Part shown: positions 1-64,000 of the stretch, one piece after another
Layout of the letters: each line of letters opens with the position of its first letter
Position numbering within the stretch: the first letter of the stretch is position 1
NCBI RefSeq assembly: GCF_000964085.1
Contig: NZ_JZRB01000058.1
Location: 1 to 64,000 of the forward strand
Length of the DNA stretch: 64,000 bases
DNA from: Luteibacter yeojuensis
GTDB taxonomy: Bacteria > Pseudomonadota > Gammaproteobacteria > Xanthomonadales > Rhodanobacteraceae
Reading direction: 5' to 3'
Program-made: the position numbers and the translations under genes
The notes under the pieces: model-generated
Database searches by the model: none
Seen by the model: the letters and a program-made list of their open reading frames with translations, nothing else
Told to the model about the DNA's origin: nothing

Positions 1-32
1 AATCCGCGAAGAACCTTTTTTTTGGGGTGGGG

Positions 33-161
33 GATGGGAAGTGGGGGCGCAGTACCGGCGACCGGAAGAGGGTGCTTGAGGCGCCCGGGAAGCGATAACG
101 CCAGCGCGACGCTGCCAGTCCCCTTGCGCGCCCGCCGGCAGTGCCACCCCCACTTCCCATC
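33..161. repeat. Inverted repeat upstream of the S10 operon
   Basis: The 15-base arm GATGGGAAGTGGGGG at 33-47 is repeated in inverse at 147-161, with about 100 bases between. The right arm is followed by a second CTCCCAT unit. A similar G-rich, ATGGGAG-containing inverted repeat sits at 35809-35870, so this may be a dispersed intergenic repeat family. The preceding T-run (16-23) could be the tail of a terminator of a gene lying before the window. No coding sequence is supported between 1 and 551. Confidence 0.6.
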
Positions 162-343
162 TCCCATCTCCAAAAAAGCCTTCCATTCGTCTAGAAAGCC
201 ATATATACTCCGTGAGCTAACACTCCCGCACGCCTCCAAAGGCGCGCGGTCTACGCGAAATGAGGTGCACGGAAAGCGCTTCGAGTTCGCAGGCTGGGAA
301 GCCGGATGGGATGCCACACCTGGGCCACGGGGCGCAAGCTCTG

Positions 344-372
344 TTGACCCAATGCGTTGTGCGTTCTATACT
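344..372 (+). promoter_or_regulatory. Sigma-70 promoter of the S10 operon
   Basis: TTGACC (344-349) and TATACT (367-372) are separated by exactly 17 bases, close to the sigma-70 consensus at both boxes. It is the only strong promoter-like site seen between the window start and rpsJ. Transcription would start near 379 and read rpsJ and the downstream ribosomal genes. Confidence 0.75.
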
Positions 373-378
373 TTTCTG

Positions 379-551
379 TCTGCGTGGGCTGTTTTGCGGC
401 CCGCCTGACTATCCGGGTCGTCCAGGGCGCTTTCCAGTGCTCCCGGGCGGCCCGTTGCGGCACCTGTAACACGTAGCAACTGGGTTGTGCGGAGCGGCGA
501 GAAGCCCCTCCGAATCACAAGAACGTTCTTTCGAAAATAGGACACGGTTTT
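379..551 (+). promoter_or_regulatory. Untranslated leader of the S10 operon
   Basis: About 170 bases separate the predicted start of transcription from the rpsJ ATG. They are GC-rich with several short complementary stretches and no convincing gene. In Escherichia coli the S10 leader is the target of autogenous control by ribosomal protein L4. A similar role here is only an inference from length and position. Confidence 0.35.
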
Positions 552-863
552 ATGGCGAACCAAAAGATTCGCATTCGGCTCAAGGCGTTCGATCATCGTC
601 TGATCGACCGTTCGGCCAGCGAAATCGTCGAGACGGCCAAGCGCACTGGCGCCACGGTCCTCGGCCCGATCCCGCTGCCGACCAAGATTGAGCGCTACAC
701 CATCCTGGTGTCGCCGCACGTCGACAAAGATGCCCGCGACCAGTACGAGACTCGTACTCACAAGCGCGTTCTGGACATCGTCGATCCGAATGACAAGACC
801 GTGGACGCGCTCATGAAGCTCGATCTTGCTGCCGGCGTCGACGTGCAGATCAAGCTGGGCTGA
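552..863 (+). CDS. rpsJ: 30S ribosomal protein S10
   Basis: 103 residues, the usual length of S10, opening [19 protein letters not shown] and ending in a typical VDVQIKLG tail. S10 sits in the 30S head and, as NusE, takes part in transcription antitermination. It is the first gene of the S10 operon, 20 bases before rplC, under the promoter at 344-372. Confidence 0.98.
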
Positions 864-883
864 GCGGATAAAAGGATACGAAG

Positions 884-1525
884 ATGAGTATCGGACTGGT
901 TGGCCGCAAGTGCGGCATGAGCCGACTCTTCACTGAAGATGGCCGCTCGATCCCGGTGACGCTTATTGAAGCGACGCCGAATCGCGTGACCCAGGTGAAG
1001 ACGGTCGAAGTCGACGGCTACAACGCCGTCCAGGTCACGGCTGGCGCCAAGCGCGCTTCGCTGCTGACGAACCCCTCCAAGGGTCACTACGCCAAGGCCA
1101 AGGTTGAGCCGGGTCGTGGCCTGTGGGAATTCCGCCTCAACGCGGACGAATCGGGCAAGTACGAAGTCGGTGCCGAGCTGACCGCGGAAGCGGTGTTCAG
1201 CGTGGGCCAGACCGTCGACGTCGCCGGCGTCTCGAAGGGCAAGGGCTTCCAGGGCACCATCAAGCGTCACCACTTCAAGATGGGCGACGCCACGCACGGT
1301 AACTCGCTGTCGCATCGCGCCCCGGGCTCGATCGGCCAGCGCCAGACGCCGGGCCGCGTGTTTCCTGGCAAGAAGATGGCGGGCCACATGGGCGCGGTCA
1401 ACCGCACCGTGCAGGGCCTCGAAGTGGTCAAGGTCGATGCCGAACGTCACCTCATCGCGGTCAAGGGCGCTGTTCCCGGCGCGACTGGCGGCGACGTCGT
1501 GATCCGTCCGACGACCAAGGGTTGA
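884..1525 (+). CDS. rplC: 50S ribosomal protein L3
   Basis: 213 residues beginning [20 protein letters not shown], with the L3 core at residues 120-165 ([15 protein letters not shown], then a Gly/Gln-rich loop [20 protein letters not shown]). This loop contains the glutamine (Q in GQRQTPG) that PrmB methylates in other gammaproteobacteria. L3 is an early assembly protein reaching toward the peptidyl transferase centre. It is followed after 11 bases by rplD. Confidence 0.98.
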
Positions 1526-1536
1526 GGAGAGACGCC

Positions 1537-2139
1537 ATGGAACTTAACGTTATTGGCGCCAAGTCGCTCACCGTTTCGGACGAAGTGTTCGGCGGCGAGT
1601 ACAAGAAGGCCCTCGTGCACCAGGTCGTCACTGCCTACCAGGCTGGCGGTCGTGCAGGCACCAAGGCGCAGCTGTCGCGCGGTGAACTGTCGGGTACCAC
1701 GAAGAAGTTCAAGAAGCAGAAGGGCGGCGGCGCCCGCCACGGCGATTACCGTGCCCCGATCTTCGTGGGCGGTGGTGTCACGTTCGCGGCCAAGCCGCGC
1801 AGCTTCGAGCAGAAGGTCAACCGCAAGGCTTACCGCGTTGCGATCCGTTCGATCATCGCCGAGCTGAACCGTCAGGATCGCCTGAAGGTCGTGTCCGAGC
1901 TGTCGATCGAAAAGGCCAGCACCAAGGCCATGATCGCCAAGCTCGCCGAGCTCGAAGTCAAGGGTCGTGTCCTGCTGGTGTCGGAAGACGCCACCGAGGC
2001 GCTGTACCTGTCCGCCCGCAACATTCCGTACATCCACGTCGTCGACGTGCTGGCCCTGAACCCGGTCAGCCTCGTCGGTAGCGACTTCGTCGTCATGACG
2101 GTGGACGCGGTCAAGAAGGTCGAGGAGTGGCTCGCATGA
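1537..2139 (+). CDS. rplD: 50S ribosomal protein L4
   Basis: 200 residues from the ATG at 1537, chosen because GAGGAGA lies 7 bases upstream (1524-1530) and the product then starts [11 protein letters not shown] as in the family; an in-frame start at 1522 would overlap rplC. The central extended loop ([21 protein letters not shown]) lines the exit tunnel in L4. In E. coli this protein is the repressor of its own operon. Its TGA overlaps the rplW start (ATGA). Confidence 0.97.
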
Positions 2140-2429
2140 CCACCGAACGCACGCTCAACACGCTTCGCGCGCCGCATATCTCCGAGAAAGCGGCTCGCCT
2201 CGCCGAGCACAACCAGTACGTGTTCATCGTAGCGCCGGAGGCCACCAAGGCTGATGTCGCGCTCGCCGTGGAACAGCTCTTCGACGTCAAGGTCGTGGAC
2301 GTGAACCTCGTGAACACCAAGGGCAAGGTCAAGTCGTTCCGTTTCCGCACTGGCAACCGCCAGGGCAAGCGCAAGGCTTACGTGCGCCTCGCCGATGGCC
2401 ACACGATCGACGTGTCGGCCAAGGCCTGA
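2136..2429 (+). CDS. rplW: 50S ribosomal protein L23
   Basis: 97 residues from the ATG at 2136, with GAGGAG nine bases upstream inside rplD; a GTG at 2127 is possible but less well placed. The protein opens [19 protein letters not shown] and has the family VKSFRFRTG segment near residue 70. L23 lies at the exit of the peptide tunnel, where trigger factor and SRP dock. It is translationally coupled to rplD by an ATGA overlap. Confidence 0.97.
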
Positions 2430-2447
2430 GCCAGGAGTTGAATTGAG

Positions 2448-3269
2448 ATGGCACTGATCACTCACAAGCCGACCTCCCCGGGCCGCCGCGACGCTGTCAG
2501 CGTGCGGACCGAAGGTCTGTACAAGGGCGCACCGTACGCGCCCCTGACCGAATCGCAGTCGAAGACGGGTGGCCGCAACCACTACGGTCGCATCACCACG
2601 CGTCATCGCGGCGGCGGTCACAAGCAGGCTTACCGCATCATCGACTTCAAGCGCGACAAGGAAGGCATCGCCGCCGTCGTTGAGCGCCTGGAATACGATC
2701 CGAACCGCACCGCGCACATCGCGCTGCTGTGCTACGCCGACGGCGAGCGCCGCTACATCATCGCGCCGAAGGGCGTGGCGGTGGGCGATCGCCTCGTGTC
2801 GGGTTCCGACTCCCCGATCAAGCCGGGCAACTGCCTGCCGCTTCGTTCGATCCCGGTCGGTTCCACGATCCACTGCATCGAGATGAAGCCTGGCAAGGGT
2901 GCGCAGATCGCGCGTTCGGCCGGCGCCTCGGTCCAGCTGGTGGCCCGCGAGCAGGGTTACGCCACGCTGCGCCTTCGCTCCGGCGAAATGCGCCGCGTCC
3001 CGGTCGAGTGCCGCGCCACCATTGGTGAAGTCGGCAACTCGGAGCACTCCCTCCGCAAGCTCGGCAAGGCCGGTGCGAAGCGTTGGAAGGGTATCCGTCC
3101 GACCGTCCGCGGTGTCGTCATGAACCCGGTCGACCACCCGCATGGTGGTGGTGAGGGCAAGACCTCCGGTGGCCGCCACCCGGTCAGCCCGTGGGGTACC
3201 CCGACCAAGGGTTACAAGACGCGCAATAACAAGCGCACCGAGCAGTTCATCGTGCGTCGTCGCAAGTAA
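2448..3269 (+). CDS. rplB: 50S ribosomal protein L2
   Basis: 273 residues, the E. coli length. It shows the L2 signatures [19 protein letters not shown] near residue 41 and [17 protein letters not shown] near residue 224, whose histidine is important for peptidyl transfer. The protein also bridges the subunits. It lies 18 bases after rplW and 13 before rpsS. Confidence 0.98.
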
Positions 3270-3282
3270 TTAGGAAACGATC

Positions 3283-3555
3283 ATGCCGCGCTCTCTAAAG
3301 AAAGGTCCGTTCGTTGACCTGCACCTCGTAAAGAAGGTGGAAGCCGCCGTTTCCGCCAATAACAAGCGCCCGATCAAGACCTGGTCGCGTCGCTCGATGA
3401 TCCTGCCGGAGATGGTCGGCCTGACCATCGCCATCCATAACGGCCGCCAGCACGTGCCGGTGCTTATCAACGAGAACATGGTCGGGCACAAGCTCGGCGA
3501 GTTCGCGGTGACCCGCACCTACAAGGGCCACGCCGGCGATAAGAAGGGCAAGTGA
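3283..3555 (+). CDS. rpsS: 30S ribosomal protein S19
   Basis: 90 residues starting [19 protein letters not shown], with the conserved [20 protein letters not shown] segment in the middle. S19 is a 30S head protein that contacts S13 and the A-site tRNA. Its TGA overlaps the rplV ATG by one base (TGATG). Confidence 0.98.
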
Positions 3556-3890
3556 TGAGCACTGAAGCCAAAGCGATCCTGCGTGGCGCCCGCATCTCGG
3601 CGCAGAAGGCACGCCTGGTGGCAGACCTGGTCCGCGGCATGCCCGTCGGCCGGGCCAGCGACACGCTTGCCTACACCAACAAGAAGGCCGCCCACCTTGT
3701 CCGCAAGGTGCTGCTTTCCGCCGTTGCCAACGCCGAGAACAACCTCGGCGCCGACGTCGACGAACTGAAGGTCACCCGCATCTTCGTCGACGAAGGCCAG
3801 GCGATGAAGCGTATGTATGCCCGCGCCAAAGGCCGCGGTTCGCGCATCCTGAAGCGCACCAGCCACATCACTGTGGTTGTCGGCAACTGA
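3555..3890 (+). CDS. rplV: 50S ribosomal protein L22
   Basis: 111 residues from the ATG at 3555, which overlaps the last base of the rpsS stop; the GTG at 3552 would only add one residue. It has the L22 N-terminal helices and the C-terminal hairpin ([19 protein letters not shown]) that reaches into the exit tunnel. Macrolide resistance mutations map to this loop in other species; nothing unusual is visible here. Confidence 0.97.
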
Positions 3891-3905
3891 CTGGGGTAAG
3901 AAACG

Positions 3906-4643
3906 ATGGGTCATAAAGTTCATCCCACCGGTATCCGCCTCGGCATTGCCAAGGACTGGAACTCGAAGTGGTACGCCAACAAGGGTGAGTACGCCCTGTA
4001 CCTCGCTGCCGACCTCAAGGTCCGCGAGATGCTGCGCAAGAAGCTCGCCGCCGCCGGTATCTCGAAGATCCAGATCGAGCGCCCGGCCAAGACCGCCCGC
4101 GTGACGATCCACACCGCCCGTCCGGGCGTGGTGATCGGCAAGAAGGGCGAGGACATCGAGAAGCTTCGCAAGGAAGTCACCGACATGATGGGCGTCCCGA
4201 CGCACATCAACGTCAGCGAAGTCCGCAAGCCGGAACTCGACGCCCAGCTCGTTGCCGAGTCGATCGCGCAGCAGCTCGAGCGCCGCATCATGTTCCGTCG
4301 CGCGATGAAGCGCTCGGTTGGCAACGCCATGCGCCTCGGCGCCCTGGGCATCAAGATCAACGTCTCCGGCCGTCTTAACGGCGCCGAGATCGCGCGCTCC
4401 GAGTGGGCTCGCGAAGGTCGCGTGCCCCTCCACACCCTCCGCGCTGACATCGACTACGGCACCGCCGAAGCGAAGACCCAGTACGGCATCATCGGTGTGA
4501 AGGTGTGGGTGTACAAGGGCGAGATCTTCGACCTCGCGGCCGCCACGGCCGAGGCGTCGAAGGAAGATCAGCAGCCGCAGCAGTCGTCGCGTCGCGATGG
4601 TGGTGAAAACCGCCGCGAGCGTGGCGAGCGCTCTGCCAAGTAA
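3906..4643 (+). CDS. rpsC: 30S ribosomal protein S3
   Basis: 245 residues: [14 protein letters not shown] start, KH domain with the [17 protein letters not shown] loop at about residues 72-88, and the C-terminal S3 domain with VWVYKGEI. The last 30 residues are a charged, Gln/Arg-rich tail ([16 protein letters not shown]). S3 forms part of the mRNA entry channel. The tail is longer than in E. coli (233 residues) but tail length varies in the family. Confidence 0.98.
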
Positions 4644-4654
4644 GGAGCGTTGCC

Positions 4655-5068
4655 ATGTTGCAACCGAAGCGTACCAAGTACCGCAAGATGCATAAGGGCC
4701 GTAACGACGGCCTGGCATTCAACTCCAACCTCGTGAGCTTTGGCGAGTATGGCCTCAAGGCGACGACGCACGGTCAGCTGACCGCGCGCCAGATCGAAGC
4801 GGCCCGTCGTTGCATCACGCGCTACGTCAAGCGTGGCGGCAAGTTGTGGATCCGCGTGTTCCCGGACAAGCCGATCACCCGCAAGCCCATCGAAGTCCGC
4901 ATGGGTGCCGGTAAGGGTGGCGTCGAGTTCTGGGTCGCTCTGATCCAGCCGGGCCGCATGCTTTATGAAATCGAAGGTGTCGACGAAGCGACCGCGCGCG
5001 AGGCCATGCGCCTTGCGGCCGCCAAGCTCTCGGTCCAGACGCAGTTCGTGTCCAGGGCGGTGATGTAA
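4655..5068 (+). CDS. rplP: 50S ribosomal protein L16
   Basis: 137 residues, opening [19 protein letters not shown]. The [12 protein letters not shown]-type segment is present as [12 protein letters not shown] near residue 69, followed by [13 protein letters not shown]; the arginine near 81 in this region is the one hydroxylated by YcfD in some gammaproteobacteria. L16 helps position the A-site tRNA. Its TAA overlaps the rpmC start (TAATG). Confidence 0.98.
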
Positions 5069-5253
5069 TGGCTATCAAAGAAATCAAAGACAAGTCGGCG
5101 GAAGAGCTGAACCAGCATCTGCTGGACCTTCGCAAGGAGCAGTTCAACCTGCGCATGCAGAAGGGTTCCGGTCAGCTTACCCAGCCGCACGAGCTGCGCC
5201 GCGTTCGGCGCGACATCGCCCGCACGAAGTTCGTGCTCGGCGCGAAGAAGTAA
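5068..5253 (+). CDS. rpmC: 50S ribosomal protein L29
   Basis: 61 residues, a two-helix protein with the family pattern [20 protein letters not shown] and a basic [11 protein letters not shown] second helix. It binds 23S rRNA near L23 at the tunnel exit. The start codon overlaps the rplP stop by one base. Confidence 0.97.
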
Positions 5254-5265
5254 GGGACGGCTGAT

Positions 5266-5526
5266 ATGAGCGATAACCAGAAAACGGCGCGTACCCTCGA
5301 AGGCCGCGTCATCAGCAACAAGATGACCAACACGGTCACGGTGCTGATCGAACGCCAGGTGCAGCACCCGCTGCTCGGCAAGATCATCCGCCGCTCCACC
5401 AAGCTCCACGCACACGATGAAACGGGTGCGAACGAGGGCGACGTGGTGCGTATCGCGGAATGCCGCCCGCTGTCGAAGACCAAGCATCACCGCGTGGTCG
5501 CCATCGTCACGCGCGCTGAAGTCTAA
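5266..5526 (+). CDS. rpsQ: 30S ribosomal protein S17
   Basis: 86 residues with the OB-fold pattern of S17: [21 protein letters not shown] near the start and the conserved KLHAHDE segment near residue 47. It is a primary 16S rRNA binder. It lies 12 bases after rpmC and 11 bases before rplN. Confidence 0.98.
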
Positions 5527-5537
5527 GGAGAGCTGCG

Positions 5538-5906
5538 ATGATCCAGGTACAGAGCATGCTTTCCGCGGCTGACAACAGCGGCGCGAAAGAAATGATGTGC
5601 ATCAAGGTGCTGGGCGGCTCGAAGCGCCGTTACGCCAGCGTCGGCGATGTGATCAAGGTGACGATCAAGGACGCCATCCCGCGCGGCAAGGTCAAGAAGG
5701 GTGAGGTCTACAACGCCGTGGTGGTTCGTACCGCCAAGGGCGTGCGCCGCCCCGATGGCTCCGTCATCCGTTTCGACGGTAACGCGGCCGTCATCCTCAA
5801 CAACAAGCTCGAGCCGATCGGCACCCGTATCTTCGGGCCGGTCACCCGCGAGCTGCGCAGCGAGAAGTTCATGAAGATCGTCTCGCTCGCGCCCGAAGTG
5901 CTCTGA
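5538..5906 (+). CDS. rplN: 50S ribosomal protein L14
   Basis: 122 residues starting [20 protein letters not shown], with the L14 signature around [21 protein letters not shown]14 sits at the subunit interface and contacts L19 and the 30S body. It begins the spc half of the cluster, with no promoter or terminator seen between it and rpsQ. Confidence 0.98.
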
Positions 5907-5920
5907 GCGGAGGCCAGAAC

Positions 5921-6232
5921 ATGAACCGTATCCGCAAGGGTGACCACGTCGTCGTGATCACCGGCAAGAACAAGGGCCAGCGCGGCGATGTACTGCGCGT
6001 CGATGGCGACCGCGTGGTCGTCTCGAACGTCAACGTCATCAAGCGCCACACCAAGCCGAACCCCCAGGCCAACCAGCCTGGCGGTATCGTCGAGCGTGAG
6101 GCCTCGATCCATATCTCCAATGTCCAGCTCTTCAACTCCGCCACGAACAAGGGCGAGCGCGTGGGCACCAAGACGCTCGAGGACGGGCGCAAGGTGCGCG
6201 TGTTCGCCTCTGGCGAAGTGGTCGACGCGTAA
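5921..6232 (+). CDS. rplX: 50S ribosomal protein L24
   Basis: 103 residues with an N-terminal KOW motif ([20 protein letters not shown]) and the [18 protein letters not shown] segment. L24 is an assembly initiator near the tunnel exit. Twelve bases separate it from rplE. Confidence 0.98.
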
Positions 6233-6244
6233 GGAATCGAAGTC

Positions 6245-6784
6245 ATGACCCGCCTTGAAACGTTTTACAAAGAGTCGGTAATGAAGAAGCTCACCGAGCG
6301 CTTCGGTTACCAGAACGTCATGGAAGTCCCGCGCATCACGAAGATCACGCTCAACATGGGCGTCGGCGAAGCCGCCGGTAACAAGAAGATCCTCGAGAAC
6401 GCCGTGGCCGACATGGCCAAGATCGCCGGCCAGAAGCCGATCACGACGAAGGCCCGCGTCTCGGTCGCGTCGTTCAAGATCCGCGACGGCTGGCCGATCG
6501 GTTGCAAGGTCACCTTGCGCCGCGCCCAGATGTGGGAGTTCCTCGACCGCCTGATCAACATCTCGCTGCCGCGTACGCGCGACTTCCGTGGTGTCTCGGG
6601 CCGTGCCTTCGATGGCCGTGGTAACTACAACTTCGGCATCAAGGAACAGATCATCTTCCCGGAAATCGACTTCGACCAGGTCGACGCGCTGCGCGGTATG
6701 GATATCTCCATCACCACCACCGCAAAGTCCGACGAAGAAGCCAAGGCACTGCTGGAAGCTTTCAGCTTCCCGTTCCGTAACTGA
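6245..6784 (+). CDS. rplE: 50S ribosomal protein L5
   Basis: 179 residues opening [21 protein letters not shown], with the family segment [16 protein letters not shown] and the [19 protein letters not shown] signature. L5 binds 5S rRNA in the central protuberance. In E. coli the site where S8 represses spc translation lies at the start of this gene; the equivalent RNA structure was not resolved here. Confidence 0.98.
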
Positions 6785-6798
6785 TTACCAGGTAGATC

Positions 6799-7104
6799 AT
6801 GGCCAAGACCTCGATGATCGAGCGCGATGCAAAGCGCTCCAAGCTCGTCAAGAAGTACGCCGCCAAGCGCGCCGAACTGAAGGCGATCGTTCTGAGCGCC
6901 ACCGCCTCGTATGACGAGAAGATGGAAGCCCAGACCAAGCTGCAGAAGCTGCCGCGTGACGCTTCGCCGTCCCGCCAGCGCAACCGTTGCGCCCTGACGG
7001 GCCGCCCGCGTGGCGTCTACAGCAAGTTCGGCCTCGGCCGCAACAAGCTGCGTGAAGCCACCATGCGTGGCGACGTCCCGGGCCTGCGCAAGGCCAGCTG
7101 GTAA
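6799..7104 (+). CDS. rpsN: 30S ribosomal protein S14, zinc-independent form
   Basis: 101 residues, the long form of S14 typical of gammaproteobacteria. It ends [24 protein letters not shown]... and lacks the CxxC pairs of zinc-binding S14. It is followed by an unusually long (175-base) gap before rpsH that contains a promoter-like site and a hairpin. Confidence 0.98.
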
Positions 7105-7154
7105 ACCCGGCGCCCGCCGCTTGCCGGCGGGGCAGGGCACGGGGTGGGCAGAAG

Positions 7155-7183
7155 TTGCCCAACCCGCGACAGCCTGATATAGT
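7155..7183 (+). promoter_or_regulatory. Internal promoter-like site before rpsH
   Basis: TTGCCC (7155-7160) and TATAGT (7178-7183) lie 17 bases apart in the rpsN-rpsH gap. Transcription would begin close to 7190, inside the hairpin that follows, and would read rpsH to at least secY. The match is good at both boxes but activity is unproven. Confidence 0.5.
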
Positions 7184-7210
7184 CGTCGGTCTGCGCAATG
7201 CAGACCGACG
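7184..7210 (+). promoter_or_regulatory. 11-bp perfect hairpin in the rpsN-rpsH gap
   Basis: CGTCGGTCTGC (7184-7194) pairs perfectly with GCAGACCGACG (7200-7210) around a five-base loop. No T-run follows, so it is not an intrinsic terminator. It may be an RNA processing site, a protein-binding leader structure or a DNA operator overlapping the predicted start of transcription. Confidence 0.6.
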
Positions 7211-7279
7211 CCTTGTCGGCTTTACAATTTAAAGATCTCCGGTAATTCGGATATCGGTGCACTCTCAAGGGTTTTTTCT

Positions 7280-7675
7280 ATGAGCATGACTGATCCCATC
7301 GCCGATCTGTTTACGCGCATCCGCAATAGCCAGGCCACTGGCAAGTCGGTTGTCCGTATGCCGTCGTCGAAGATGAAGCTGGCCCTCGCCCAGCTCCTGC
7401 AGAACGAAGGCTATGTCCTCGACGCCCGCGTTGCCGATGAAAACGGCAAGCCGGTCCTCGAGATCAAGCTGAAGTATTTCGAAGGCCGTCCGGCCATCGA
7501 ATCCATTTCCCGTGTCAGCCGTTCGGGTCTCCGCGTCTACCGCGGCAAGGACGAGCTGCCGAAGGTCCTCGGTGGCCTGGGTATCTCGATCATCTCCACC
7601 TCCGCCGGTCTGCTGACCGACGCGCAGGCCCGTGCCAAGGGTCTCGGTGGCGAAGTCATCGGCCAGGTGGCGTAA
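7280..7675 (+). CDS. rpsH: 30S ribosomal protein S8
   Basis: 131 residues starting [16 protein letters not shown], with the C-terminal family pattern [21 protein letters not shown]8 binds the central 16S domain early in assembly and is the autogenous regulator of the spc operon in E. coli. AAGGG lies eight bases before the ATG. The gene follows the promoter-like site and hairpin at 7155-7210. Confidence 0.98.
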
Positions 7676-7686
7676 GGAGTCCTCAC

Positions 7687-8214
7687 ATGTCACGTGTAGC
7701 CAAGAAGCCCATCACCCTCCCGAAGGGCGTTGAAATCGCGGTCGCCAACGGCACCGTCTCCGTCAAGGGCCCGAAGGGCACCCTGACCACCCACGAACTG
7801 CCGGGCGTCTCGTTCGCGCAGGAAAACGGCGTGGCCACCATCGTCCTGGCCGAAGGCGCTGACGACAAGTTCGGCGGCACCGCCCGCGCGATCGTCGCCA
7901 ACATGGTCACCGGCGTCGCCACCGGCTTCGAAAAGAAGCTCGAGCTGGTCGGCGTGGGTTACCGCGCGCAGATGCAGGGCAAGGCGATCAACCTCTCGCT
8001 CGGTTTCTCGCACCCGGTCGTCTTCGAGGCGCCGGAAGGCATCACCATCGAAACCCCGACGCAGACGGAAGTCCTGGTCAAGGGCGCCGACAAGCAGCTC
8101 GTGGGCCAGGTGGCCGCCAAGATCCGCGCGTTCCGTTCGCCCGAGCCGTACAAGGGCAAGGGTGTCCGCTACGCCGGCGAGAAGATCATCCTGAAGGAAG
8201 CCAAGAAGGCCTAA
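7687..8214 (+). CDS. rplF: 50S ribosomal protein L6
   Basis: 175 residues made of the two repeated L6 domains, with the C-terminal signature [16 protein letters not shown] near residue 154. L6 lies near the GTPase centre and sarcin-ricin loop. Eleven bases follow rpsH; rplR starts 30 bases later. Confidence 0.98.
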
Positions 8215-8244
8215 TCGGCCTATCCGCTTCCTGGAGACGAGACG

Positions 8245-8595
8245 ATGAACAAGAACGAATCCCGCCTGCGCCGCGCCAAGTCGACCCGCGCCCACATCCG
8301 TGAGCTCGCCGTCCACCGCCTGAGCGTGCACCGCACCGGCCAGCACCTCTACGCCCAGGTCTTCGCACCGAACGGCACCGTCGTGGCCGCCGCCTCGACC
8401 GTGCAGAAGTCGGTGGCCGATGGCCTCAAGAGCAAGAAGAACGTCGAAGCCGCCACCACGGTGGGCCGCATTGTCGCCGAGCGCGCCAAGGCCGCCGGTG
8501 TCGAGTCCGTTGCGTTCGACCGCTCGGGCTTCCGTTACCACGGCCGCATCAAGGCGCTTGCCGATGCGGCTCGTGAGGCCGGCCTGAAGTTCTAA
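8245..8595 (+). CDS. rplR: 50S ribosomal protein L18
   Basis: 116 residues, with a basic N-terminus ([19 protein letters not shown]) and the C-terminal [20 protein letters not shown] pattern typical of L18. It binds 5S rRNA together with L5. A 112-base gap with two hairpins separates it from rpsE. Confidence 0.98.
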
Positions 8596-8605
8596 GGCCT
8601 GGCAT

Positions 8606-8631
8606 GGTTCCGGCCCCCAGGGGCCGGAACC
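8606..8631 (+). promoter_or_regulatory. 12-bp hairpin between rplR and rpsE
   Basis: GGTTCCGGCCCC (8606-8617) pairs with GGGGCCGGAACC (8620-8631) with only CA between. No T-run follows, so a classical terminator is unlikely. A second small hairpin, CCCGGA-AAA-TCCGGG, lies at 8678-8692 just upstream of rpsE. They may modulate the relative yield of rplR and rpsE, but this is inference. Confidence 0.55.
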
Positions 8632-8707
8632 CCGATGCACCTACAACTCCAAGCGGCGACCAAGCCGTAAACACAGTCCCGGAAAATCCGGGCGACCAGG
8701 AAAAGAG

Positions 8708-9217
8708 ATGTCCTCGACTGATCGCGAAAATTCGGACGGCATGCTTGAAAAGCTTATCGCCGTCAACCGCGTGGCCAAGACCGTCAAGGGTGGCCGCCAG
8801 ATGAGCTTCACCGCGCTGACGGTTGTCGGCGATGGCGAAGGCCGCGTCGGTTTTGGTTATGGCAAGGCGCGCGAAGTGCCGGTTGCCATCTCCAAGGCCA
8901 TGGAACGCGCCCGCCGCAACATGGTGTCCATCGAACTCAACAACGGCACGCTCTGGTACGCCATCAAGGCTAACCACGGCGCGGCCCGCGTCTACATGCA
9001 GCCTGCCTCGCAGGGTACCGGCGTCATCGCCGGCGGCGCCATGCGCGCTGTCCTCGAAGTGGTCGGCGTGAAGGACGTGCTGGCCAAGGCCGTCGGCTCG
9101 CGCAACCCGATCAACCTCGTCCGCGCGACGATCAAGGGTCTGCAGGCCGTCGCCTCGCCGAAGCGCATCGCCGCCAAGCGTGGCAAGACGATCGAAGAGG
9201 TCCTCGGCAATGGCTAA
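8708..9217 (+). CDS. rpsE: 30S ribosomal protein S5
   Basis: 169 residues: the N-terminal dsRBD-like S5 domain ([37 protein letters not shown]) and the C-terminal domain with [15 protein letters not shown]5 takes part in decoding fidelity. An 8-base overlap with rpmD suggests translational coupling. Confidence 0.98.
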
Positions 9218-9407
9218 GAACAACGAAACCGCCGGCACCGTCCGCGTGCGCCTGGTCAAGGGCCTGCGCGGCGTGCAGGGTCGTCATCGCCTGAGCGTCA
9301 AGGCCCTCGGCCTCAACAAGCTCAACGATGTCCGTGAACTGAAGGATTCCCCGCAGGTCCGTGGCCTCATCAACACGGTCTACTACCTGGTCCGGGTCGA
9401 GGAGTAA
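9210..9407 (+). CDS. rpmD: 50S ribosomal protein L30
   Basis: 65 residues from the ATG at 9210, which lies inside the last codons of rpsE; the in-frame start at 9180 would add ten Arg/Ser-rich residues not found in L30. The product has the family pattern [12 protein letters not shown] and [20 protein letters not shown]. Confidence 0.96.
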
Positions 9408-9412
9408 TCATC

Positions 9413-9844
9413 ATGCGTCTTAACGACATCAAGCCCGGCAAGGGCGCCCGCAAGACCCGCACCCGCGTCGCCCGCGGTATCGGTTCCGGCCTCGGCAAGA
9501 CCGCCGGCCGCGGCCACAAGGGTCAGCATGCCCGTGCTGGTAACACCCATCGCGTCGGTTTCGAAGGCGGCCAGATGCCGCTGCAGCGTCGCCTCCCCAA
9601 GGTGGGCTTCCGCTCGCTGAAGAAGGCCGACACCGAGCAGGTCATGCTGTACCAGCTGGCTTCGATCCAGGCCGACACCATCGATCCGATCGCCCTCCAC
9701 GCCGCTGGTCTCGTTTCCAGCCGCGCGAAGAAGATCAAGATCGTGCTGAAGGGTGAGATCAGCCGCGCCGTGAAGCTGCAGGGTGTGCTCGTGACGGCCG
9801 GTGCCAAGGCCGCCATCGAAGCCGCCGGCGGCACGGTGGAGTAA
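9413..9844 (+). CDS. rplO: 50S ribosomal protein L15
   Basis: 143 residues: [19 protein letters not shown] start, then the Gly-rich loop with [16 protein letters not shown] and the C-terminal globular domain. Unlike most L15 the protein ends soon after a GTVE motif, which is normal in this order. It precedes secY by 4 bases. Confidence 0.98.
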
Positions 9845-9848
9845 TCCA

Positions 9849-11171
9849 GTGGCTGGAGCGCAGGGCAATTCGCTCGGCTCGCTGGGCAAACTGACGGAAC
9901 TGCGTCAGCGCATCTTTTTCCTCATCGGTGCGCTGATCGTCTTCCGCCTTGGTTCGTTCATCCCGGTCCCGGGCGTGAACCCCGAGGCGATGACGAGCCT
10001 GGTCGAAGGCGGCGGCGGCCTGCTGAACATGGTCAACATGTTCTCGGGTGGTTCGCTGTCCCGCTTCTCGGTGTTCGCCCTCGGCGTGGTGCCTTACATC
10101 TCGGCGTCGATCGTGGTCCAGATGATGGGCTCGGTCATCCCGTCGCTGATGGCGCTGCGCAAGGAAGGTGAGTCGGGTCGTCGCAAGATGACCATGTACA
10201 CCCGCTTCGGCACGGTCGGCCTCGCGGCCTTCCAGGCCTTCGGCATCGCGGTCGCCCTGCAGAAGCAGGTCGCGGCAGGCGGCGCGCCGGTGGTCTACAT
10301 GCCGGGTGCCGGCTTCATCATGGCATCGGTCGTCGGCCTCACCGCCGGCACCATGTTCCTGATGTGGCTGGGTGAGCAGATCACCGAGCGCGGTATCGGC
10401 AACGGCATCTCGATGCTGATCTTCGCCGGTATCGTGGCTGGCCTGCCCGCCGCGGTGGCGCATACGCTCACCATGGCCAACAACGGCGAGCTGTCGGTGC
10501 TGAAGCTGCTGATGGTGGTGGCGGTCATCCTGGGTGTCACGGCGTTCGTCGTGTTCATGGAGCGCGCCCAGCGGCGCATCACCGTGAACTACGCGAAGCA
10601 GGGCAACCAGCGCCAGTTCCAGCGCCAGACGTCGCACCTGCCGCTGAAGATCAACATGGCGGGCGTCATTCCGCCGATCTTCGCCAGCAGCCTGCTGCTG
10701 TTCCCGGCCACGGCGGCCACCTGGTTCGGCTCGGCCCATCAGTCGCGCTGGCTCCAGGGCCTCACGACGGCACTGACGCCGGGTGAGCCGGTCTACGACA
10801 TCGTGTTCGCGGTGCTGGTGATCGGTTTCGCCTTCTTCTATACGGCGATCGTGTTCAATTCGCAGGAAACGGCCGATAACCTCAAGCGTTCGGGCGCGCT
10901 CATCCCGGGCATCCGCCCGGGCCGGGCCACGGCGGACTATATCGATGGCGTCATGACCCGTCTCACCGGTGTCGGCGCGGTTTACATCGTCCTGGTCTGC
11001 CTGGTGCCTTCGTTCCTCCAGAACGCCTGGCACGTCCCGTTCTATTTCGGCGGCACTTCGCTGCTGATCGTGGTGGTGGTGGTGATGGACTTCACGGCAC
11101 AGGTCCAGGCCCATCTCGTCAGCCACCAGTACGAGAGTCTGCTTAAGAAGTCCAATCTCCGCCGCGGCTGA
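9849..11171 (+). CDS. secY: Protein translocase subunit SecY
   Basis: 440 residues from the GTG at 9849, chosen because it directly follows the rplO stop and has GGTGGAG upstream; an in-frame ATG at 9801 would run back inside rplO. It is a ten-helix membrane protein forming the Sec channel with SecE and SecG. Recognisable segments are [16 protein letters not shown] in the first helix/plug region and the [15 protein letters not shown] stretch. It is the last gene of the spc block; rpmJ, which often follows, is absent. Confidence 0.98.
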
Positions 11172-11226
11172 GATTGGGCTGGAAGTCCCCGAGTAGGGGT
11201 GTCCGTGGCGCGAGGCGCCGCAGGGC

Positions 11227-11255
11227 TTCCCGTTTAGGTTCAACAAGGTTAGAAT
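11227..11255 (+). promoter_or_regulatory. Candidate promoter of the alpha operon
   Basis: TTCCCG (11227-11232) and TAGAAT (11250-11255) are 17 bases apart in the 126-base gap between secY and rpsM. The -10 box is good, the -35 box weak. The gap contains no rpmJ reading frame. Confidence 0.4.
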
Positions 11256-11297
11256 TGCGCGTTTACCGCGCTCGAAGCACATTGGAGACAGTACATC

Positions 11298-11654
11298 ATG
11301 GCGCGCATCGCGGGTGTCAATTTGCCGGTCCAGAAGCATGTCTGGGTTGGCCTGCAGAGCATTTACGGAATCGGCCGTTCGCGGGCGAAGAAGGTCTGTA
11401 CCGACGCTGGCGTGGTCCCGACCACGCAGATCAAGTCGTTGAGCGAGGGCGAGGTCGAGAAGATCCGCGCTGAAATCGCCAAGTACACCGTCGAGGGCGA
11501 CCTCCGCCGCGAAATCGGCATGGCGGTCAAGCGTCTGATGGACCTGGGTTGCTACCGTGGCCTCCGCCACCGTCGCGGCCTGCCGGTGCGCGGCCAGCGC
11601 ACGCGTACCAACGCCCGTACCCGCAAGGGTCCGCGTCGTCCGATCAAGAAGTAA
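11298..11654 (+). CDS. rpsM: 30S ribosomal protein S13
   Basis: 118 residues opening [19 protein letters not shown] and ending in the basic tail [19 protein letters not shown] typical of S13. It lies in the 30S head and contacts the P-site tRNA and the 50S subunit. First gene of the alpha operon here. Confidence 0.98.
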
Positions 11655-11666
11655 CGGATACCGATT

Positions 11667-12053
11667 ATGGCTAAGCCGGTTAAGACCAAGAAGAAGATCA
11701 AGCGCGTTGTCACGGATGCCGTGGCCCACGTGCAGGCTTCCTTCAACAACACCATCGTCACGATCACCGATCGCCAGGGCAATGCCCTGTCGTGGGCGAC
11801 GGCGGGCGGCGCGGGTTTCCGCGGCTCGCGCAAGTCGACCCCGTTCGCAGCGCAGGTTGCCGCCGAAAAGGCTGGCCGCGCCGCTGGCGACTACGGTGTG
11901 AAGACCGTGGAAGTTCGCATCAAGGGCCCCGGCCCGGGCCGCGAGTCGGCCGTGCGTTCTCTCAATGCGTTGGGCTACAAGGTGCTCAACATTATCGACG
12001 TCACGCCGATTCCGCATAACGGCTGCCGTCCCCCCAAGAAGCGTCGCGTCTAA
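11667..12053 (+). CDS. rpsK: 30S ribosomal protein S11
   Basis: 128 residues with the S11 core ([20 protein letters not shown]) and the C-terminal [20 protein letters not shown]11 lies on the 30S platform near the exit channel of the mRNA. Twelve bases separate it from both neighbours. Confidence 0.98.
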
Positions 12054-12064
12054 GGAGCATACCC

Positions 12065-12691
<627 letters not shown>

Positions 12692-12707
12692 TCCACCGGA
12701 GCCTTGC

Positions 12708-13706
12708 ATGGCAGTATCGTCAACTAGTGTGCTGCGGCCTCGTGGCCTCAGCGTCGAGCAGCTTGGCGCGAACCGCGCTAAGGTGGTGGTCGAGCCGCTC
12801 GAGCGTGGTTTTGGCCACACCCTGGGCAACGCGCTGCGCCGCGTGCTGCTCTCTTCGATTCCGGGCAGCGCCATCGTCGAGGTCGAAATCGACGGCGTGC
12901 TGCACGAGTACACCACCCTGGAAGGCCTCCAGGAAGATGTCATTGAAGTTCTCCTGAACCTCAAGGACGTCGCCATTCGCCAGCACAGCGGTGATGAAGT
13001 CACCCTCACGCTGTCGAAGAAGGGCAAGGGCGTGGTCACGGCGGGCGATATCGCCGTCGACCACACCGTCGAGATCGTCAACCCGGATCATGTGATTTGC
13101 CACCTCACCAAGGACGTGGCCCTGAACATGCGTCTCAAGGTGCGCAAGGGCGTCGGCTACCAGCCCGCCAGCGCGCGCCAGCATCCGGATGACGAGACGC
13201 GGCCGATCGGCCGTCTGCAGCTCGATGCGTCGTTCGCGCCGGTGCTGCGCGTGGCTTACGAAGTGGACGCCGCTCGTGTCGAGCAGCGCACCAACCTCGA
13301 CAAGCTCGTGCTCGACATCGAAACGAACGGCACCATCGGTGCGGAAGACGCCGTCCGCAAGGCGGCTGAAATCATCAACGACCAGCTGTCGGTCTTTGGC
13401 GATTTCTCGCGTCGCGAGTCGGATTCGACCAAGGCGGAGAAGGGCGGTTTCGATCCGCTGCTGCTCCGTCCCATCGACGACCTCGAGCTCACCGTCCGTT
13501 CGGCGAACTGCCTGAAGGCCGAGAGCATCTACTACATCGGCGACCTCGTGCAGAAGACGGAAGTCGAACTGCTCAAGACGCCGAACCTGGGCAAGAAGTC
13601 GCTGACCGAAATCAAGGACGTCCTTGGCGGTCGCGGTCTCGCCCTCGGCATGAAGCTCGAAAACTGGCCGCCGCCGGGTCTTTCCCACGGCATGCAGCTG
13701 GGTTGA
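12708..13706 (+). CDS. rpoA: DNA-directed RNA polymerase subunit alpha
   Basis: 332 residues, about the family length. The N-terminal dimerisation domain has [21 protein letters not shown]; the C-terminal domain (about 250-332) has the helix-hairpin segment [20 protein letters not shown] and [14 protein letters not shown], which binds UP elements and activators. It is directly followed by an intrinsic terminator, which separates it from rplQ. Confidence 0.98.
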
Positions 13707-13712
13707 TATCCC

Positions 13713-13744
13713 CCGGGGCGATCACTTGATCGCCCCGGTTTTTT
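13713..13744 (+). terminator. Intrinsic terminator after rpoA
   Basis: A 12-bp perfect GC-rich stem, CCGGGGCGATCA (13713-13724) with its complement at 13727-13738, is followed by six T (13739-13744). It starts 6 bases after the rpoA stop. It should end or attenuate the alpha operon before rplQ. Confidence 0.9.
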
Positions 13745-13913
13745 GCACCAGCCAGTGGATGCCATGCGCACTTCCGCCGGGTTTCGAAAGCGGCCCACAG
13801 AGGCCGTGCTCTTATAACGGGGCGTTTTGACAGCCTCGAATAGCGGGTAACCGCGGGAAGCCGGCTCATCCTGGCCGCCTTTCCATAACAACAGACCATA
13901 GAGAGTAAACGCC

Positions 13914-14297
13914 ATGCGCCACCAGAAATCCGGTCGCAAGCTCAACCGCACGAGCAGCCACCGCGAAGCCATGTTCAAGAACATGGCCGCGTCGCTGATC
14001 AAGCACGAGCTGATCCGCACCACCCTTCCCAAGGCCAAGGAACTCCGTCGCGTCGCCGAGCCGCTCATCACGCTCGCCAAGACCGATGGCGTCGCCAACC
14101 GTCGTCTAGCCTTTGCGCGCCTGCGCGACAAGCAGGCCGTCGGCAAGCTGTTCGTCGAGCTCGGCCCGCGCTACCGCGAGCGTCCCGGCGGCTACCTGCG
14201 CATCCTCAAGTGCGGCTTCCGCCCGGGCGACAACGCCCCGATGGCGTACGTCGAGCTGGTCGATCGCCCGGAAGTCGAAGCGGTCGACGCCGAGTAA
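13914..14297 (+). CDS. rplQ: 50S ribosomal protein L17
   Basis: 127 residues opening [20 protein letters not shown] with the L17 signature [18 protein letters not shown] 207-base gap with a terminator lies between rpoA and this gene, so it probably has its own promoter: a consensus TTGACA is at 13827-13832 but the -10 box expected near 13850 is poor, and TATAAC is at 13813-13818. A strong terminator follows. Confidence 0.97.
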
Positions 14298-14326
14298 GCG
14301 TCCTTCGCCTCAAAGCGATACCAAAA

Positions 14327-14359
14327 GCCCCGGCCGGGAAACCAGCCGGGGTTTTTTTT
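14327..14359 (+). terminator. Intrinsic terminator after rplQ
   Basis: CCCCGGC (14328-14334) pairs with GCCGGGG (14345-14351) and is followed by eight T (14352-14359). It closes the ribosomal cluster. Confidence 0.92.
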
Positions 14360-14362
14360 ATG

Positions 14363-14433
14363 CCTGTGGGAGCGCGCTTGCGCGCGATGTACTTACCGCA
14401 GGTGCCATCGCGCGCAAGCGCCCTCCCACAGGG
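14363..14433. repeat. REP-type palindromic pair, family A
   Basis: CCTGTGGGAGCGCGCTTGCG at 14363 and its inverse ending at 14433 form a long imperfect palindrome about 70 bases long. The same unit recurs at 21361, 24382, 27785, 48679 and 52533 in this window, always between genes. Confidence 0.85.
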
Positions 14434-14548
14434 AAATGCCTTGGCGCACGCAAGTCCTTGACGTCGTTACAAACGAAACTTCTTCCGCCTACTGACAAAC
14501 CCCTGCACAACCAGTTAACGTGGGTGTCCCGCAACGCACCATCCCCCC

Positions 14549-15085
14549 ATGAACCCGTTCTCCTGGTCGTACCGTTCGCGCTACCTCGCTGGTTTCCTCG
14601 TCTGTGCCGGCCTCATGGGCTTTGCCCTGTATGCGCAGTACCAGATGCACCTCGACCCGTGCCCGCTGTGCATCTTCCAGCGCATCGCCGTTTGCATCAT
14701 GGGCCTGTTCTTCCTCGTGGGCGCGTTGCATGGCCCTGCCAGGCCGGGCGCGCGCGCCGTGTACGCCGCGCTCATCACCCTGGGCGGTGCCTGGGGCATC
14801 GCCACGGCCGGCCGGCACCTGTGGCTGCAGAGCCTGCCCGCCGACCAGGTGCCTGCCTGCGGCCCCGGCCTTGGTTACCTGTTTGATTCGTTCCCGTTCC
14901 TGAAGATGCTCAAGCTCGCGTTCACCGGCTCCGGTGAGTGCGCCAAGATCGAGCCCATCCTCGGCCTGCCCATGCCGGCCTGGACGCTCATCTGGTTCGT
15001 CATCCTCACCGCATGGGCCTGGCTGGCCCTGCGCAGCACCACCCGCCGTCCGTCTTCCCGCGCCGTCCAGGGCGCCACCTCGTAG
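14549..15085 (+). CDS. dsbB: Disulfide bond formation protein DsbB
   Basis: 178-residue inner-membrane protein with four predicted helices. The first periplasmic loop carries the catalytic pair in PCPLCIFQR (Cys38, Cys41); the second has Cys104 and Cys131. DsbB passes electrons from DsbA to ubiquinone. Arg45 in the QR pair matches the quinone-interacting arginine of the family. It stands alone between the ribosomal cluster and the DAHP synthase gene. Confidence 0.93.
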   Translation: MNPFSWSYRSRYLAGFLVCAGLMGFALYAQYQMHLDPCPLCIFQRIAVCIMGLFFLVGALHGPARPGARAVYAALITLGGAWGIATAGRHLWLQSLPADQVPACGPGLGYLFDSFPFLKMLKLAFTGSGECAKIEPILGLPMPAWTLIWFVILTAWAWLALRSTTRRPSSRAVQGATS

Positions 15086-15095
15086 GCCTGCCGTC

Positions 15096-16469
15096 ATGCC
15101 GCACACCCTCAAAGCCGTTCCTGCCCCCGCCGCCGACTGGGCGCCGGGCGCCTGGCGTTCGCGGACCGCCCTGCAGCAGCCCACGTATGAAAACCAGGAC
15201 GAACTCAACGCGTCGCTCGCCCAGCTTGGCGCGCTGCCGCCGCTGGTCACGTCGTGGGAAATCCTCACGCTGAAGCAGCGTATCGCCGAAGCCCAGGCCG
15301 GCGAACGCTTCCTGCTCCAGGGCGGCGATTGCGCCGAGAGCTTCGCCGATTGCACCAGCCCCATCATCTCCAACCGACTCAAGGTGCTGCTGCAGATGAG
15401 CCTGGTGCTCGTCCACGGCCTCAAAAAGCCCGTGCTGCGCGTGGGCCGCTTCGCGGGCCAGTACGCCAAGCCGCGCTCGGCCGATACGGAAACGCGCGAT
15501 GGCGTCACGCTGCCGGCGTTCCGTGGCGACCTGGTCAACAGCCCCGAGTTCACGGCCGAGGCACGCCGTGCCGACCCGCAGCGCCTTATCAAGGCGCACG
15601 CGCGCTCGGCCATGACGATGAACTTCGTCCGTGCGCTCATCGACGGCGGTTTCGCCGACCTGCACCACCCGGAGTACTGGGACCTGGCGTGGGTGGAGCA
15701 TTCGCCGCTCGCCGCCGAGTACAAGCGCATGGTGGCCAGCATCGGTGATTCGCTCCGCTTCATGGAGACACTCGCCGGCCAGTCCATCTCCAGCTACTCG
15801 CGCGTCGATTTCTACACGTCGCACGAAGCCCTGCTGCTGCACTACGAAGAAGCGCTGACACGCCAGGTGCCGCGCCAGGATGGCTGGTTCAACCTCTCCA
15901 CCCACTTCCCGTGGATCGGCATGCGTACGGCGGCGCTCGATGGCGCGCACACCGAGTACTTCCGTGGCATCCGCAACCCCATTGCCGTGAAGGTCGGCCC
16001 CACCGTGCAGCCGGACGACCTGCTGCGCCTCATCGACGTGCTCAACCCGAACGATGAGCCGGGCCGCCTCACGCTCATCCACCGCATGGGCAACGACAAG
16101 ATCGGCACGCAGCTGCAGCCGCTGCTCGAGGCCGTGAAGCGCGAAGGCCGCCGCGTGCTGTGGGTGGCCGACCCGATGCATGGCAACACCGAAAGCACCA
16201 GCAACGGTTTCAAGACGCGCCGCTTCGCCAACATCGCGGGCGAGCTCGACCAGGCCTTCGATATCCACGCCGCGGCCGGTACCCGCCTCGGTGGCGTGCA
16301 CCTCGAGCTCACCGGCGAGAACGTCACCGAATGCCTCGGTGGCGCCCGTGGGCTGGTCGAGCAGGACCTGAACCGCGCGTACAAGTCGATGGTGGATCCA
16401 CGCCTGAACTACGAGCAGTCGCTCGAGCTGGCCATGCTCATCGTCCGCAAATCGGGTGGCATGGCGTAA
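15096..16469 (+). CDS. Class II 3-deoxy-7-phosphoheptulonate synthase
   Basis: 457 residues from the ATG at 15096; longer in-frame starts would run back inside dsbB. It belongs to the plant-like class II DAHP synthases (DAHP_synth_2), shown by GERFLLQGGDCAESF near residue 69, PVLRVGRFAGQYAKPRS, and WVADPMHGNTE near residue 352. It joins phosphoenolpyruvate and erythrose 4-phosphate as the first step of the shikimate pathway, in the cytoplasm. The next element is a palindromic repeat, so it is probably the last gene of its transcript. The subtype letter (aroG/aroF/aroH) cannot be decided from sequence. Confidence 0.93.
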   Translation: MPHTLKAVPAPAADWAPGAWRSRTALQQPTYENQDELNASLAQLGALPPLVTSWEILTLKQRIAEAQAGERFLLQGGDCAESFADCTSPIISNRLKVLLQMSLVLVHGLKKPVLRVGRFAGQYAKPRSADTETRDGVTLPAFRGDLVNSPEFTAEARRADPQRLIKAHARSAMTMNFVRALIDGGFADLHHPEYWDLAWVEHSPLAAEYKRMVASIGDSLRFMETLAGQSISSYSRVDFYTSHEALLLHYEEALTRQVPRQDGWFNLSTHFPWIGMRTAALDGAHTEYFRGIRNPIAVKVGPTVQPDDLLRLIDVLNPNDEPGRLTLIHRMGNDKIGTQLQPLLEAVKREGRRVLWVADPMHGNTESTSNGFKTRRFANIAGELDQAFDIHAAAGTRLGGVHLELTGENVTECLGGARGLVEQDLNRAYKSMVDPRLNYEQSLELAMLIVRKSGGMA

Positions 16470-16480
16470 CAGCCAGCGCG

Positions 16481-16550
16481 TGTAGGAGCCCACACCCGTG
16501 GGCGACAGCTTTTCGCGAAGAGCTGTCGCCCACGGGTGTGGGCTCCTACA
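16481..16550. repeat. Palindromic repeat, family B
   Basis: A near-perfect palindrome of 70 bases: TGTAGGAGCCCACACCCGTG.. at 16481 is mirrored to 16550, with centre TTTTCGCGAAGA. Family B units recur at 23342, 31432 (half), 35754 (half) and 37864. Located between the convergent DAHP synthase and queG genes, where it may also act as a bidirectional terminator-like structure. Confidence 0.85.
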
Positions 16551-16563
16551 ACAGCCCTTATCG

Positions 16564-17631
16564 CTATGCCCCGGCGTGGCGCCGCAACGCCCACGCCACG
16601 TGCTCACGCACGACGCCAGACGCATCGTCGGCCCGCGCCCGCAAGGCGTCGACCACCTCGGCGCTGGTTGGCGCGTTGCCCAGCCCAACGGCAAGGTTCC
16701 GCAACCAGCCTTCATACCCCGTGCGGCGAATGGCCATGCCCTCGGTGCGCGCCAGGAACTCCGCCTCGCTCCACGCGAACAGCTCTACCAGCTTCGGCCT
16801 ATCGAGGCTATGCCGTGGTGCGAAGTCGGGTTCCGTCGCCTCCTGCGCGAACTTGTTCCACGGGCAGATCAGCTGGCAGTCGTCGCAGCCGAACACGCGG
16901 TTGCCCATCGGCGCGCGCAACGCCTCGGGGATGCTGCCCTTGAGTTCGATCGTGAGATAGGAAATGCACTTGCGCGCGTCGAGCTGGTACGGGGCGACGA
17001 TGGCCTGCGTGGGGCAGATATCGATGCAGCGACGGCAGCTGCCGCAATGCGCGGTGGCGGGTTCATCCACCGGGAGGGGCAGGTTGGTGTACAGCTCGCC
17101 GAGGAAGAAGTAGGAACCCGCGCGCTTGTTGATCACCACCGTGTGCTTGCCGATCCAGCCCAGGCCGGCGTTGCGGGCCAAGGCCTTCTCGAGCACCGGG
17201 GCGGAGTCGACATAGGCGCGGTACGCGAAGTCGCCGATGCGCCCGGTGATCATCGACGCCAGTTTCTGCAGCCGGTTGCGCATCACCTTGTGGTAGTCGC
17301 GGCCCAGCGCATAGCGGGCGATGTAGGCCTTGTCGCCGTCGTTGATCACGTCCCACGCGTTGGCCGTGCCCGGCGGGATGTAATCCATGCGCACCGACAC
17401 CACGCGCAGCGTGCCCGACTCCAGCTCGGCCGGGCGGCTGCGCCGGGTGCCGTGGCGCGCCATGTAATCCATCTCGCCATGGTGGCCGTCGGCCAGCCAG
17501 CGCTGCAGGTAGGCCTCGTCGTGGCCCAGGTCGGTGCCCGCGATGCCGGCATCCGCGAAACCGAGTTCCAGCGCCCAGCGTTTGATATCGCGGGCGAGGG
17601 CGGCGTAATCGATGTCGGTGGCGGCGGGCAT
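16564..17631 (-). CDS. queG: Epoxyqueuosine reductase
   Basis: 355 residues. It carries two 4Fe-4S cysteine sets, HCGSCRRCIDICPTQAI near residue 197 and CDDCQLICPW near residue 250, as in QueG. The enzyme reduces epoxyqueuosine to queuosine in tRNA, using a cobalamin cofactor. The C-terminal HEAT-like tail (GYEGWLRNLAVGLGNA) is also a family trait. It is divergent from nnr with 36 bases between start codons, an arrangement common in gammaproteobacteria. Confidence 0.95.
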   Translation of the reverse strand: MPAATDIDYAALARDIKRWALELGFADAGIAGTDLGHDEAYLQRWLADGHHGEMDYMARHGTRRSRPAELESGTLRVVSVRMDYIPPGTANAWDVINDGDKAYIARYALGRDYHKVMRNRLQKLASMITGRIGDFAYRAYVDSAPVLEKALARNAGLGWIGKHTVVINKRAGSYFFLGELYTNLPLPVDEPATAHCGSCRRCIDICPTQAIVAPYQLDARKCISYLTIELKGSIPEALRAPMGNRVFGCDDCQLICPWNKFAQEATEPDFAPRHSLDRPKLVELFAWSEAEFLARTEGMAIRRTGYEGWLRNLAVGLGNAPTSAEVVDALRARADDASGVVREHVAWALRRHAGA

Positions 17632-17654
17632 GCGTCCATTTTACCCGGCCCTTC

Positions 17655-17660
17655 TATAAT
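17655..17660 (+). promoter_or_regulatory. Perfect -10 box giving a probably leaderless nnr transcript
   Basis: A consensus TATAAT ends 7 bases before the nnr ATG at 17668, so transcription should start at or next to the start codon. No -35 consensus was found at the expected place and no ribosome binding site fits between. The site lies in the 36-base queG-nnr intergenic region. Confidence 0.6.
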
Positions 17661-17667
17661 CCCCACG

Positions 17668-19143
17668 ATGAGCGCCCCACACCTCGATACCGCCCTCTTC
17701 ACGCCCGCCCAGGCGCGCGCCATCGACCGGCGGGCCATCGACGAGCTCGGCATCCCGGGCTTTGAGCTGATGGCTCGTGCCGCGGCCGCCGCTTACGCCC
17801 AGCTGCGCCGCCTGTGGCCCGAGGCGCGCCATCTGCGCATCGTGTGCGGCGCCGGCAACAACGGGGGCGATGGCTACCTCGTCGGCCGCGATGCGCTGGC
17901 CGCCGGGCTGCATGTCGACCTGGTGGCGCTGGGCATGCCGAAGGAGGGCGGGGACGCCGCCCTCGCGCGGCAGGCCTTCCTCGACGCGGGCGGCACGGCC
18001 ACGGCTGCAGTCGACGACGACGCCCTCGCTACGCCCGATGTCATCGTCGATGCCCTCTACGGCACGGGGCTGAACCGTGCGCCCGAGGGCGAAGCGAAGG
18101 CCGCTGTCGAGGCCATCAACGCGGCCGGCGTCCCGGTGCTGGCCCTCGACGTGCCCTCGGGCCTGTCGGCGGATACGGGCGCCGCGCCGGGTGTCGCCGT
18201 CCGCGCCAACGCCACGGCCACCTTCATCGTCCACAAGCGGGGCCTGCATACGCACCTGGCGGAACTCGCCGGAACGGTCGTGCTGCATCCGCTGGATCTC
18301 CCGGCCTCTATCCTCGAGGCGCCCGACGCCACGCTGCTCACGCCTCGCGGCCTTCCGCCGCGCCCTCGCGATGCGCACAAGGGCAGCAACGGCCACGTCC
18401 TCGCCGTCGGCGGCGACCACGGTACCGGCGGCGCCGTGCGCATGGCGGCCGAAGCCGCCGCGCGCACCGGGGCAGGGCTGGTCAGCGTCGCCACGCGCGA
18501 GCAGCACGTCCTCGCCATGAACGCCGCGCGGCCCGAGCTCATGGCCCACGCCGTGGATGGCCCGCAAACCTTGCAACCCATGCTCGACAAGGCCTCGGTC
18601 GTCGCGCTGGGCCCCGGCATTGGCCAGGCCGCCTGGGGCCACGCCCTGTGGCAGACCGCGCTCGACGCCGGCAAGCCCACGGTGCTCGACGCCGATGGCC
18701 TCAACCTGCTGCACGCCGAGCCGCGCGTGCTGCCGGCGGCGATCGTCCTCACCCCGCACCCGGGCGAGGCGAGCCGCCTGCTGGGCATCACCACCGCCGA
18801 CGTGCAGGCCGACCGTTTCCACGCCGTGCGCACGCTGGCCCGCAAGTACGCGGCCGTGGTGGTGCTTAAGGGCAACGGCAGCCTCATCGCCGCGCCCGAC
18901 GGCAGGGTGGCCGTGTGCCCCTGGGGCAACCCGGGCATGGCCAGTGGCGGCATGGGCGATACGCTGACCGGCATCATCGCGGGCCTGCTGGCCCAGGGGT
19001 GCGAACCCTTCGACGCCGCGTGCCTCGGTGTGGGCCTGCACGCCCGCGCGGCTGATGCCGCCGCCCGCCACGGCGAGCGCGGTCTGCTTGCCGGCGACCT
19101 GCTCGACCCGCTGCGCCGCCTCGTCAATGGCCTGGAGGCCTGA
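17668..19143 (+). CDS. nnr: Bifunctional NAD(P)H-hydrate epimerase / ADP-dependent dehydratase
   Basis: 491 residues from the ATG at 17668; upstream in-frame starts run through queG on the other strand. The N-terminal epimerase (YjeF_N, about 1-210) shows CGAGNNGGDGYLVGRDAL; the C-terminal ribokinase-like dehydratase (about 220-491) shows AHKGSNGHVLAVGGDHGT and the GNPGMASGGMGDTLTGI motif. The protein repairs hydrated NADH and NADPH. Its stop overlaps tsaE (TGATG), and the order queG/nnr/tsaE/amiB/mutL is conserved in gammaproteobacteria. Confidence 0.95.
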   Translation: MSAPHLDTALFTPAQARAIDRRAIDELGIPGFELMARAAAAAYAQLRRLWPEARHLRIVCGAGNNGGDGYLVGRDALAAGLHVDLVALGMPKEGGDAALARQAFLDAGGTATAAVDDDALATPDVIVDALYGTGLNRAPEGEAKAAVEAINAAGVPVLALDVPSGLSADTGAAPGVAVRANATATFIVHKRGLHTHLAELAGTVVLHPLDLPASILEAPDATLLTPRGLPPRPRDAHKGSNGHVLAVGGDHGTGGAVRMAAEAAARTGAGLVSVATREQHVLAMNAARPELMAHAVDGPQTLQPMLDKASVVALGPGIGQAAWGHALWQTALDAGKPTVLDADGLNLLHAEPRVLPAAIVLTPHPGEASRLLGITTADVQADRFHAVRTLARKYAAVVVLKGNGSLIAAPDGRVAVCPWGNPGMASGGMGDTLTGIIAGLLAQGCEPFDAACLGVGLHARAADAAARHGERGLLAGDLLDPLRRLVNGLEA

Positions 19144-19589
19144 TGGAACTCACCCTGCCCGATGAAGCCGCCACCATCGCCCTGGGCCAGCGCCTGGCGA
19201 AGGCGCTGCCCGATGGCCTCGTGGCCTTCCTCCACGGCGACCTCGGCGCCGGCAAGACCACGTTCGCCCGCGCGTTCCTGCAAGCGCTGGGCGTGGGCGA
19301 GCGGGTCAAGAGCCCCACCTACAGCCTGGTCGAGGGTTACGAATTCGGCGACCGCCGGGCGTTCCACCTCGACCTGTACCGTATCGCCGACCCCGGCGAA
19401 CTCGAATGGCTGGGCCTCGACAGCCTCGCCGAACCGGGTGCCATCGTCCTCGTCGAGTGGCCCGAGCGCGGCGCCGGCGCGTTGCCACCGGTGGACCTGG
19501 AGCTCAGCTTCCGCCACGACGGCACCGGCCGTGCGGTGGTGTTCCAGCCGCGTACCGCGATGGGCCGGCGCATCGTCGACAGCCTTTGA
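19143..19589 (+). CDS. tsaE: tRNA threonylcarbamoyladenosine biosynthesis ATPase
   Basis: 148 residues with a Walker A motif GDLGAGKTTFARAF near residue 32 and the family segment SPTYSLVEGYE. TsaE works with TsaB and TsaD to form t6A37 in tRNAs that read ANN codons. The C-terminal VLVEWPERG motif is typical. Start codon overlaps the nnr stop by one base. Confidence 0.95.
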   Translation: MELTLPDEAATIALGQRLAKALPDGLVAFLHGDLGAGKTTFARAFLQALGVGERVKSPTYSLVEGYEFGDRRAFHLDLYRIADPGELEWLGLDSLAEPGAIVLVEWPERGAGALPPVDLELSFRHDGTGRAVVFQPRTAMGRRIVDSL

Positions 19590-19693
19590 GTGGGAAATTT
19601 CTGGGTGCTTGCGCGATATTCCTGTACGGCCGTTGACGAAGTATTCGCAGGTTATGGATTAGCAAGGGAAAACATCTTGCAATCCGCGGGCGC

Positions 19694-21352
19694 ATGCAGT
19701 TCAATCCGGGCCGTATGAGGGGAATCACTATCAAACTTGGGCTGCTTGCGTGCGTGACCGCCGTCGCGACGCTGGCGCCTGCCGCCTCGAACGCGGCAGA
19801 CGTGAAGTCCGCGCGCGTCTGGGCTGGCCCCGAATACACGCGCGTGGTCTTCGATCTTTCCGGGCCGGCCACCTACAAGATGTCCCAGGGCGATACCCCG
19901 GGCAGCGTGGTGCTGGATATCGCCGGCAGCGCGGTGGCATCCGATTTCTCGGCGCCGGGCGGGCAGGGCCTGTTCAAGTCCATGAGCACGGGCAAGCAGG
20001 GCGGTGGCGCCCGGCTTACCGCCACGGTGGATGCGAAGGCCAAGCCGAAGAGCTTCCTCCTGAAGCCCGCCGGCGATTACGGCTACCGCCTGGTGCTCGA
20101 CCTCTACCCGGGTGGCCAGTCCGATCCGGGCGACAACAGCCCGGGCGACGATGTCACCCCGGCCGTGGCCAAGGCCGTCGCCGACGCACCTGCCGATGCG
20201 CCGGTCGCGCTCGTGTCGACGAAGAAGGGCGCGAAGGGCAGCCGCACGCCGCCGCCGGGCGTGCCGCCCATGGCCGGTGGTGGCCGCAAGGTGGTCGTGG
20301 CCATCGATGCCGGCCACGGCGGCGAGGATCCGGGTGCCAAGGGCGCCACGGGCCTGCGCGAGAAGGATGTCACCCTCATGGTGGCCCGCGAGCTCGCCGA
20401 CCAGATCAACCGCCAGCCGGGCATGCAGGCGGTGCTGACCCGCAATGGCGATTACTTCATCCCGCTGAAGCGCCGCTACCAGATCGCCCGCGAGCACAAT
20501 GCCGACATGTTCGTGTCCATCCATGCGGATGCGTTCAAGAACAGCGACGCCAAGGGCTCGTCGGTGTGGGTGCTGTCACCCCGCGGCAAGACCTCCGAGG
20601 CGGCCCGCTGGCTGGCCGACCGTGAAAACCGCGCCGACCTGGTCGGCGGCGTCTCGCTCGACGACAAGGACGATTCCCTGGCGGCCGTGCTGCTCGACCT
20701 GCAGCAGGGCTACGCCATGCAGGCCTCGGAGCAGATCGCCGGCAACGTGCTGAAGGCGCTGGGCCGCCTTGGCCCCACGCACCGTGGCTATGTCGAGCGC
20801 GCCAACTTCGTCGTGCTGCGCTCGCCCGACGTGCCCTCCATCCTCGTCGAGACGGCGTTCATCACCAACCCGTCCGAAGAAACCCGCCTGCGTAACGAAG
20901 GCCACCGCGAAGAGCTGGCCAGCGCCGTGCTCGGCGGCGTGCGCAACTACTTCGAATCCATGCCCCCGCCAGGCACGTGGTTCGCGGCCCAGGCCGCGCG
21001 CCGCAACGGCACCTACGTGGCGGCCACGCCGGCACCGGTCGAGCCTGAAGGCGGCGCGGACGACAGCGCCGACGACACGCCCGCGCCCAAGGCCGTGGCA
21101 AAAAGCGACAAGGCCGACAAGGCCCCGGCCACGTCGAAGAAGACGATCGCCAAGGCAGACGTGCCGTCGAAGAAGGGCGGCAAGGGCCGCGCCGACGACA
21201 ACATCCGCGACGTGCACCGCGTGGGCCGCGGCGAGACGCTGACGGGTATCGCCCAGCAGTACGGCGTCTCGGTCGGCGCGCTGAAGTTGGCCAACAAGAT
21301 GAATGACAATACCGTGCGGGTCGGTAGCGTCATGGTCATCCCATCTAGCTGA
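19694..21352 (+). CDS. amiB: N-acetylmuramoyl-L-alanine amidase with AMIN and LysM domains
   Basis: 552 residues. Order: signal peptide (about 1-35; an alternative start is Met8 at 19715), AMIN domain (about 37-140), Amidase_3 domain (about 195-425) and a C-terminal LysM domain (about 505-550, HRVGRGETLTGIAQQYGVS). Catalytic zinc-ligand regions are visible: IDAGHGGEDPGAKG, SIHADAF and VETAFITNPSEE. It cleaves peptidoglycan during cell separation in the periplasm. A Lys/Ala/Asp-rich linker joins the last two domains. The AmiB label rests on the LysM domain and the mutL neighbour. Confidence 0.92.
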   Translation: MQFNPGRMRGITIKLGLLACVTAVATLAPAASNAADVKSARVWAGPEYTRVVFDLSGPATYKMSQGDTPGSVVLDIAGSAVASDFSAPGGQGLFKSMSTGKQGGGARLTATVDAKAKPKSFLLKPAGDYGYRLVLDLYPGGQSDPGDNSPGDDVTPAVAKAVADAPADAPVALVSTKKGAKGSRTPPPGVPPMAGGGRKVVVAIDAGHGGEDPGAKGATGLREKDVTLMVARELADQINRQPGMQAVLTRNGDYFIPLKRRYQIAREHNADMFVSIHADAFKNSDAKGSSVWVLSPRGKTSEAARWLADRENRADLVGGVSLDDKDDSLAAVLLDLQQGYAMQASEQIAGNVLKALGRLGPTHRGYVERANFVVLRSPDVPSILVETAFITNPSEETRLRNEGHREELASAVLGGVRNYFESMPPPGTWFAAQAARRNGTYVAATPAPVEPEGGADDSADDTPAPKAVAKSDKADKAPATSKKTIAKADVPSKKGGKGRADDNIRDVHRVGRGETLTGIAQQYGVSVGALKLANKMNDNTVRVGSVMVIPSS

Positions 21353-21360
21353 TCGCCGGG

Positions 21361-21437
21361 GCATCGCGCGCAAGCGCGCTCCCACAGGGAAGGCCGCCCA
21401 CCTACGTGCTCTGGTGGGAGCGCGCTCGCGCGCGATG
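21361..21437. repeat. REP-type palindromic pair, family A
   Basis: GCATCGCGCGCAAGCGCGCT at 21361 and its inverse GGGAGCGCGCTCGCGCGCGA ending near 21436. It fills the amiB-mutL gap. Confidence 0.85.
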
Positions 21438-21478
21438 CTCTATCCTTCCAGCCTGAACGCGCAAGTCAGGCCCAAGCC

Positions 21479-23335
21479 ATGCCCATCCGTGCCCTACCGC
21501 CCGAGCTGATCAACCAGATCGCGGCCGGTGAAGTCATCGAGCGCCCCGCCTCGGTGGTGAAGGAACTCGTGGAGAACAGCATCGATGCCGGTGCCCGCCG
21601 CATCGAGGTGGACATCGAGCAGGGCGGCGTGCGCCTCATCCGCGTGCGCGACGATGGCGGCGGCATCCCCCGCGAGGAACTGCCCCTGGCCGTGGCCTCG
21701 CATGCCACCAGCAAGATCGCCAGCTTCGACGACCTCGAGCGCGTGGCCAGCATGGGGTTCCGTGGCGAAGCCCTTGCCTCCGTCTCGTCCGTCGCGCGCT
21801 TTTCGCTCACCTCGCGCCAGGCCGGCCAGGACGCCGCGTGGCGCATCGAAGTGGACGGCGGCAAGTACACCGATGCACGCCCCGCGCAGCATCCGCCGGG
21901 CACCACCATCGAGGTGCGCGATCTCTTCTACAACGTGCCCGCGCGGCGCAAGTTCCTCCGCGCCGAGCGCACGGAGTTCGCGCACATCGACGACCTGCTG
22001 AAGTCGCTGGCGCTGGCGCGCGAGGGCGTCGATATCCGCCTCACGCACAACGGCAAGCCCGTGCGCCTGCTCAAGCCCGCGCGCGATGAGCACGCGGCGC
22101 TGGCGCGGGTGGCGGAAGTGCTGGGCCCGGATTTCCCGGGCCAGGCGCTGCGCGTGGAGCACGAGGCGGCCGGCCTGCGCCTGTCGGGCTGGGTGGGCTT
22201 GCCCACCGCGTCGCGCTCGCAGGCCGACCAGCAGTATTTCTACGTCAACGGCCGCCTCGTCCGCGACCGCATCGTGGCGCATGCGGTACGCCAGGCCTAC
22301 GCCGACGTGCTGTTCCACGGCCGCCACCCGGTGTTCGTGCTGTTCCTTGAACTCGACCCCGCGGGCGTCGACGTCAACGTGCACCCGGCGAAAAACGAAG
22401 TGCGCTTCCGCGAGCAGCGCCTCATCCACGATTTCCTGTTCCGTACGCTGCACGAGGCCCTGTCGCAGACGCGCGCCGGTGCCGTGCCGAATGAAGCCGC
22501 CATGCCGGTCGCCGCCGCGGCCACGGGCGGCTTCGAATCGCGTGTATCGCAACCCATGCCACACGCCATGCCCGCGTGGCCGCAGCAGGCCAGCCAGTCG
22601 CGGCTGAACCTGGGCGTGCGCGAGCAGCCGCTGGCGGGCTATGCCACGCTGTTCGGCGAGGCGCAGAACAGCGCGTCCACCAGCTTCGCGCCGCGCCCCT
22701 CCGCGTCGTGGTCGCCCACGCTGGCGCAGGACCCGGAGCAGGGCGATGACATTCCGCCCCTGGGCTATGCCATCGCGCAGCTGAAGAACATCTACGTGCT
22801 GGCGGAAAACGCGCACGGCATGGTGCTGGTGGACATGCACGCGGCGCACGAGCGCATTACGTACGAGAAACTGAAAAATGGCCGCGTCACCGCCAGCCTG
22901 CGTTCGCAGATGATGCTGGTGCCGCTGTCCATCGCCGTCAGCGCGAAAGAAGCCGCGGCGGCGGAAGAACACGCCGAGGCGCTCGCCGACTGGGGCCTCG
23001 AACTGTCGCGCAGCGGCCCGTCCGGCGTCGTCGTGCGCCGTATCCCTTCGCTGCTCGAGGGCGCCGACGTGGCGCAGCTCACGCGCGACGTGCTGGCCGA
23101 GCTCGCGCAGCACGGCAGCTCGCGCCGCCTCGAAGAACTGGAAAACGAACTGCTCTCGACGATGGCCTGCCACGGTTCCGTGCGTGCCGGCCGCCGCCTG
23201 GGGCTTCCCGAAATGAACGCCTTGCTGCGCGAAATGGAAGCCACCGAACGCAGCGGCCAATGCAACCACGGCCGCCCCACCTGGGTGCAGCTCTCGCTCG
23301 CCGAGCTGGACAAACTCTTCCTGCGCGGCCGCTAA
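21479..23335 (+). CDS. mutL: DNA mismatch repair protein MutL
   Basis: 618 residues. The GHKL ATPase motifs are complete: [14 protein letters not shown] near residue 30, DDGGGI near 58, ATSKI near 77 and [12 protein letters not shown] near 93. A proline/alanine-rich linker (about 340-420) leads to the C-terminal dimerisation domain, which ends [14 protein letters not shown]. MutL links MutS to MutH-like or intrinsic nicking steps; the DQHAxxER endonuclease motif appears here as [12 protein letters not shown], so the metal-site aspartate context is present but Q is replaced by M. miaA, a frequent neighbour, does not follow. Confidence 0.97.
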
Positions 23336-23341
23336 CCCCAA

Positions 23342-23439
23342 TGTAGGAGCCCACCCCGTGGGCGACAGCTCTTCGCGACACGCGCCAAGGCCCCCGCAGG
23401 TTGTCGCAAAAGATGTCGCCCACGGGGTGGGCTCCTACG
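23342..23439. repeat. Palindromic repeat, family B
   Basis: TGTAGGAGCCCACCCCGTGG at 23342 and its inverse ending at 23439, about 98 bases, with a non-matching centre. It lies in the mutL to DUF1684-gene gap. Confidence 0.85.
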
Positions 23440-23464
23440 AGACGCCTGTTTCCATGAGGTTCGT

Positions 23465-24352
23465 ATGTTCAAGTCACTTGCCCTCGCTTCCGCCGTCGCC
23501 ATGACGACCAGCAACGCCCTTGCCGCCGACGATCTCCAGGCCACCGTGGAAAAGGCGCGCGCCGAACGGCTTGCCGCGCTCACGGCACCGGATGGCTGGC
23601 TGAGCCTCATCGGCCTGGAATGGCTGGAGCCGGGCGCGAATCGCGTGGGCAGCGCGGCCGACAACGACATCGTGCTAAAAGCGGGCCCCCCGCACCTGGG
23701 CACCATCACGCTGGACGCTAACGGTGCCGCCACCATCGAGCTGGCGAAAGGCAGTGGCGCGCTCGTCGATGGCCGCGAGGTGGAGCGTGCCACGCTGGTC
23801 GACGACGCCGACGGCCGCAAGCCCACCGACGTGCGTTTCGGTTCCGCGCAGTTCTTCGTCATCGCCCGCGACGGCCGCAAGGCGCTGCGCGTGAAAGACG
23901 AAAACGCGCAGACCCGCACGCACTTCCTCGGCCTCGACTATTTCCCCATCGACCCATCGTGGCGCGTCGTGGCCGACTGGGTGCCGTTCGATCCGCCGCA
24001 TGAACTCGAGATCGGTTCGGTGCTGGGCACCATCGACAAGGAGAAGGTGCCGGGCAAGGCCGTGTTCACCCGCGACGGCCACACGTTCGAGCTTTTCCCC
24101 ATCCAGGAAGAACCGAACTCGCTGTTCTTCGTCTTCGCCGACCGCACCAGCGGCAAGGAGACCTACGGCGCCGCGCGTTTCCTCGATACGCCGCTGGCGA
24201 AAGACGGCAAGCTGGTGCTCGATTTCAACCAGGCGCGCAACCCGCCATGCGCGTTCACGCCCTATGCGACGTGCCCGCTGGCGCCGCCGGAGAACCGGCT
24301 GGATGTGCGGGTGACGGCGGGTGAGAAGAATTACCGGGGTGGGCACCACTAA
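23465..24352 (+). CDS. DUF1684 family protein, probably exported
   Basis: 295 residues. The start MFKSLALASAVAMTTSNALAAD is a signal peptide, so the protein is probably periplasmic. DUF1684 features are present: GWLSLIGLEWLEPGANRVGS near residue 44, WRVVADWVPFDPP, and the C-terminal RNPPCAFTPYATCPLAPPENRL segment with two cysteines. The function of the family is not established; the C-terminal Cys pair and conserved NPPCAF motif are common to its members. It is flanked by palindromic repeats on both sides. Confidence 0.8.
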   Translation: MFKSLALASAVAMTTSNALAADDLQATVEKARAERLAALTAPDGWLSLIGLEWLEPGANRVGSAADNDIVLKAGPPHLGTITLDANGAATIELAKGSGALVDGREVERATLVDDADGRKPTDVRFGSAQFFVIARDGRKALRVKDENAQTRTHFLGLDYFPIDPSWRVVADWVPFDPPHELEIGSVLGTIDKEKVPGKAVFTRDGHTFELFPIQEEPNSLFFVFADRTSGKETYGAARFLDTPLAKDGKLVLDFNQARNPPCAFTPYATCPLAPPENRLDVRVTAGEKNYRGGHH

Positions 24353-24381
24353 GGGTTCCCGCTTCTTCGCCTTGTTGGTTT

Positions 24382-24440
24382 TTCGCGCGCAAGCGCGCCC
24401 CTACAGGGTTGAATCTGTGGGAGCGCGCTTGCGCGCGATG
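24382..24440. repeat. REP-type palindromic pair, family A
   Basis: TTCGCGCGCAAGCGCGCCCC near 24382 and TGTGGGAGCGCGCTTGCGCG near 24417 form a short-spaced inverse pair between convergent genes. Confidence 0.8.
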
Positions 24441-24444
24441 CTCT

Positions 24445-25227
24445 TCAAACGCCCTTGAAAGCGGGCTTGCGGCGCTCGAGGAACGCCGTGGTGCCTTCGC
24501 GCATATCCTCCGTCGAGAACGCGATGGCGAAGCCCTGCGTTTCAAACGCAAGGCCCTGGTCGATCGCGCATTCGCCGCCTTCGATCACGGCATCGAGGAT
24601 GCCCTTCAGCGCAAGCGGCGCCGCGGCGGCCAGCTGGTCGGCCATGGCATCCACCGTGGCGTCGAGTTCGTCCGCAGGCACCACGCGCGTGACGATGCCC
24701 AGCCGCTCGGCGCGCGCCGCGTCGATCTGCTGGCCCAGCAGACACAGTTCCAGGGCGGCGCCACGGCCGGTGAGGCGCGTGAGGCGCTGCGTGCCGCCAA
24801 AGCCCGGGATCAGCCCGAGGCCGATCTCCGGCTGGCCGAACTTCGCTTTCTCACTCGCGACGCGCAGGTGGCAGGCCATGGCCAGTTCCATGCCGCCGCC
24901 CAGGGCGTAGCCCTGGATCTTCGCCAGCACCGGCTTGCCAAGGCGCTCGATGGTGAGCATCAGCTGCTGGCCCGCCAGCGACGCGGCCTGGGCCTTCACC
25001 GGCGACCACGCGGTCATCTCGGAGATATCCGCGCCGGCCACGAAGGCCTTCTCGCCCGCGCCCGCCAGCACCACCACGCGCACGGCGTCGTCCTGCTGGG
25101 CCTGGCGGAACGCGAGGGTCAGCTCGCCGATCGTCTCGCGGTTCAGCGCGTTGAGCTTGTCGGGGCGGTTGACGGTGATGGTGCGGACGGCGCCGCGGTC
25201 GGCGGTGGTCAGGGTGCGGAAGGCCAT
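24445..25227 (-). CDS. Enoyl-CoA hydratase/isomerase family protein
   Basis: 260 residues from the ATG at 25227; the longer frame to 25380 adds 51 residues unlike the family. Crotonase features: NRPDKLNALNRETIGEL, the oxyanion-hole segments VAGADISEM (about 67) and ALGGGMELAMACHLRVAS (about 106), and the catalytic glutamates in GQPEIGLGLIPGFGGTQRL. It probably hydrates 2-enoyl-CoA in fatty-acid breakdown. It stands alone between a repeat and the divergent FKBP gene. Confidence 0.88.
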   Translation of the reverse strand: MAFRTLTTADRGAVRTITVNRPDKLNALNRETIGELTLAFRQAQQDDAVRVVVLAGAGEKAFVAGADISEMTAWSPVKAQAASLAGQQLMLTIERLGKPVLAKIQGYALGGGMELAMACHLRVASEKAKFGQPEIGLGLIPGFGGTQRLTRLTGRGAALELCLLGQQIDAARAERLGIVTRVVPADELDATVDAMADQLAAAAPLALKGILDAVIEGGECAIDQGLAFETQGFAIAFSTEDMREGTTAFLERRKPAFKGV

Positions 25228-25373
25228 GGTCAGGTCCGGCGGGTGGTGGGAGCGCGGATGGTAACAGGGGAACCTTTGCCCCCCGAATGGCGTCTCAGGG
25301 CGTACGGGCACCGGGCCGGCCTGATGGACTATCCTCCACGCGTGCCCGGGTAACCGGGTCCACGGAGAACGGG

Positions 25374-26102
25374 ATGTCACCCCAGCGTCTGTTTGTCATT
25401 GCCATGGGCCTGTGCTGCGGCACGGCCTTCGCCCAGGCGGCGCCGCCGGCGCCTGCCAGCAGCGTGCCCGCCAGCGGCGCGCCGGCCATCGACAAGACCA
25501 AGCTGTCGTACGCCATCGGCTACCAGATCGGCACGCAGTTCGCGAACAGCGCGCAGCCGGATGTCGACATCGCCACCCTGGTCAAGGCCCTGCAGGATGG
25601 CTACGCCAAGCGCGCCCCCGGCGTGCCCATCGATGTGATGCAGCAACAGCTGGTGAACTTCGACGCCAAGGTGCAGCGCGATTCGGTCGTGGCCTTCCGC
25701 CGCGTAGCCACCGGCAACGCGCAGCGCAGCGCCGATTTCCTCGCGAAGAACAAGACCAAGGCCGGCGTGGTCACGTTGCCCTCGGGCATCCAGTACAACG
25801 TGCTGGCGCGCGGCAACGGCCCGCAGGCCCAGGTCACCAGCACCGTCGTGGTCAATTACCGCGGCGCGCTCATCGACGGCACCGAGTTCGACAGCTCCTA
25901 CGCGCACGGCAAGCCCGTCACCTTCACCGTGAACCGGGTCATCCCGGGCTGGCAGGATGTGATTCCGCGCATGCACGTGGGCGATAAATGGAAGGTGGTG
26001 ATCCCGCCGCAGCTTGCCTACGGCGAGCGCGGCGAGCTGCCGCGCATCGGCCCCAACGAGGCCCTGGTGTTCGAGATCGAGCTGGTGGGCATCCGCCCGT
26101 AA
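25374..26102 (+). CDS. FKBP-type peptidyl-prolyl isomerase, FkpA/Mip-like
   Basis: 242 residues from the ATG at 25374. The N-terminal MSPQRLFVIAMGLCCGTAFA is a signal peptide. A helical N-terminal domain (LSYAIGYQIGTQFA; DIATLVKALQDGYA) is followed by an FKBP catalytic domain from about 140 (GALIDGTEFDSSYAHGKPVTF; GWQDVIPRMHVGDKWKVVIPP). Likely a periplasmic folding catalyst and chaperone. Its upstream 146 bases hold the divergent start of the enoyl-CoA hydratase gene. Confidence 0.92.
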   Translation: MSPQRLFVIAMGLCCGTAFAQAAPPAPASSVPASGAPAIDKTKLSYAIGYQIGTQFANSAQPDVDIATLVKALQDGYAKRAPGVPIDVMQQQLVNFDAKVQRDSVVAFRRVATGNAQRSADFLAKNKTKAGVVTLPSGIQYNVLARGNGPQAQVTSTVVVNYRGALIDGTEFDSSYAHGKPVTFTVNRVIPGWQDVIPRMHVGDKWKVVIPPQLAYGERGELPRIGPNEALVFEIELVGIRP

Positions 26103-26114
26103 GCCGCCCGCGCT

Positions 26115-26321
26115 ATGATGGCCGGCGACATGGCCATCGCCCCCCTCCCGCCTGCCAGCCTGCCCCTCACGCCTTGCACCGGTGTCTGCCGGCTTGATGC
26201 GCGTGGCCTTTGCGAAGGCTGCCTGCGCACCGGCGGCGAGATCGCGGCCTGGCGCACGCTCAGCGACGAGGAGAAGCTGTGGATCATGGACGAAGTGCTG
26301 CCCCACCGGCAGGCGGGCTGA
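26115..26321 (+). CDS. DUF1289 family protein
   Basis: Up to 68 residues; starts at 26115, 26118 or 26130 are possible and none has a clear ribosome binding site. TATGAT at 26114-26119 could be a -10 box, which would favour the ATG at 26130. DUF1289 is shown by the cysteine pattern PCTGVCRLDARGLCEGCLRT and the following IAAWRTLSDEEKLWIM. The four cysteines suggest metal or Fe-S binding, but the function is unknown. Its stop overlaps the Nudix gene (TGATG). Confidence 0.8.
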   Translation: MMAGDMAIAPLPPASLPLTPCTGVCRLDARGLCEGCLRTGGEIAAWRTLSDEEKLWIMDEVLPHRQAG

Positions 26322-26929
26322 TGGACGACCTGCTGGCGCGGCTGCATGGTGCGTTGCTTCCCCTCGAAGCACCCCCGGGGCCGCACGGCTGGAACCACGA
26401 CGACATGGTCCGCCTCATCGGCGACGTGCCGCGCCGCCGCGCCGCGGTGCTCATCGGCATCCGCGACGACCGCGAACAGAACGTGCTGTTCACCCTGCGC
26501 ACCGACACCCTGCAGCAGCACGCGGGGCAGGTGGCGTTCCCGGGTGGCCGCGTCGAAGCGAGCGATGCCGATGTCGTCGCCACCGCCTTGCGCGAAAGCC
26601 GCGAAGAGATCGGCCTCGAGGAGCGCTTCGTCACGCCTTTGGGCTACCTCGAGGCCATGGAAACCATCAGCGGGTTCAGCGTCACGCCCGTCGTCGCGCG
26701 CATCGCGGCCGATGCGCCGCTGAAGCCCGACCCGGGCGAGGTGGCCGAAGTGTTCGAAGTGCCGTTCGGTTTCTTCACCGACCCGGCCAACCTGCGCCGT
26801 TACCGCATGGATTTCCGCGGCCACAACCGCGAAATGGTGGAGTTCCTGCACGCGGGCTACCGCATCTGGGGCGCCACCGCAGCCATGCTGTTCAACCTGC
26901 TTAAGCGGATGGGGCACCAGCCATGCTGA
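26321..26929 (+). CDS. nudL: Nudix hydrolase, probable coenzyme A pyrophosphatase
   Basis: 202 residues. The Nudix box (about residues 75-98) reads GGRVE..ALRESREEIGL; immediately before it, LQQHAGQVAFPGGR matches the UPF0035 signature of CoA diphosphatases. It would hydrolyse CoA to 3',5'-ADP and 4'-phosphopantetheine. It overlaps its neighbours on both sides (1 and 7 bases), so DUF1289, nudL and the sulfurtransferase form a tight operon. Confidence 0.85.
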   Translation: MDDLLARLHGALLPLEAPPGPHGWNHDDMVRLIGDVPRRRAAVLIGIRDDREQNVLFTLRTDTLQQHAGQVAFPGGRVEASDADVVATALRESREEIGLEERFVTPLGYLEAMETISGFSVTPVVARIAADAPLKPDPGEVAEVFEVPFGFFTDPANLRRYRMDFRGHNREMVEFLHAGYRIWGATAAMLFNLLKRMGHQPC

Positions 26930-27783
26930 TCTCACGCACCCTCGTCGACGCGGCCACCGCCGCGAACCTGCCGGCCACCGACGTGCTGTTCGTCGATTGC
27001 CGATTCGACCTCGCCGATGCCGGCAAGGGCGACCGCGATTACGCCGAGGCGCACATCGCTGGCGCGGTGCGCGCCGACCTCGACCGCGAGCTGGCCGACA
27101 TGGGCACGCCCGCGAATGGCCGCGGCCGCCACCCGTTGCCCGGGCGGGCCGCGTTCGAAGCGTTCCTGTCGCGCATCGGCTGGCGCCCGGATACCCAGGT
27201 CATCGCCTACGACGGCGCAGGCGGCGCGCTCGCCGCCGCGCGTTTCTGGTGGCTGGCGCGGCTGGCCGGGCTCGACAACGTCGCCGTGCTCGACGGCGGC
27301 TGGCCCGCGTGGCTGGCGGCGAAGCTGCCGGTCGACAGCGTGGTGCCGGCGCGCGCACCCACCAGCGTGGATGCCTGCTTCGACGCGGCGGGCACCGTCA
27401 CGGCGGAAGAACTCAGCGCCGAACTTGCCAGCGGCCGCTTCGTGCTCATCGACGCACGCGCCACGCCGCGCTACCGCGGCGAGGTGGAGCCGCTCGACCC
27501 CGTCGCCGGCCATGTGCCCGGCGCGCGCAACCGGCCCTTCGCCGACAACCTCGACGCCAACGGCTTCTTCCGCCGGCCCGAGGAACTGCGCAAGGCATTC
27601 GAAGCCATCATCGGGCCGCACCCGGCGGAAGACGTGGTGCATATGTGCGGCTCCGGCGTCACCGCGTGCCATAACCTGCTGGCGATGGAATACGCGGGCC
27701 TGTGCGGCTCGCGGCTGTATGCGCCGTCGTGGTCGGGGTGGGTTTCGGATCGCGCGAGGCCGGTCGCCACCGGCGACCGGTAG
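26923..27783 (+). CDS. sseA: Sulfurtransferase, 3-mercaptopyruvate type
   Basis: 286 residues forming two rhodanese domains. The active-site cysteine is Cys242 in MCGSGVTACH; the CG[ST]GVT loop is that of mercaptopyruvate sulfurtransferases rather than thiosulfate rhodaneses. The first domain is inactive as usual. It overlaps nudL by 7 bases and is followed by a palindromic repeat, which ends the cluster. Confidence 0.9.
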   Translation: MLISRTLVDAATAANLPATDVLFVDCRFDLADAGKGDRDYAEAHIAGAVRADLDRELADMGTPANGRGRHPLPGRAAFEAFLSRIGWRPDTQVIAYDGAGGALAAARFWWLARLAGLDNVAVLDGGWPAWLAAKLPVDSVVPARAPTSVDACFDAAGTVTAEELSAELASGRFVLIDARATPRYRGEVEPLDPVAGHVPGARNRPFADNLDANGFFRRPEELRKAFEAIIGPHPAEDVVHMCGSGVTACHNLLAMEYAGLCGSRLYAPSWSGWVSDRARPVATGDR

Positions 27784-27784
27784 G

Positions 27785-27858
27785 CATCGCGCGCAAGCGC
27801 GCTCCCACAAGCGATCGGATGCCCGCCTACCCTGTGGGAGCGCGCTTGCGCGCGACGG
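27785..27858. repeat. REP-type palindromic pair, family A
   Basis: GCATCGCGCGCAAGCGCGCT at 27785 and TGTGGGAGCGCGCTTGCGCG.. to 27858, in the convergent gap between sseA and the oxidoreductase gene. Confidence 0.85.
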
Positions 27859-27861
27859 CTC

Positions 27862-28893
27862 CTAGAACGCCACCGTGCGCCTTTCCCGCGCCGAAACCTG
27901 CGCAGCTTCAATAACGCGGATCACATCCCGCGCCTCGCGCGCCGACACCGGCAGCTCGCCCTCGCCACGGATCGCCGCGGCCACGCCGTCGTAGTAGGCG
28001 GTATACCGCCCCGGCAGCGTATCGATCGTGGTGCTGGTGCCGTCGGCATCGGTGAAACGCCCGAACAGCCCCGGATCGTCCTCGCCCCAGCCGGCACCAC
28101 CTGGCCGCTTGCCTTCGCGCAGCGCAGCTTCCTGCCCATCGAGGCCGTACTTCACGAAGCTGCCGCCGTCGCCGTGCACGAGGTAGCGCGGCCCCGGGTC
28201 GCGCACGAGCACCGAGGCGTGCAGCACGGCGCGGCGCGGGCCGTAATCGAGCACGAGGTGGAAATAATCGTCGACCTTCGCCGCCGCGCGCTGGCGTGTC
28301 ACATCCGCCGTGACCGCGCGGGGCAGGCCGAACAGCACCAGGGCCTGGTCGATGAGATGCGCGCCGAGGTCGTAAAGCAGGCCCGAGCCCGGCACGTCGG
28401 TTTCCCGCCAACCCTGCTTGATCTCGGGACGGAAGCGGTCGAAATGGGCCTCGAAGTAAGCGACCTCGCCCAGGCGCCCATCTTCGACGAGGCGGCGCAC
28501 GGTGAGGAAGTCGTTATCCCAGCGGCGGTTCTGGAAGACGGAGAGGTGCCGGCGCTTCTCCGCCGCCAGCGCGATCAACGCGTCGGCGTCGGCCGCGGTG
28601 AGGGTGAAGGGCTTGTCGACCACGACGTGCTTGCCGGCCTCGAGCGCGGCACGCGCCAGCGGGGCATGGGCATCGTTCGGGGCCGCGATGACGACCAGCT
28701 CGATGGCCGGGTCGTTGATCAAATCTTGAGGATTTTCGTACGCCCGGGCTTCGGGAAAGTCACGGGATGTCTCGTCGATGCGGCGGCTGCCGATGGCCGC
28801 CAGGCGCAGGCCTTCCGCGGCCGCGATGAGCGGCGCATGGAAGAAAGCGCCTGCGGTGCCGTAGCCAATGAGGCCGGTGGGGATGGCGTGCAT
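27862..28893 (-). CDS. Gfo/Idh/MocA family oxidoreductase
   Basis: 343 residues. The Rossmann fold opens GLIGYGTAGAFFHAPLI; the conserved dinucleotide/substrate segment HVVVDKPFTLT has the EKP-type lysine (DKP), followed by a C-terminal alpha/beta domain with GSGLLYDLGAHLIDQAL. The family reduces or oxidises sugars and inositols with NAD(P); the closest named member by pattern is the YdgJ/YvaA type. The substrate cannot be read from the sequence. It diverges from the POT transporter gene with 97 bases between. Confidence 0.85.
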   Translation of the reverse strand: MHAIPTGLIGYGTAGAFFHAPLIAAAEGLRLAAIGSRRIDETSRDFPEARAYENPQDLINDPAIELVVIAAPNDAHAPLARAALEAGKHVVVDKPFTLTAADADALIALAAEKRRHLSVFQNRRWDNDFLTVRRLVEDGRLGEVAYFEAHFDRFRPEIKQGWRETDVPGSGLLYDLGAHLIDQALVLFGLPRAVTADVTRQRAAAKVDDYFHLVLDYGPRRAVLHASVLVRDPGPRYLVHGDGGSFVKYGLDGQEAALREGKRPGGAGWGEDDPGLFGRFTDADGTSTTIDTLPGRYTAYYDGVAAAIRGEGELPVSAREARDVIRVIEAAQVSARERRTVAF

Positions 28894-28990
28894 GGTCGCT
28901 CCGGGCGTGGACAGGCCGCTAGCGTAGCGCGGCGCCCCTGACCAATTCGTTTAGGATCCTGCCCTTCGTGGTCCATCACCCGGTAAGTGC

Positions 28991-30550
28991 ATGAGTGCTT
29001 TGGAAATCGAGGCGGCGCCCCGCGCGCGGCTACCCCGGCAGGTTCCCTTCATCATCGGCAACGAGGGGTGCGAGCGTTTCAGCTTCTACGGCATGCGGAA
29101 CATCCTCACGCCGTTCCTGGTGAGTTCGCTGCTGCTCTACCTGCCCGAGGCCGCCCGCCCGGGTGCGGCGAAGGATGTGTTCCACACCTTCGTCATCGGC
29201 GTGTATTTCTTCCCATTGCTGGGGGGCTGGCTGGCCGACCGGTTCCTGGGCAAGTACCGCACCGTGCTGTGGCTGAGCCTCGTGTACTGCATCGGGCACT
29301 TGTGCCTGGCGCTGTTCGAACACAGCGTGGCGGGGTTCTATACCGGCCTGGCGCTTATCGCGCTGGGGGCGGGCGGCATCAAGCCGTGCGTGGCCGCCTT
29401 CGTCGGCGACCAGTTCGACGAGGGCAACCGGCACCTTGCCAAGGTGGTCTTCGACGCCTTCTACTGGATCATCAACGTCGGCTCGTTCCTCGCTTCGTTG
29501 CTCATGCCGTTCTTCCTGCGCCAGTACGGCGCCGCGGTGGCGTTTGGCCTGCCGGGCGCGCTGATGGCCATCGCCACGCTCGTGTTCTGGATGGGCCGCA
29601 AGCACTACGTCATGCAGCCACCCACGCGGCGCGACCCGCACGGCTTCGCGCAGGTGGTGAAAAGCGCGCTGCTGGCGCGGGCGCCGGGGCAGGGCAGGCC
29701 GGGCCTCGCGGTGTTCGTCGTGGCCGTGGCGCTCGCGCTTGGCTCGCTGGCGCTGGTGCCCGTGCTCGGCATCGTCGCGGCACTGTGTGTCGCGTTGGTG
29801 CTGCTGCTCGCGGGCATGGTGGTGGGTACGCAGCTGCAGCTCGACCGCGTGCGCGGCCTGCACCCTGCCGAGGCCATCGAGGGCGTTGGCGTGGTGCTGC
29901 GCGTGCTGGTGGTGTTCGCGCTGGTCACGCCGTTCTGGTCGCTGTTCGACCAGAAGGCCTCGACGTGGGTGCTGCAGGCCAACGCGATGCAAGCGCCTGG
30001 CTGGTTGCACCCCGCGCAGATGCAGGCCGTGAACCCGGCGCTCGTGTTGTTGCTGATCCCGTTCAACAACCTGGTGCTGTACCCGATGCTGCGCCGCTGG
30101 GGCATCGAGCCGACCGCGTTGCGGCGCATGACGGCAGGCATCGCGTTCTCGGCCATCGCATGGGTGGTGGTCGGCATGCTGCAGCTGGCGCTCGACGGCG
30201 GCAGCCCGGTGCACATCGCCTGGCAGGTGCTGCCCTATGTGTTCCTGACGATGGGCGAGGTGCTTGTCTCGGCCACTGGCCTGGAGTTCGCCTACAGCCA
30301 GGCGCCCCCGGCGATGAAGGGCACGCTGATGAGCTTCTGGACCCTCAGTGTCACCGTGGGCAACCTGTGGGTGCTGCTGGCCAACGCGGGTGTGCGCAAC
30401 GACGCCGTGCTGGCCGGCATCGCCAGCACGGGCATGGGCGCCACGGCGTTCCAGATGTTCTTCTTCGCCGCGTTCGCGGGCGTGGCCGCGCTGGCGTTCG
30501 GCCTCTATGCGCGGCGCTACCGCATGGTGGACTACTACCGCTCCACGTAA
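28991..30550 (+). CDS. POT-family proton-coupled peptide transporter
   Basis: 519 residues with 12-14 predicted membrane helices. The first helix carries EGCERFSFYGMRNIL, the ExxERF motif of proton-dependent oligopeptide transporters, and GAGGIKPCVAAFVGDQFDE is the PTR2 signature. It would import di- or tripeptides across the inner membrane. The last helices include SFWTLSVTVGNLWVLLAN, also conserved. No linked peptidase gene. Confidence 0.9.
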   Translation: MSALEIEAAPRARLPRQVPFIIGNEGCERFSFYGMRNILTPFLVSSLLLYLPEAARPGAAKDVFHTFVIGVYFFPLLGGWLADRFLGKYRTVLWLSLVYCIGHLCLALFEHSVAGFYTGLALIALGAGGIKPCVAAFVGDQFDEGNRHLAKVVFDAFYWIINVGSFLASLLMPFFLRQYGAAVAFGLPGALMAIATLVFWMGRKHYVMQPPTRRDPHGFAQVVKSALLARAPGQGRPGLAVFVVAVALALGSLALVPVLGIVAALCVALVLLLAGMVVGTQLQLDRVRGLHPAEAIEGVGVVLRVLVVFALVTPFWSLFDQKASTWVLQANAMQAPGWLHPAQMQAVNPALVLLLIPFNNLVLYPMLRRWGIEPTALRRMTAGIAFSAIAWVVVGMLQLALDGGSPVHIAWQVLPYVFLTMGEVLVSATGLEFAYSQAPPAMKGTLMSFWTLSVTVGNLWVLLANAGVRNDAVLAGIASTGMGATAFQMFFFAAFAGVAALAFGLYARRYRMVDYYRST

Positions 30551-30605
30551 CCTGCATGGGGCCGGCGGTATAGAGTGCGTTCCCCGAAGCCGCCGGAGCC
30601 ACGCC

Positions 30606-31412
30606 ATGGTCGAACCGAAACATGCCTCGCCGACACCCGGCGCCGCGGCCAGCGAGTGGCCGGGCAAGGTGGTGCTGGTCACCGGCGGCGCCCAGGGCGT
30701 GGGCAAGGGCATCGCCCAGGCGGTGCTGGAAGCGGGTGGCAACGTCGTCATCGGCGACCTGGACGCGGAAGCGGGCAAGGCTTGCCTCGACGAATGGCAG
30801 GCCGGCGAGCGGGCCGCGTTCCATGTGCTCGATGTATCGAAAGAAGCCAGCGTGATACGGTTCGTCGCCGCGGCACTGAAACGCTTTGGCCGCATCGATG
30901 GCCTCGTGAACAACGCCGGCATCGCCAACCCGCACAACGACCCGATCGAGGCGATGGATTGGGCCGAGTGGAAGCACCGCATCGAGACCAACCTCGGCGG
31001 CGTGTTCCTCTGCTGCAAGCACGCGCTGCCGTCGTTGAAGCATGTGAACGGCGCCATCGTGAACATCGCATCCACGCGTGCCCACCAGTCCGAGCCGCAC
31101 AGCGAAGCCTACGCGGCGAGCAAGGGCGGCATGCTGGCGTTCACGCACGCGCTCGCCGTCAGCGCGGGGCCGGTGCGCGTCAACGCCATCAACCCCGGCT
31201 GGATCGTCGTGGACGACTGGAAGAAGCCCTCGGTGCGCAAGAAGGCGAAGCTCTCCGCCGCCGACCATGCGCAACACCCCGTGGGCCGCGCTGGCGTGCC
31301 GCCCGATATCGGGGCGCTAGCGGTGTTCCTGTTGTCGTCGCAGGCAGGTTTCATCACGGGCGAGAACATCACGGTCGACGGCGGCGTCGCCCGCAAGATG
31401 CACTACGTCTGA
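30606..31412 (+). CDS. SDR family oxidoreductase
   Basis: 268 residues from the ATG at 30606; the longer frame to 30348 would run inside the transporter gene. Short-chain dehydrogenase motifs: cofactor loop TGGAQGVGKGIA near residue 25, NNAG in VNNAGIANP, catalytic S and YAASKGG, and VNAINPGWI. The substrate is not evident. A half-copy of repeat family B follows. Confidence 0.9.
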   Translation: MVEPKHASPTPGAAASEWPGKVVLVTGGAQGVGKGIAQAVLEAGGNVVIGDLDAEAGKACLDEWQAGERAAFHVLDVSKEASVIRFVAAALKRFGRIDGLVNNAGIANPHNDPIEAMDWAEWKHRIETNLGGVFLCCKHALPSLKHVNGAIVNIASTRAHQSEPHSEAYAASKGGMLAFTHALAVSAGPVRVNAINPGWIVVDDWKKPSVRKKAKLSAADHAQHPVGRAGVPPDIGALAVFLLSSQAGFITGENITVDGGVARKMHYV

Positions 31413-31431
31413 CTGCATGTGGGAACAGAAA

Positions 31432-31480
31432 CCTGTGGGAGCACGCCAAAAGATGTCGCCCACAGGGTGGGCTCCTACGG
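31432..31480. repeat. Half unit of palindromic repeat family B
   Basis: AAAAGATGTCGCCCACAGGG and GTGGGCTCCTACGG (to 31480) match the right half of family B. The left part (31432-31450) is degenerate and resembles family A (CCTGTGGGAGC). Confidence 0.6.
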
Positions 31481-32293
31481 CAGCGAGTAGCGCTCCAGTG
31501 GAATCGTCGTCATCGCCCCGGCCTTGAACGCCAGCCTTCCCTCGTCATAGTCCCATTGCTCCACGAGGCAAACCGCACGATCCGACGCCGCATCGTGGCG
31601 TATGACATGGACTGAATTGCTGATGCCTTCGCGGATGCGCGTCGACGTGGCCGTGCCCGCCTGCACCGACCACAGCTCGCTGGCCAGCTGGCGTGCCTCG
31701 GTGTTCAACGGCCGCACGTAGGGCAGGTGGATGTGCCCGCCCAGCACGAGGTCGGCGCCTGCGGCCGCCCAGGCCTTGATGGCCGCTTCATGGTTGATGA
31801 GCAGGTTGGCGATGTCCTTCTCGCGGATGACGTGCACCGGCTGGTGGGTGACGACGATACGCAGCTGCTCGTCGCGCGCCGCGCGCAGGCGTTCGCACAC
31901 GCGGGCGATCTGGCGGTCGGATACTTCGCCGTTCTTGTGCCGCGCGGGGCGCACGGTGTTGATGCCGATGACCAGCGCATCGGCACTCTCGTGCACGGGC
32001 TCCAGGTCATCGCCGAAAACATCGCGATACCGGCCGAACGGGTTCAGCGCGCGCGCCACCAGGTTCACCAACGGCACGTCATGGTTCCCGGGCACGACGA
32101 GCGTCGGGCGCGCATAGGCATCGACGAATCGCCGCGCCGCCGCGAACTGCTCGCGCGTCGCCCGCTGGGTCACGTCACCGGAGAGAATCACGAGGTCTGG
32201 CGCCATCGTGGTGATGAGCCGTTGCAACGCAGCGACCACCTCCGGGCGCTCGGTACCGAAATGCGGGTCGGAGACCTGGACGAACACGCTCAA
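31475..32293 (-). CDS. Metallophosphoesterase, CpdA-like
   Basis: 272 residues from the TTG at 32293, chosen because GGAGG lies 7 bases upstream and TTG overlaps the kinase stop (TTGA); a GTG at 32287 is also possible. Calcineurin-like phosphoesterase motifs are present: SDPHFG near residue 8, SGDVTQ, GNHD, VVTHQP and GGHIHLPY, giving all metal ligands. It may hydrolyse cyclic nucleotides or other phosphodiesters. It is translationally coupled to the lipid kinase. Confidence 0.85.
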   Translation of the reverse strand: MSVFVQVSDPHFGTERPEVVAALQRLITTMAPDLVILSGDVTQRATREQFAAARRFVDAYARPTLVVPGNHDVPLVNLVARALNPFGRYRDVFGDDLEPVHESADALVIGINTVRPARHKNGEVSDRQIARVCERLRAARDEQLRIVVTHQPVHVIREKDIANLLINHEAAIKAWAAAGADLVLGGHIHLPYVRPLNTEARQLASELWSVQAGTATSTRIREGISNSVHVIRHDAASDRAVCLVEQWDYDEGRLAFKAGAMTTIPLERYSLP

Positions 32294-33237
32294 CCCGGGT
32301 CCTCCCCCGGCTTGCGCTCGCCGTCGGTGACCAGGACGAGCGGGCGTGGCGCCGCGCGGAAGACGATGGGCGGGTCGAGCCACTCGATCTCGCCGTCGAC
32401 GGCCACCTTCATCTTCCGGCGGTGGTGCCTTGGCGTGACGGTGATATCGCGGAAGGGAAAGCTCACGGCGTTCTCGGCATCGCCCAGCCGGCCCAGTGCG
32501 CCGCGCAGGATGAGGCCCAGCATGGTCAGGCGGCCCATGGGTTTCAGCACCAGCCCGGCCAGCGTGCCGTCGTTGCGGAACACGTGCTCCGCCTCGGGCA
32601 GGCCGATGATCTCCAACTGCAGCGCGTTGTTGCCGACGAACAGCGTGGGCGTGCGCAGCTGGCGTGCCTGCGTGCCATCGCTCACCTCGATCCGCAGCGG
32701 CCGGTAGCCGCGCATCATCGTGGCCAGGCCCGACCACAACGCGACGAGGCGGTGGCGGCCGAAGCGTTGTTTCCACGCTTCGCGGTCCTCCAGCACCTGG
32801 GGGTAAAGGCCCAGGCTGCCGTTCACGAGGAAGAGCCGGTCGTTCACCATGCCCACCTGCACGTTGCGCGGCGTGCCGCGCAGCAGGCCCTCGGTGGCGG
32901 CGACGGGGTCGGCGGGGATGTTGTGCGAGCGGCCGAAGAAATTGAACGTGCCCTGCGGCAACACGCCCATGGGGATCTGTTCGCGCCAGGCGGTGCCGGC
33001 GACGCAGTTGATGGTGCCGTCGCCGCCGGACGCCACCAGCACGCCGCCTTCCTTCTTCGCATGCGCGGCGGCTTCGGCCACCACGTCGCGGATGGGGTGC
33101 GCCTCGTCGATGAGGAAGAACTTATGCGCGCGGCCGGCGGCGTCCAGCGTGGCACGGATCGCCTCGCGGGCTTGCTCCGTATCCCCGCGGCCGGAGCCGG
33201 CATTCATCACGATGGCGAAGGGCATGTCATTGGGCAT
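32290..33237 (-). CDS. Diacylglycerol/lipid kinase family protein
   Basis: 315 residues from the ATG at 33237 (Met5 at 33225 is an alternative). The catalytic GGDGT motif is at residues 71-75 (ASGGDGTIN), preceded by IVMNAGSGRGDT. This is the YegS/BmrU-type DAGK_cat family, which phosphorylates lipids such as diacylglycerol or phosphatidylglycerol. Neighbours on the same strand are a PAP2 phosphatase (upstream) and a metallophosphoesterase, which fits a lipid-phosphate turnover cluster, though this is inference. Confidence 0.85.
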   Translation of the reverse strand: MPNDMPFAIVMNAGSGRGDTEQAREAIRATLDAAGRAHKFFLIDEAHPIRDVVAEAAAHAKKEGGVLVASGGDGTINCVAGTAWREQIPMGVLPQGTFNFFGRSHNIPADPVAATEGLLRGTPRNVQVGMVNDRLFLVNGSLGLYPQVLEDREAWKQRFGRHRLVALWSGLATMMRGYRPLRIEVSDGTQARQLRTPTLFVGNNALQLEIIGLPEAEHVFRNDGTLAGLVLKPMGRLTMLGLILRGALGRLGDAENAVSFPFRDITVTPRHHRRKMKVAVDGEIEWLDPPIVFRAAPRPLVLVTDGERKPGEDPG

Positions 33238-33278
33238 GCCGCCAAGATCAGCATTGGCCGTGTGTTGGCCGCATGAAA

Positions 33279-34058
33279 TTACGCGCGTGCCGCCCGGCCC
33301 TCGCGCAGGCGGGCGTGCTCGGCGCTGCCCACGCAGAGCGTGAGCCAGGCCAGGCCGGTGGCGTAGCCAGCCATCACGTCGCTGAAGTAATGCACCTGCA
33401 GCAGGATGCGGCTGATGCCCACGATGGTGATGAAGGCCACGGCGGCCACCACCACGGTGCGGTGCCATCGCGGCGGGGTCAGCACCAGCAGCACGTAGGC
33501 GAGCATCCCATAGAACACCATCGAGCCCGAGGCATGCCCGCTGGGGAAGCTGAAGGTGTGCTCGACGATGAACCCGTGGTCGTGCAGCGGCCTTTCGCGC
33601 TGGAACACGTGCTTCAGCGCCGTGTTGATGAGGGCCGTGCCGGCCAGGGCCACGAGCCACGTGGCGGCCAGCCGGCGGTGCCCGCGCGCGGCCAGGGCGA
33701 TCGTGACCACGCCGGTCACGACGGCGAGCGCCACGGGGTTGCCCAGCTGGGTAAGCCACGCGATGGCGTGCAGCACGGGCAGAGGCATGTTCGCGCGCAG
33801 GTCGCTGGCCAGCGACGCGTCGAACAGCGTCAGGCCCGCCTGCTCGCGTACCTCCACCGCGATGACCGAGGCGATGACCAGCATGGCGACGACGACGGCC
33901 GCGGCGGTCGTCGGCCGGAGGAAGCTTCGCGCGGCGGGGTCGAGCCCTTCGCGGCGGCGCACCGTGCGCCGCCAGGCCACGTCCGCGCCGAGCAGGGCGA
34001 CGGCGAGCAGCAGTCCCCACAGCGAGAGGGCGTGGCGGCTGATCCAGTCAACAGTCAT
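33279..34058 (-). CDS. PAP2 family phosphatase
   Basis: 259 residues from the ATG at 34058, with five or six membrane helices. The three PAP2 active-site parts are visible: KHVFQRERP, SFPSGHASG and SRILLQVHYFSD. It probably removes phosphate from a membrane lipid such as phosphatidate or undecaprenyl pyrophosphate. It is divergent from the esterase gene with 81 bases between starts. Confidence 0.88.
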   Translation of the reverse strand: MTVDWISRHALSLWGLLLAVALLGADVAWRRTVRRREGLDPAARSFLRPTTAAAVVVAMLVIASVIAVEVREQAGLTLFDASLASDLRANMPLPVLHAIAWLTQLGNPVALAVVTGVVTIALAARGHRRLAATWLVALAGTALINTALKHVFQRERPLHDHGFIVEHTFSFPSGHASGSMVFYGMLAYVLLVLTPPRWHRTVVVAAVAFITIVGISRILLQVHYFSDVMAGYATGLAWLTLCVGSAEHARLREGRAARA

Positions 34059-34139
34059 GTTCCGTCGGCTCCGCGACTCGTGGCAGGATCGGCCATGTTG
34101 CCACGCCGCCTGCGCGCGGCCCGTCGAAGGGACCACCTG

Positions 34140-35747
34140 ATGAAGCACACCCCCATCCGCGCCGCGCTGGCGCTGACGCTCCTGGCCTGCGGCGCCGCCG
34201 CGCACGCCGATGGCGCACCAGCCACCCATCGCATCGTCCGCGTCACCCTCGAGGGCGGCACCGACAAGGGCACCTCGGGCCGGCTGCTGGTCTTCGCCGC
34301 CCCGGCCGACAAGGCAAAGGCGGCCGCGAAGGAGGGCAAGGTGGAGGAAGTGGACACCAACCCGTTCCACCCCGAGGCCGTCTCCGTGGCCGGCCGCGAG
34401 GTCAGCTGGATCGCCCCGGGCCAGTCGGTCGACCTCGACACCGATGGCGAGGCCTTCCCGGCGGGCTTCTCCAGCCTGCCGCCCGGCGACTACCTGTTCC
34501 AGGCCGTGCTCGACGTGGGCAACGACTACAACTACGGCGGCCGCCGCGCCGGCGACCTCATCAGCGAGGTCACGCCGGTGAAGATCACGGGCAAGGGCGC
34601 CATCCCAGCCCTGAAGCTCACCAGGGTGGTGCCGGAGCGCGACGTGTGGGCCCTGCCGCCGACCGCGCCCAAGGCGGTCCGTGACGTGCTGCCGGAAGCA
34701 CGCAAGCACGCCCACGAGGAGACCCTGCAGAGCAAGGCGCTCACCGCGTTCGGTGGGTACCCGCAGTCGATCCGGGCGTGGGTGCTGACGCCCCCCGGTT
34801 ACGAGCAGGGCAAGGCCAGCTACCCCGTCGTGTACCTCACGCACGGTTTCGGCGGCGGCTTCGACCGCTACGCCGGCACCATCGCCACGGTGTGGGATGC
34901 CATGGCGAAGAAAGAGATGCCCCCGATGATCTGGGTGCTCCTCGACGAATCCGGCCCCACCGGCACCCATGAGTTCGCCGACTCGGTGAACAACGGCCCG
35001 TGGGGCCAGGCGCTCACCACCGAATACATTCCGTGGCTGGAAACCCGCTACCGCATGGATGGCAAGACCAGCGGCCGCTTCCTCAACGGCCATTCGTCGG
35101 GCGGCTGGGCCACGCTGTGGTTGCAGACGCGCTACCCGCAGATCTTCGGCGGCACGTGGTCGACCTCGCCCGACCCAAGCGATTTCCACGACTTCACCGG
35201 CATCGACCTCTACCGGCCGGATGCCAACGCCTACAAGAAGCCCGATGGCTCGGCCAACCCGCTAGTGCGCGACAAGGGCCAGGTCATCGCCACGTTCGAG
35301 ACCTTCGCCCGCCTCGAGCGCGTGCTGGGTGCGTACGGCGGCCAGCTGGCGTCGTTCGAGTGGGTGTTCTCGCCGCGCGGCAAGGATGGCCGCCCCATGC
35401 CCATGTTCAACCGCGACACGGGGGCGGTCGACCCTACGGTCGCCGCATACTGGCGTGACCACTACGACATTTCGCAGCGGCTGCGAACCCAATGGCCGGC
35501 ACTGAAGCCCGACCTCGACGGCAAGATCCACCTCATCGTCGGCACCGCGGATACCTTCTACCTCGACGGCTCTGCGAAATTGCTCAAAGAAACACTCGAT
35601 GGCCTCGGTGCGAAAAGCGACATCCGCTTCCTCCCGGACAAGACCCACTTCGACCTGTACACCGAAGGCGACGACCGCCAGGCGCTGCTGAAGAAGATCG
35701 CGTGGGAGATGTATGACGTAGCGCGGCCCGGGCAGGGCAAGAAGTAG
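34140..35747 (+). CDS. Secreted alpha/beta-hydrolase esterase, esterase-D-like
   Basis: 535 residues from the ATG at 34140. A signal peptide (MKHTPIRAALALTLLACGAAAHAD) leads to an unusual N-terminal beta-rich region (about 30-190), then a PF00756-type hydrolase domain: YPVVYLTHGFGGGFDRY near residue 224 and the nucleophile elbow GHSSGG with Ser319. A histidine near the C-terminus (LPDKTHFD) completes the triad. The substrate is unknown; feruloyl or enterochelin-type esters are typical for this fold. Confidence 0.82.
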   Translation: MKHTPIRAALALTLLACGAAAHADGAPATHRIVRVTLEGGTDKGTSGRLLVFAAPADKAKAAAKEGKVEEVDTNPFHPEAVSVAGREVSWIAPGQSVDLDTDGEAFPAGFSSLPPGDYLFQAVLDVGNDYNYGGRRAGDLISEVTPVKITGKGAIPALKLTRVVPERDVWALPPTAPKAVRDVLPEARKHAHEETLQSKALTAFGGYPQSIRAWVLTPPGYEQGKASYPVVYLTHGFGGGFDRYAGTIATVWDAMAKKEMPPMIWVLLDESGPTGTHEFADSVNNGPWGQALTTEYIPWLETRYRMDGKTSGRFLNGHSSGGWATLWLQTRYPQIFGGTWSTSPDPSDFHDFTGIDLYRPDANAYKKPDGSANPLVRDKGQVIATFETFARLERVLGAYGGQLASFEWVFSPRGKDGRPMPMFNRDTGAVDPTVAAYWRDHYDISQRLRTQWPALKPDLDGKIHLIVGTADTFYLDGSAKLLKETLDGLGAKSDIRFLPDKTHFDLYTEGDDRQALLKKIAWEMYDVARPGQGKK

Positions 35748-35753
35748 CACCCG

Positions 35754-35792
35754 CGTAGGAGCCCACCCCGTGGGCGACATCTTTTCGCGAGG
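35754..35792. repeat. Half unit of palindromic repeat family B
   Basis: CGTAGGAGCCCACCCCGTGG and the GCGACATCTTTTCGCGAGGC part at 35754-35792 match the left half of family B; the other half is missing. Confidence 0.75.
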
Positions 35793-35808
35793 CGTATTGA
35801 GCAGGAGA

Positions 35809-35870
35809 TGGGAGATGGGAGTGGCAAGGTATTCCGTGAGGGTTTCACGGATGCCACTCCCACCACCCAT
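35809..35870. repeat. Inverted repeat related to the one at 33-161
   Basis: A long hairpin: GGGAGTGGCA (35817-35826) pairs with TGCCACTCCC (35852-35861), and TCCGTGA (35833-35839) with TCACGGA (35845-35851). Direct GAGATGG units precede it at 35808-35820. The flanks CTCCCAT/ATGGGAG resemble the upstream inverted repeat of the S10 operon. Confidence 0.7.
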
Positions 35871-35960
35871 CACCCGCCACCCACCACCGCTACTACCAAG
35901 GTCGGAATGCACCGCCCAACCCACGCGGGCTAACCTCGCCTGACCACCGGAGGCAACCGT

Positions 35961-37868
35961 ATGGGCTACGAGGACACCTGGCGCCGTTCCGTCGATGAAC
36001 CCGAGGCGTTCTGGGGCGAGCAGGCGAAGCTGATCGACTGGCAGGTGCCGCCGCGGCACATCCTCGACCAAAGCAACCCGCCGTTCCGCCGCTGGTTCGT
36101 CGGTGGCACCACCAACCTCTGCCACAACGCGGTCGACCGCCACCTCGAGGCGCGAGGCGACCAGCTGGCCATCGTGGCCGTCTCCACCGAGACCGGCACC
36201 ACCCGCGAGATCAGCTACCGCGAGCTGCACCACGAGGTGAACGCCTTCGCCGCGGTGATGCAGGCGCTGGGCGTGGGGAAGGGCGACCGCGTCGTCATCT
36301 ACCTGCCCAACATCGCCGAAGCCGTGTTCGCGATGCTGGCCTGCGCACGCATCGGCGCCATCCATTCCGTCGTGTTCGGCGGCTTCGCCGCGCACAACCT
36401 GGCGCTGCGCATCGACGATGCCGAACCCACCCTGCTGATCTGCGCCGACGCGGGCATGCGCGGTGGCAAGGTGATCCCGTACAAGCCCCTGGTCGACGCC
36501 GCGTTGAAGGAAGCGAAGGCGCCGCCGCCGCATGTCCTCGTCGTGAACCGTGGGCTCGACCCGACGATGGCCGTGGTCGAAGGCCGTGACGTGGACTACG
36601 CCGTGCAACGCGAGGCGCACCTCGGTGCGACCGTACCCGTGGCATGGCTCGAATCGAACGAACCCAGCTACCTGCTTTACACCTCGGGCACCACCGGCAA
36701 ACCCAAGGGCGTGCAACGCGACGTGGGCGGCTACGCCGTGGCGCTGGCCCTGTCGATGACCACCATCTTCGACCTCCAGCCCGGCCAGGTGATCCTGTGC
36801 ACGTCGGACGTGGGCTGGGCGGTGGGCCATTCGTACAACGTGTACGGGCCGCTGCTGGGTGGCTGCACCGCCATCCTCTACGAAGGCATGCCCACGAACC
36901 CCGACCCGGGCATCTGGTGGAAGTTGTGCGAGCAGTACGGCGTACGCACGATGTTCTCCTCGCCGACAGGCATCCGCATCCTGAAGAAGCAGGACGAGGC
37001 GTGGCTGAAAAAATATGATCTCTCTGCACTGCGCTGGATCTTCCTCGCCGGCGAGCCGCTCGACCAGCCGACGTATGAGTGGCTTTCGGGCGGCACCGGC
37101 AAGACGGTGATCGACAATTACTGGCAAACGGAGACCGGCTGGCCGGCGCTGTCGCTGATGCCCGGGCTCGACATGCGGCCGGTGAAACCCGGCTCACCGG
37201 GGTTCCCCACGTTTGGCTACCGCATGCGCGTCATCGACGACGCCACGGGCGAAGACAAGGCACCGGGCGAGAAGGGCGTGCTGGTGATCGAGCCGCCCCT
37301 GCCGCCTGGCTGCCTCACCACCATCTGGCGTGATGACGCGCGTTACGCGCGCAGCTACTTCGGCCATTTCAAGGAGCTGCTGTACAGCTCGCTCGACTGG
37401 GCCGTGCGCGACGCCGACGGCTACACCTTCATCCTCGGCCGCACCGACGACGTCATCAACGTGGCCGGCCACCGCCTGGGCACGCGTGAGATCGAAGAAT
37501 CTGTCGCCACACTCGGCGCGGTGGCGGAAGTGGCCGTGGTGGGTATCGCCGATGAACTGAAAGGCCAGCTGCCGGCGGTGTTCGCCACGCTGAAACAGGG
37601 CGTCACCGACCACCCGGCCGACGTGGCACGGGCCATGGAGCGGCGGGTGGTGGAATTGCTGGGTGCACTGGCGCGGCCGGGGTGCGTGTTTGTGGTGGGG
37701 GCGTTGCCCAAGACCCGCTCGGGCAAGCTGCTGCGCCGCTCGCTGCAGGCCCTGCTGCAGGGAACCGACCCGGGCGACCTGTCGACGCTGGACGATCCCA
37801 GTTCCCTGGAAGAAGTCCGCAAGGCCATCGCCAGGGGCCCAGACTGCGGCAAGCACACGCCGCTGTAG
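35961..37868 (+). CDS. prpE: Propionate-CoA ligase
   Basis: 635 residues opening [23 protein letters not shown]-family motifs: [15 protein letters not shown] near residue 239 (P-loop), WQTETGWP near 391, and [13 protein letters not shown] near 587 with the acetylatable lysine. [11 protein letters not shown] near residue 52 is typical of PrpE. It activates propionate to propionyl-CoA for the methylcitrate cycle. A CCGGAGG sequence precedes the ATG. Its UAG stop codon lies inside a family B repeat. An acetyl-CoA synthetase is the alternative call; the neighbouring prpB and prpC favour PrpE. Confidence 0.9.
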
Positions 37869-37944
37869 GAGCCCACGCCGTGGGCGACAGCTTTTTGCGC
37901 GGGCGCTCGGCGAAAAGCTGTCGCCCACGGCGTGGGCTCCTACA
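37864..37944. repeat. Palindromic repeat, family B, supplying the prpE stop codon
   Basis: TGTAGGAGCCCACGCCGTGG at 37864 and its inverse to 37944. The TAG at 37866-37868 that ends prpE is part of the repeat. Confidence 0.85.
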
Positions 37945-37994
37945 CGGGGCGCCCCTCCACCGCACCGCAACAATCCTTTACACGGCCCCCGCGC

Positions 37995-38000
37995 TAAAAT
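37995..38000 (+). promoter_or_regulatory. Candidate -10 box for prpB
   Basis: TAAAAT at 37995-38000 is 25 bases before the prpB ATG. No -35 match was found at 17 bases; TTTACA at 37977-37982 is too close. A very similar TAAAAT-N(1-2)-CCGG context lies before prpD (49666-49671). Confidence 0.35.
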
Positions 38001-38025
38001 GCCGGTCTTTACGCGGAGACTTTCC

Positions 38026-38913
38026 ATGCCCTTGCCCCCGTCGGCCGGTAGCCGTTTCCGGGCCGCCCTTGCGGCCGAGAAGCCCCTGCAGGTCATCGGC
38101 GCCATCAACGCCAACCACGCCCTGCTGGCGCAGCGCGCCGGGTTCCGCGCCATCTACCTGTCGGGCGGCGGCGTGGCCGCGGGCTCGCTGGGCCTGCCCG
38201 ACCTCGGCATCAACACCCTCGACGATGTGCTGACCGATGTCCGCCGCATCACCGATGTGTGCGACCTGCCGCTCATGGTCGACATCGACACCGGCTTCGG
38301 CCCCAGCGCCTTCAACATCGCGCGCACGGTCAAGAGCCTGATTAAGTTCGGCGCCGCCGCCTGCCATATCGAAGACCAGGTGGGCGCCAAGCGTTGCGGC
38401 CACCGCCCGGGCAAGGAAATCGTCACCGCCAGCGAAATGGCCGATCGCGTCAAGGCCGCCGCCGATGCGAAGACCGACCCGGATTTCTTCCTCATCGCCC
38501 GTACCGACGCCATCGCCGTCGACGGCGTGGACGCGGCCATCGAGCGCGCCATCGCCTGCGCCGAAGCCGGCGCCGATGCCATCTTCGCCGAGGCCGCCTA
38601 CGACCTGCCCACGTACAAGCGCTTCACCGATGCGCTCAGCGTGCCGGTGCTCGCCAACATCACCGAGTTCGGCCAGACCCCGCTGTTCAGCACTGAGGAA
38701 CTCGGCAGCGTCGGCGTGGGCATCGTGCTGTACCCGCTGTCGGCGTTCCGCGCCATGAACAAGGCGGCCGAGAACGTCTACACCACCATCCGCCGCGACG
38801 GCCACCAGCGCAACGTCATCGACACGATGCAGACGCGCGAGGAGCTTTACGACCGCATCGGCTACCACGACTACGAGCGTCGCCTCGACGCACTGTTCTC
38901 GAAGAAGGGTTAA
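38026..38913 (+). CDS. prpB: 2-methylisocitrate lyase
   Basis: 295 residues from the ATG at 38026; the longer frame back to 37663 crosses the repeat and prpE. The catalytic KRCGH loop is at residues 122-126 ([11 protein letters not shown]), with the metal-binding VDIDTGFG segment near residue 85. It cleaves 2-methylisocitrate to pyruvate and succinate, the last step of the methylcitrate cycle. GCGGAG precedes the start; prpC follows after 12 bases. Confidence 0.95.
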
Positions 38914-38925
38914 GGAGAGTCACGC

Positions 38926-40083
38926 ATGAGCGACACCACCACCGCCCCGGCCGGCCCGAAGCCGAAGAAATCCGTCGCCCTCTCGGGCGTGGCCGCGGGC
39001 AACACCGCGCTTTGCACGGTCGGCCGCAGCGGCAACGACCTCCACTACCGCGGCTACGACATCCACGACCTGGCCGCCAAGGGCTCGTTCGAAGAAGTGG
39101 CCTACCTGCTCGTCCACGGCGTGCTGCCGAACTGGACCGAACTGAACGCCTACCGCGCCAAGCTCAAGCGCCTCCGCGGCTTGCCGGCACCGGTGAAGGG
39201 CGCCCTCGAACTGCTGCCTGCCGCCACGCACCCCATGGACGTGATGCGCACGGGCGCCTCCATGCTCGGCACCGTGCTGCCCGAGAAGGACGACCACAAC
39301 GTCACTGGCGCGCGCGACATCGCCGACCGGCTGATGGCCAGCTTCGGCTCCATGCTGCTGTACTGGTACCACTTCAGCCACAACGGCAAGCGCATCGAGA
39401 CCGAAACCGAAGACGACACCATCGCCGCGCACTTCCTGCACCTGCTGCACGGCAAGAAGCCCAGCGACCTGCACGCCCACGCGCTCGATCGTTCCCTCGT
39501 GCTCTACGCCGAGCACGAATTCAACGCCAGCACGTTCACCGCGCGCGTCATCGCCGGCACCGGCTCGGACATGTACTCGTGCATCACCGGCGCCATCGGC
39601 GCGCTGCGCGGCCCCAAGCACGGCGGCGCGAACGAGGTGGCGATGGAAATCATCGCGCGCTACCGCGACGCGGCCGAGGCGGAAGCGGATATCCGCGCCC
39701 GTGTCGAGCGCAAGGAAATCATCATCGGCTTCGGCCATCCGGTGTACACGGTCTCCGATCCGCGCAACGAGATCATCAAGGAGGTCTCGCGCAAGCTGTG
39801 CACCGACGGCGGCAACCCGCGGCTGTTCGAGGTCTCGGAGAAGATCGAGAAGCTGATGTGGGAGCTGAAGAAGATGTTCCCGAACCTGGATTGGTACTCG
39901 GCATCGGCGTACCACATGATGGGCGTGCCGACGGCGATGTTCACGCCGTTGTTTGTCATCGCGCGCACGTCGGGTTGGAGCGCCCATGTGATCGAGCAGC
40001 GCCAGGACGGCAAGATCATCCGCCCAAGCGCAAACTACACGGGCCCGGAAGACCAGTCCTACATCCCGATCGAAAAGCGCTGA
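38926..40083 (+). CDS. prpC: 2-methylcitrate synthase
   Basis: 385 residues with a citrate-synthase fold: [12 protein letters not shown] near residue 37, [12 protein letters not shown] near residue 226 and the catalytic [16 protein letters not shown] near 264. It condenses propionyl-CoA with oxaloacetate. The short length and the order prpB-prpC indicate a methylcitrate rather than a citrate synthase. AAGGAG lies just before the ATG. An intrinsic terminator follows at 40135-40164. Confidence 0.95.
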
Positions 40084-40102
40084 TCGCTGCTTTTCTGCTC
40101 AA

Positions 40103-40132
40103 CTGTAGGAGCCAGCTTGCTGGCGATGCTCT
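40103..40132. repeat. REP-type half unit, family C
   Basis: CTGTAGGAGCCAGCTTGCTG at 40103 continues to GGCGATGCTCTT; its inverse lies at 41144-41170. Together they frame the repeat-rich region 40084-41192. Confidence 0.75.
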
Positions 40133-40134
40133 TG

Positions 40135-40164
40135 AAAGGCCCGGCTACAAGCCGGGCCTTTTTT
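40135..40164 (+). terminator. Intrinsic terminator after prpC
   Basis: GGCCCGGC (40138-40145) pairs with GCCGGGCC (40151-40158) around TACAA and runs into six T (40159-40164). It ends the prpB-prpC transcript. Confidence 0.88.
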
Positions 40165-41146
40165 ATCGGTTCATTCGTTGGCACGAATGCATGTGTTGAG
40201 CGGCGTTCGCCGCCTAGGCCTGGGTGTGTCGAGGCGAAGAGCCCTTGGTGCCCACCCTCGCTGCTCAGACAGGTCCTCCGCGCTCGATAAGGAAATGCGC
40301 CTGCCGGCGCACGACGTTATTAGATTGGCCTACGGCCGCTGCGCTTGTGCGGAACTCGCATCGAGGGTGGGCACCAAGGACCCTTTGCGGCACGGAGGTA
40401 GCGTGGTGGCCGAGCTACGCCTATGCACGTGGGCGGCTCTGGGCCTTGGGGCCTTGGTGATATTTGCAGGCCGCGCGCACCCGACGCGATGGGCCCACGT
40501 CGACTTGCCGGGGTGGTAGAGGGTGGGCGGTAGGTGGGCCGTTGGGGCTTGCAGGTTGCCGCGCTTAGCGGGCCGAGGCGATGAGCGTGGCGGCGTGGGC
40601 GGGATCGGTCGTCACCATCGCGCCCATGGTCAGTACGCAGGTCAGCACGGCGGCGAGGAAGAAAGTCTTCAGCAGGAAGGTTTCGGTTTTCATGGCGGCT
40701 CTCCTTTACATAGCGGGCGGGCGTATTTGCCCTTTCGCCAAAGGAGCTGCATCGGCCGTGCCAACCAGGAGAGTAGGCTGCAAGGCGCGCAGTGAAGCCA
40801 TTCTCACCGAGACGCGCGAGCTGCCCTGTGCTGTCCGCGGACAACGATCTGTCCGCGCCCCTGTTCCGTGCGGGCGCCCCACGCCGCGGGCGTGGCTCGA
40901 CCCCATGTTGCCTCCGTGCTGCAAAGAGTCCTTGGTGTCCACCCTCGAGGCGAGTTCCGCACAAGAGAGCGGCCGTAGGCCCGTAGGAGCGCACACCGGT
41001 GCGCGAATGGGAGACACGGCGGCGTAGCCGCAGCCTTGGACGCGAGGGTGGGCACCAAGGGCTCTTCGCCTCGACGCCACACGCCATAGGCGGCGAATGC
41101 CGTTCAATACATGCATTCGCGAAAGCGAATGAACCGATAAAAAAGC
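40159..41146. repeat. Nested inverted repeats around a short reading frame
   Basis: The outer arms, about 105 bases each (about 40159-40262 and 41042-41146), are imperfect inverses and share TTTTTTATCGGTTCATTCG, the GAATGCATGT box and GAGGCGAAGAGCCCTTGG. Inner arms of about 77 bases (about 40324-40402 and 40909-40985) are also inverse. The 17-base word CTTGGTGCCCACCCTCG occurs four times in alternating orientation: 40244-40260, 40362-40378 (inverse), 40931-40947 (one change) and 41043-41059 (inverse). Apart from the 42-codon frame at 40565-40693 no gene is supported in 40084-41192. Confidence 0.85.
40565..40693 (-). CDS. Hypothetical 42-residue membrane or exported peptide
   Basis: A 42-codon reading frame at the centre of the nested inverted repeats. 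AAAGGAGAG lies 6 bases before the ATG at 40693, a good ribosome binding site. The product MKTETFLLKTFFLAAVLTCV... has one hydrophobic stretch (about residues 6-27) and an AHAA end resembling a signal-peptidase site near residue 35; only about 7 residues would remain if cleaved. It could be a small membrane peptide or a remnant of a longer exported gene. No family was recognised. Confidence 0.5.
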   Translation of the reverse strand: MKTETFLLKTFFLAAVLTCVLTMGAMVTTDPAHAATLIASAR

Positions 41147-41170
41147 ATCGCCAGCAAGCTGGCTCCCATA
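41144..41170. repeat. REP-type half unit, family C (inverse)
   Basis: AGCATCGCCAGCAAGCTGGC and TCCCATA to 41170, the inverse of the unit at 40103-40132. Confidence 0.75.
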
Positions 41171-41192
41171 GCCTTCTTTTGGCCCGGGCTTT

Positions 41193-43244
<2,052 letters not shown>

Positions 43245-43328
43245 TCATCGGGCCTAAGGCCACGGACGGCAAGGGCTGGCGCAGCAAAAGCTGCCGCGAC
43301 AGTGACAGTTCCGGGTCGCCGCACAGGC

Positions 43329-43354
43329 GTTACGGGCTGTATCAGCCGCGTAAC
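43329..43354. promoter_or_regulatory. Dyad-symmetric element upstream of the Fap-like locus
   Basis: GTTACGGGCTG (43329-43339) is mirrored by CAGCC.GCGTAAC to 43354 around a short TAT centre. It is about 180 bases before the first gene of the Fap-like locus and about 120 before fadH. It could be an operator. The 325-base gap 43212-43536 holds no gene; no good sigma-70 promoter was seen in it. Confidence 0.45.
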
Positions 43355-43536
43355 AACGGACGTGATCGGTTCAGTTTGCGAAAACCGGTGAAATGGCGTC
43401 GTGGCGCGGTCTCGCGCCCCGCGCGACCGAAGGCACGCTAATTGCTCCCTCCTGTGACCCGGCGCGTTGGCAGGACGCATCGGCCACCCCCGATCCAACA
43501 GGGGAACCACGTCGCTCGCTCACTGGAGACTCTCCC

Positions 43537-44469
43537 ATGCGTAAGACCCTCATCGCCACGGCGATCTGCCTCGCTATCGGATTCGCACTGCCGGCCATGG
43601 CCGACGACACCCAGACGGGAGCCGCTGGCCCGTCCGCCCAGCGTCATTCCACGGCCCAGGCCTGGACCGATAGTGCCAATGACAACTCCACGCGTAACAG
43701 CTACAACACCAGCAACTGGACGGCCACCAGCTCGTTCAACACCAGCACCAGCAACGCGGTCAACGATGTCACGTTGAACGGCGCGGTCTCGGGCAACGAG
43801 ACCTATAACTTCGGCAACATCGCGGCCAACATGGGCAACGCCAACGGCGCCCGAGGTGGTGCGGGCGGTGACGCGACGGGTGCCAACGGCCGTGGCGCGG
43901 CTGGCGGTGACGGCGGCAACGGCGGACGCGCCTCGTCACACGGCGCGGTCGGCGGCGACGCTGGCAGCTGGAACGGCGGCTCGGCCGGTGAAAGCTACGC
44001 CGACGGTGGCAACACGAATGGCGACGGCGGCAATGCCGGCCGTGGCAACGCCAGCTCGCGCGCGAACGGCCGTGGCGCCGATTCGTCCACGGGCGGATCC
44101 ACCGCCAGCACGGGTGGCGCATCGGCTAGTGCCGGTGGCGCGACGACGTCTGGTGATTCGTCGCCGACGTCGACGAGTGGTTCGGCTACCGGCGGCGCCG
44201 GCGGCACGGCGTGGGCCATGGGCGGCACCGGTGGTGAAGGTGGGGCGGGTGGTTCGGGCACTGGCGGCGGCAACTCCGGCGGCGCCGGCGGTAGCGGCGG
44301 CATGGGCGGCTCGAACGGCGTGAGCACTGGCGACTTCAACATGTCCAACACCATGTCGGCTTCGGCATCGGGTGCGGCGGGCGTGCTGAACCTTGCGCAG
44401 AGCTCGGGCGCCAACGCGCTCATCCAGCAGGCCGTGAACGTCCAGGCCAACCTGAACGTGGGTCAGTAA
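43537..44469 (+). CDS. Gly/Asn/Ser-rich exported protein, candidate amyloid subunit
   Basis: 310 residues from the ATG at 43537 (GGAG 9 bases upstream). Residues 1-22 form a signal peptide (..FALPAMA). An Asn/Ser/Thr-rich region follows (about 45-95), then about 160 residues of Gly, Ala, Ser and Asn in irregular GG-rich runs (about 97-265), and a C-terminal block GVLNLAQSSGANALIQQAV. The pattern NFGNIAANMGNANG near residue 89 recurs in the next protein (SIGNGANNMGDAA). Composition and neighbours fit a subunit of a functional amyloid or surface fibre of the FapB/FapC kind, but no cysteine motif CxxC of FapC is present. Function is inferred, not shown. Confidence 0.6.
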   Translation: MRKTLIATAICLAIGFALPAMADDTQTGAAGPSAQRHSTAQAWTDSANDNSTRNSYNTSNWTATSSFNTSTSNAVNDVTLNGAVSGNETYNFGNIAANMGNANGARGGAGGDATGANGRGAAGGDGGNGGRASSHGAVGGDAGSWNGGSAGESYADGGNTNGDGGNAGRGNASSRANGRGADSSTGGSTASTGGASASAGGATTSGDSSPTSTSGSATGGAGGTAWAMGGTGGEGGAGGSGTGGGNSGGAGGSGGMGGSNGVSTGDFNMSNTMSASASGAAGVLNLAQSSGANALIQQAVNVQANLNVGQ

Positions 44470-44555
44470 GCGCACGCACGTAGCGACGGAACCACGGGGC
44501 GCCCTTGTGGCGTCCCGTGGAACTCGAAGGGCACCCCAGCCTCAGGAGCACACCC

Positions 44556-44918
44556 ATGCCGATGTTCCGACCCCACACCGCGTACGTGGCGCTGGCGTTG
44601 CTGGCGACAGGGCTCGCGGCAGGCGCCGCGCATGCCACGCCGCCGGGCGAGCCACCGCCGTCGTTCGGCACCGCCACGCCGGTGGACCAGTTGCAGGCCA
44701 TGACGGGCGGCACGGATACGCACGTCACGAACAACAGCGTCACCAACCAGGAAAGCCACGGCACCGTCGATAACAATTCGAATTTCAGCATCGGCAACGG
44801 CGCGAACAACATGGGAGATGCCGCGCTGAGCGGCACAGGCATCATCACCGGCATCCAGAATTCCGGTAACAACGTCCTCATCCAGAACAACACGATCGTG
44901 ACGGTGAGGATGCAGTGA
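44556..44918 (+). CDS. Small Asn-rich exported protein of the Fap-like locus
   Basis: 120 residues from the ATG at 44556, with AGGAG 7 bases upstream. A signal peptide (about 1-27) is followed by a proline-rich stretch and VDQLQAMTGGTD, whose Gly-Gly at 51-52 resembles a double-glycine processing site. The remainder is Asn/Gly/Thr-rich (NNSVTNQESHGTVDNNSN) and ends with IQNSGNNVLIQNN, matching the C-terminal motif of the 310-residue protein. It may be a minor fibre or nucleator subunit (FapB-like). It overlaps the C39 peptidase gene by one base. Confidence 0.6.
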   Translation: MPMFRPHTAYVALALLATGLAAGAAHATPPGEPPPSFGTATPVDQLQAMTGGTDTHVTNNSVTNQESHGTVDNNSNFSIGNGANNMGDAALSGTGIITGIQNSGNNVLIQNNTIVTVRMQ

Positions 44919-45601
44919 TGAAGCTGGCCTGCGCCCTCGCCGCCTGCCTCGCCCTGGCGAGCCCGTTCGCCATCGCAGGCAAGGCCGAGGTGCAGACCAG
45001 CCCGGGTGTTTCGTACCCGATGAAGTTGACCAGCCTGAAAGAAGCCCGCTTCCGCAACACCATTCGCCAGAAATACGACTTCAGTTGCGGCTCGGCGGCG
45101 GTGGCCACGTTGCTCACTTACCAATACGCGTACCCGGTCGACGAGCAGTCGGCATTCGACATCATGTTCACCAACGGCGATCGCCGGAAGATCTCGCGCG
45201 AGGGCTTTTCGCTGCTCGACATCAAGCGCTTCCTCGCGTCGCGTGGCTTCCAGGCTGATGGCTTCACCGTTCCGCTGGAAAAGCTGGACGAAGAGGGCAT
45301 CCCTGCCATCGTGCTGATCGACGAGCGCGGCTACCACCACTTCGTCGTCGTCAAAGGCTACAAGAACGGCCGCGTGCTCATCGGCGACCCCGCCCGTGGT
45401 ACGCGTTCCATGTCCAAACGGCGCTTCGACGACATGTGGAAGAATCACATCGTCTTCGTCATACATAACGAACGCGACCGCGCCATCTTCAACAGTCCGC
45501 GCGACTGGGCAGTCGCGCCCGCGGCACCGATCACCGAAGGCATCGAACGCAATGGCCTCGGTCCCATCGTCATGCCCAAGCGCGGACCGGGGGATATATG
45601 A
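44918..45601 (+). CDS. Periplasmic C39 family peptidase, FapD-like
   Basis: 227 residues from the ATG at 44918 (GAGG 8 bases upstream). A signal peptide (about 1-20) precedes a stand-alone C39 domain with no ABC transporter. The catalytic set is complete: oxyanion Gln51 and Cys57 in RQKYDFSCGSAA, His141 in YHHFVVV, and Asp157 in IGDPARG. C39 enzymes cut after a double glycine, and two neighbouring exported proteins carry such a motif. Stand-alone C39 proteins of this type occur as FapD in Fap amyloid operons. ATGA overlap with the next gene. Confidence 0.75.
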   Translation: MKLACALAACLALASPFAIAGKAEVQTSPGVSYPMKLTSLKEARFRNTIRQKYDFSCGSAAVATLLTYQYAYPVDEQSAFDIMFTNGDRRKISREGFSLLDIKRFLASRGFQADGFTVPLEKLDEEGIPAIVLIDERGYHHFVVVKGYKNGRVLIGDPARGTRSMSKRRFDDMWKNHIVFVIHNERDRAIFNSPRDWAVAPAAPITEGIERNGLGPIVMPKRGPGDI

Positions 45602-46110
45602 GCACCCGACGAATCCTCATCGCCACGGCGATCGCCCTGGCTGCCTGTGGCGGTGCACACGCCGCCGACTTCCCCGTCAATCACGCCGTGCCCGACGAGC
45701 GGCTGGACGCGATCCGAGGTGGCTTCGACATGGGCTCGTTCCAGGCGTCGCTTGGGCTTGAGCGCACGGTGATGATCAATGGCGTTGAAGCGATCCGCCA
45801 GACCGTCAACATACCCGATGTGACGAAAATCACCGCCGACCAGGCCACGGCCATGCAGGCCTTCATGGGTACGACGTTCGTGGCGAATGGCAATACAGGG
45901 GCTGCGACCAGTGCACAGGCCCCCGGCTTGTCGAGCGTCACCCTGCCCACCAGCGTCTCGCCTGGCTTGGTGGTGCAGAACGCGCTGGACAACCAGGCCA
46001 TTTCGGCTACGACGAAAATTGATGCCTCGGTGAACACCTCGCAGATGTTGCAGGGGTTGCGTATCGACGAAGCTATACGGGACACGACGATCCAGTTCCG
46101 GGGGAACTAA
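45598..46110 (+). CDS. Exported protein with double-glycine motif, FapE-like
   Basis: 170 residues. Residues 1-23 form a signal peptide; then VPDERLDAIRGGFD has Gly-Gly at 41-42, in the same [VP]-[DE]-x-L-x-A-x-x-G-G-x-D frame as the preceding 120-residue protein. The rest is Ala/Thr/Val-rich with VVQNALDNQAISATTKIDAS near residue 124 and a C-terminal IRDTTIQF. The position between the C39 peptidase and the barrel protein matches FapE. Its exact role is unknown. Confidence 0.55.
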   Translation: MSTRRILIATAIALAACGGAHAADFPVNHAVPDERLDAIRGGFDMGSFQASLGLERTVMINGVEAIRQTVNIPDVTKITADQATAMQAFMGTTFVANGNTGAATSAQAPGLSSVTLPTSVSPGLVVQNALDNQAISATTKIDASVNTSQMLQGLRIDEAIRDTTIQFRGN

Positions 46111-46113
46111 CGC

Positions 46114-47517
46114 ATGTATCGCAACGGCAGGGTGATGCAGGCAAAAACGTGCGTGGGCGCCTTGTCGCTCGCGGTGCTCCCGATGTGGATTGGGGCATGC
46201 CTTGCGCAGGATGCCGCGCCGGTCGACCCGGCGCTGCGTGAGAAGATCGAAGCGCAGGGCCGCAAGATCGACGCGATGCGAAGCCGCATGGCGGAGCAGC
46301 TCGCCGAGCTTGAGCAGATGAAGCGCGAGCTGGCGTCGCAAGAGGTCGCGTACAACGACTTGCGCAAGGCCGTCGGCATGACAGCCCTGGAGGAGGCGCG
46401 TGCGACAGGCGCACCGCCTGCCGCAGGGGCACAGGCTAGCGCAGCGCCGCCGCAGGACCAGGTGCCGCCGGGCACGCCGGCGCCAGGCGCGCCGGTGGCA
46501 CCGGCATCGCAACCGGTAGCGGCCACGCAGCCCGTGGGCAAGCGGCCCGAGACGGACGAGCGCCCGCCTGAGGTCGCGCCGATCTTCGACCAGCCTGGCG
46601 TGCTTACCCCGCGTGGCAAGCTCATCGTCGAGCCCTCGTACCAGTATGGCTATTCGTCCAGCGACCGCGTATCGCTGGTGGGCTATACCGTCATCCCGGC
46701 GATCCTTATCGGCCTGGTCGATGTCCGCCAGGTAAAGACCACGACGCAGACCGGCGCGGTCGCGTTCCGCTACGGCCTGACGAACCGCATGGAACTTGAG
46801 GTCCGCGTGCCGTATGTCGACACGCACACGGATACGATCAGCCGCGAGATCTTCACTGGCACGGCACAGGACAACCTGTTCACCACGAGCGGCAAGGGCA
46901 TCGGCGATATCGAAGCCACGTTGCGCTACCAGATCAACGATGGCGGCGCCGACAAGCCGTATTACATCGGCTGGTTCCGCGCCAAGTCGCGCACGGGCGA
47001 AGACCCGTTCGAAGTGACCAGCGATTGCGTGACGCGATGCCTGCAGAACGTGACAGGCACCGGGCTGCCGCTCAAAAGCCCCACGGGTTCCGGCTTCTAC
47101 TCCGGTCAGCTCGGCCTCACCTGGTTGTACCCGTCCGATCCGGTGGTCTTCTTCGGCAACTTCAGTTACCTGCACAACTTCGAGCGCAAGAACGTCAGCC
47201 GCAACGTGCTCGGTTCCGGCAAACAATTCCTTGGTGACATCAAGGCGGGCGATATCGCCGACATCAGCATCGGCATGGGCTTGTCGCTCAATGAGAAGGC
47301 ATCGATCAGCATCGGTTACGACCAGGCATTCGTAGGCCGCACGCAGCAGAACAGCCATCCCATCCCTGGTTCGGCGCGCTCGACGCTGGGTTCGCTGCTG
47401 ATCGGCGGCTCGTATCGTTTCAACGACAAGGAAACGATGAACATCACGCTGGGCGTTGGCGTGACCCGCGATACCCCGGATACCACCGTGACGGTACGCG
47501 TGCCCATCACGCTCTAA
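46114..47517 (+). CDS. Outer-membrane barrel with N-terminal coiled coil, FapF-like
   Basis: 467 residues. A signal sequence (about 1-31) is followed by a coiled coil at about 38-88 (EKIEAQGRKIDAMRSRMAEQ and LEQMKRELASQEV), a Pro/Ala-rich linker (about 98-145), then a beta-barrel region with alternating aromatic residues and a C-terminal strand ending TTVTVRVPITL. This layout (coiled coil, linker, barrel) is that of FapF, the secretion channel for Fap amyloids. The barrel could also belong to the wider phenol-degradation MetA-type family. An alternative start is at 46135. Confidence 0.65.
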   Translation: MYRNGRVMQAKTCVGALSLAVLPMWIGACLAQDAAPVDPALREKIEAQGRKIDAMRSRMAEQLAELEQMKRELASQEVAYNDLRKAVGMTALEEARATGAPPAAGAQASAAPPQDQVPPGTPAPGAPVAPASQPVAATQPVGKRPETDERPPEVAPIFDQPGVLTPRGKLIVEPSYQYGYSSSDRVSLVGYTVIPAILIGLVDVRQVKTTTQTGAVAFRYGLTNRMELEVRVPYVDTHTDTISREIFTGTAQDNLFTTSGKGIGDIEATLRYQINDGGADKPYYIGWFRAKSRTGEDPFEVTSDCVTRCLQNVTGTGLPLKSPTGSGFYSGQLGLTWLYPSDPVVFFGNFSYLHNFERKNVSRNVLGSGKQFLGDIKAGDIADISIGMGLSLNEKASISIGYDQAFVGRTQQNSHPIPGSARSTLGSLLIGGSYRFNDKETMNITLGVGVTRDTPDTTVTVRVPITL

Positions 47518-47592
47518 GCCACGCTATTCGCCACCACGCGAGGGCTGGGGTGCTTGCATCCCGGCCCTTTCACTTCTGACTTGTTTCACCTT

Positions 47593-47612
47593 GCGTTCAC
47601 TCGCGTGAACGC
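47593..47612. promoter_or_regulatory. Dyad-symmetric element after the Fap-like locus
   Basis: GCGTTCAC (47593-47600) is mirrored by GTGAACGC (47605-47612) around TCGC. There is no T-run, so it is not a clear terminator. It may be an operator for the downstream outer-membrane protein gene. The AT-rich stretch that follows (47641-47715) probably contains that gene's promoter, but no convincing pair of boxes was found. Confidence 0.35.
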
Positions 47613-47729
47613 GATCACGTTTCAAACGCCCGAAGGTTCCCCTGCACGCGACGCATACATAACGCATCGTTAAGATTTCGACCGGGGGTTGGACCTTTTG
47701 CTCGATTTTTAATCTTTGGGAGTTTGTAC

Positions 47730-48584
47730 ATGCGCATTCGCAATTTTGGTCGTGGCAAGGCCGTGGTCGGCCTCGCCATCGCATCGCTCGCTGTCTTCGG
47801 TGCTGCCGCGCATGCGCAGGACAGCGAGAAGAAGTCCCAGTCCCCCGCGCTCGACAACGTCAGCGTCTGGGTCGGCGGTTACTACACCTCCAACGACACG
47901 ACCCTGGGCGGCCAGACCCAGTTCTTCAACAGCAATGGCAAGGTGAACTTCGAGGACGACCTCGATTTCAAGAAGCACAAGACCGTGCCGCGCGTCCGCC
48001 TCGATTTCCTCATCGGCGAACACCAGGGTTTCGCGTTCGACTGGTACGAGGTGGATCGTTCGCACTCGCGCACGTTCAATGAATCGACCACCGTGATGGG
48101 CCAGCCGATCACGGCCTCGGCCTTCGCCAAGGCCGACCTGAAGTTCAGCTTTGGCAGCGCGGCCTACAAGTGGTGGTTCGGCACGGGCGACGACGTGTTC
48201 GGCGTTGGCCTGGGTGCGGCGTACTACAAGGTGAAGGGCAGCATCGAGGGCTCGGTCACCGCGCTGGGCCAGACCCAGTCGACCAGCACCTCCACCGACA
48301 TCGACGCCTGGGCGCCCAACCTGCAGCTGGGCTGGCGCCACGCGTTCAACGACCAGTGGCGCATGTATGTCAATGCGTCGGGCGTCAAGAAGAACGGCGG
48401 CCAGCTGTATGGCCACATCTTCGACACGGCGATCGGCCTTGAATGGTTCCCGTGGCAGAACGTGGGCTTTGGCGCCGAATACGCTTACACTCGCATCAAG
48501 CTGCACCAGGACAAGAGCCGTTACGATCTTGACCTGGACATGAAGCTCAACGGACCGGCCGCCTACGTGCGCTTCCGGTTCTGA
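47730..48584 (+). CDS. Outer-membrane beta-barrel protein of unknown function
   Basis: 284 residues from the ATG at 47730 with TTTGGGAG upstream; a TTG at 47724 is in frame. A signal peptide (about 1-30) leads to a repeated aromatic/charged beta-strand pattern from SVWVGGYY to the C-terminal PAAYVRFRF, which ends in Phe as outer-membrane barrels do. It has no cysteines in the mature part. The spacing and its own terminator suggest a separate transcript from the Fap-like genes. Porin or sensor-like roles are both possible. Confidence 0.7.
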   Translation: MRIRNFGRGKAVVGLAIASLAVFGAAAHAQDSEKKSQSPALDNVSVWVGGYYTSNDTTLGGQTQFFNSNGKVNFEDDLDFKKHKTVPRVRLDFLIGEHQGFAFDWYEVDRSHSRTFNESTTVMGQPITASAFAKADLKFSFGSAAYKWWFGTGDDVFGVGLGAAYYKVKGSIEGSVTALGQTQSTSTSTDIDAWAPNLQLGWRHAFNDQWRMYVNASGVKKNGGQLYGHIFDTAIGLEWFPWQNVGFGAEYAYTRIKLHQDKSRYDLDLDMKLNGPAAYVRFRF

Positions 48585-48636
48585 CCAGCCGGTTGGCGGT
48601 GGGCCCTGGCCCATCGCCCTTGCCGGGGGGAATCCG

Positions 48637-48661
48637 AGGCCGCCTGCGGGCGGCCTTTTTT
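48637..48661 (+). terminator. Intrinsic terminator after the outer-membrane protein gene
   Basis: GGCCGCC (48638-48644) pairs with GGCGGCC (48649-48655) and runs into six T (48656-48661). Confidence 0.85.
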
Positions 48662-48678
48662 ACATCTGAAAGAAGCCA

Positions 48679-48745
48679 TGTGGGAGCGCGCTTGCGCGCG
48701 ATGGGTGTGCGGCAAGCGCCATCGCGCGCAAGCGCGCTCCCACAG
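48679..48745. repeat. REP-type palindromic pair, family A
   Basis: TGTGGGAGCGCGCTTGCGCG at 48679 and GCGCGCAAGCGCGCTCCCAC to 48743, between convergent genes. Confidence 0.85.
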
Positions 48746-48751
48746 CAGGTT

Positions 48752-49420
48752 TCACGCTCTTGGCTTTCGCTGGGCCAGCCAGCCCAGCCCGACCACACCG
48801 GCCACCAGCACCCCGTCGAGCAACCACGGCGCCCAGGGGCGAGCCTCGAACCACGAGGCCACCAGGTGGTCGTGGGCGATCATGCGGGCCGCCGTCCAGG
48901 CGATGGCCGCGGCGCCGATGTAGATGACGATGGGGAAGCGCTCGATGAGGCGCAGGATGAGCGTGGAGCCCCACACCACCAGCGGCACGCTGATGGCCAG
49001 GCCGAGCACCACCAGCCCCATGTGGCCCTTGGCGGCCCCGGCGATCGCCAGGACGTTGTCCAGGCCCATCAGGGCGTCGGCCACCACGATGGTGCGGATG
49101 GCTGCCCAGAAGCCCTGGGCGGGCGTGATGGCCGGGTCGTGGTCCTCGTGCTTGAGCAGTTTCCAGGCGATGGGCACCAGGAGCAGGCCGCCCACCAGCA
49201 TCAGGCCCGGCAGCTTCAGCAGCCAGATGACCGCGAAGGTGAGCAGGATGCGCAGGGCCACCGCGCCGAACGTGCCCCAGAACACGGCCTTCTTCTGCAG
49301 CTCGCGGGGCAGGTTGCGGGCGGCCAGGGCGATGACGATGGCGTTGTCGCCGGCCAGCACCAGGTCGAGCAGGATGATGGCGGCGAGGCCGGAGAGAAAT
49401 TCGGTGGTGAGGAAATCCAT
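48752..49420 (-). CDS. TerC family integral membrane protein
   Basis: 222 residues from the ATG at 49420; a longer frame starting at 49564 lies in the riboswitch. Seven or so membrane helices carry two similar acidic motifs, DLVLAGDNAIVIALA (about residue 17) and DALMGLDNVLAIAG (about residue 115), as in TerC/Alx-type proteins. Members next to a yybP-ykoY riboswitch are thought to move manganese or to supply it to exported proteins. The riboswitch at 49478-49600 therefore predicts induction by Mn2+. Confidence 0.88.
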   Translation of the reverse strand: MDFLTTEFLSGLAAIILLDLVLAGDNAIVIALAARNLPRELQKKAVFWGTFGAVALRILLTFAVIWLLKLPGLMLVGGLLLVPIAWKLLKHEDHDPAITPAQGFWAAIRTIVVADALMGLDNVLAIAGAAKGHMGLVVLGLAISVPLVVWGSTLILRLIERFPIVIYIGAAAIAWTAARMIAHDHLVASWFEARPWAPWLLDGVLVAGVVGLGWLAQRKPRA

Positions 49421-49477
49421 GGGGCTGCCCTCGCGCGCTGCGGTGGACCAATGCGGCGGCGACGGGTACGCGCGCCC

Positions 49478-49600
49478 GTCTCCACCGCAAAAGTCTCGTT
49501 CCCGGCGCGATGCCGCCGCGACGCCCGGGGTGCTGTGGCACCCGTATTGACGATCGTCGCGCACGGGGCAGGGGCCCCGCGGAACTACTCCCCTTTGGGT
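49478..49600 (-). promoter_or_regulatory. yybP-ykoY manganese riboswitch
   Basis: Read on the minus strand, AAAGGGGAGTAG (49596 to 49585) and AACGAGACTTTTGCGGTGGA (49499 to 49480) are the two nearly invariant blocks of this riboswitch class, separated by GC-rich sequence able to form stems. It lies directly before the TerC-family gene, the classic target. The exact ends and the expression platform were not resolved; the stretch 49421-49477 is the spacer to the start codon. Confidence 0.85.
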
Positions 49601-49665
49601 TGTAGTGGGGAGGATTCTGAGGCTTCAGCTGCGGCGCGGCAAGACACCCATGGGGGGTGAGCGGT

Positions 49666-49671
49666 TAAAAT
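49666..49671 (+). promoter_or_regulatory. Candidate -10 box for prpD
   Basis: TAAAAT at 49666-49671, in a context (GGTTAAAATCCCGG) similar to the one before prpB (GCGCTAAAATGCCGG). No clear -35 box. Distance to the prpD ATG is 37 bases. Confidence 0.35.
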
Positions 49672-49708
49672 CCCGGGTTTCCCAACCACCCCCTCGCGAG
49701 TGAAGCCC

Positions 49709-51160
49709 ATGAGCGCACACGACATCCGTTCCGCCACGCGTCCCGACCCGGACCAGCCGATGGTGGACATCGCCAACTACGTGGCCGATTACCAGATCGA
49801 CTCGCAGGAGGCCTACGACACCGCGCGCTACATGCTGCTCGATTCGCTGGCCTGCTCGGCGCTGGCCATGAAGTTCCCCGACTGCGTCAAGCACCTCGGC
49901 CCCATCGTCCCGGGCGCCTCCATGCAGGGCGGCGTGCGCGTGCCGTTCACCTCGCACGAGCTCGACCCGGTGCAGGCGGCGTTCGCCATCGGCACCCAGG
50001 TGCGCTACCTCGATTTCAACGACACCTGGCTGGCCGCCGAGTGGGGCCACCCCTCCGATAACCTCGGCGCCATCCTGTCGGTGGCCGACTACCTCTCGCG
50101 CAAGGCCGTCGCCGAAGGCGGCAAGGCGCTCACCGTGCGCGACGTGCTCGGCTACGCCATCAAGGCCCACGAGATCCAGGGCTGCTACGCCCTCAAGAAC
50201 AGCTACAACCGCGTCGGCCAGGACCACGTCATCCTGGTGCGCCTCGCTTCCACGGCCGTCACCACGGCCATGCTGGGCGGCGACAAGGAACAGATCACCA
50301 CGGCTGTCTCGCACAGCTGGATCGACAACGGCGCCCTGCGCACCTACCGCCATGCCCCGAACACCGGCCCGCGCAAGAGCTGGGCCGCGGGTGACGCCTG
50401 CCGCCGCGCCGTCACCCACGCCATCAACGCCGTGTACCGCAACGTGGTCGGCTACCCGTCGGCGCTCTCGGCGAAGACCTGGGGCTATTACGACGTGGCC
50501 TTCAAGGGCAACGCCTTCCAGTTCGAGCGCCCGTTCGGCAGCTACGTCATGGAGAACGTGCTCTTCAAGATCAGCTTCCCGGCCGAGTTCCACGCCCAGA
50601 CGGCCGTGGAGTGCGCCATGCAGCTGCATGCCGAGGTCGGCCACCGCCTCGACGAGGTCGAGCGCGTGGAGATCCAGACCCAGGAGGCCGGTGTCCGCAT
50701 CATCGACAAGACCGGCCCCCTGGCCAACTACGCCGACCGCGACCATTGCATCCAGTACATGACGGCCGTGCCGCTCATCTTCGGCCGCCTCACCGCCGAT
50801 GATTACAACGACAGCGTGGCGGCCGATCCGCGCATCGACGCGCTTCGCGAGAAAATGACGGTGGTCGAGAATCCGCAGTTCACCAAGGATTATTTCGACC
50901 CCGAAAAGCGTTATATCGGTAATTCGGTGCAGGTTTTCTTCAAGGACGGCACAAGCACGCAAAAAATCTCGATCGATTTCCCGATCGGCCACCGTAATCG
51001 CCGGGCCGAAGGTATTCCGGTTCTCCTCAAAAAGTTCGAGGCCGCACTGCGTGCCGAGATGGCTGCCGACCGGGTTGAGAAGGTGCTCAGCATCACCGGG
51101 AGCCCCGAAAAGCTCGACGCGATGCCCGTTCACGAGTTCATGACGCTCTTCACGGCTTGA
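49709..51160 (+). CDS. prpD: 2-methylcitrate dehydratase
   Basis: 483 residues from the ATG at 49709, the length of E. coli PrpD; a GTG at 49700 is in frame. MmgE/PrpD family signatures: RYLDFNDTWLAAEWGHPSDN near residue 90, GLMEIQGC-type KAHEIQGCYALKNSYNR near 150 and the catalytic SLTAKTWGYYDVAF-like segment SAKTWGYYDVAF near 256. It dehydrates 2-methylcitrate, the step between PrpC and an aconitase. It lies 9.6 kb from prpC, separated by unrelated genes. Confidence 0.95.
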   Translation: MSAHDIRSATRPDPDQPMVDIANYVADYQIDSQEAYDTARYMLLDSLACSALAMKFPDCVKHLGPIVPGASMQGGVRVPFTSHELDPVQAAFAIGTQVRYLDFNDTWLAAEWGHPSDNLGAILSVADYLSRKAVAEGGKALTVRDVLGYAIKAHEIQGCYALKNSYNRVGQDHVILVRLASTAVTTAMLGGDKEQITTAVSHSWIDNGALRTYRHAPNTGPRKSWAAGDACRRAVTHAINAVYRNVVGYPSALSAKTWGYYDVAFKGNAFQFERPFGSYVMENVLFKISFPAEFHAQTAVECAMQLHAEVGHRLDEVERVEIQTQEAGVRIIDKTGPLANYADRDHCIQYMTAVPLIFGRLTADDYNDSVAADPRIDALREKMTVVENPQFTKDYFDPEKRYIGNSVQVFFKDGTSTQKISIDFPIGHRNRRAEGIPVLLKKFEAALRAEMAADRVEKVLSITGSPEKLDAMPVHEFMTLFTA

Positions 51161-51223
51161 TAATGGCCGTGACTCAAGTATGAACGGCTGGCGGCAAGCT
51201 TCGCTCAAATGTTGTTTTTTTGC

Positions 51224-51229
51224 TAAACT
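51224..51229 (+). promoter_or_regulatory. Extended -10 promoter of the OmpA-family gene
   Basis: TGCTAAACT (51221-51229) is an extended -10 element (TGn plus TAAACT). A weak TTCGCT (51200-51205) is 18 bases upstream, next to a T-tract. It implies a leader of about 125 bases before the ATG at 51361. No gene is present in 51161-51360. Confidence 0.5.
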
Positions 51230-51360
51230 GCCGCCGCCCGTTGAAGGGGTAACAAGCGAGGGACAGCCAAGTCCCCGGATGCGACAAAAAATAGTGTTTA
51301 ACGCGCGATTTCCGTTTGGGGTGGAGCGCGGACGCGAATACCAATAACGAGGAGACACCG

Positions 51361-52458
51361 ATGAAACGTAAGGGCTTGTTTTTGCTGATCGGCTTGGCCC
51401 TGGGCGGCGTGGGTGCCGTTCACGCGCAGGAATCCGCCGAAAGCGCGGGTAACGGCTACGACGGCCGCTGGTACATCGCCCCGACGGTTGGCGGTTACTA
51501 CAACGACACCGACCGCAACACCAACAGCCGCCAGGTGTACTACGGCCTGGGCTTCGGCAAGTTCATTTCGAACAACGCCTCGATCGACATCTTCGCCGAT
51601 CGCACCAAGCGCGATAACGACGGCACCGGCCACTGGTCGAACAACAGCTACGGCGTCGCCGCTCGCTTCTACGCTGGTGCGTGGGATAGCTGGCGTCCGT
51701 ACCTGCTGGCGGGCGTGATGGGCTCGTACCACCACAACCCGGCCGACAATGGCTGGTCCCCGGCCGCCGAGCTCGGCGTCGGTGTCTCGAAGACCATCAC
51801 CGATAGCTCCGATTTCCGCGTGGAAGCCGGCTACCGCTACGATTGGGACGACAAGACCAACGACGGCGAGAACGGCTACGGCGACTGGTTCCTCGGCTTC
51901 TCGATCGTTTCGCGCTTCGGCGAGCCGCCGGCGGCCCCGGCCCCGGCCGCTGCTCCGCCCCCGGCTGCCCCGGATTGCTCCACCCTCGACAGCGATGGCG
52001 ACGGCGTGAACGATTGCGACGACAAGTGCCCGGCCACCCCGGCTGGCACCATCGTCGGCCCGGATGGTTGCCCGCAGAAGGTCGTCATCGACCTGCGCGG
52101 CGTCAACTTCAAGTTCGACCGTCCGAAGAAGGGCGAGACGAACATCGGCCCGACCCTGCAGGAGCCGACCAGCGAGTCGCTGGGCGTCCTCGACCAGGCC
52201 GTTGACACCCTGCAGCGTTACCCGCAGGTCAAGGTCACGGTGGCCGGCTACACCGATAGCGTGGGTAAGGACGCGTACAACCAGTCCCTGTCCGAGCGTC
52301 GCGCCAAGATCGTGTTCGATTACCTGACCTCGCACGGCATCACTGCCGATCGCCTGGAAGGCCCGATCGGCCACGGCGAAGGCAACCCGATCGACACGAA
52401 CGACACGGCCGAAGGCCGCGCTCGCAACCGTCGCACGGAACTGCAGGTCCAGCAGTAA
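51361..52458 (+). CDS. OmpA family outer-membrane protein with TSP3 repeat
   Basis: 365 residues from the ATG at 51361, with GAGGAG upstream. Signal peptide (about 1-25), an eight-strand barrel (about 26-190, aromatic and Gly-rich: RWYIAPTVGGYYNDT), a Pro/Ala hinge, one calcium-type TSP3 repeat (DSDGDGVNDCDDKCP, with its cysteine pair), and a C-terminal OmpA domain (about 245-365) with the peptidoglycan-binding TVAGYTDSVG.. and NRRTEL motif. It anchors the outer membrane to the cell wall. A strong terminator follows. Confidence 0.93.
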   Translation: MKRKGLFLLIGLALGGVGAVHAQESAESAGNGYDGRWYIAPTVGGYYNDTDRNTNSRQVYYGLGFGKFISNNASIDIFADRTKRDNDGTGHWSNNSYGVAARFYAGAWDSWRPYLLAGVMGSYHHNPADNGWSPAAELGVGVSKTITDSSDFRVEAGYRYDWDDKTNDGENGYGDWFLGFSIVSRFGEPPAAPAPAAAPPPAAPDCSTLDSDGDGVNDCDDKCPATPAGTIVGPDGCPQKVVIDLRGVNFKFDRPKKGETNIGPTLQEPTSESLGVLDQAVDTLQRYPQVKVTVAGYTDSVGKDAYNQSLSERRAKIVFDYLTSHGITADRLEGPIGHGEGNPIDTNDTAEGRARNRRTELQVQQ

Positions 52459-52485
52459 TCCGCGTCAATCGGTAGCTACGAAAAG

Positions 52486-52514
52486 GAGCCCGGCGCAAGC
52501 CGGGCTCTTTTTTT
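52486..52514 (+). terminator. Intrinsic terminator after the OmpA-family gene
   Basis: GAGCCCGGC (52486-52494) pairs with GCCGGGCTC (52499-52507) around GCAA, followed by seven T (52508-52514). Confidence 0.92.
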
Positions 52515-52532
52515 ATGGGCTCCCCCCCCCAG

Positions 52533-52572
52533 CTGTGGGAGCGCGCTCGCGCGCGATGCCCTTGCACCGGTT
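52533..52572. repeat. Single REP unit, family A, plus a partial GGTTCATTCGC word
   Basis: CTGTGGGAGCGCGCTCGCGC at 52533 is followed by GCGATGCCCTTGCACCGGTT and CATTCGC, the same junction seen at 62236-62281. Only one orientation is present. Nine C occur just before it (52522-52530). Confidence 0.75.
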
Positions 52573-52689
52573 CATTCGCCAGCCTGGTGCCGAAGGCGAC
52601 ATCCACCAACCCGCAGTGTAGGCTGTCCAGGCCGTGCGGGTGTCTGGCCGTATGGACGTCCATAGTTTCGGCCATTCCCGGGGGCCCCC

Positions 52690-53160
52690 ATGAAATCCAC
52701 CGCAAGCCTCGTCCTTGCCACCGCGCTGCTGCTCGCGGGTTGTGCGGCTCCCGCCCCAAGAGTCAGCGCGGCCCAGCCGCAAGGCGCGGCGTCGCCAACG
52801 CTCGCCGGCGACGCCGCCCACCCCGGTGCCACCGCGGGTTGGGTCCGCACCGAGCTGTACTTCGGCCTGGGTGGCGAGGGCACGGCTACCGGCGTGGATG
52901 AAGCCGGCTGGCGCGCGTTCCTCGACCGCGAGGTGACGCCGCGCTTCCCCGATGGCCTGTCCGTCGTCGACGTGTACGGCCAGTGGCAGGGCAGGGGCCA
53001 GCCCCGGCCCGAGCGGCTGCGCTCGAAGATGATCGTGCTGGCCTACCCGGATACCCCGGCGCACCGTGCCGACATCGAGGCCATCCGCGTCGCGTGGAAG
53101 GCCAGGACGGGCGACCAGTCGGTGCTGCGCATCACCCAGCCTGCGGAGGTGTCGTTCTGA
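52690..53160 (+). CDS. DUF3574 family lipoprotein
   Basis: 156 residues with a lipoprotein signal: MKSTASLVLATALLLAGC, lipidated Cys18. The mature part matches DUF3574: WVRTELYFGLG, VDEAGWRAFLDREVTPRFPDG and the GQWQG segment. Family members are small outer-membrane or periplasmic lipoproteins of unknown role. The TGATG overlap with the permease gene suggests co-translation. Confidence 0.8.
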   Translation: MKSTASLVLATALLLAGCAAPAPRVSAAQPQGAASPTLAGDAAHPGATAGWVRTELYFGLGGEGTATGVDEAGWRAFLDREVTPRFPDGLSVVDVYGQWQGRGQPRPERLRSKMIVLAYPDTPAHRADIEAIRVAWKARTGDQSVLRITQPAEVSF

Positions 53161-54761
53161 TGCCCGCGTCCGCTCCTCTCGCGCAGCGCCGCCGGGCGTT
53201 TGGTGGTGGCGACCTCAACGGTGTGCTTGGCCTGGTCGTCGACAACCTGTCGATCCTGGCCTTCCTCGCCACGGCGCTGGTCGGCATCTTCGGCATGCCG
53301 GCCGATATCGTTTTCCGCCGCATGTTCCCCGGCACGGCGCTTGGCGTGCTGCTCGGCAACCTCGCCTACACCTGGATGGCCAGGCGGCTGGCCGCGAAGA
53401 CGGGCAGGGCGGATGTCACCGCCATGCCCCTGGGCCTCGATGCGCCCACCAGCATCGCCATGGCGCTGCTGGTGCTCGGGCCGGCCTTCGCCGGCTACCG
53501 TGCCGCGGGGCTCGACCCGGGCGCCGCTGGCGAGGCTACGTGGCGGCTGGGCATGGCATCGCTGGTGGTCATGGGCGTGCTGAAGTTCGTCCTCTCTTTC
53601 TTCGGCGCCTGGGTGCAGCGCTCGGTGCCGCGTGCGGGTTTGCTGGGCTCCATCGCGGGCATCGCCCTCGTGCTCATGGGCTTCCTCCCCCTCGTGGAGA
53701 TCATGCGGGTGCCGGTGGTGGGCTTCGCGGGCCTTGGCATCATCCTCTACGCGCTGGTGGCGAAGCGGCGGCTGCCGTTCGGCACGCCGGGCGTGCTGGG
53801 TGCGGGTGTCGTCGCGGTGGCGCTCTACTACGTGCTGGGGCCACTGGGCGTGCTGGGCACGGGTTACCACGCGCCCGCCCCGTGGACGTGGCGCCTGGGC
53901 TTTCCGTGGCCCTCGCTGGCCTTCATCGCGGGCTTGCCGGCCACGGTGCCGTACCTGCCGTTGATCCTGCCGTTCGGCCTGCTGATGGTGGTCGGCGGCA
54001 TCAACGTGACCGAAAGCGCCCGCGCCGCGGGCGACGACTACCCCACGCGCGACATCCTGCTGGTCGAGGCCCTGGCCACACTGGTGGCGGGGGTATGCGG
54101 CGGCGTGGCACAGACCACACCCTACATCGGGCAGCCGGCCTACAAGGCCATGGGCGCCCGCACGGGGTATACGCTGGTCACCGGCCTGGTTATCGGCCTG
54201 GGCGGTGTCTTCGGGTATCTGTCGAACCTTGTCGAGCTGCTGCCCGTCGCCGTCCTGGCGCCGATCCTCGTCTTCGTCGCCATCGGCATCACGGTGCAGG
54301 CCTTCGAGGCGGTGCCGCTGCGCTACGCGGCCGCCGTGGTTTTCAGCTTCTTCCCCGCGATCGCGCGCATGCTGGCGATCAAGCTGGGCGACCCGGGCAT
54401 CGTCGACCCGGCACGGTTCGGGTCGCTTTACGCGGATGGTGCGCACGGCGTGTCGGAACTGGCCGTCATCGTCATCCTGGGCAACGGCTTCATCATCACG
54501 TCGATGGTGTGGGCAAGTTTCGTGGTGGCGATGATCGACGGCCACGTGCGCAAGGCGGCGGCCATCGTCGCGCTGGGGGCGGTGCTCACGGCGTTCGGCG
54601 TGATCCATTCGGTGCAGCCGATCGGCGCGGTCTACCTGCCCTGGTTGCTCGACCCGGGCGCGCGTGCGCTGGTTTGGCAGTTCGTCGGCGCGTATGGCGC
54701 GCTGGCGGTGGTGCTGCTGTTGTTGTCCATCCGTGCAGGCGACGCCCGCAACGCCGTGTAG
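53160..54761 (+). CDS. Purine permease-like protein of the AzgA/NCS2 type
   Basis: 533 residues from the ATG at 53160, with 12 or more predicted helices. Segments such as QTTPYIGQPAYKAMGARTGY near residue 315 and AMPLGLDAPTSIAMALLVLG near residue 92 resemble AzgA-type purine transporters. Its substrate is not evident and it is more diverged from AzgA than true orthologues; nucleobase import is the best guess. It is coupled to the DUF3574 lipoprotein gene. Confidence 0.65.
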   Translation: MPASAPLAQRRRAFGGGDLNGVLGLVVDNLSILAFLATALVGIFGMPADIVFRRMFPGTALGVLLGNLAYTWMARRLAAKTGRADVTAMPLGLDAPTSIAMALLVLGPAFAGYRAAGLDPGAAGEATWRLGMASLVVMGVLKFVLSFFGAWVQRSVPRAGLLGSIAGIALVLMGFLPLVEIMRVPVVGFAGLGIILYALVAKRRLPFGTPGVLGAGVVAVALYYVLGPLGVLGTGYHAPAPWTWRLGFPWPSLAFIAGLPATVPYLPLILPFGLLMVVGGINVTESARAAGDDYPTRDILLVEALATLVAGVCGGVAQTTPYIGQPAYKAMGARTGYTLVTGLVIGLGGVFGYLSNLVELLPVAVLAPILVFVAIGITVQAFEAVPLRYAAAVVFSFFPAIARMLAIKLGDPGIVDPARFGSLYADGAHGVSELAVIVILGNGFIITSMVWASFVVAMIDGHVRKAAAIVALGAVLTAFGVIHSVQPIGAVYLPWLLDPGARALVWQFVGAYGALAVVLLLLSIRAGDARNAV

Positions 54762-54858
54762 GCGCATTCTGGACTTGTGTAGGTGCGACCTTGCAGCGCT
54801 TGAATTGGCGCTGCGCCGCGGCCAACCTTGGGGTTTGCCACCCACCGAGCCCCTCCCC

Positions 54859-55440
54859 ATGCCCCTTTCCGATGTGACTTCGCTCCCCGGCGTCACCGTG
54901 TCGCCGGATATCGCCACCCGGCGCTATGTCTTCAACCACACCATGATCCGCGTGCGCGACCTGGCCGTGTCGCTCGATTTCTACACCCGCGTGCTGGGCT
55001 TCACCCCGGTCTACAAACAGGATTTCCCGGCCGCCGCGTTCACCATCGTCTACCTGGTGCTGGTGGGCGATCGCTCCGTCATCCCCGACGACGACGCCGA
55101 CCGCCTGCGCTGGGTGCTGGCCCAGCCGGGCGTGCTCGAGCTCACCCATAACCACGGCACGGAAACCCTTGAGGCCACGCCCTACCACAACGGCAACAGC
55201 GAGCCGCGCGGCTTTGGGCACCTTTGCGTCAGCGTCCCCGATGTCACGGTGGCCTGCGCCCGGTTCGAGGCGATGGGCGTGCCGTTCCAGAAACGCCTCA
55301 CCGATGGCACCATGAAGCACATCGCGTTCATCCGCGATCCGGATAACTACTGGATCGAACTGCTCCAGCCCACGCCGCTCTACGAGCCTCCCAAGGAGGA
55401 AGCGACGAAGGCCGGGGAGGACACCAAAGAGGCCCCATGA
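54859..55440 (+). CDS. gloA: Lactoylglutathione lyase (glyoxalase I), long form
   Basis: 193 residues from the ATG at 54859; the long in-frame extension to 54664 lies inside the permease gene. Metal ligands are His27 (FNHTMIRV), Glu94 (VLELTHN), His121 (GHLCVSV) and Glu167 (YWIELLQP). The insert of about 30 residues around the middle and the length match the eukaryote-like form found in Xanthomonadales and pseudomonads. It turns methylglyoxal-glutathione adduct into S-lactoylglutathione. It overlaps the rhomboid gene by four bases (ATGA). Confidence 0.93.
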   Translation: MPLSDVTSLPGVTVSPDIATRRYVFNHTMIRVRDLAVSLDFYTRVLGFTPVYKQDFPAAAFTIVYLVLVGDRSVIPDDDADRLRWVLAQPGVLELTHNHGTETLEATPYHNGNSEPRGFGHLCVSVPDVTVACARFEAMGVPFQKRLTDGTMKHIAFIRDPDNYWIELLQPTPLYEPPKEEATKAGEDTKEAP

Positions 55441-56090
55441 CGCCACGCCTGCCGCCGGTCACGCGCAACCTGCTCATCGCCAACGTGGTGCTGTTCGCGT
55501 TGCAGATGCTCCTCAACGATGAGAACACGCTGGCGGTCACGCGCTGGCTGGGGCTGTGGCCCTTCGGCCATGACATCGCCGTCGACCTGGGTGGCGGCGA
55601 TGTCGCGGGGCTGGGGTTTCGTCCGTGGCAGGTGGTCACCTATGCGTTCCTGCATGGCAGCGTCATGCATATCGTGCTGAACATGTACGCGCTCTACATG
55701 TTCGGCGGCCTGCTCGAGCGGGTGATGGGGGCGCGTCGCTTCACCATCTACTACTTCACCTGCCTGGTGGCGGCCGCGGTGGCCCAGCTGGCGGTGCTTT
55801 ACTTCTTCGACCCGGAGAAGATGTACCCCACCGTGGGCGCATCGGGCGCCATCTTCGGCTTGCTGGTGGCCTTCGCCATGCTGTTCCCGCGCGAGAAGCT
55901 CATGCTCATCCCCATCCCCGTGGGTATACCGGCATGGCTGTTCGTCATCCTCTACGGCACGGCGGAACTCGTGTTCGGCGTCACGGGCACGCTATCGGGC
56001 ATCGCGCATTTCGCGCACCTGGGCGGCCTCGTGGCCGGCGTCGCATTGCTCCTGGCGTGGGGCGTGCGGCCGCCACGCCAGGGCACCTAG
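55437..56090 (+). CDS. Rhomboid family intramembrane serine protease
   Basis: 217 residues, six membrane helices. The catalytic dyad is Ser136 in GASGAIFG and His194 in HLGGLVAG, with the rhomboid HxxxN-type HIVLNMYALYMFGGLLE segment near residue 78. It would cleave transmembrane substrates in the inner membrane; its target is unknown. Coupled to gloA by a 4-base overlap, which does not obviously explain its role. Confidence 0.88.
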   Translation: MTPRLPPVTRNLLIANVVLFALQMLLNDENTLAVTRWLGLWPFGHDIAVDLGGGDVAGLGFRPWQVVTYAFLHGSVMHIVLNMYALYMFGGLLERVMGARRFTIYYFTCLVAAAVAQLAVLYFFDPEKMYPTVGASGAIFGLLVAFAMLFPREKLMLIPIPVGIPAWLFVILYGTAELVFGVTGTLSGIAHFAHLGGLVAGVALLLAWGVRPPRQGT

Positions 56091-56100
56091 CGCCTGCCGC

Positions 56101-58932
56101 TCAGCGCAGCGCCAGGAAATCCGGGCTCACCACGAAGCGCACGGCATCGAGCCGCAGGCGCGCATCGGGCAGGGCATCGAGCAGCGCGGCGCGTTCCGCC
56201 GCCACGGCCTGGATCTCGGCTTCGGTAATCGACGGGTTCACGTTGCGCAGGGCCAGCAGGCGGCTGAACTCGGCGTCCAGCGTCTCCTTCGCCATCTCGG
56301 CGGCTTCGATCTTCAGCACCTCTGCGCGGCCCTCGGCCAGATCCTTCGCGTGCTCGAGCATGGGCGGCACCAGCTTCGAAAGGAACTTGCGGTAACGGGC
56401 CACGTCGATGTTGCGGTCGGCGGCGCGGCGCAGGGCGACGTCGCTGGGGCGGAAATTCGGGCGTTCGGTGAGCTTGGTATCCACCGCCAGCATCAGCGGC
56501 GTGGTGGGCAGGAAGCGCCCGGCATCCAGGCTGCGATCGGCCACCACTTCCAGCACGAACACCGTCTGCAGCAGCGCGGTACGCACCGGCAGGTTGTCGT
56601 CGACGAGGAACGCGGCGTTACCGGTTTCGCCGGATACCAGCAGGTCGACCGCGGCCAGCACCATCGGGTGGTCCATGCGCAGCAGGGGCAGGTCTTCGCG
56701 GGCCAGCGCGGTATCGCGCGAGAACGTGACCGAGACCGGGCCATCGGCGAAGCCAGGCAGGCCATCAGTGGACAGGTATTGCGGATCGAGCAGGGTGATG
56801 TCCTTCGCCAGTTCTTCCGCGTGCACGCCATACATCTCGAACAGGCGCTGGATGAACGCATCGCGCGAGGGGTCGACGTCGTCGCGGGCGAAGCTGCCGG
56901 CAAGGTCGCCCGCGTGCGGGTCGCGGCTGGCGGCAAGCTCAAGCAGGTGGTCGCGGCCGGCGTGGATCAGGGCTGACAGCTCCTCGTGGGCGCCACGCGT
57001 TTCGGCGATGAGCGCATCCAGTTCCTGGTCGCGGTTGTCGTCTTCCCGTGCGTGCTCGTCGGCCAGCGTCGACAGCAGGCCGCCGAAACGACGCAGCAGT
57101 TCGCGGCCATCGGCGGGGCTGGTGCGGAACGCGTCGAGGCCCTCGTCGTACCAGCGCGCGAGGATGTGCTGGGCGCTTTCCGACACCACCGGGACGTGGA
57201 TGGCGATGTCGTGTTTCTGGCCGATGCGGTCGAGGCGGCCGATGCGCTGCTCGAGCAGGTCGGGGTCCAGCGGGAGATCCCACATCACCAGGCGGTGCGC
57301 GAACTGGAAGTTGCGGCCTTCGGAGCCGATTTCCGAACAGATGAGCAGGCGGGCGCCATCGGGCTGCGCGAAGAACGCGGCGTTGCGGTCGCGCTGCACG
57401 ATGCCCAGGCCTTCGTGGAAGCGGGCCACGCCCACGCCACTGCGCGTGCGCAGCGCGTCCTCGATGGCCATGACCTTGGCCTGGCTGCGGCAAAGCAGCA
57501 GGAACTTGTCATCGGGGTGCGCGTCGAGCAGGCCGATCAGTTCGGTGATGCGCGGGTCGTCGGCGTAGTCGAATTCCAGCGGCGCCGGTGGCTGCTGGAT
57601 ATCGGAACGGAATTCGGCGAGCAGGGCCTCGCGGCGGCCCGGGGCCAGCGTGCCGGGGTCGATCTCGAGCACGTCGGGCACGCGGCGGGGAAAGCCACCG
57701 ATGCCGGCGCGACGGTTGCGGAACATGGCGCGGCCGGTGCCGTGGCGGTCGATGAGCGCGGCCAGCAGCGCGGCGCTGCCGTTGGGACGATCAAGCAGGG
57801 CGGCCACCTCGCGGTCGCCCTGGAAGCGTTCGGTGACCAGCGCGCGCTGCGCGGCGTCGAGCGGCGTGCCCGCCGCCAGCGTGGTGGCGAGTTCCGAAAG
57901 CGGCGCGAAGTTGGCTGATTCCGCGAGGTAGGCATCGAGATCGCTGTAACGCTGCGGGTCGAGCAGGCGCAGGCGGGCGAAGTGCCCGGCGCGGCCCAGC
58001 TGCTCGGGCGTGGCGGTGAGCAGGATGACACCCGGCGTGGCCGCGGCCAGCGCCTCGACAAGGCGGTAGCGTGGGCTGGCGCCCTCGGGGGTCCATTCCA
58101 GGTGGTGGGCCTCGTCGACCACGATGAGGTCCCAGCCGGCTTCGGCCAGCTGCGCGGCACGCTTGGGCGCGCTTTCGAGGAAGGCGAAGTCGGCGATGAC
58201 GAGCTGTTCGTCCTCGAACGGGTTGCGCCCGTCGTTGGCCTGTTCGATGGCCTCGCAGCGCTCCTCGTCGAAGATGGCGAACGAGAGGTTGAAGCGCCGC
58301 AGCAGCTCCACGAACCACTGGTACACCAGGGTTTCGGGCAGCAGCACCAGCACGCGATCGGCGCGGCCGGCGGCAAGCTGGCGGGCGAGGATCATGCCGG
58401 CTTCGATGGTCTTGCCCAGGCCCACTTCATCGGCCAGCAGCACGCGTGGCGGGCGGCGCGCGGCAGCGATGCCGGCGACACGCAGCTGGTGCGGCACCAG
58501 GCCGATGCGCGACGATTCGAGGCCCCACGAGGCGGCGCGGCGGGCATCGGCGCGGCGGCGCAGGCCTTCGGCGCGCAGGTCGAATTTGTCGTTGGTATCG
58601 GTGCGGCCGCCGATCAGGCGGTCATCCGCCTGGGACATGGCCTGCTCGTCGTCCAGCTGGCCTTCCTCGAGTTCACGGCCTTCGCCGCGATACACGAGCA
58701 GGCCCTCGCGGGTTTCCACGCGCTCGACGAGGAAGGCGATGCCCTTGCCGGAAACGCGCTGGCCCGCGCGAAACTCGGCGCGCACCAGGGGTGCGCTGTC
58801 GACGGCGTAGGGGCGGAGCACGCCGGCCTTGGCGAACAGGACCTGCACGCCGCGCCCTTCGACGCGGAGGATGGTGCCGAGGCCGAGCTCGGGTTCGGCG
58901 GTGGAGATCCAGCGTTGACCAGGTTCGAACAT
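56101..58932 (-). CDS. rapA: RNA polymerase-associated ATPase RapA
   Basis: 943 residues, near the E. coli length (968). N-terminal Tudor-like region (MFEPGQRWISTAEPELGLGT), helicase motif I DEVGLGKTIEAGMIL near residue 170, motif II VVDEAHHLEW near residue 276, and motifs V/VI in the QRIGRLDRIGQKHDI segment near residue 565. RapA is an SWI2/SNF2 protein that recycles stalled RNA polymerase. It stands alone between convergent and divergent neighbours. Confidence 0.96.
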   Translation of the reverse strand: MFEPGQRWISTAEPELGLGTILRVEGRGVQVLFAKAGVLRPYAVDSAPLVRAEFRAGQRVSGKGIAFLVERVETREGLLVYRGEGRELEEGQLDDEQAMSQADDRLIGGRTDTNDKFDLRAEGLRRRADARRAASWGLESSRIGLVPHQLRVAGIAAARRPPRVLLADEVGLGKTIEAGMILARQLAAGRADRVLVLLPETLVYQWFVELLRRFNLSFAIFDEERCEAIEQANDGRNPFEDEQLVIADFAFLESAPKRAAQLAEAGWDLIVVDEAHHLEWTPEGASPRYRLVEALAAATPGVILLTATPEQLGRAGHFARLRLLDPQRYSDLDAYLAESANFAPLSELATTLAAGTPLDAAQRALVTERFQGDREVAALLDRPNGSAALLAALIDRHGTGRAMFRNRRAGIGGFPRRVPDVLEIDPGTLAPGRREALLAEFRSDIQQPPAPLEFDYADDPRITELIGLLDAHPDDKFLLLCRSQAKVMAIEDALRTRSGVGVARFHEGLGIVQRDRNAAFFAQPDGARLLICSEIGSEGRNFQFAHRLVMWDLPLDPDLLEQRIGRLDRIGQKHDIAIHVPVVSESAQHILARWYDEGLDAFRTSPADGRELLRRFGGLLSTLADEHAREDDNRDQELDALIAETRGAHEELSALIHAGRDHLLELAASRDPHAGDLAGSFARDDVDPSRDAFIQRLFEMYGVHAEELAKDITLLDPQYLSTDGLPGFADGPVSVTFSRDTALAREDLPLLRMDHPMVLAAVDLLVSGETGNAAFLVDDNLPVRTALLQTVFVLEVVADRSLDAGRFLPTTPLMLAVDTKLTERPNFRPSDVALRRAADRNIDVARYRKFLSKLVPPMLEHAKDLAEGRAEVLKIEAAEMAKETLDAEFSRLLALRNVNPSITEAEIQAVAAERAALLDALPDARLRLDAVRFVVSPDFLALR

Positions 58933-59006
58933 GCGTAATGGGGGGTAAGGCGTTGGGGGCCGTGATTATCCCGCCCCCGGGCCCGCATGCCTACCTTTTC
59001 GTGGGT

Positions 59007-59684
59007 TCAGGTTTCCGCCCACCTGCGCAGCAGGTTGTGGTAGACCCCCGTCAATTGCAGGATCGAACCCTGGTCGGCCGCATCGGCGGTGAGCTTGCGG
59101 ATGGCGGTATCCATCTCGAGCAGCAGGCGCCGCGCGCTGTCGTCACGCACCAGGCTTTGCACCCAGAAGAACGACGCGATGCGCGCGCCGCGCGTCACGG
59201 CCGTGACGCGGTGCAGGCTGGACGAGGGGTACACCACGGCGTCGCCCGCGGCGAGCTTCACCTCGTGCTCGCCGTAGAGGTCGCTGATGATGAGCTCGCC
59301 GCCGTCGTATTCGTCCGGGTCGGACAGGAACAGCGTGCAGGAGACATCGCTGCGCACATGGGCGTCGCCGTCGGCCTGCATCACGGCGCCATCGATGTGG
59401 AACCCGTATTCGCCGCCGCCCTCGTAGCGGTTGAACCGCGGCGACAGCGTACGCAGCGGCAGCACCGCCGCGTGGTACAGCGGGTGGCGGGCAAGCGCGG
59501 CCACCACCTGCTCGCCGAGCGCCTGGCGCAGCGGCGAGGCTTGCGGAAGCTGGAGGTTGCGCTTAACCCTGGCGCCTTGCGGGCCGACGGTTTCCCTGCC
59601 GTCGGCCCACTCGGCACCCTCCATCTGCCTTCGCATCCCTGCGACCTCGCCTGAGGTGAGCACGTCGGGAATGTGCAGCAGCAT
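59007..59684 (-). CDS. piuC: Fe(II)- and 2-oxoglutarate-dependent dioxygenase, PiuC/YbiX type
   Basis: 225 residues. The iron ligands are His96 and Asp98 in GFHIDGA, and His158 in SSSLHRV, with Arg168 as the 2-oxoglutarate arginine. It belongs to PKHD-type hydroxylases. It follows the TonB receptor gene after 21 bases, the same pairing as fiu-ybiX in E. coli and piuA-piuC in pseudomonads, so it is probably part of an iron-starvation response. Confidence 0.92.
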   Translation of the reverse strand: MLLHIPDVLTSGEVAGMRRQMEGAEWADGRETVGPQGARVKRNLQLPQASPLRQALGEQVVAALARHPLYHAAVLPLRTLSPRFNRYEGGGEYGFHIDGAVMQADGDAHVRSDVSCTLFLSDPDEYDGGELIISDLYGEHEVKLAAGDAVVYPSSSLHRVTAVTRGARIASFFWVQSLVRDDSARRLLLEMDTAIRKLTADAADQGSILQLTGVYHNLLRRWAET

Positions 59685-59705
59685 GATGGATGACCCCCGG
59701 GGCGA

Positions 59706-62006
59706 TCAGAAGCGGATGTTGGCGCTCAGCATGGCCGAGCGCGTGATGCCCGGAGTGTAGCGATATCCGCTCTTGTTGATCGCCGCCACGTACTTCTTGT
59801 CGGCAAGGTTGTAGACGTTGAGCTGCAGGTCGAAGTGGCGGTTCACCGGGTAGCTGGCCATGGCATCGAACACCCAGTAGCCCTGCGTGTGGTCGGGCGT
59901 GCCCACGGCGCCATCGGTGCCGCGCTTCATCTCGCCGTTGTAACGGGCACCGGCGCCGAGCGTGAGGTCGAACGGCAGGTGGTACGTCATCCACGAGGTG
60001 AAGGCTTTCTTCGGGTTGTAGGCCAGGTCGGAGCTGCCATCCTGCGAGACGTTGGTGCCGGTCTCGACCGTGGCGTTCATCGTGGTGAAGCCCGCGCTGA
60101 TGGCCCAGTCGTCGGTGATCTTGCCCACGGCGGTGATTTCCACGCCCTGCACGCGCTTCTTGCCGATCTGGTAGTACAGCAGGTCGGTCGGATCCTGCAC
60201 CAGCTCATTGGTGACCGTGGTGCGGTAAAGCGCGCCGGTGAGCAGCAGCTTCTCGCCGAGCAGATCCCACTTGGTGCCCACCTCCACCGTCTTCGCCTTC
60301 TGCGGGTCGAAGTTGGGGTTGTCGGCGCTGTTGGCGGACGTGGACAAGGTGAGCGTGTTACCGCCCGGCGGCTCCTGCGACTGCGCGAAGTTGGCGTAGA
60401 TGCTGCCGTTGGCGGCCGGCTTGTACAGCACGCCGAGCTTGTAGTTCTTGAGGTTGTCGCTCTTCGTCGCGTCCACGCCCGGCACGATGCTGCCGGTGGG
60501 CAGCGCGCCGCACACCGGTGCGCCGCGGCCACCGCAGGCGACGAGGCTGCTGAAGTCGGTCTTGTAGTGGTCGAAGCGGACGCCGGCGTTGACCTGCCAG
60601 GCCTCGCCGATTTTCACGGTGTCGAAGATGTAGGCGGCGGCGGTGTTGGTCTTGCCATCGCTACGTGCGCCGCTTTCACCATAGCGAAGGCCGCCGACGT
60701 CGGAGTAGGGCTTGTAGAGGTTCGCGGCCGGCCAGGTGCTGCCGGCCAGCGCCGCCATGCCGATGGCACGGGCCTTTTCCTGCGTGAGTTCGATACCGGC
60801 GCTGATGTCCTGCTTCACTTCACCCGAATCGATCGAGATCGTGACGTTCGTCTGGTTGGTGGCGATGCGGTTGGACTGGTGCTTGAACGTGGGCAGGTTG
60901 CGCGTGATGGTCCACGTGGACGGGTCGGTGGGGTTCGGCGTCAGCAGGTTCGCCGTGGCGCCCATGAACGAGGTGAGCAGGTAATCCTGCTGCGTGCGGC
61001 CCCAGCGCGTGGTGTTGTGCAGCGCCACCTGGTCGTTGAAATCGTGCTCTACGAGGATCGTGAAGAGATCCTGCGTGTTGTTGTCGTGGTCCTGGCGCGT
61101 GCCGTAGTAGTTGTCGGAGTCGACCTTGGGGGCATCGGCGAGGAAGCTGCGGCGATCCGGCGCCATGTAGCCGGGCAGGCCGATGGTGGGCACGCCGCCA
61201 TCGGGCGTGTTGCGCTGCTTCACATGCAGGTAATCGAGGTAGACGCGGGTGGGCGTGCCGAGGCCGAAGGCGAGCGACGGTGCGACGCCCCAGCGGTTCT
61301 GCTCGACCTGGTCGCGGCCGGCGACGCCGCTGTTCTGCTTGAGCACATTGAGGCGGAAGGCACCCGTATCGCCCATCTGGCGGTTCAGGTCGGCGGTGGC
61401 GCGCTGGCGCCCCGCGCTGCCCGCCTGCACGCTGCCGCTGACGCCGTTGCCAAGCACCGGCTGCTTGGTGACGAGGTTGATGGCGCCGGTGGGGGCGGTG
61501 CGGCCGTATTCCGTGCCGTCCGGGCCCTTGGTGACTTCGACCTGTTCGATGTTGAACACGTCGCGCGATACGGTGCCGAGGTCGCGCACGCCATCGACGA
61601 AGATGCTGCCGGAAGTGTCGAAGCCGCGCATGTAGATGGCGTCGCCCGTGCTGGTGGCGCCGTTCTCGCCGACGTAGAACGTGCCGACGCCGGGGCTGTT
61701 GCGCAGTGCCTCGGTAAGGGTGGTGGCGCCCTGCTGCTGGATCAGCTCCTTGCCGATGACCTGGATGCTCTGGGTGGTGTCGAGCAGGCTCTGGGTGAAC
61801 TTGGGCGAGGAGACTTTATCGACGCGGTAATCGGAGGAGCGGTCGGCTTCGACCTGCATGCCGGGCAGGGCCTGCGCATCGTTGACCTTGGCCTGCTGGG
61901 GCGGGGCGTCGGTGGCGGCGGCGCCGTGGGCGAGGCTGAGGAGGACGGCGGCACCGACGGTGCGGGCGGCGGGCACGGCGTGCTTGCGGCTCTTGATATG
62001 GGCCAT
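59706..62006 (-). CDS. TonB-dependent catecholate siderophore receptor, Fiu/PiuA-like
   Basis: 766 residues from the ATG at 62006 (AAGGAAAG upstream); the longer frame to 62270 includes the promoter region. Signal peptide (about 1-33), then plug domain (about 50-190, TTQSIQVIGKELIQQQGA and LRNSPGVGTFY), and a large 22-strand barrel ending SAMLSANIRF, the usual terminal Phe. Sequence style and the following piuC gene suggest uptake of monocatechol-iron. A Fur box lies at 62159-62177. Near residues 516-545 a loop contains a cysteine pair (VACGGRGAPVCG). Confidence 0.9.
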   Translation of the reverse strand: MAHIKSRKHAVPAARTVGAAVLLSLAHGAAATDAPPQQAKVNDAQALPGMQVEADRSSDYRVDKVSSPKFTQSLLDTTQSIQVIGKELIQQQGATTLTEALRNSPGVGTFYVGENGATSTGDAIYMRGFDTSGSIFVDGVRDLGTVSRDVFNIEQVEVTKGPDGTEYGRTAPTGAINLVTKQPVLGNGVSGSVQAGSAGRQRATADLNRQMGDTGAFRLNVLKQNSGVAGRDQVEQNRWGVAPSLAFGLGTPTRVYLDYLHVKQRNTPDGGVPTIGLPGYMAPDRRSFLADAPKVDSDNYYGTRQDHDNNTQDLFTILVEHDFNDQVALHNTTRWGRTQQDYLLTSFMGATANLLTPNPTDPSTWTITRNLPTFKHQSNRIATNQTNVTISIDSGEVKQDISAGIELTQEKARAIGMAALAGSTWPAANLYKPYSDVGGLRYGESGARSDGKTNTAAAYIFDTVKIGEAWQVNAGVRFDHYKTDFSSLVACGGRGAPVCGALPTGSIVPGVDATKSDNLKNYKLGVLYKPAANGSIYANFAQSQEPPGGNTLTLSTSANSADNPNFDPQKAKTVEVGTKWDLLGEKLLLTGALYRTTVTNELVQDPTDLLYYQIGKKRVQGVEITAVGKITDDWAISAGFTTMNATVETGTNVSQDGSSDLAYNPKKAFTSWMTYHLPFDLTLGAGARYNGEMKRGTDGAVGTPDHTQGYWVFDAMASYPVNRHFDLQLNVYNLADKKYVAAINKSGYRYTPGITRSAMLSANIRF

Positions 62007-62158
62007 GGACGACTTTCCTTCGACTAGGGCATGGGAAGGGGGCTGGGCTGTCGCAGGCACGAGCTCGCCCGCACGGGCGACGTGGCCCGTGGCGGTCTTG
62101 GCTCGTTTTGTTCCCTTGGAAACGCAGGGGGCGACACCTACAGAACGCATATCGTAAA

Positions 62159-62177
62159 GATAATGAGAACGAGTTGC
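62159..62177 (-). promoter_or_regulatory. Fur box upstream of the siderophore receptor
   Basis: GATAATGAGAACGAGTTGC at 62159-62177 agrees with 13 of 19 positions of the E. coli Fur consensus GATAATGATAATCATTATC, including all of the first eight. It lies about 155 bases before the receptor start codon and predicts repression by iron. Confidence 0.7.
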
Positions 62178-62235
62178 AATTACCTTGTAAGTGTCTTCTA
62201 AGGTGCGGAAGGTTTCGACGGCTTTGGGGGGCTGT

Positions 62236-62365
62236 ATGTGGGAGCTTGCTTGCAAGCGATGCTTTTCCACCGGTTCATTCGCTATCGCGAATGCATGTCT
62301 TCAGCGGCGTTCGCCACAGCGAATGAACCGATGAAAGAGCATCGCTTGCAAGCAAGCTCCCACAA
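62236..62365. repeat. Long palindromic repeat, family C with GGTTCATTCGC core
   Basis: TGTGGGAGCTTGCTTGCAAG at 62236 is mirrored by CTTGCAAGCAAGCTCCCACA to 62365. Inside, CGGTTCATTCGC (62270-62281) and GCGAATGAACCG are a second inverse pair, with GCGAATGCATGT and CGGCGTTCGCC between. The same internal words occur in the outer arms of the nested repeats at 40159-41146. Confidence 0.85.
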
Positions 62366-62390
62366 GGTCATCCACAAGGTCAGCGGGTAT

Positions 62391-62421
62391 AAAAAAAGGC
62401 GCCGCACGGGTGTGCGGCGCC
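62391..62421 (-). terminator. Intrinsic terminator after the M13 peptidase gene
   Basis: Read on the minus strand: GGCGCCGCAC (62421 to 62412) pairs with GTGCGGCGCC (62407 to 62398), followed by seven T (62397 to 62391). Confidence 0.92.
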
Positions 62422-62449
62422 TTCCTGGCGAGCGATCAGGTAACGCGGG

Positions 62450-64000
62450 TTACCAGATCTTCACCTGCTTGTCGCCCTCGCGGATCATCTTCGCGCCCGG
62501 CTTGCACTGGAACGCCGTGGCGAAGGCTTCCATGTTCGACGGGGCGCCGATCGCGCGCAGCGAGGCCGGTGCGTGCGGGTCGACGTTGAGGTACAGCATC
62601 GCCTGCTTCTCGCGGACGCTGCCGCGCCACACGCGGGCCCAGTTCAGGAAGAAGCGCTGGTCCTGCGTGTAGCCGTCGATCTTCTCGCCGGCTTCCTTCG
62701 TGTTCTTCTTCAGCGCTTCCTGCAGGGCGTCGTACGCCACGTTCAGGCCGCCCAGGTCGGCGATGTTCTCGCCCAGGGTGAGCTTGCCGTTGACGTGGAG
62801 GTCGGGCTTGTCCTTGATCGGCGCGTACTCGTTGAACTGGTTCACGAGCTTGTCGGTGCGTGCGTCGAACTTGGTGCGGTCTTCCTTCGTCCACCAGTTC
62901 TTGTTGTTGCCCTCGCCATCGAACTGGCTGCCTTCGTCGTCGAAGCCGTGGCTGGCTTCGTGGCCGATGACCGCGCCGATGCCGCCGTAGTTGATGGCGT
63001 CGTCGCCGTTGGCGTCGAAGAACGGCGGCTGCAGGATCGCGGCCGGGAAGTTGATGGTGTTGTCGGTCGGGTTGTAATAGGCGTTGACCGTCTGCGGGGT
63101 CATGCCCCACTCGAGGCGGTCGGTCGGCTTGCCGATCTTCGCGATGTCGTAGTGGTAGTTGAACTTGCTGGCGGCCTCGGCGTTGCCGTAGTAGTTCGTG
63201 CCCGACACCTCGAGGCCCGACCAGTCACGCCACTTGTCGGGGTAGCCGATCTTCGGCAGGAAGGTGTTCCACTTGGCGATGGCCTTCTGCTTGGTCTCGT
63301 CGCTCATCCAGTCGAGCTTCTCGATGCGCGCCTTTAGGGCGTTGCGCACGTTGTCGACGAGCTCGTTGGCGCGCTGCTTGGCTTCGGGCTTGAACACCTT
63401 GGCGACGTACATCTGGCCCAGGGCTTCGCCCATTTCCGAGTTCACGGCGCCGAGCACGCGCTTCCAGCGCGGCTTCTGCTGCGGCTGGCCGGCGAGGGTC
63501 TTGCCGTAGAAGTCGAACTTGTTGTCCTGGAACGCCTTGGTCAGGTACGGCGAGGCACCGTCGATGGCGTGGAAGCGCAGGTAGGCCTGCCAGGTGCTGA
63601 CCGGGGTGCTGGCCAGCATCTTGTCGAACTGGGCGAAGAACTTGGGCTGCGAGAGCGAGAAGCCCTTGTCGATGGTGACGCCCTGGGCGGCGAAGAACTT
63701 CTCCCAGTTGAAGTGCGGGGTGATCTTGTCCGCTTCCTTCACGCTGACGAAGTGGTACTGGTTCTCCGGCGCGCGCAGTTCCACCGGGGCCAGCGAGGCG
63801 GCGGCGAGCTGGGTTTCGAACTTCATCACCTCGTCGGCCTGCTTCTTCGCGTCGTCGTCGGAGACGCCGGCGAGCTTCAGGGTGTTGGTGATGTAGTCGA
63901 CGTAGGCCTTGCGGTTATCGGCCTGCTTCGGGTCGGTGTAGTAATCCTTGGTGGGCAGGCCCAGGCCGTCCTGCTGCGCGTAGCCGATCTGCACCTTGGC
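62450..64000 (-). CDS. M13 family metallopeptidase, 5' end outside the window
   Basis: 517 codons of the C-terminal part; the frame stays open to the window edge at 64000, so the start is missing. Neprilysin-type zinc site HEASH in VIGHEASHGFDDEGSQ and third ligand in GENIADLGGL are present, as is NAYYNPTDNTINFPAAIL. The C-terminal signature VDPHAPASLRAIG and the final CKPG cysteine are typical of M13. Likely a periplasmic or extracellular zinc peptidase (PepO-like). A strong terminator follows. Confidence 0.93.
   Translation of the reverse strand, partial: AKVQIGYAQQDGLGLPTKDYYTDPKQADNRKAYVDYITNTLKLAGVSDDDAKKQADEVMKFETQLAAASLAPVELRAPENQYHFVSVKEADKITPHFNWEKFFAAQGVTIDKGFSLSQPKFFAQFDKMLASTPVSTWQAYLRFHAIDGASPYLTKAFQDNKFDFYGKTLAGQPQQKPRWKRVLGAVNSEMGEALGQMYVAKVFKPEAKQRANELVDNVRNALKARIEKLDWMSDETKQKAIAKWNTFLPKIGYPDKWRDWSGLEVSGTNYYGNAEAASKFNYHYDIAKIGKPTDRLEWGMTPQTVNAYYNPTDNTINFPAAILQPPFFDANGDDAINYGGIGAVIGHEASHGFDDEGSQFDGEGNNKNWWTKEDRTKFDARTDKLVNQFNEYAPIKDKPDLHVNGKLTLGENIADLGGLNVAYDALQEALKKNTKEAGEKIDGYTQDQRFFLNWARVWRGSVREKQAMLYLNVDPHAPASLRAIGAPSNMEAFATAFQCKPGAKMIREGDKQVKIW

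Follow-up and report, generated by a model that had tools for sequence, protein, structure and literature searches.

The window analysed here, a stretch of 64,000 nt of Luteibacter yeojuensis DNA, contains a set of five genes on the forward strand (43537-47517), all predicted to encode exported proteins; each product has an N terminus resembling a signal peptide, as judged by eye from the sequence. All five reading frames were located at the positions and lengths claimed by the first-pass annotation. Gene 1 (43537..44469, 310 aa) is a reading frame for a Gly-rich protein, and gene 2 (44556..44918, 120 aa), recognized by its frame and its conservation, encodes a small protein with a double-glycine leader. 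Gene 3 (44918..45601, 227 aa) encodes a predicted stand-alone periplasmic C39 peptidase, identified by PF03412, PDB 6mpz and its catalytic residues. Gene 4 (45598..46110, 170 aa), characterized by frame, conservation and hhalign, encodes a protein in the FapE position that also has a double-glycine leader, while gene 5 (46114..47517, 467 aa) was assigned through NCBIfam FapF and PDB FapF as an outer-membrane barrel of the FapF type with an N-terminal coiled-coil-like stretch. Genes 1 and 2 are separated by 86 bases. The coupling by overlaps proposed for genes 2 to 5 applies to genes 2, 3 and 4, as the gene 2 stop and the gene 3 start overlap by 1 base and the gene 3 stop and the gene 4 start by 4 bases, but the barrel gene comes after a 3-base gap.

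Genes 2, 3 and 4 have the same order and strand in 81/81 loci, and gene 1 precedes them in 78 of these; it is fused with gene 2 in one locus (L093) and lies past the contig end in two. The barrel gene adjoins in 78/81 loci (60 downstream on the same strand, 17 upstream on the opposite strand and one downstream on the opposite strand), the three loci without an adjoining barrel being cut by a contig end. The expected conservation of gene order in relatives was thus borne out across the 81 loci. The C39 peptidase and the barrel were detected in an identical set of 34 among 61 genomes; one genome of the same genus (G005) lacks both. The five-gene set recurs in Luteibacter, Dyella, Rhodanobacter, Variovorax, Povalibacter and Dechloromonas, with further occurrences in Rhodoferax, in Cupriavidus replicons and in a genome outside the class (G384). 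The idea of a branch specific to Xanthomonadales was rejected, since Variovorax, Rhodoferax, Dechloromonas, Povalibacter, the Cupriavidus replicons and G384 all carry the set.

The gene 3 product matches PF03412 at 72.2 bits (cut-off 22) and the double-glycine protease domain of PDB 6mpz with an E-value of 2.3e-10. Its catalytic residues are intact: Cys57, His141 and Asp157, named earlier as those of a stand-alone C39 peptidase, are present together with Gln51, and the four are invariant in 21 orthologues; a wider set of 68 C39 sequences has them in 67, the 68th (L190) having been left uncounted for catalytic residues. The closest named relatives are FapD and FilB. Gene 3 scores 140.2 bits against the FapD equivalog NF058616 and 136.2 bits against FilB, below the cut-offs of 330 and 475 bits, respectively; among the controls, the classic L184 reaches 420.2 bits on FapD, the classic-type L041 reaches 254 and is itself below 330, and the Fil-like L179 reaches 291.3 bits on FilB, itself below 475. 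Judged by these profile scores, gene 3 is homologous to FapD, though well under the NCBI cut-off. In a quick C39 tree, which raised long-branch warnings and whose group labels were assigned by hand from locus content, gene 3 falls in a branch separate from the classic Fap and Fil-like systems; support was 94 for the joint GG branch including divergent members, 99 for the Fil-like branch and 6 for classic Fap.

The gene 5 product matches FapF NF058560 with an E-value of 4.3e-39 (134.5 bits, below the 700-bit cut-off) and, over residues 149-464, the PDB FapF entries 5o65/5o67/5o68 with E-values from 2e-24 to 2.8e-23 (5o65 alone, about 4.1e-24). Its score against FilC is 42.4 bits, below the 630-bit cut-off; the controls L184 and L041 score 763.5 and 392.1 bits on FapF, the latter itself below 700. 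By these matches gene 5 is homologous to FapF, again well under the NCBI cut-off. The PF13557 family, against which the first-pass annotation had proposed to check the barrel, gave no match in the family scan. Its other concern, that the peptidase and the barrel might turn out to have no similarity to FapD and FapF, can be laid aside, the best named matches being FapD (140 bits) and FapF (134.5 bits).

Genes 2 and 4 each have a C39-type double-glycine leader behind a predicted Sec signal peptide. The motifs in the window are LQAMTGG (gene 2) and LDAIRGG (gene 4), and positions -12 to -1 correspond to residues 41-52 of gene 2, TPVDQLQAMTGG (44676..44711, forward strand), and to residues 31-42 of gene 4, VPDERLDAIRGG (45688..45723, forward strand). 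The gene 2 leader has Leu at -7 and Gly at -2 in 81/81 loci and Gly at -1 in 80/81; in the gene 4 leader Leu -7, Arg -3, Gly -2 and Gly -1 are each found in 81/81. In both leaders the sequence around these residues varies. Compared with shuffles, the single-sequence scores are not significant (519 of 2000 shuffles score equally high for gene 2 and 126 of 2000 for gene 4), so what makes the leaders credible is their conservation across loci. The consensus of C39-type leaders is printed as LSXXELXXIXGG in the sections of PMC6181422 used here, and over the 81 loci both leaders fit its spacing (hydrophobic at -12, Leu at -7, hydrophobic at -4, Gly at -2 and -1), while its Glu at -8 is not conserved. 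In the AlphaFold model of gene 4 a helix of low-to-moderate confidence (residues 33-39) lies directly before the glycines. The two double-glycine substrates claimed initially are in keeping with both motifs and their conservation over the 81 loci, and cleavage would be expected behind the glycines. A strict leader regex applied behind the peptidase misses 6 of the 31 GG loci, all of which do show L...RGG on inspection, and 1 of the 10 divergent loci. In this last locus (L173) the frames of the peptidase and the barrel are shortened, and it looks decayed.

Gene 1 is present in 79/81 loci, the remaining two running into a contig end, and has no Pfam or NCBIfam family match. Its orthologues have a median Gly content of 27%; the AlphaFold model has a pLDDT of 42 and a C-terminal hairpin (residues 284-300) as its sole structured part. 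An N-terminal stretch, LxGxV..GNxAxNxG, is conserved (66/79 by regex). The large subunit had been described as lacking CxxC, and indeed gene 1 has no cysteine at all; of 77 orthologues checked only that of L093, where genes 1 and 2 form one reading frame, has one. The mature parts of the products of genes 1, 2 and 4 are Asn/Gly-rich. Their C termini match at 97.6% between genes 1 and 2 and at 89-94% between genes 2 and 4, a C-terminal repeat being common to either pair, and there is no match between genes 1 and 4 (0.9%). An initial Fap-repeat regex, which found no match, was replaced by a later repeat comparison: with hhalign against 92 repeat windows from classic loci the C termini of genes 1, 2 and 4 reach 0.4, 11.0 and 0.3%, none of them a significant match to Fap repeats, and the strict regex G-x4-N-x3-G-x6-N, allowed anywhere, is matched in 14/79, 5/81 and 0/81. 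At the level of these comparisons the large subunit has no detectable homology to Fap repeats. The gene 1 product is likely to be an abundant fibre or matrix subunit.

A putative sigma-54 (-24/-12) promoter, AGGCACGCTAATTGCT (43431..43446, forward strand), lies 90 bases upstream of the gene 1 start and scores 21/22 against the consensus TGGCACGN4TTGCW. Of the 77 usable loci, 73 have a score of at least 20 upstream of gene 1; among 2310 windows of 250 bases drawn at random from these loci the share is 1.9%. Beyond the close set of loci the site becomes less regular, which counts against the third-branch reading given below: 24 of 42 other C39 loci have a site scoring at least 20 within 4.5 kb, where ~12 are expected by chance (a rough estimate). 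A promoter of this type is shared with Fap, as a sequence match here and by experimental mapping of the RpoN promoter of fapA-E in P. fluorescens PF07 (PMC9207406, in the sections used). With a sigma-54 promoter, the system would need an enhancer-binding activator to turn it on, like fap in P. fluorescens. When PF20161 was used to look for a VpsR-type activator in the genome that the window comes from, a single match came up, below the cut-off (4.8e-4). A stem-loop with a 12-bp stem (44492..44520, forward strand) lies in the gap between genes 1 and 2 and is backed by fold z-scores across loci: with z computed from single-base shuffles, the 75 bases behind gene 1 have z < -2 in 70/79 loci (median -3.8; window -2.3), compared with 33/162 behind genes 2 and 4 (median -0.9). 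The hairpin probably raises the share of gene 1 in the message.

Against the FapE equivalog NF058559 (250-bit cut-off) gene 4 gives no match at E<=1, while the controls L181, L184 and L041 score 347.3, 345.5 and 106.7 bits. The whole protein reaches 14.2% with the FapE profile, no better than a decoy (10.0% for an unrelated C39 profile); beyond the leader and the strand after it the match to FapE is 0.4%, and Foldseek, run with the gene 4 model, found no PDB entry at E<=0.001. The leader region matches classic FapE with hhalign probabilities of 74-93%; a regex for the motif defined the windows in this comparison, which favours a match. Unrelated motif-bearing windows reach at most 5.3%, in a control that comprised 11 such windows, drawn 12 times and so effectively one set. 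The protein behind FapD has the same leader frame in 18/18 classic-type loci, with Gly -1 changed to Arg or Lys. Of the 8 Fil-like loci, 4 encode nearby a small exported protein whose leader has Gly-Gln as its end; no such neighbour was found in the other four, and a FapE-type leader behind the peptidase is absent in 8/8. Residue -1 of the leader tracks the peptidase branch: Gly in GG, Arg or Lys in the classic type (18/18) and Gln in the Fil-like loci (4/8). A pocket of acidic residues in classic FapD could have accounted for the basic residue at -1, but the search turned up a single acidic difference, at position 188, outside the matched C39 core. Of the FapA-like frames retrieved through a C-terminal signature, 4/4 have a degenerate leader, LSDxDFxxVxSG; in the remaining loci the FapA leader was judged by eye only. 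FapA is reportedly uncut.

We read the window locus, with a probability of about 0.68, as a third branch of FapD/FapF-type export systems, with C39 trimming of two minor subunits and a surface fibre or matrix. Sec would export the five precursors, and signal peptidase would leave the products of genes 2 and 4 with an extra leader of 20-25 residues ending in Gly-Gly, behind which the periplasmic C39 peptidase would cut. Once trimmed, the minor subunits would exit via the FapF-type barrel of gene 5, as would the major protein of gene 1, itself uncut, and they would build a surface fibre or matrix, possibly with a role in biofilm; a C-terminal QNSGxNxLIQ repeat is common to these subunits.

It is unlikely, in our assessment, that gene 3 is instead a chaperone or a cutter of some other target, such as the barrel linker, with the glycines of genes 2 and 4 serving as an uncut docking or structural motif. 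Some C39-like domains merely tether substrates, and FapD cleavage of the FapF linker has been proposed (PMC5557850, in the sections used); however, Gln51, Cys57, His141 and Asp157 are invariant in 67/68 C39 sequences, the canonical leader spacing occurs in two otherwise unlike proteins, and Pseudomonas FapD requires its catalytic cysteine (same sections of PMC5557850). Slightly less probable again is a surface layer that is not fibrous, or a hydrated glue rich in Gly, which would use the same export route and leave gene 1 as a disordered coat and not as cross-beta fibres. Such a coat would suit the disordered gene 1 model (pLDDT 42), the median of 27% Gly and the missing Fap repeats, but low-complexity fibre proteins are often modelled poorly by AlphaFold, and the conserved LxGxV..GNxAxNxG stretch and the C-terminal repeat point to defined ends for assembly. 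A bacteriocin- or microcin-like export locus, in which gene 2 would encode a toxin precursor of the double-glycine type that leaves through the barrel, seems very improbable: double-glycine leaders and C39 are typical of such loci and gene 2 is small, yet the peptidase stands alone and has a signal peptide, the barrel is FapF-like, two proteins carry the leader, and the products of genes 1, 2 and 4 all have Asn/Gly-rich mature parts, with a C-terminal repeat common to genes 1 and 2 and to genes 2 and 4. This candidate was rejected as no ABC transporter was seen among the adjoining genes.

The third-branch reading bears on FapD itself. In Pseudomonas, FapD needs its catalytic cysteine and active FapD is required for Fap secretion (PMC5557850); in the sections used, papers of 2017 and 2018 call the FapD target unclear (PMC5557850, PMC6173800), and one of the two describes Fap proteins as without canonical C39 sequences. 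The parts examined of open-licence PMC articles (PMC6173800, PMC5557850, PMC6181422, PMC3684753, PMC3792158, PMC6173795, PMC12392863, PMC11787515 and PMC9207406) name no FapD substrate or cut site. The key point is that FapE of classic loci bears the same leader with the last residue changed; the canonical signal in a natural relative therefore points to a matching site in FapE, which is testable for FapD. We give an even chance to a broader proposal, in which FapD, FilB and the GG-branch peptidases would all read one cryptic bacteriocin-type leader, which in minor subunits comes after the Sec signal peptide (ending in Gly-Gly in the GG branch, in Gly-Arg/Lys in FapE and in Gly-Gln in Fil-like loci), FapE would be a FapD substrate cut at [DE]xxLxxxRG[RK], two-step leader removal would gate FapF-type secretion and FapA would be a non-cleaved pseudo-substrate tuning FapD. 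In mass spectrometry of Pseudomonas UK4, FapE peptides are missing over about the first 70 residues (PMC5557850, in the sections used). This gap exceeds what a cut near residue 40 needs and counts against the leader reading.

The cargo is Gly-rich in the window set and Asn/Ser-rich in the divergent loci. With the FapD/FapF route used for chemically different cargo, the exporter would be more general than amyloid surveys keyed to Fap repeats show. According to the sections of PMC12392863 used here, a 2025 survey retained only genes with Fap-repeat homology, a filter that would pass over the window set.

Among known systems, peptidase-containing ABC transporters (6mpz, ComA 3k8u and PCAT1 4ry2) share the PF03412 family and the leader spacing; they differ in that the peptidase here is predicted to be free in the periplasm, with no ATPase part, and in that the window substrate would first be exported by Sec and exit via the barrel. 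Curli (Csg) share the general plan, outer-membrane export of disordered repeat proteins; they are not known to include a C39 step, and family scans of the five proteins gave no Csg homologue. The Fil system ('putative pilus system', NCBIfam FilB/FilC) also combines a C39 peptidase with a FapF-type barrel and, in 4/8 Fil-like loci, with a neighbouring small exported protein whose leader ends in Gly-Gln, but the window proteins are below the FilB/FilC cut-offs and on a separate tree branch. The parallel with a Fap operon drawn in the first-pass annotation stands for the FapD-type peptidase, the FapF-type barrel and the protein in the FapE position, which follows the peptidase and shares the leader frame; it does not extend to FapA, FapB and FapC, as none of the five proteins matches the FapA family and no FapB/FapC counterpart was detected. 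Membership in classic Fap was rejected, since every tested curated cut-off (FapD, FapF, FapE) was missed and Fap repeats and FapA were not found. The suggested divergence from classic Fap agrees with these scores and with the separate C39 branch: the window locus has five genes compared with the six of fapABCDEF, its major protein is Gly-rich without Fap repeats, and its leaders end in the canonical Gly-Gly where Fap has Gly-Arg/Lys.

The five reading frames at window positions 43537-47517, described in the first-pass annotation as a Fap-like export locus with a C39 peptidase, two double-glycine substrates and a coiled-coil barrel, were borne out by a frame check. A Pfam scan named a single product of the five, the gene 3 peptidase (PF03412, 72.2 bits). 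Against NCBIfam this peptidase scored 140.2 bits with FapD (cut-off 330) and 136.2 bits with FilB (cut-off 475), the gene 5 barrel scored 134.5 bits with FapF (cut-off 700) and 42.4 bits with FilC (cut-off 630), and the 310-aa Gly-rich gene 1, the 120-aa double-glycine gene 2 and the 170-aa gene 4 in the FapE position gave nothing above E 0.07. Residues 149-464 of the barrel match the solved FapF structures 5o67 (E 2e-24), 5o65 (E 4.1e-24) and 5o68 (E 2.8e-23); among solved structures, gene 3 best matches the double-glycine-motif protease domain 6mpz (E 2.3e-10).

Of 61 kin genomes, 34 gave a C39 match, and exactly these 34 also gave a barrel match. The window-type C39 (identity 58% or more) is present in 30, seven diverged copies (37-40% identity) sit in the classic-type loci L041-L047, and both kinds occur together in three genomes (G024, G029 and G037); G005, of the same genus as the window, has neither the C39 nor the barrel gene. 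Scanning 84,980 species genomes yielded 144 relatives; the best 80, which were retained, come from Luteibacter, Dyella, Rhodanobacter, Frateuria, Fulvimonas, Variovorax, Rhodoferax, Povalibacter, Dechloromonas and a number of metagenome bins. In all 81 loci, the window included, gene 2, the C39 gene and gene 4 have identical order and strand, with gene 1 upstream in 78; in L125 and L128 gene 1 lies past the contig end, and in Dyella solisilvae genes 1 and 2 form one uninterrupted frame (L093:6370-7914), which is either a genuine fusion or the result of an error in the sequence. Sixty loci have the barrel gene downstream and on the same strand; in 17 it is upstream and in one downstream, in both cases on the opposite strand, the three loci missing it all being cut by contig ends. 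In a phylum sample of 398 genomes, C39 matches were found in 41 and the window type in 16 (seven close and nine divergent members), all assigned by their place in the tree except G037, for which identity and gene content were used. Matches at ∼62% occur in four Cupriavidus replicons. The gene 1-2-C39-4 block is tandemly duplicated at L171:4988-10370, the copies being near-identical except for the repeat-rich gene 1. Genome G145 holds two classic-type FapD genes ∼5 kb apart (L172:1-16000) besides a GG-type locus, L167.

Positions in the leaders of genes 2 and 4 are counted back from the predicted C39 cut. In gene 2, Leu at −7 and Gly at −2 are found in 81/81 loci and Gly at −1 in 80/81; in gene 4, Leu −7, Arg −3, Gly −2 and Gly −1 are each found in 81/81. 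The hydrophobic −12 position is Val in 62 (gene 2) and 70 (gene 4) of the 81, and adjacent positions vary freely. Before position 50 of gene 4 only L36, R40, G41 and G42 are invariant (56 sequences), and an AlphaFold model of moderate confidence only (pLDDT 68, pTM 0.47) places a short helix, 33-39, immediately before the glycines. The spacing is identical to that of the bacteriocin-type leader, printed as LSXXELXXIXGG in PMC6181422, but genes 2 and 4 carry the motif behind a Sec signal peptide. A single sequence would be too little to establish the motif. We infer most strongly that the C39 enzyme would trim the gene 2 and gene 4 proteins.

In 18/18 classic-type C39 genes (a label used for loci, in place of ‘Pseudomonas’) the protein behind has the same leader frame as gene 4 but Arg or Lys at −1 (for example DQELAQLRGKY and DSEMAELRGRY). 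The NCBI FapE cut-off (250 bits), applied to few of these proteins, was passed by those of L181 (347.3) and L184 (345.5), the latter locus also passing the FapD and FapF cut-offs; L041 scored below it. In four of eight Fil-like loci, a small exported protein encoded upstream bears a leader that ends Gly-Gln. A quick tree built from 68 C39 domains, which drew a long-branch warning, places the 31 close members in a single group (support 98) and the eight Fil-like ones in another (99). Close and divergent members jointly reach 94, slightly below the threshold set by the tool, and classic Fap lies to one side of a branch whose support is 6. The final leader residue therefore tracks the peptidase branch, the deep branching order being tentative. 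Leader-region profiles matched classic FapE with a probability of 74% for the close set, 93% for the divergent set and 91% for the two combined, against 0.2% for reversed sequences and at most 5.3% for unrelated windows picked by the same motif. No significant match (0.4%) remained past the leader and the strand that follows it, and whole-length gene 4 compared with FapE no better than a decoy.

The FapD target is stated to be unknown in PMC5557850 and PMC6173800, which report that Cys38 of FapD is required for secretion and that, in mass spectrometry, only FapE is missing N-terminal peptides (roughly its first 70 residues), FapA-D appearing unprocessed. Most boldly, we infer that FapD may likewise trim FapE, cutting at the variant of the site with Arg/Lys. 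The L184 motif is at precursor residues 38-40, ∼20 residues past the likely signal-peptide cut; a cut near residue 40 would fit the mass-spectrometry result in part, in direction though not in full length. FapA of L181 and L184 has a degenerate leader (LSDxDFxxVxSG / LSDLDIGGISSG) and might serve as a pseudo-substrate that FapD leaves uncut.

A sigma-54 element lies at window 43431-43446, 90 bases upstream of gene 1. Sites scoring at least 20 of 22 precede gene 1 in 73/77 usable loci versus 1.9% of random windows (L051 and L114 were left out because no start was recognised), with a spacer that differs from genus to genus; other C39 loci show the promoter less regularly (24/42). For P. fluorescens PF07, PMC9207406 describes a mapped RpoN promoter of fapA-E with the activator BrfA adjacent. 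An activator-like frame occurs in 19/81 loci; 17 of these, 16 of Variovorax type plus Dechloromonas L126, have it adjoining the barrel gene. The two frames put to Pfam, L106:2696-4201 and L126:11021-12367 (both on the minus strand), have a Sigma54_activat domain and, at the front, a VpsR domain. The other 15 of the 17 loci have similar frames, and the window's own genome has a weak VpsR-type match below cut-off (C76). Directly 3′ of gene 1 is a stem-loop (window 44492-44520), without a T-run in this copy; hairpins there have z below −2 in 70/79 loci versus 33/162 behind genes 2 and 4, in a position conserved across genera with changing sequence. The stem-loop is perhaps an RNA stabiliser or a partial terminator, and would fit a higher gene 1 yield.

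Behind gene 5 follows immediately a small outer-membrane beta-barrel gene (window 47730-48584; PF13505, 26.8 bits, slightly below cut-off). The fibre locus lies between a citrate-synthase-family gene (38926-40083) and an MmgE/PrpD gene (49700-51160), ∼10 kb apart, which look like parts of the propionate (methylcitrate) pathway.

Gene 1 has a median Gly content of 27% (range 19-36%, 77 sequences) and AlphaFold predicts it to be disordered apart from a hairpin at the C terminus; in divergent loci the gene 1 core is rich in Asn, Ser and Asp, not Gly. At their C termini genes 1 and 2 match each other (97.6%), as do genes 2 and 4 (89-94%), with no match between genes 1 and 4. None of the three significantly matched Fap repeats, gene 2 giving an in-register alignment at 11%, below significance. 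Together, the parts of the locus add up to a system that resembles the Fap exporter and has its own cargo.
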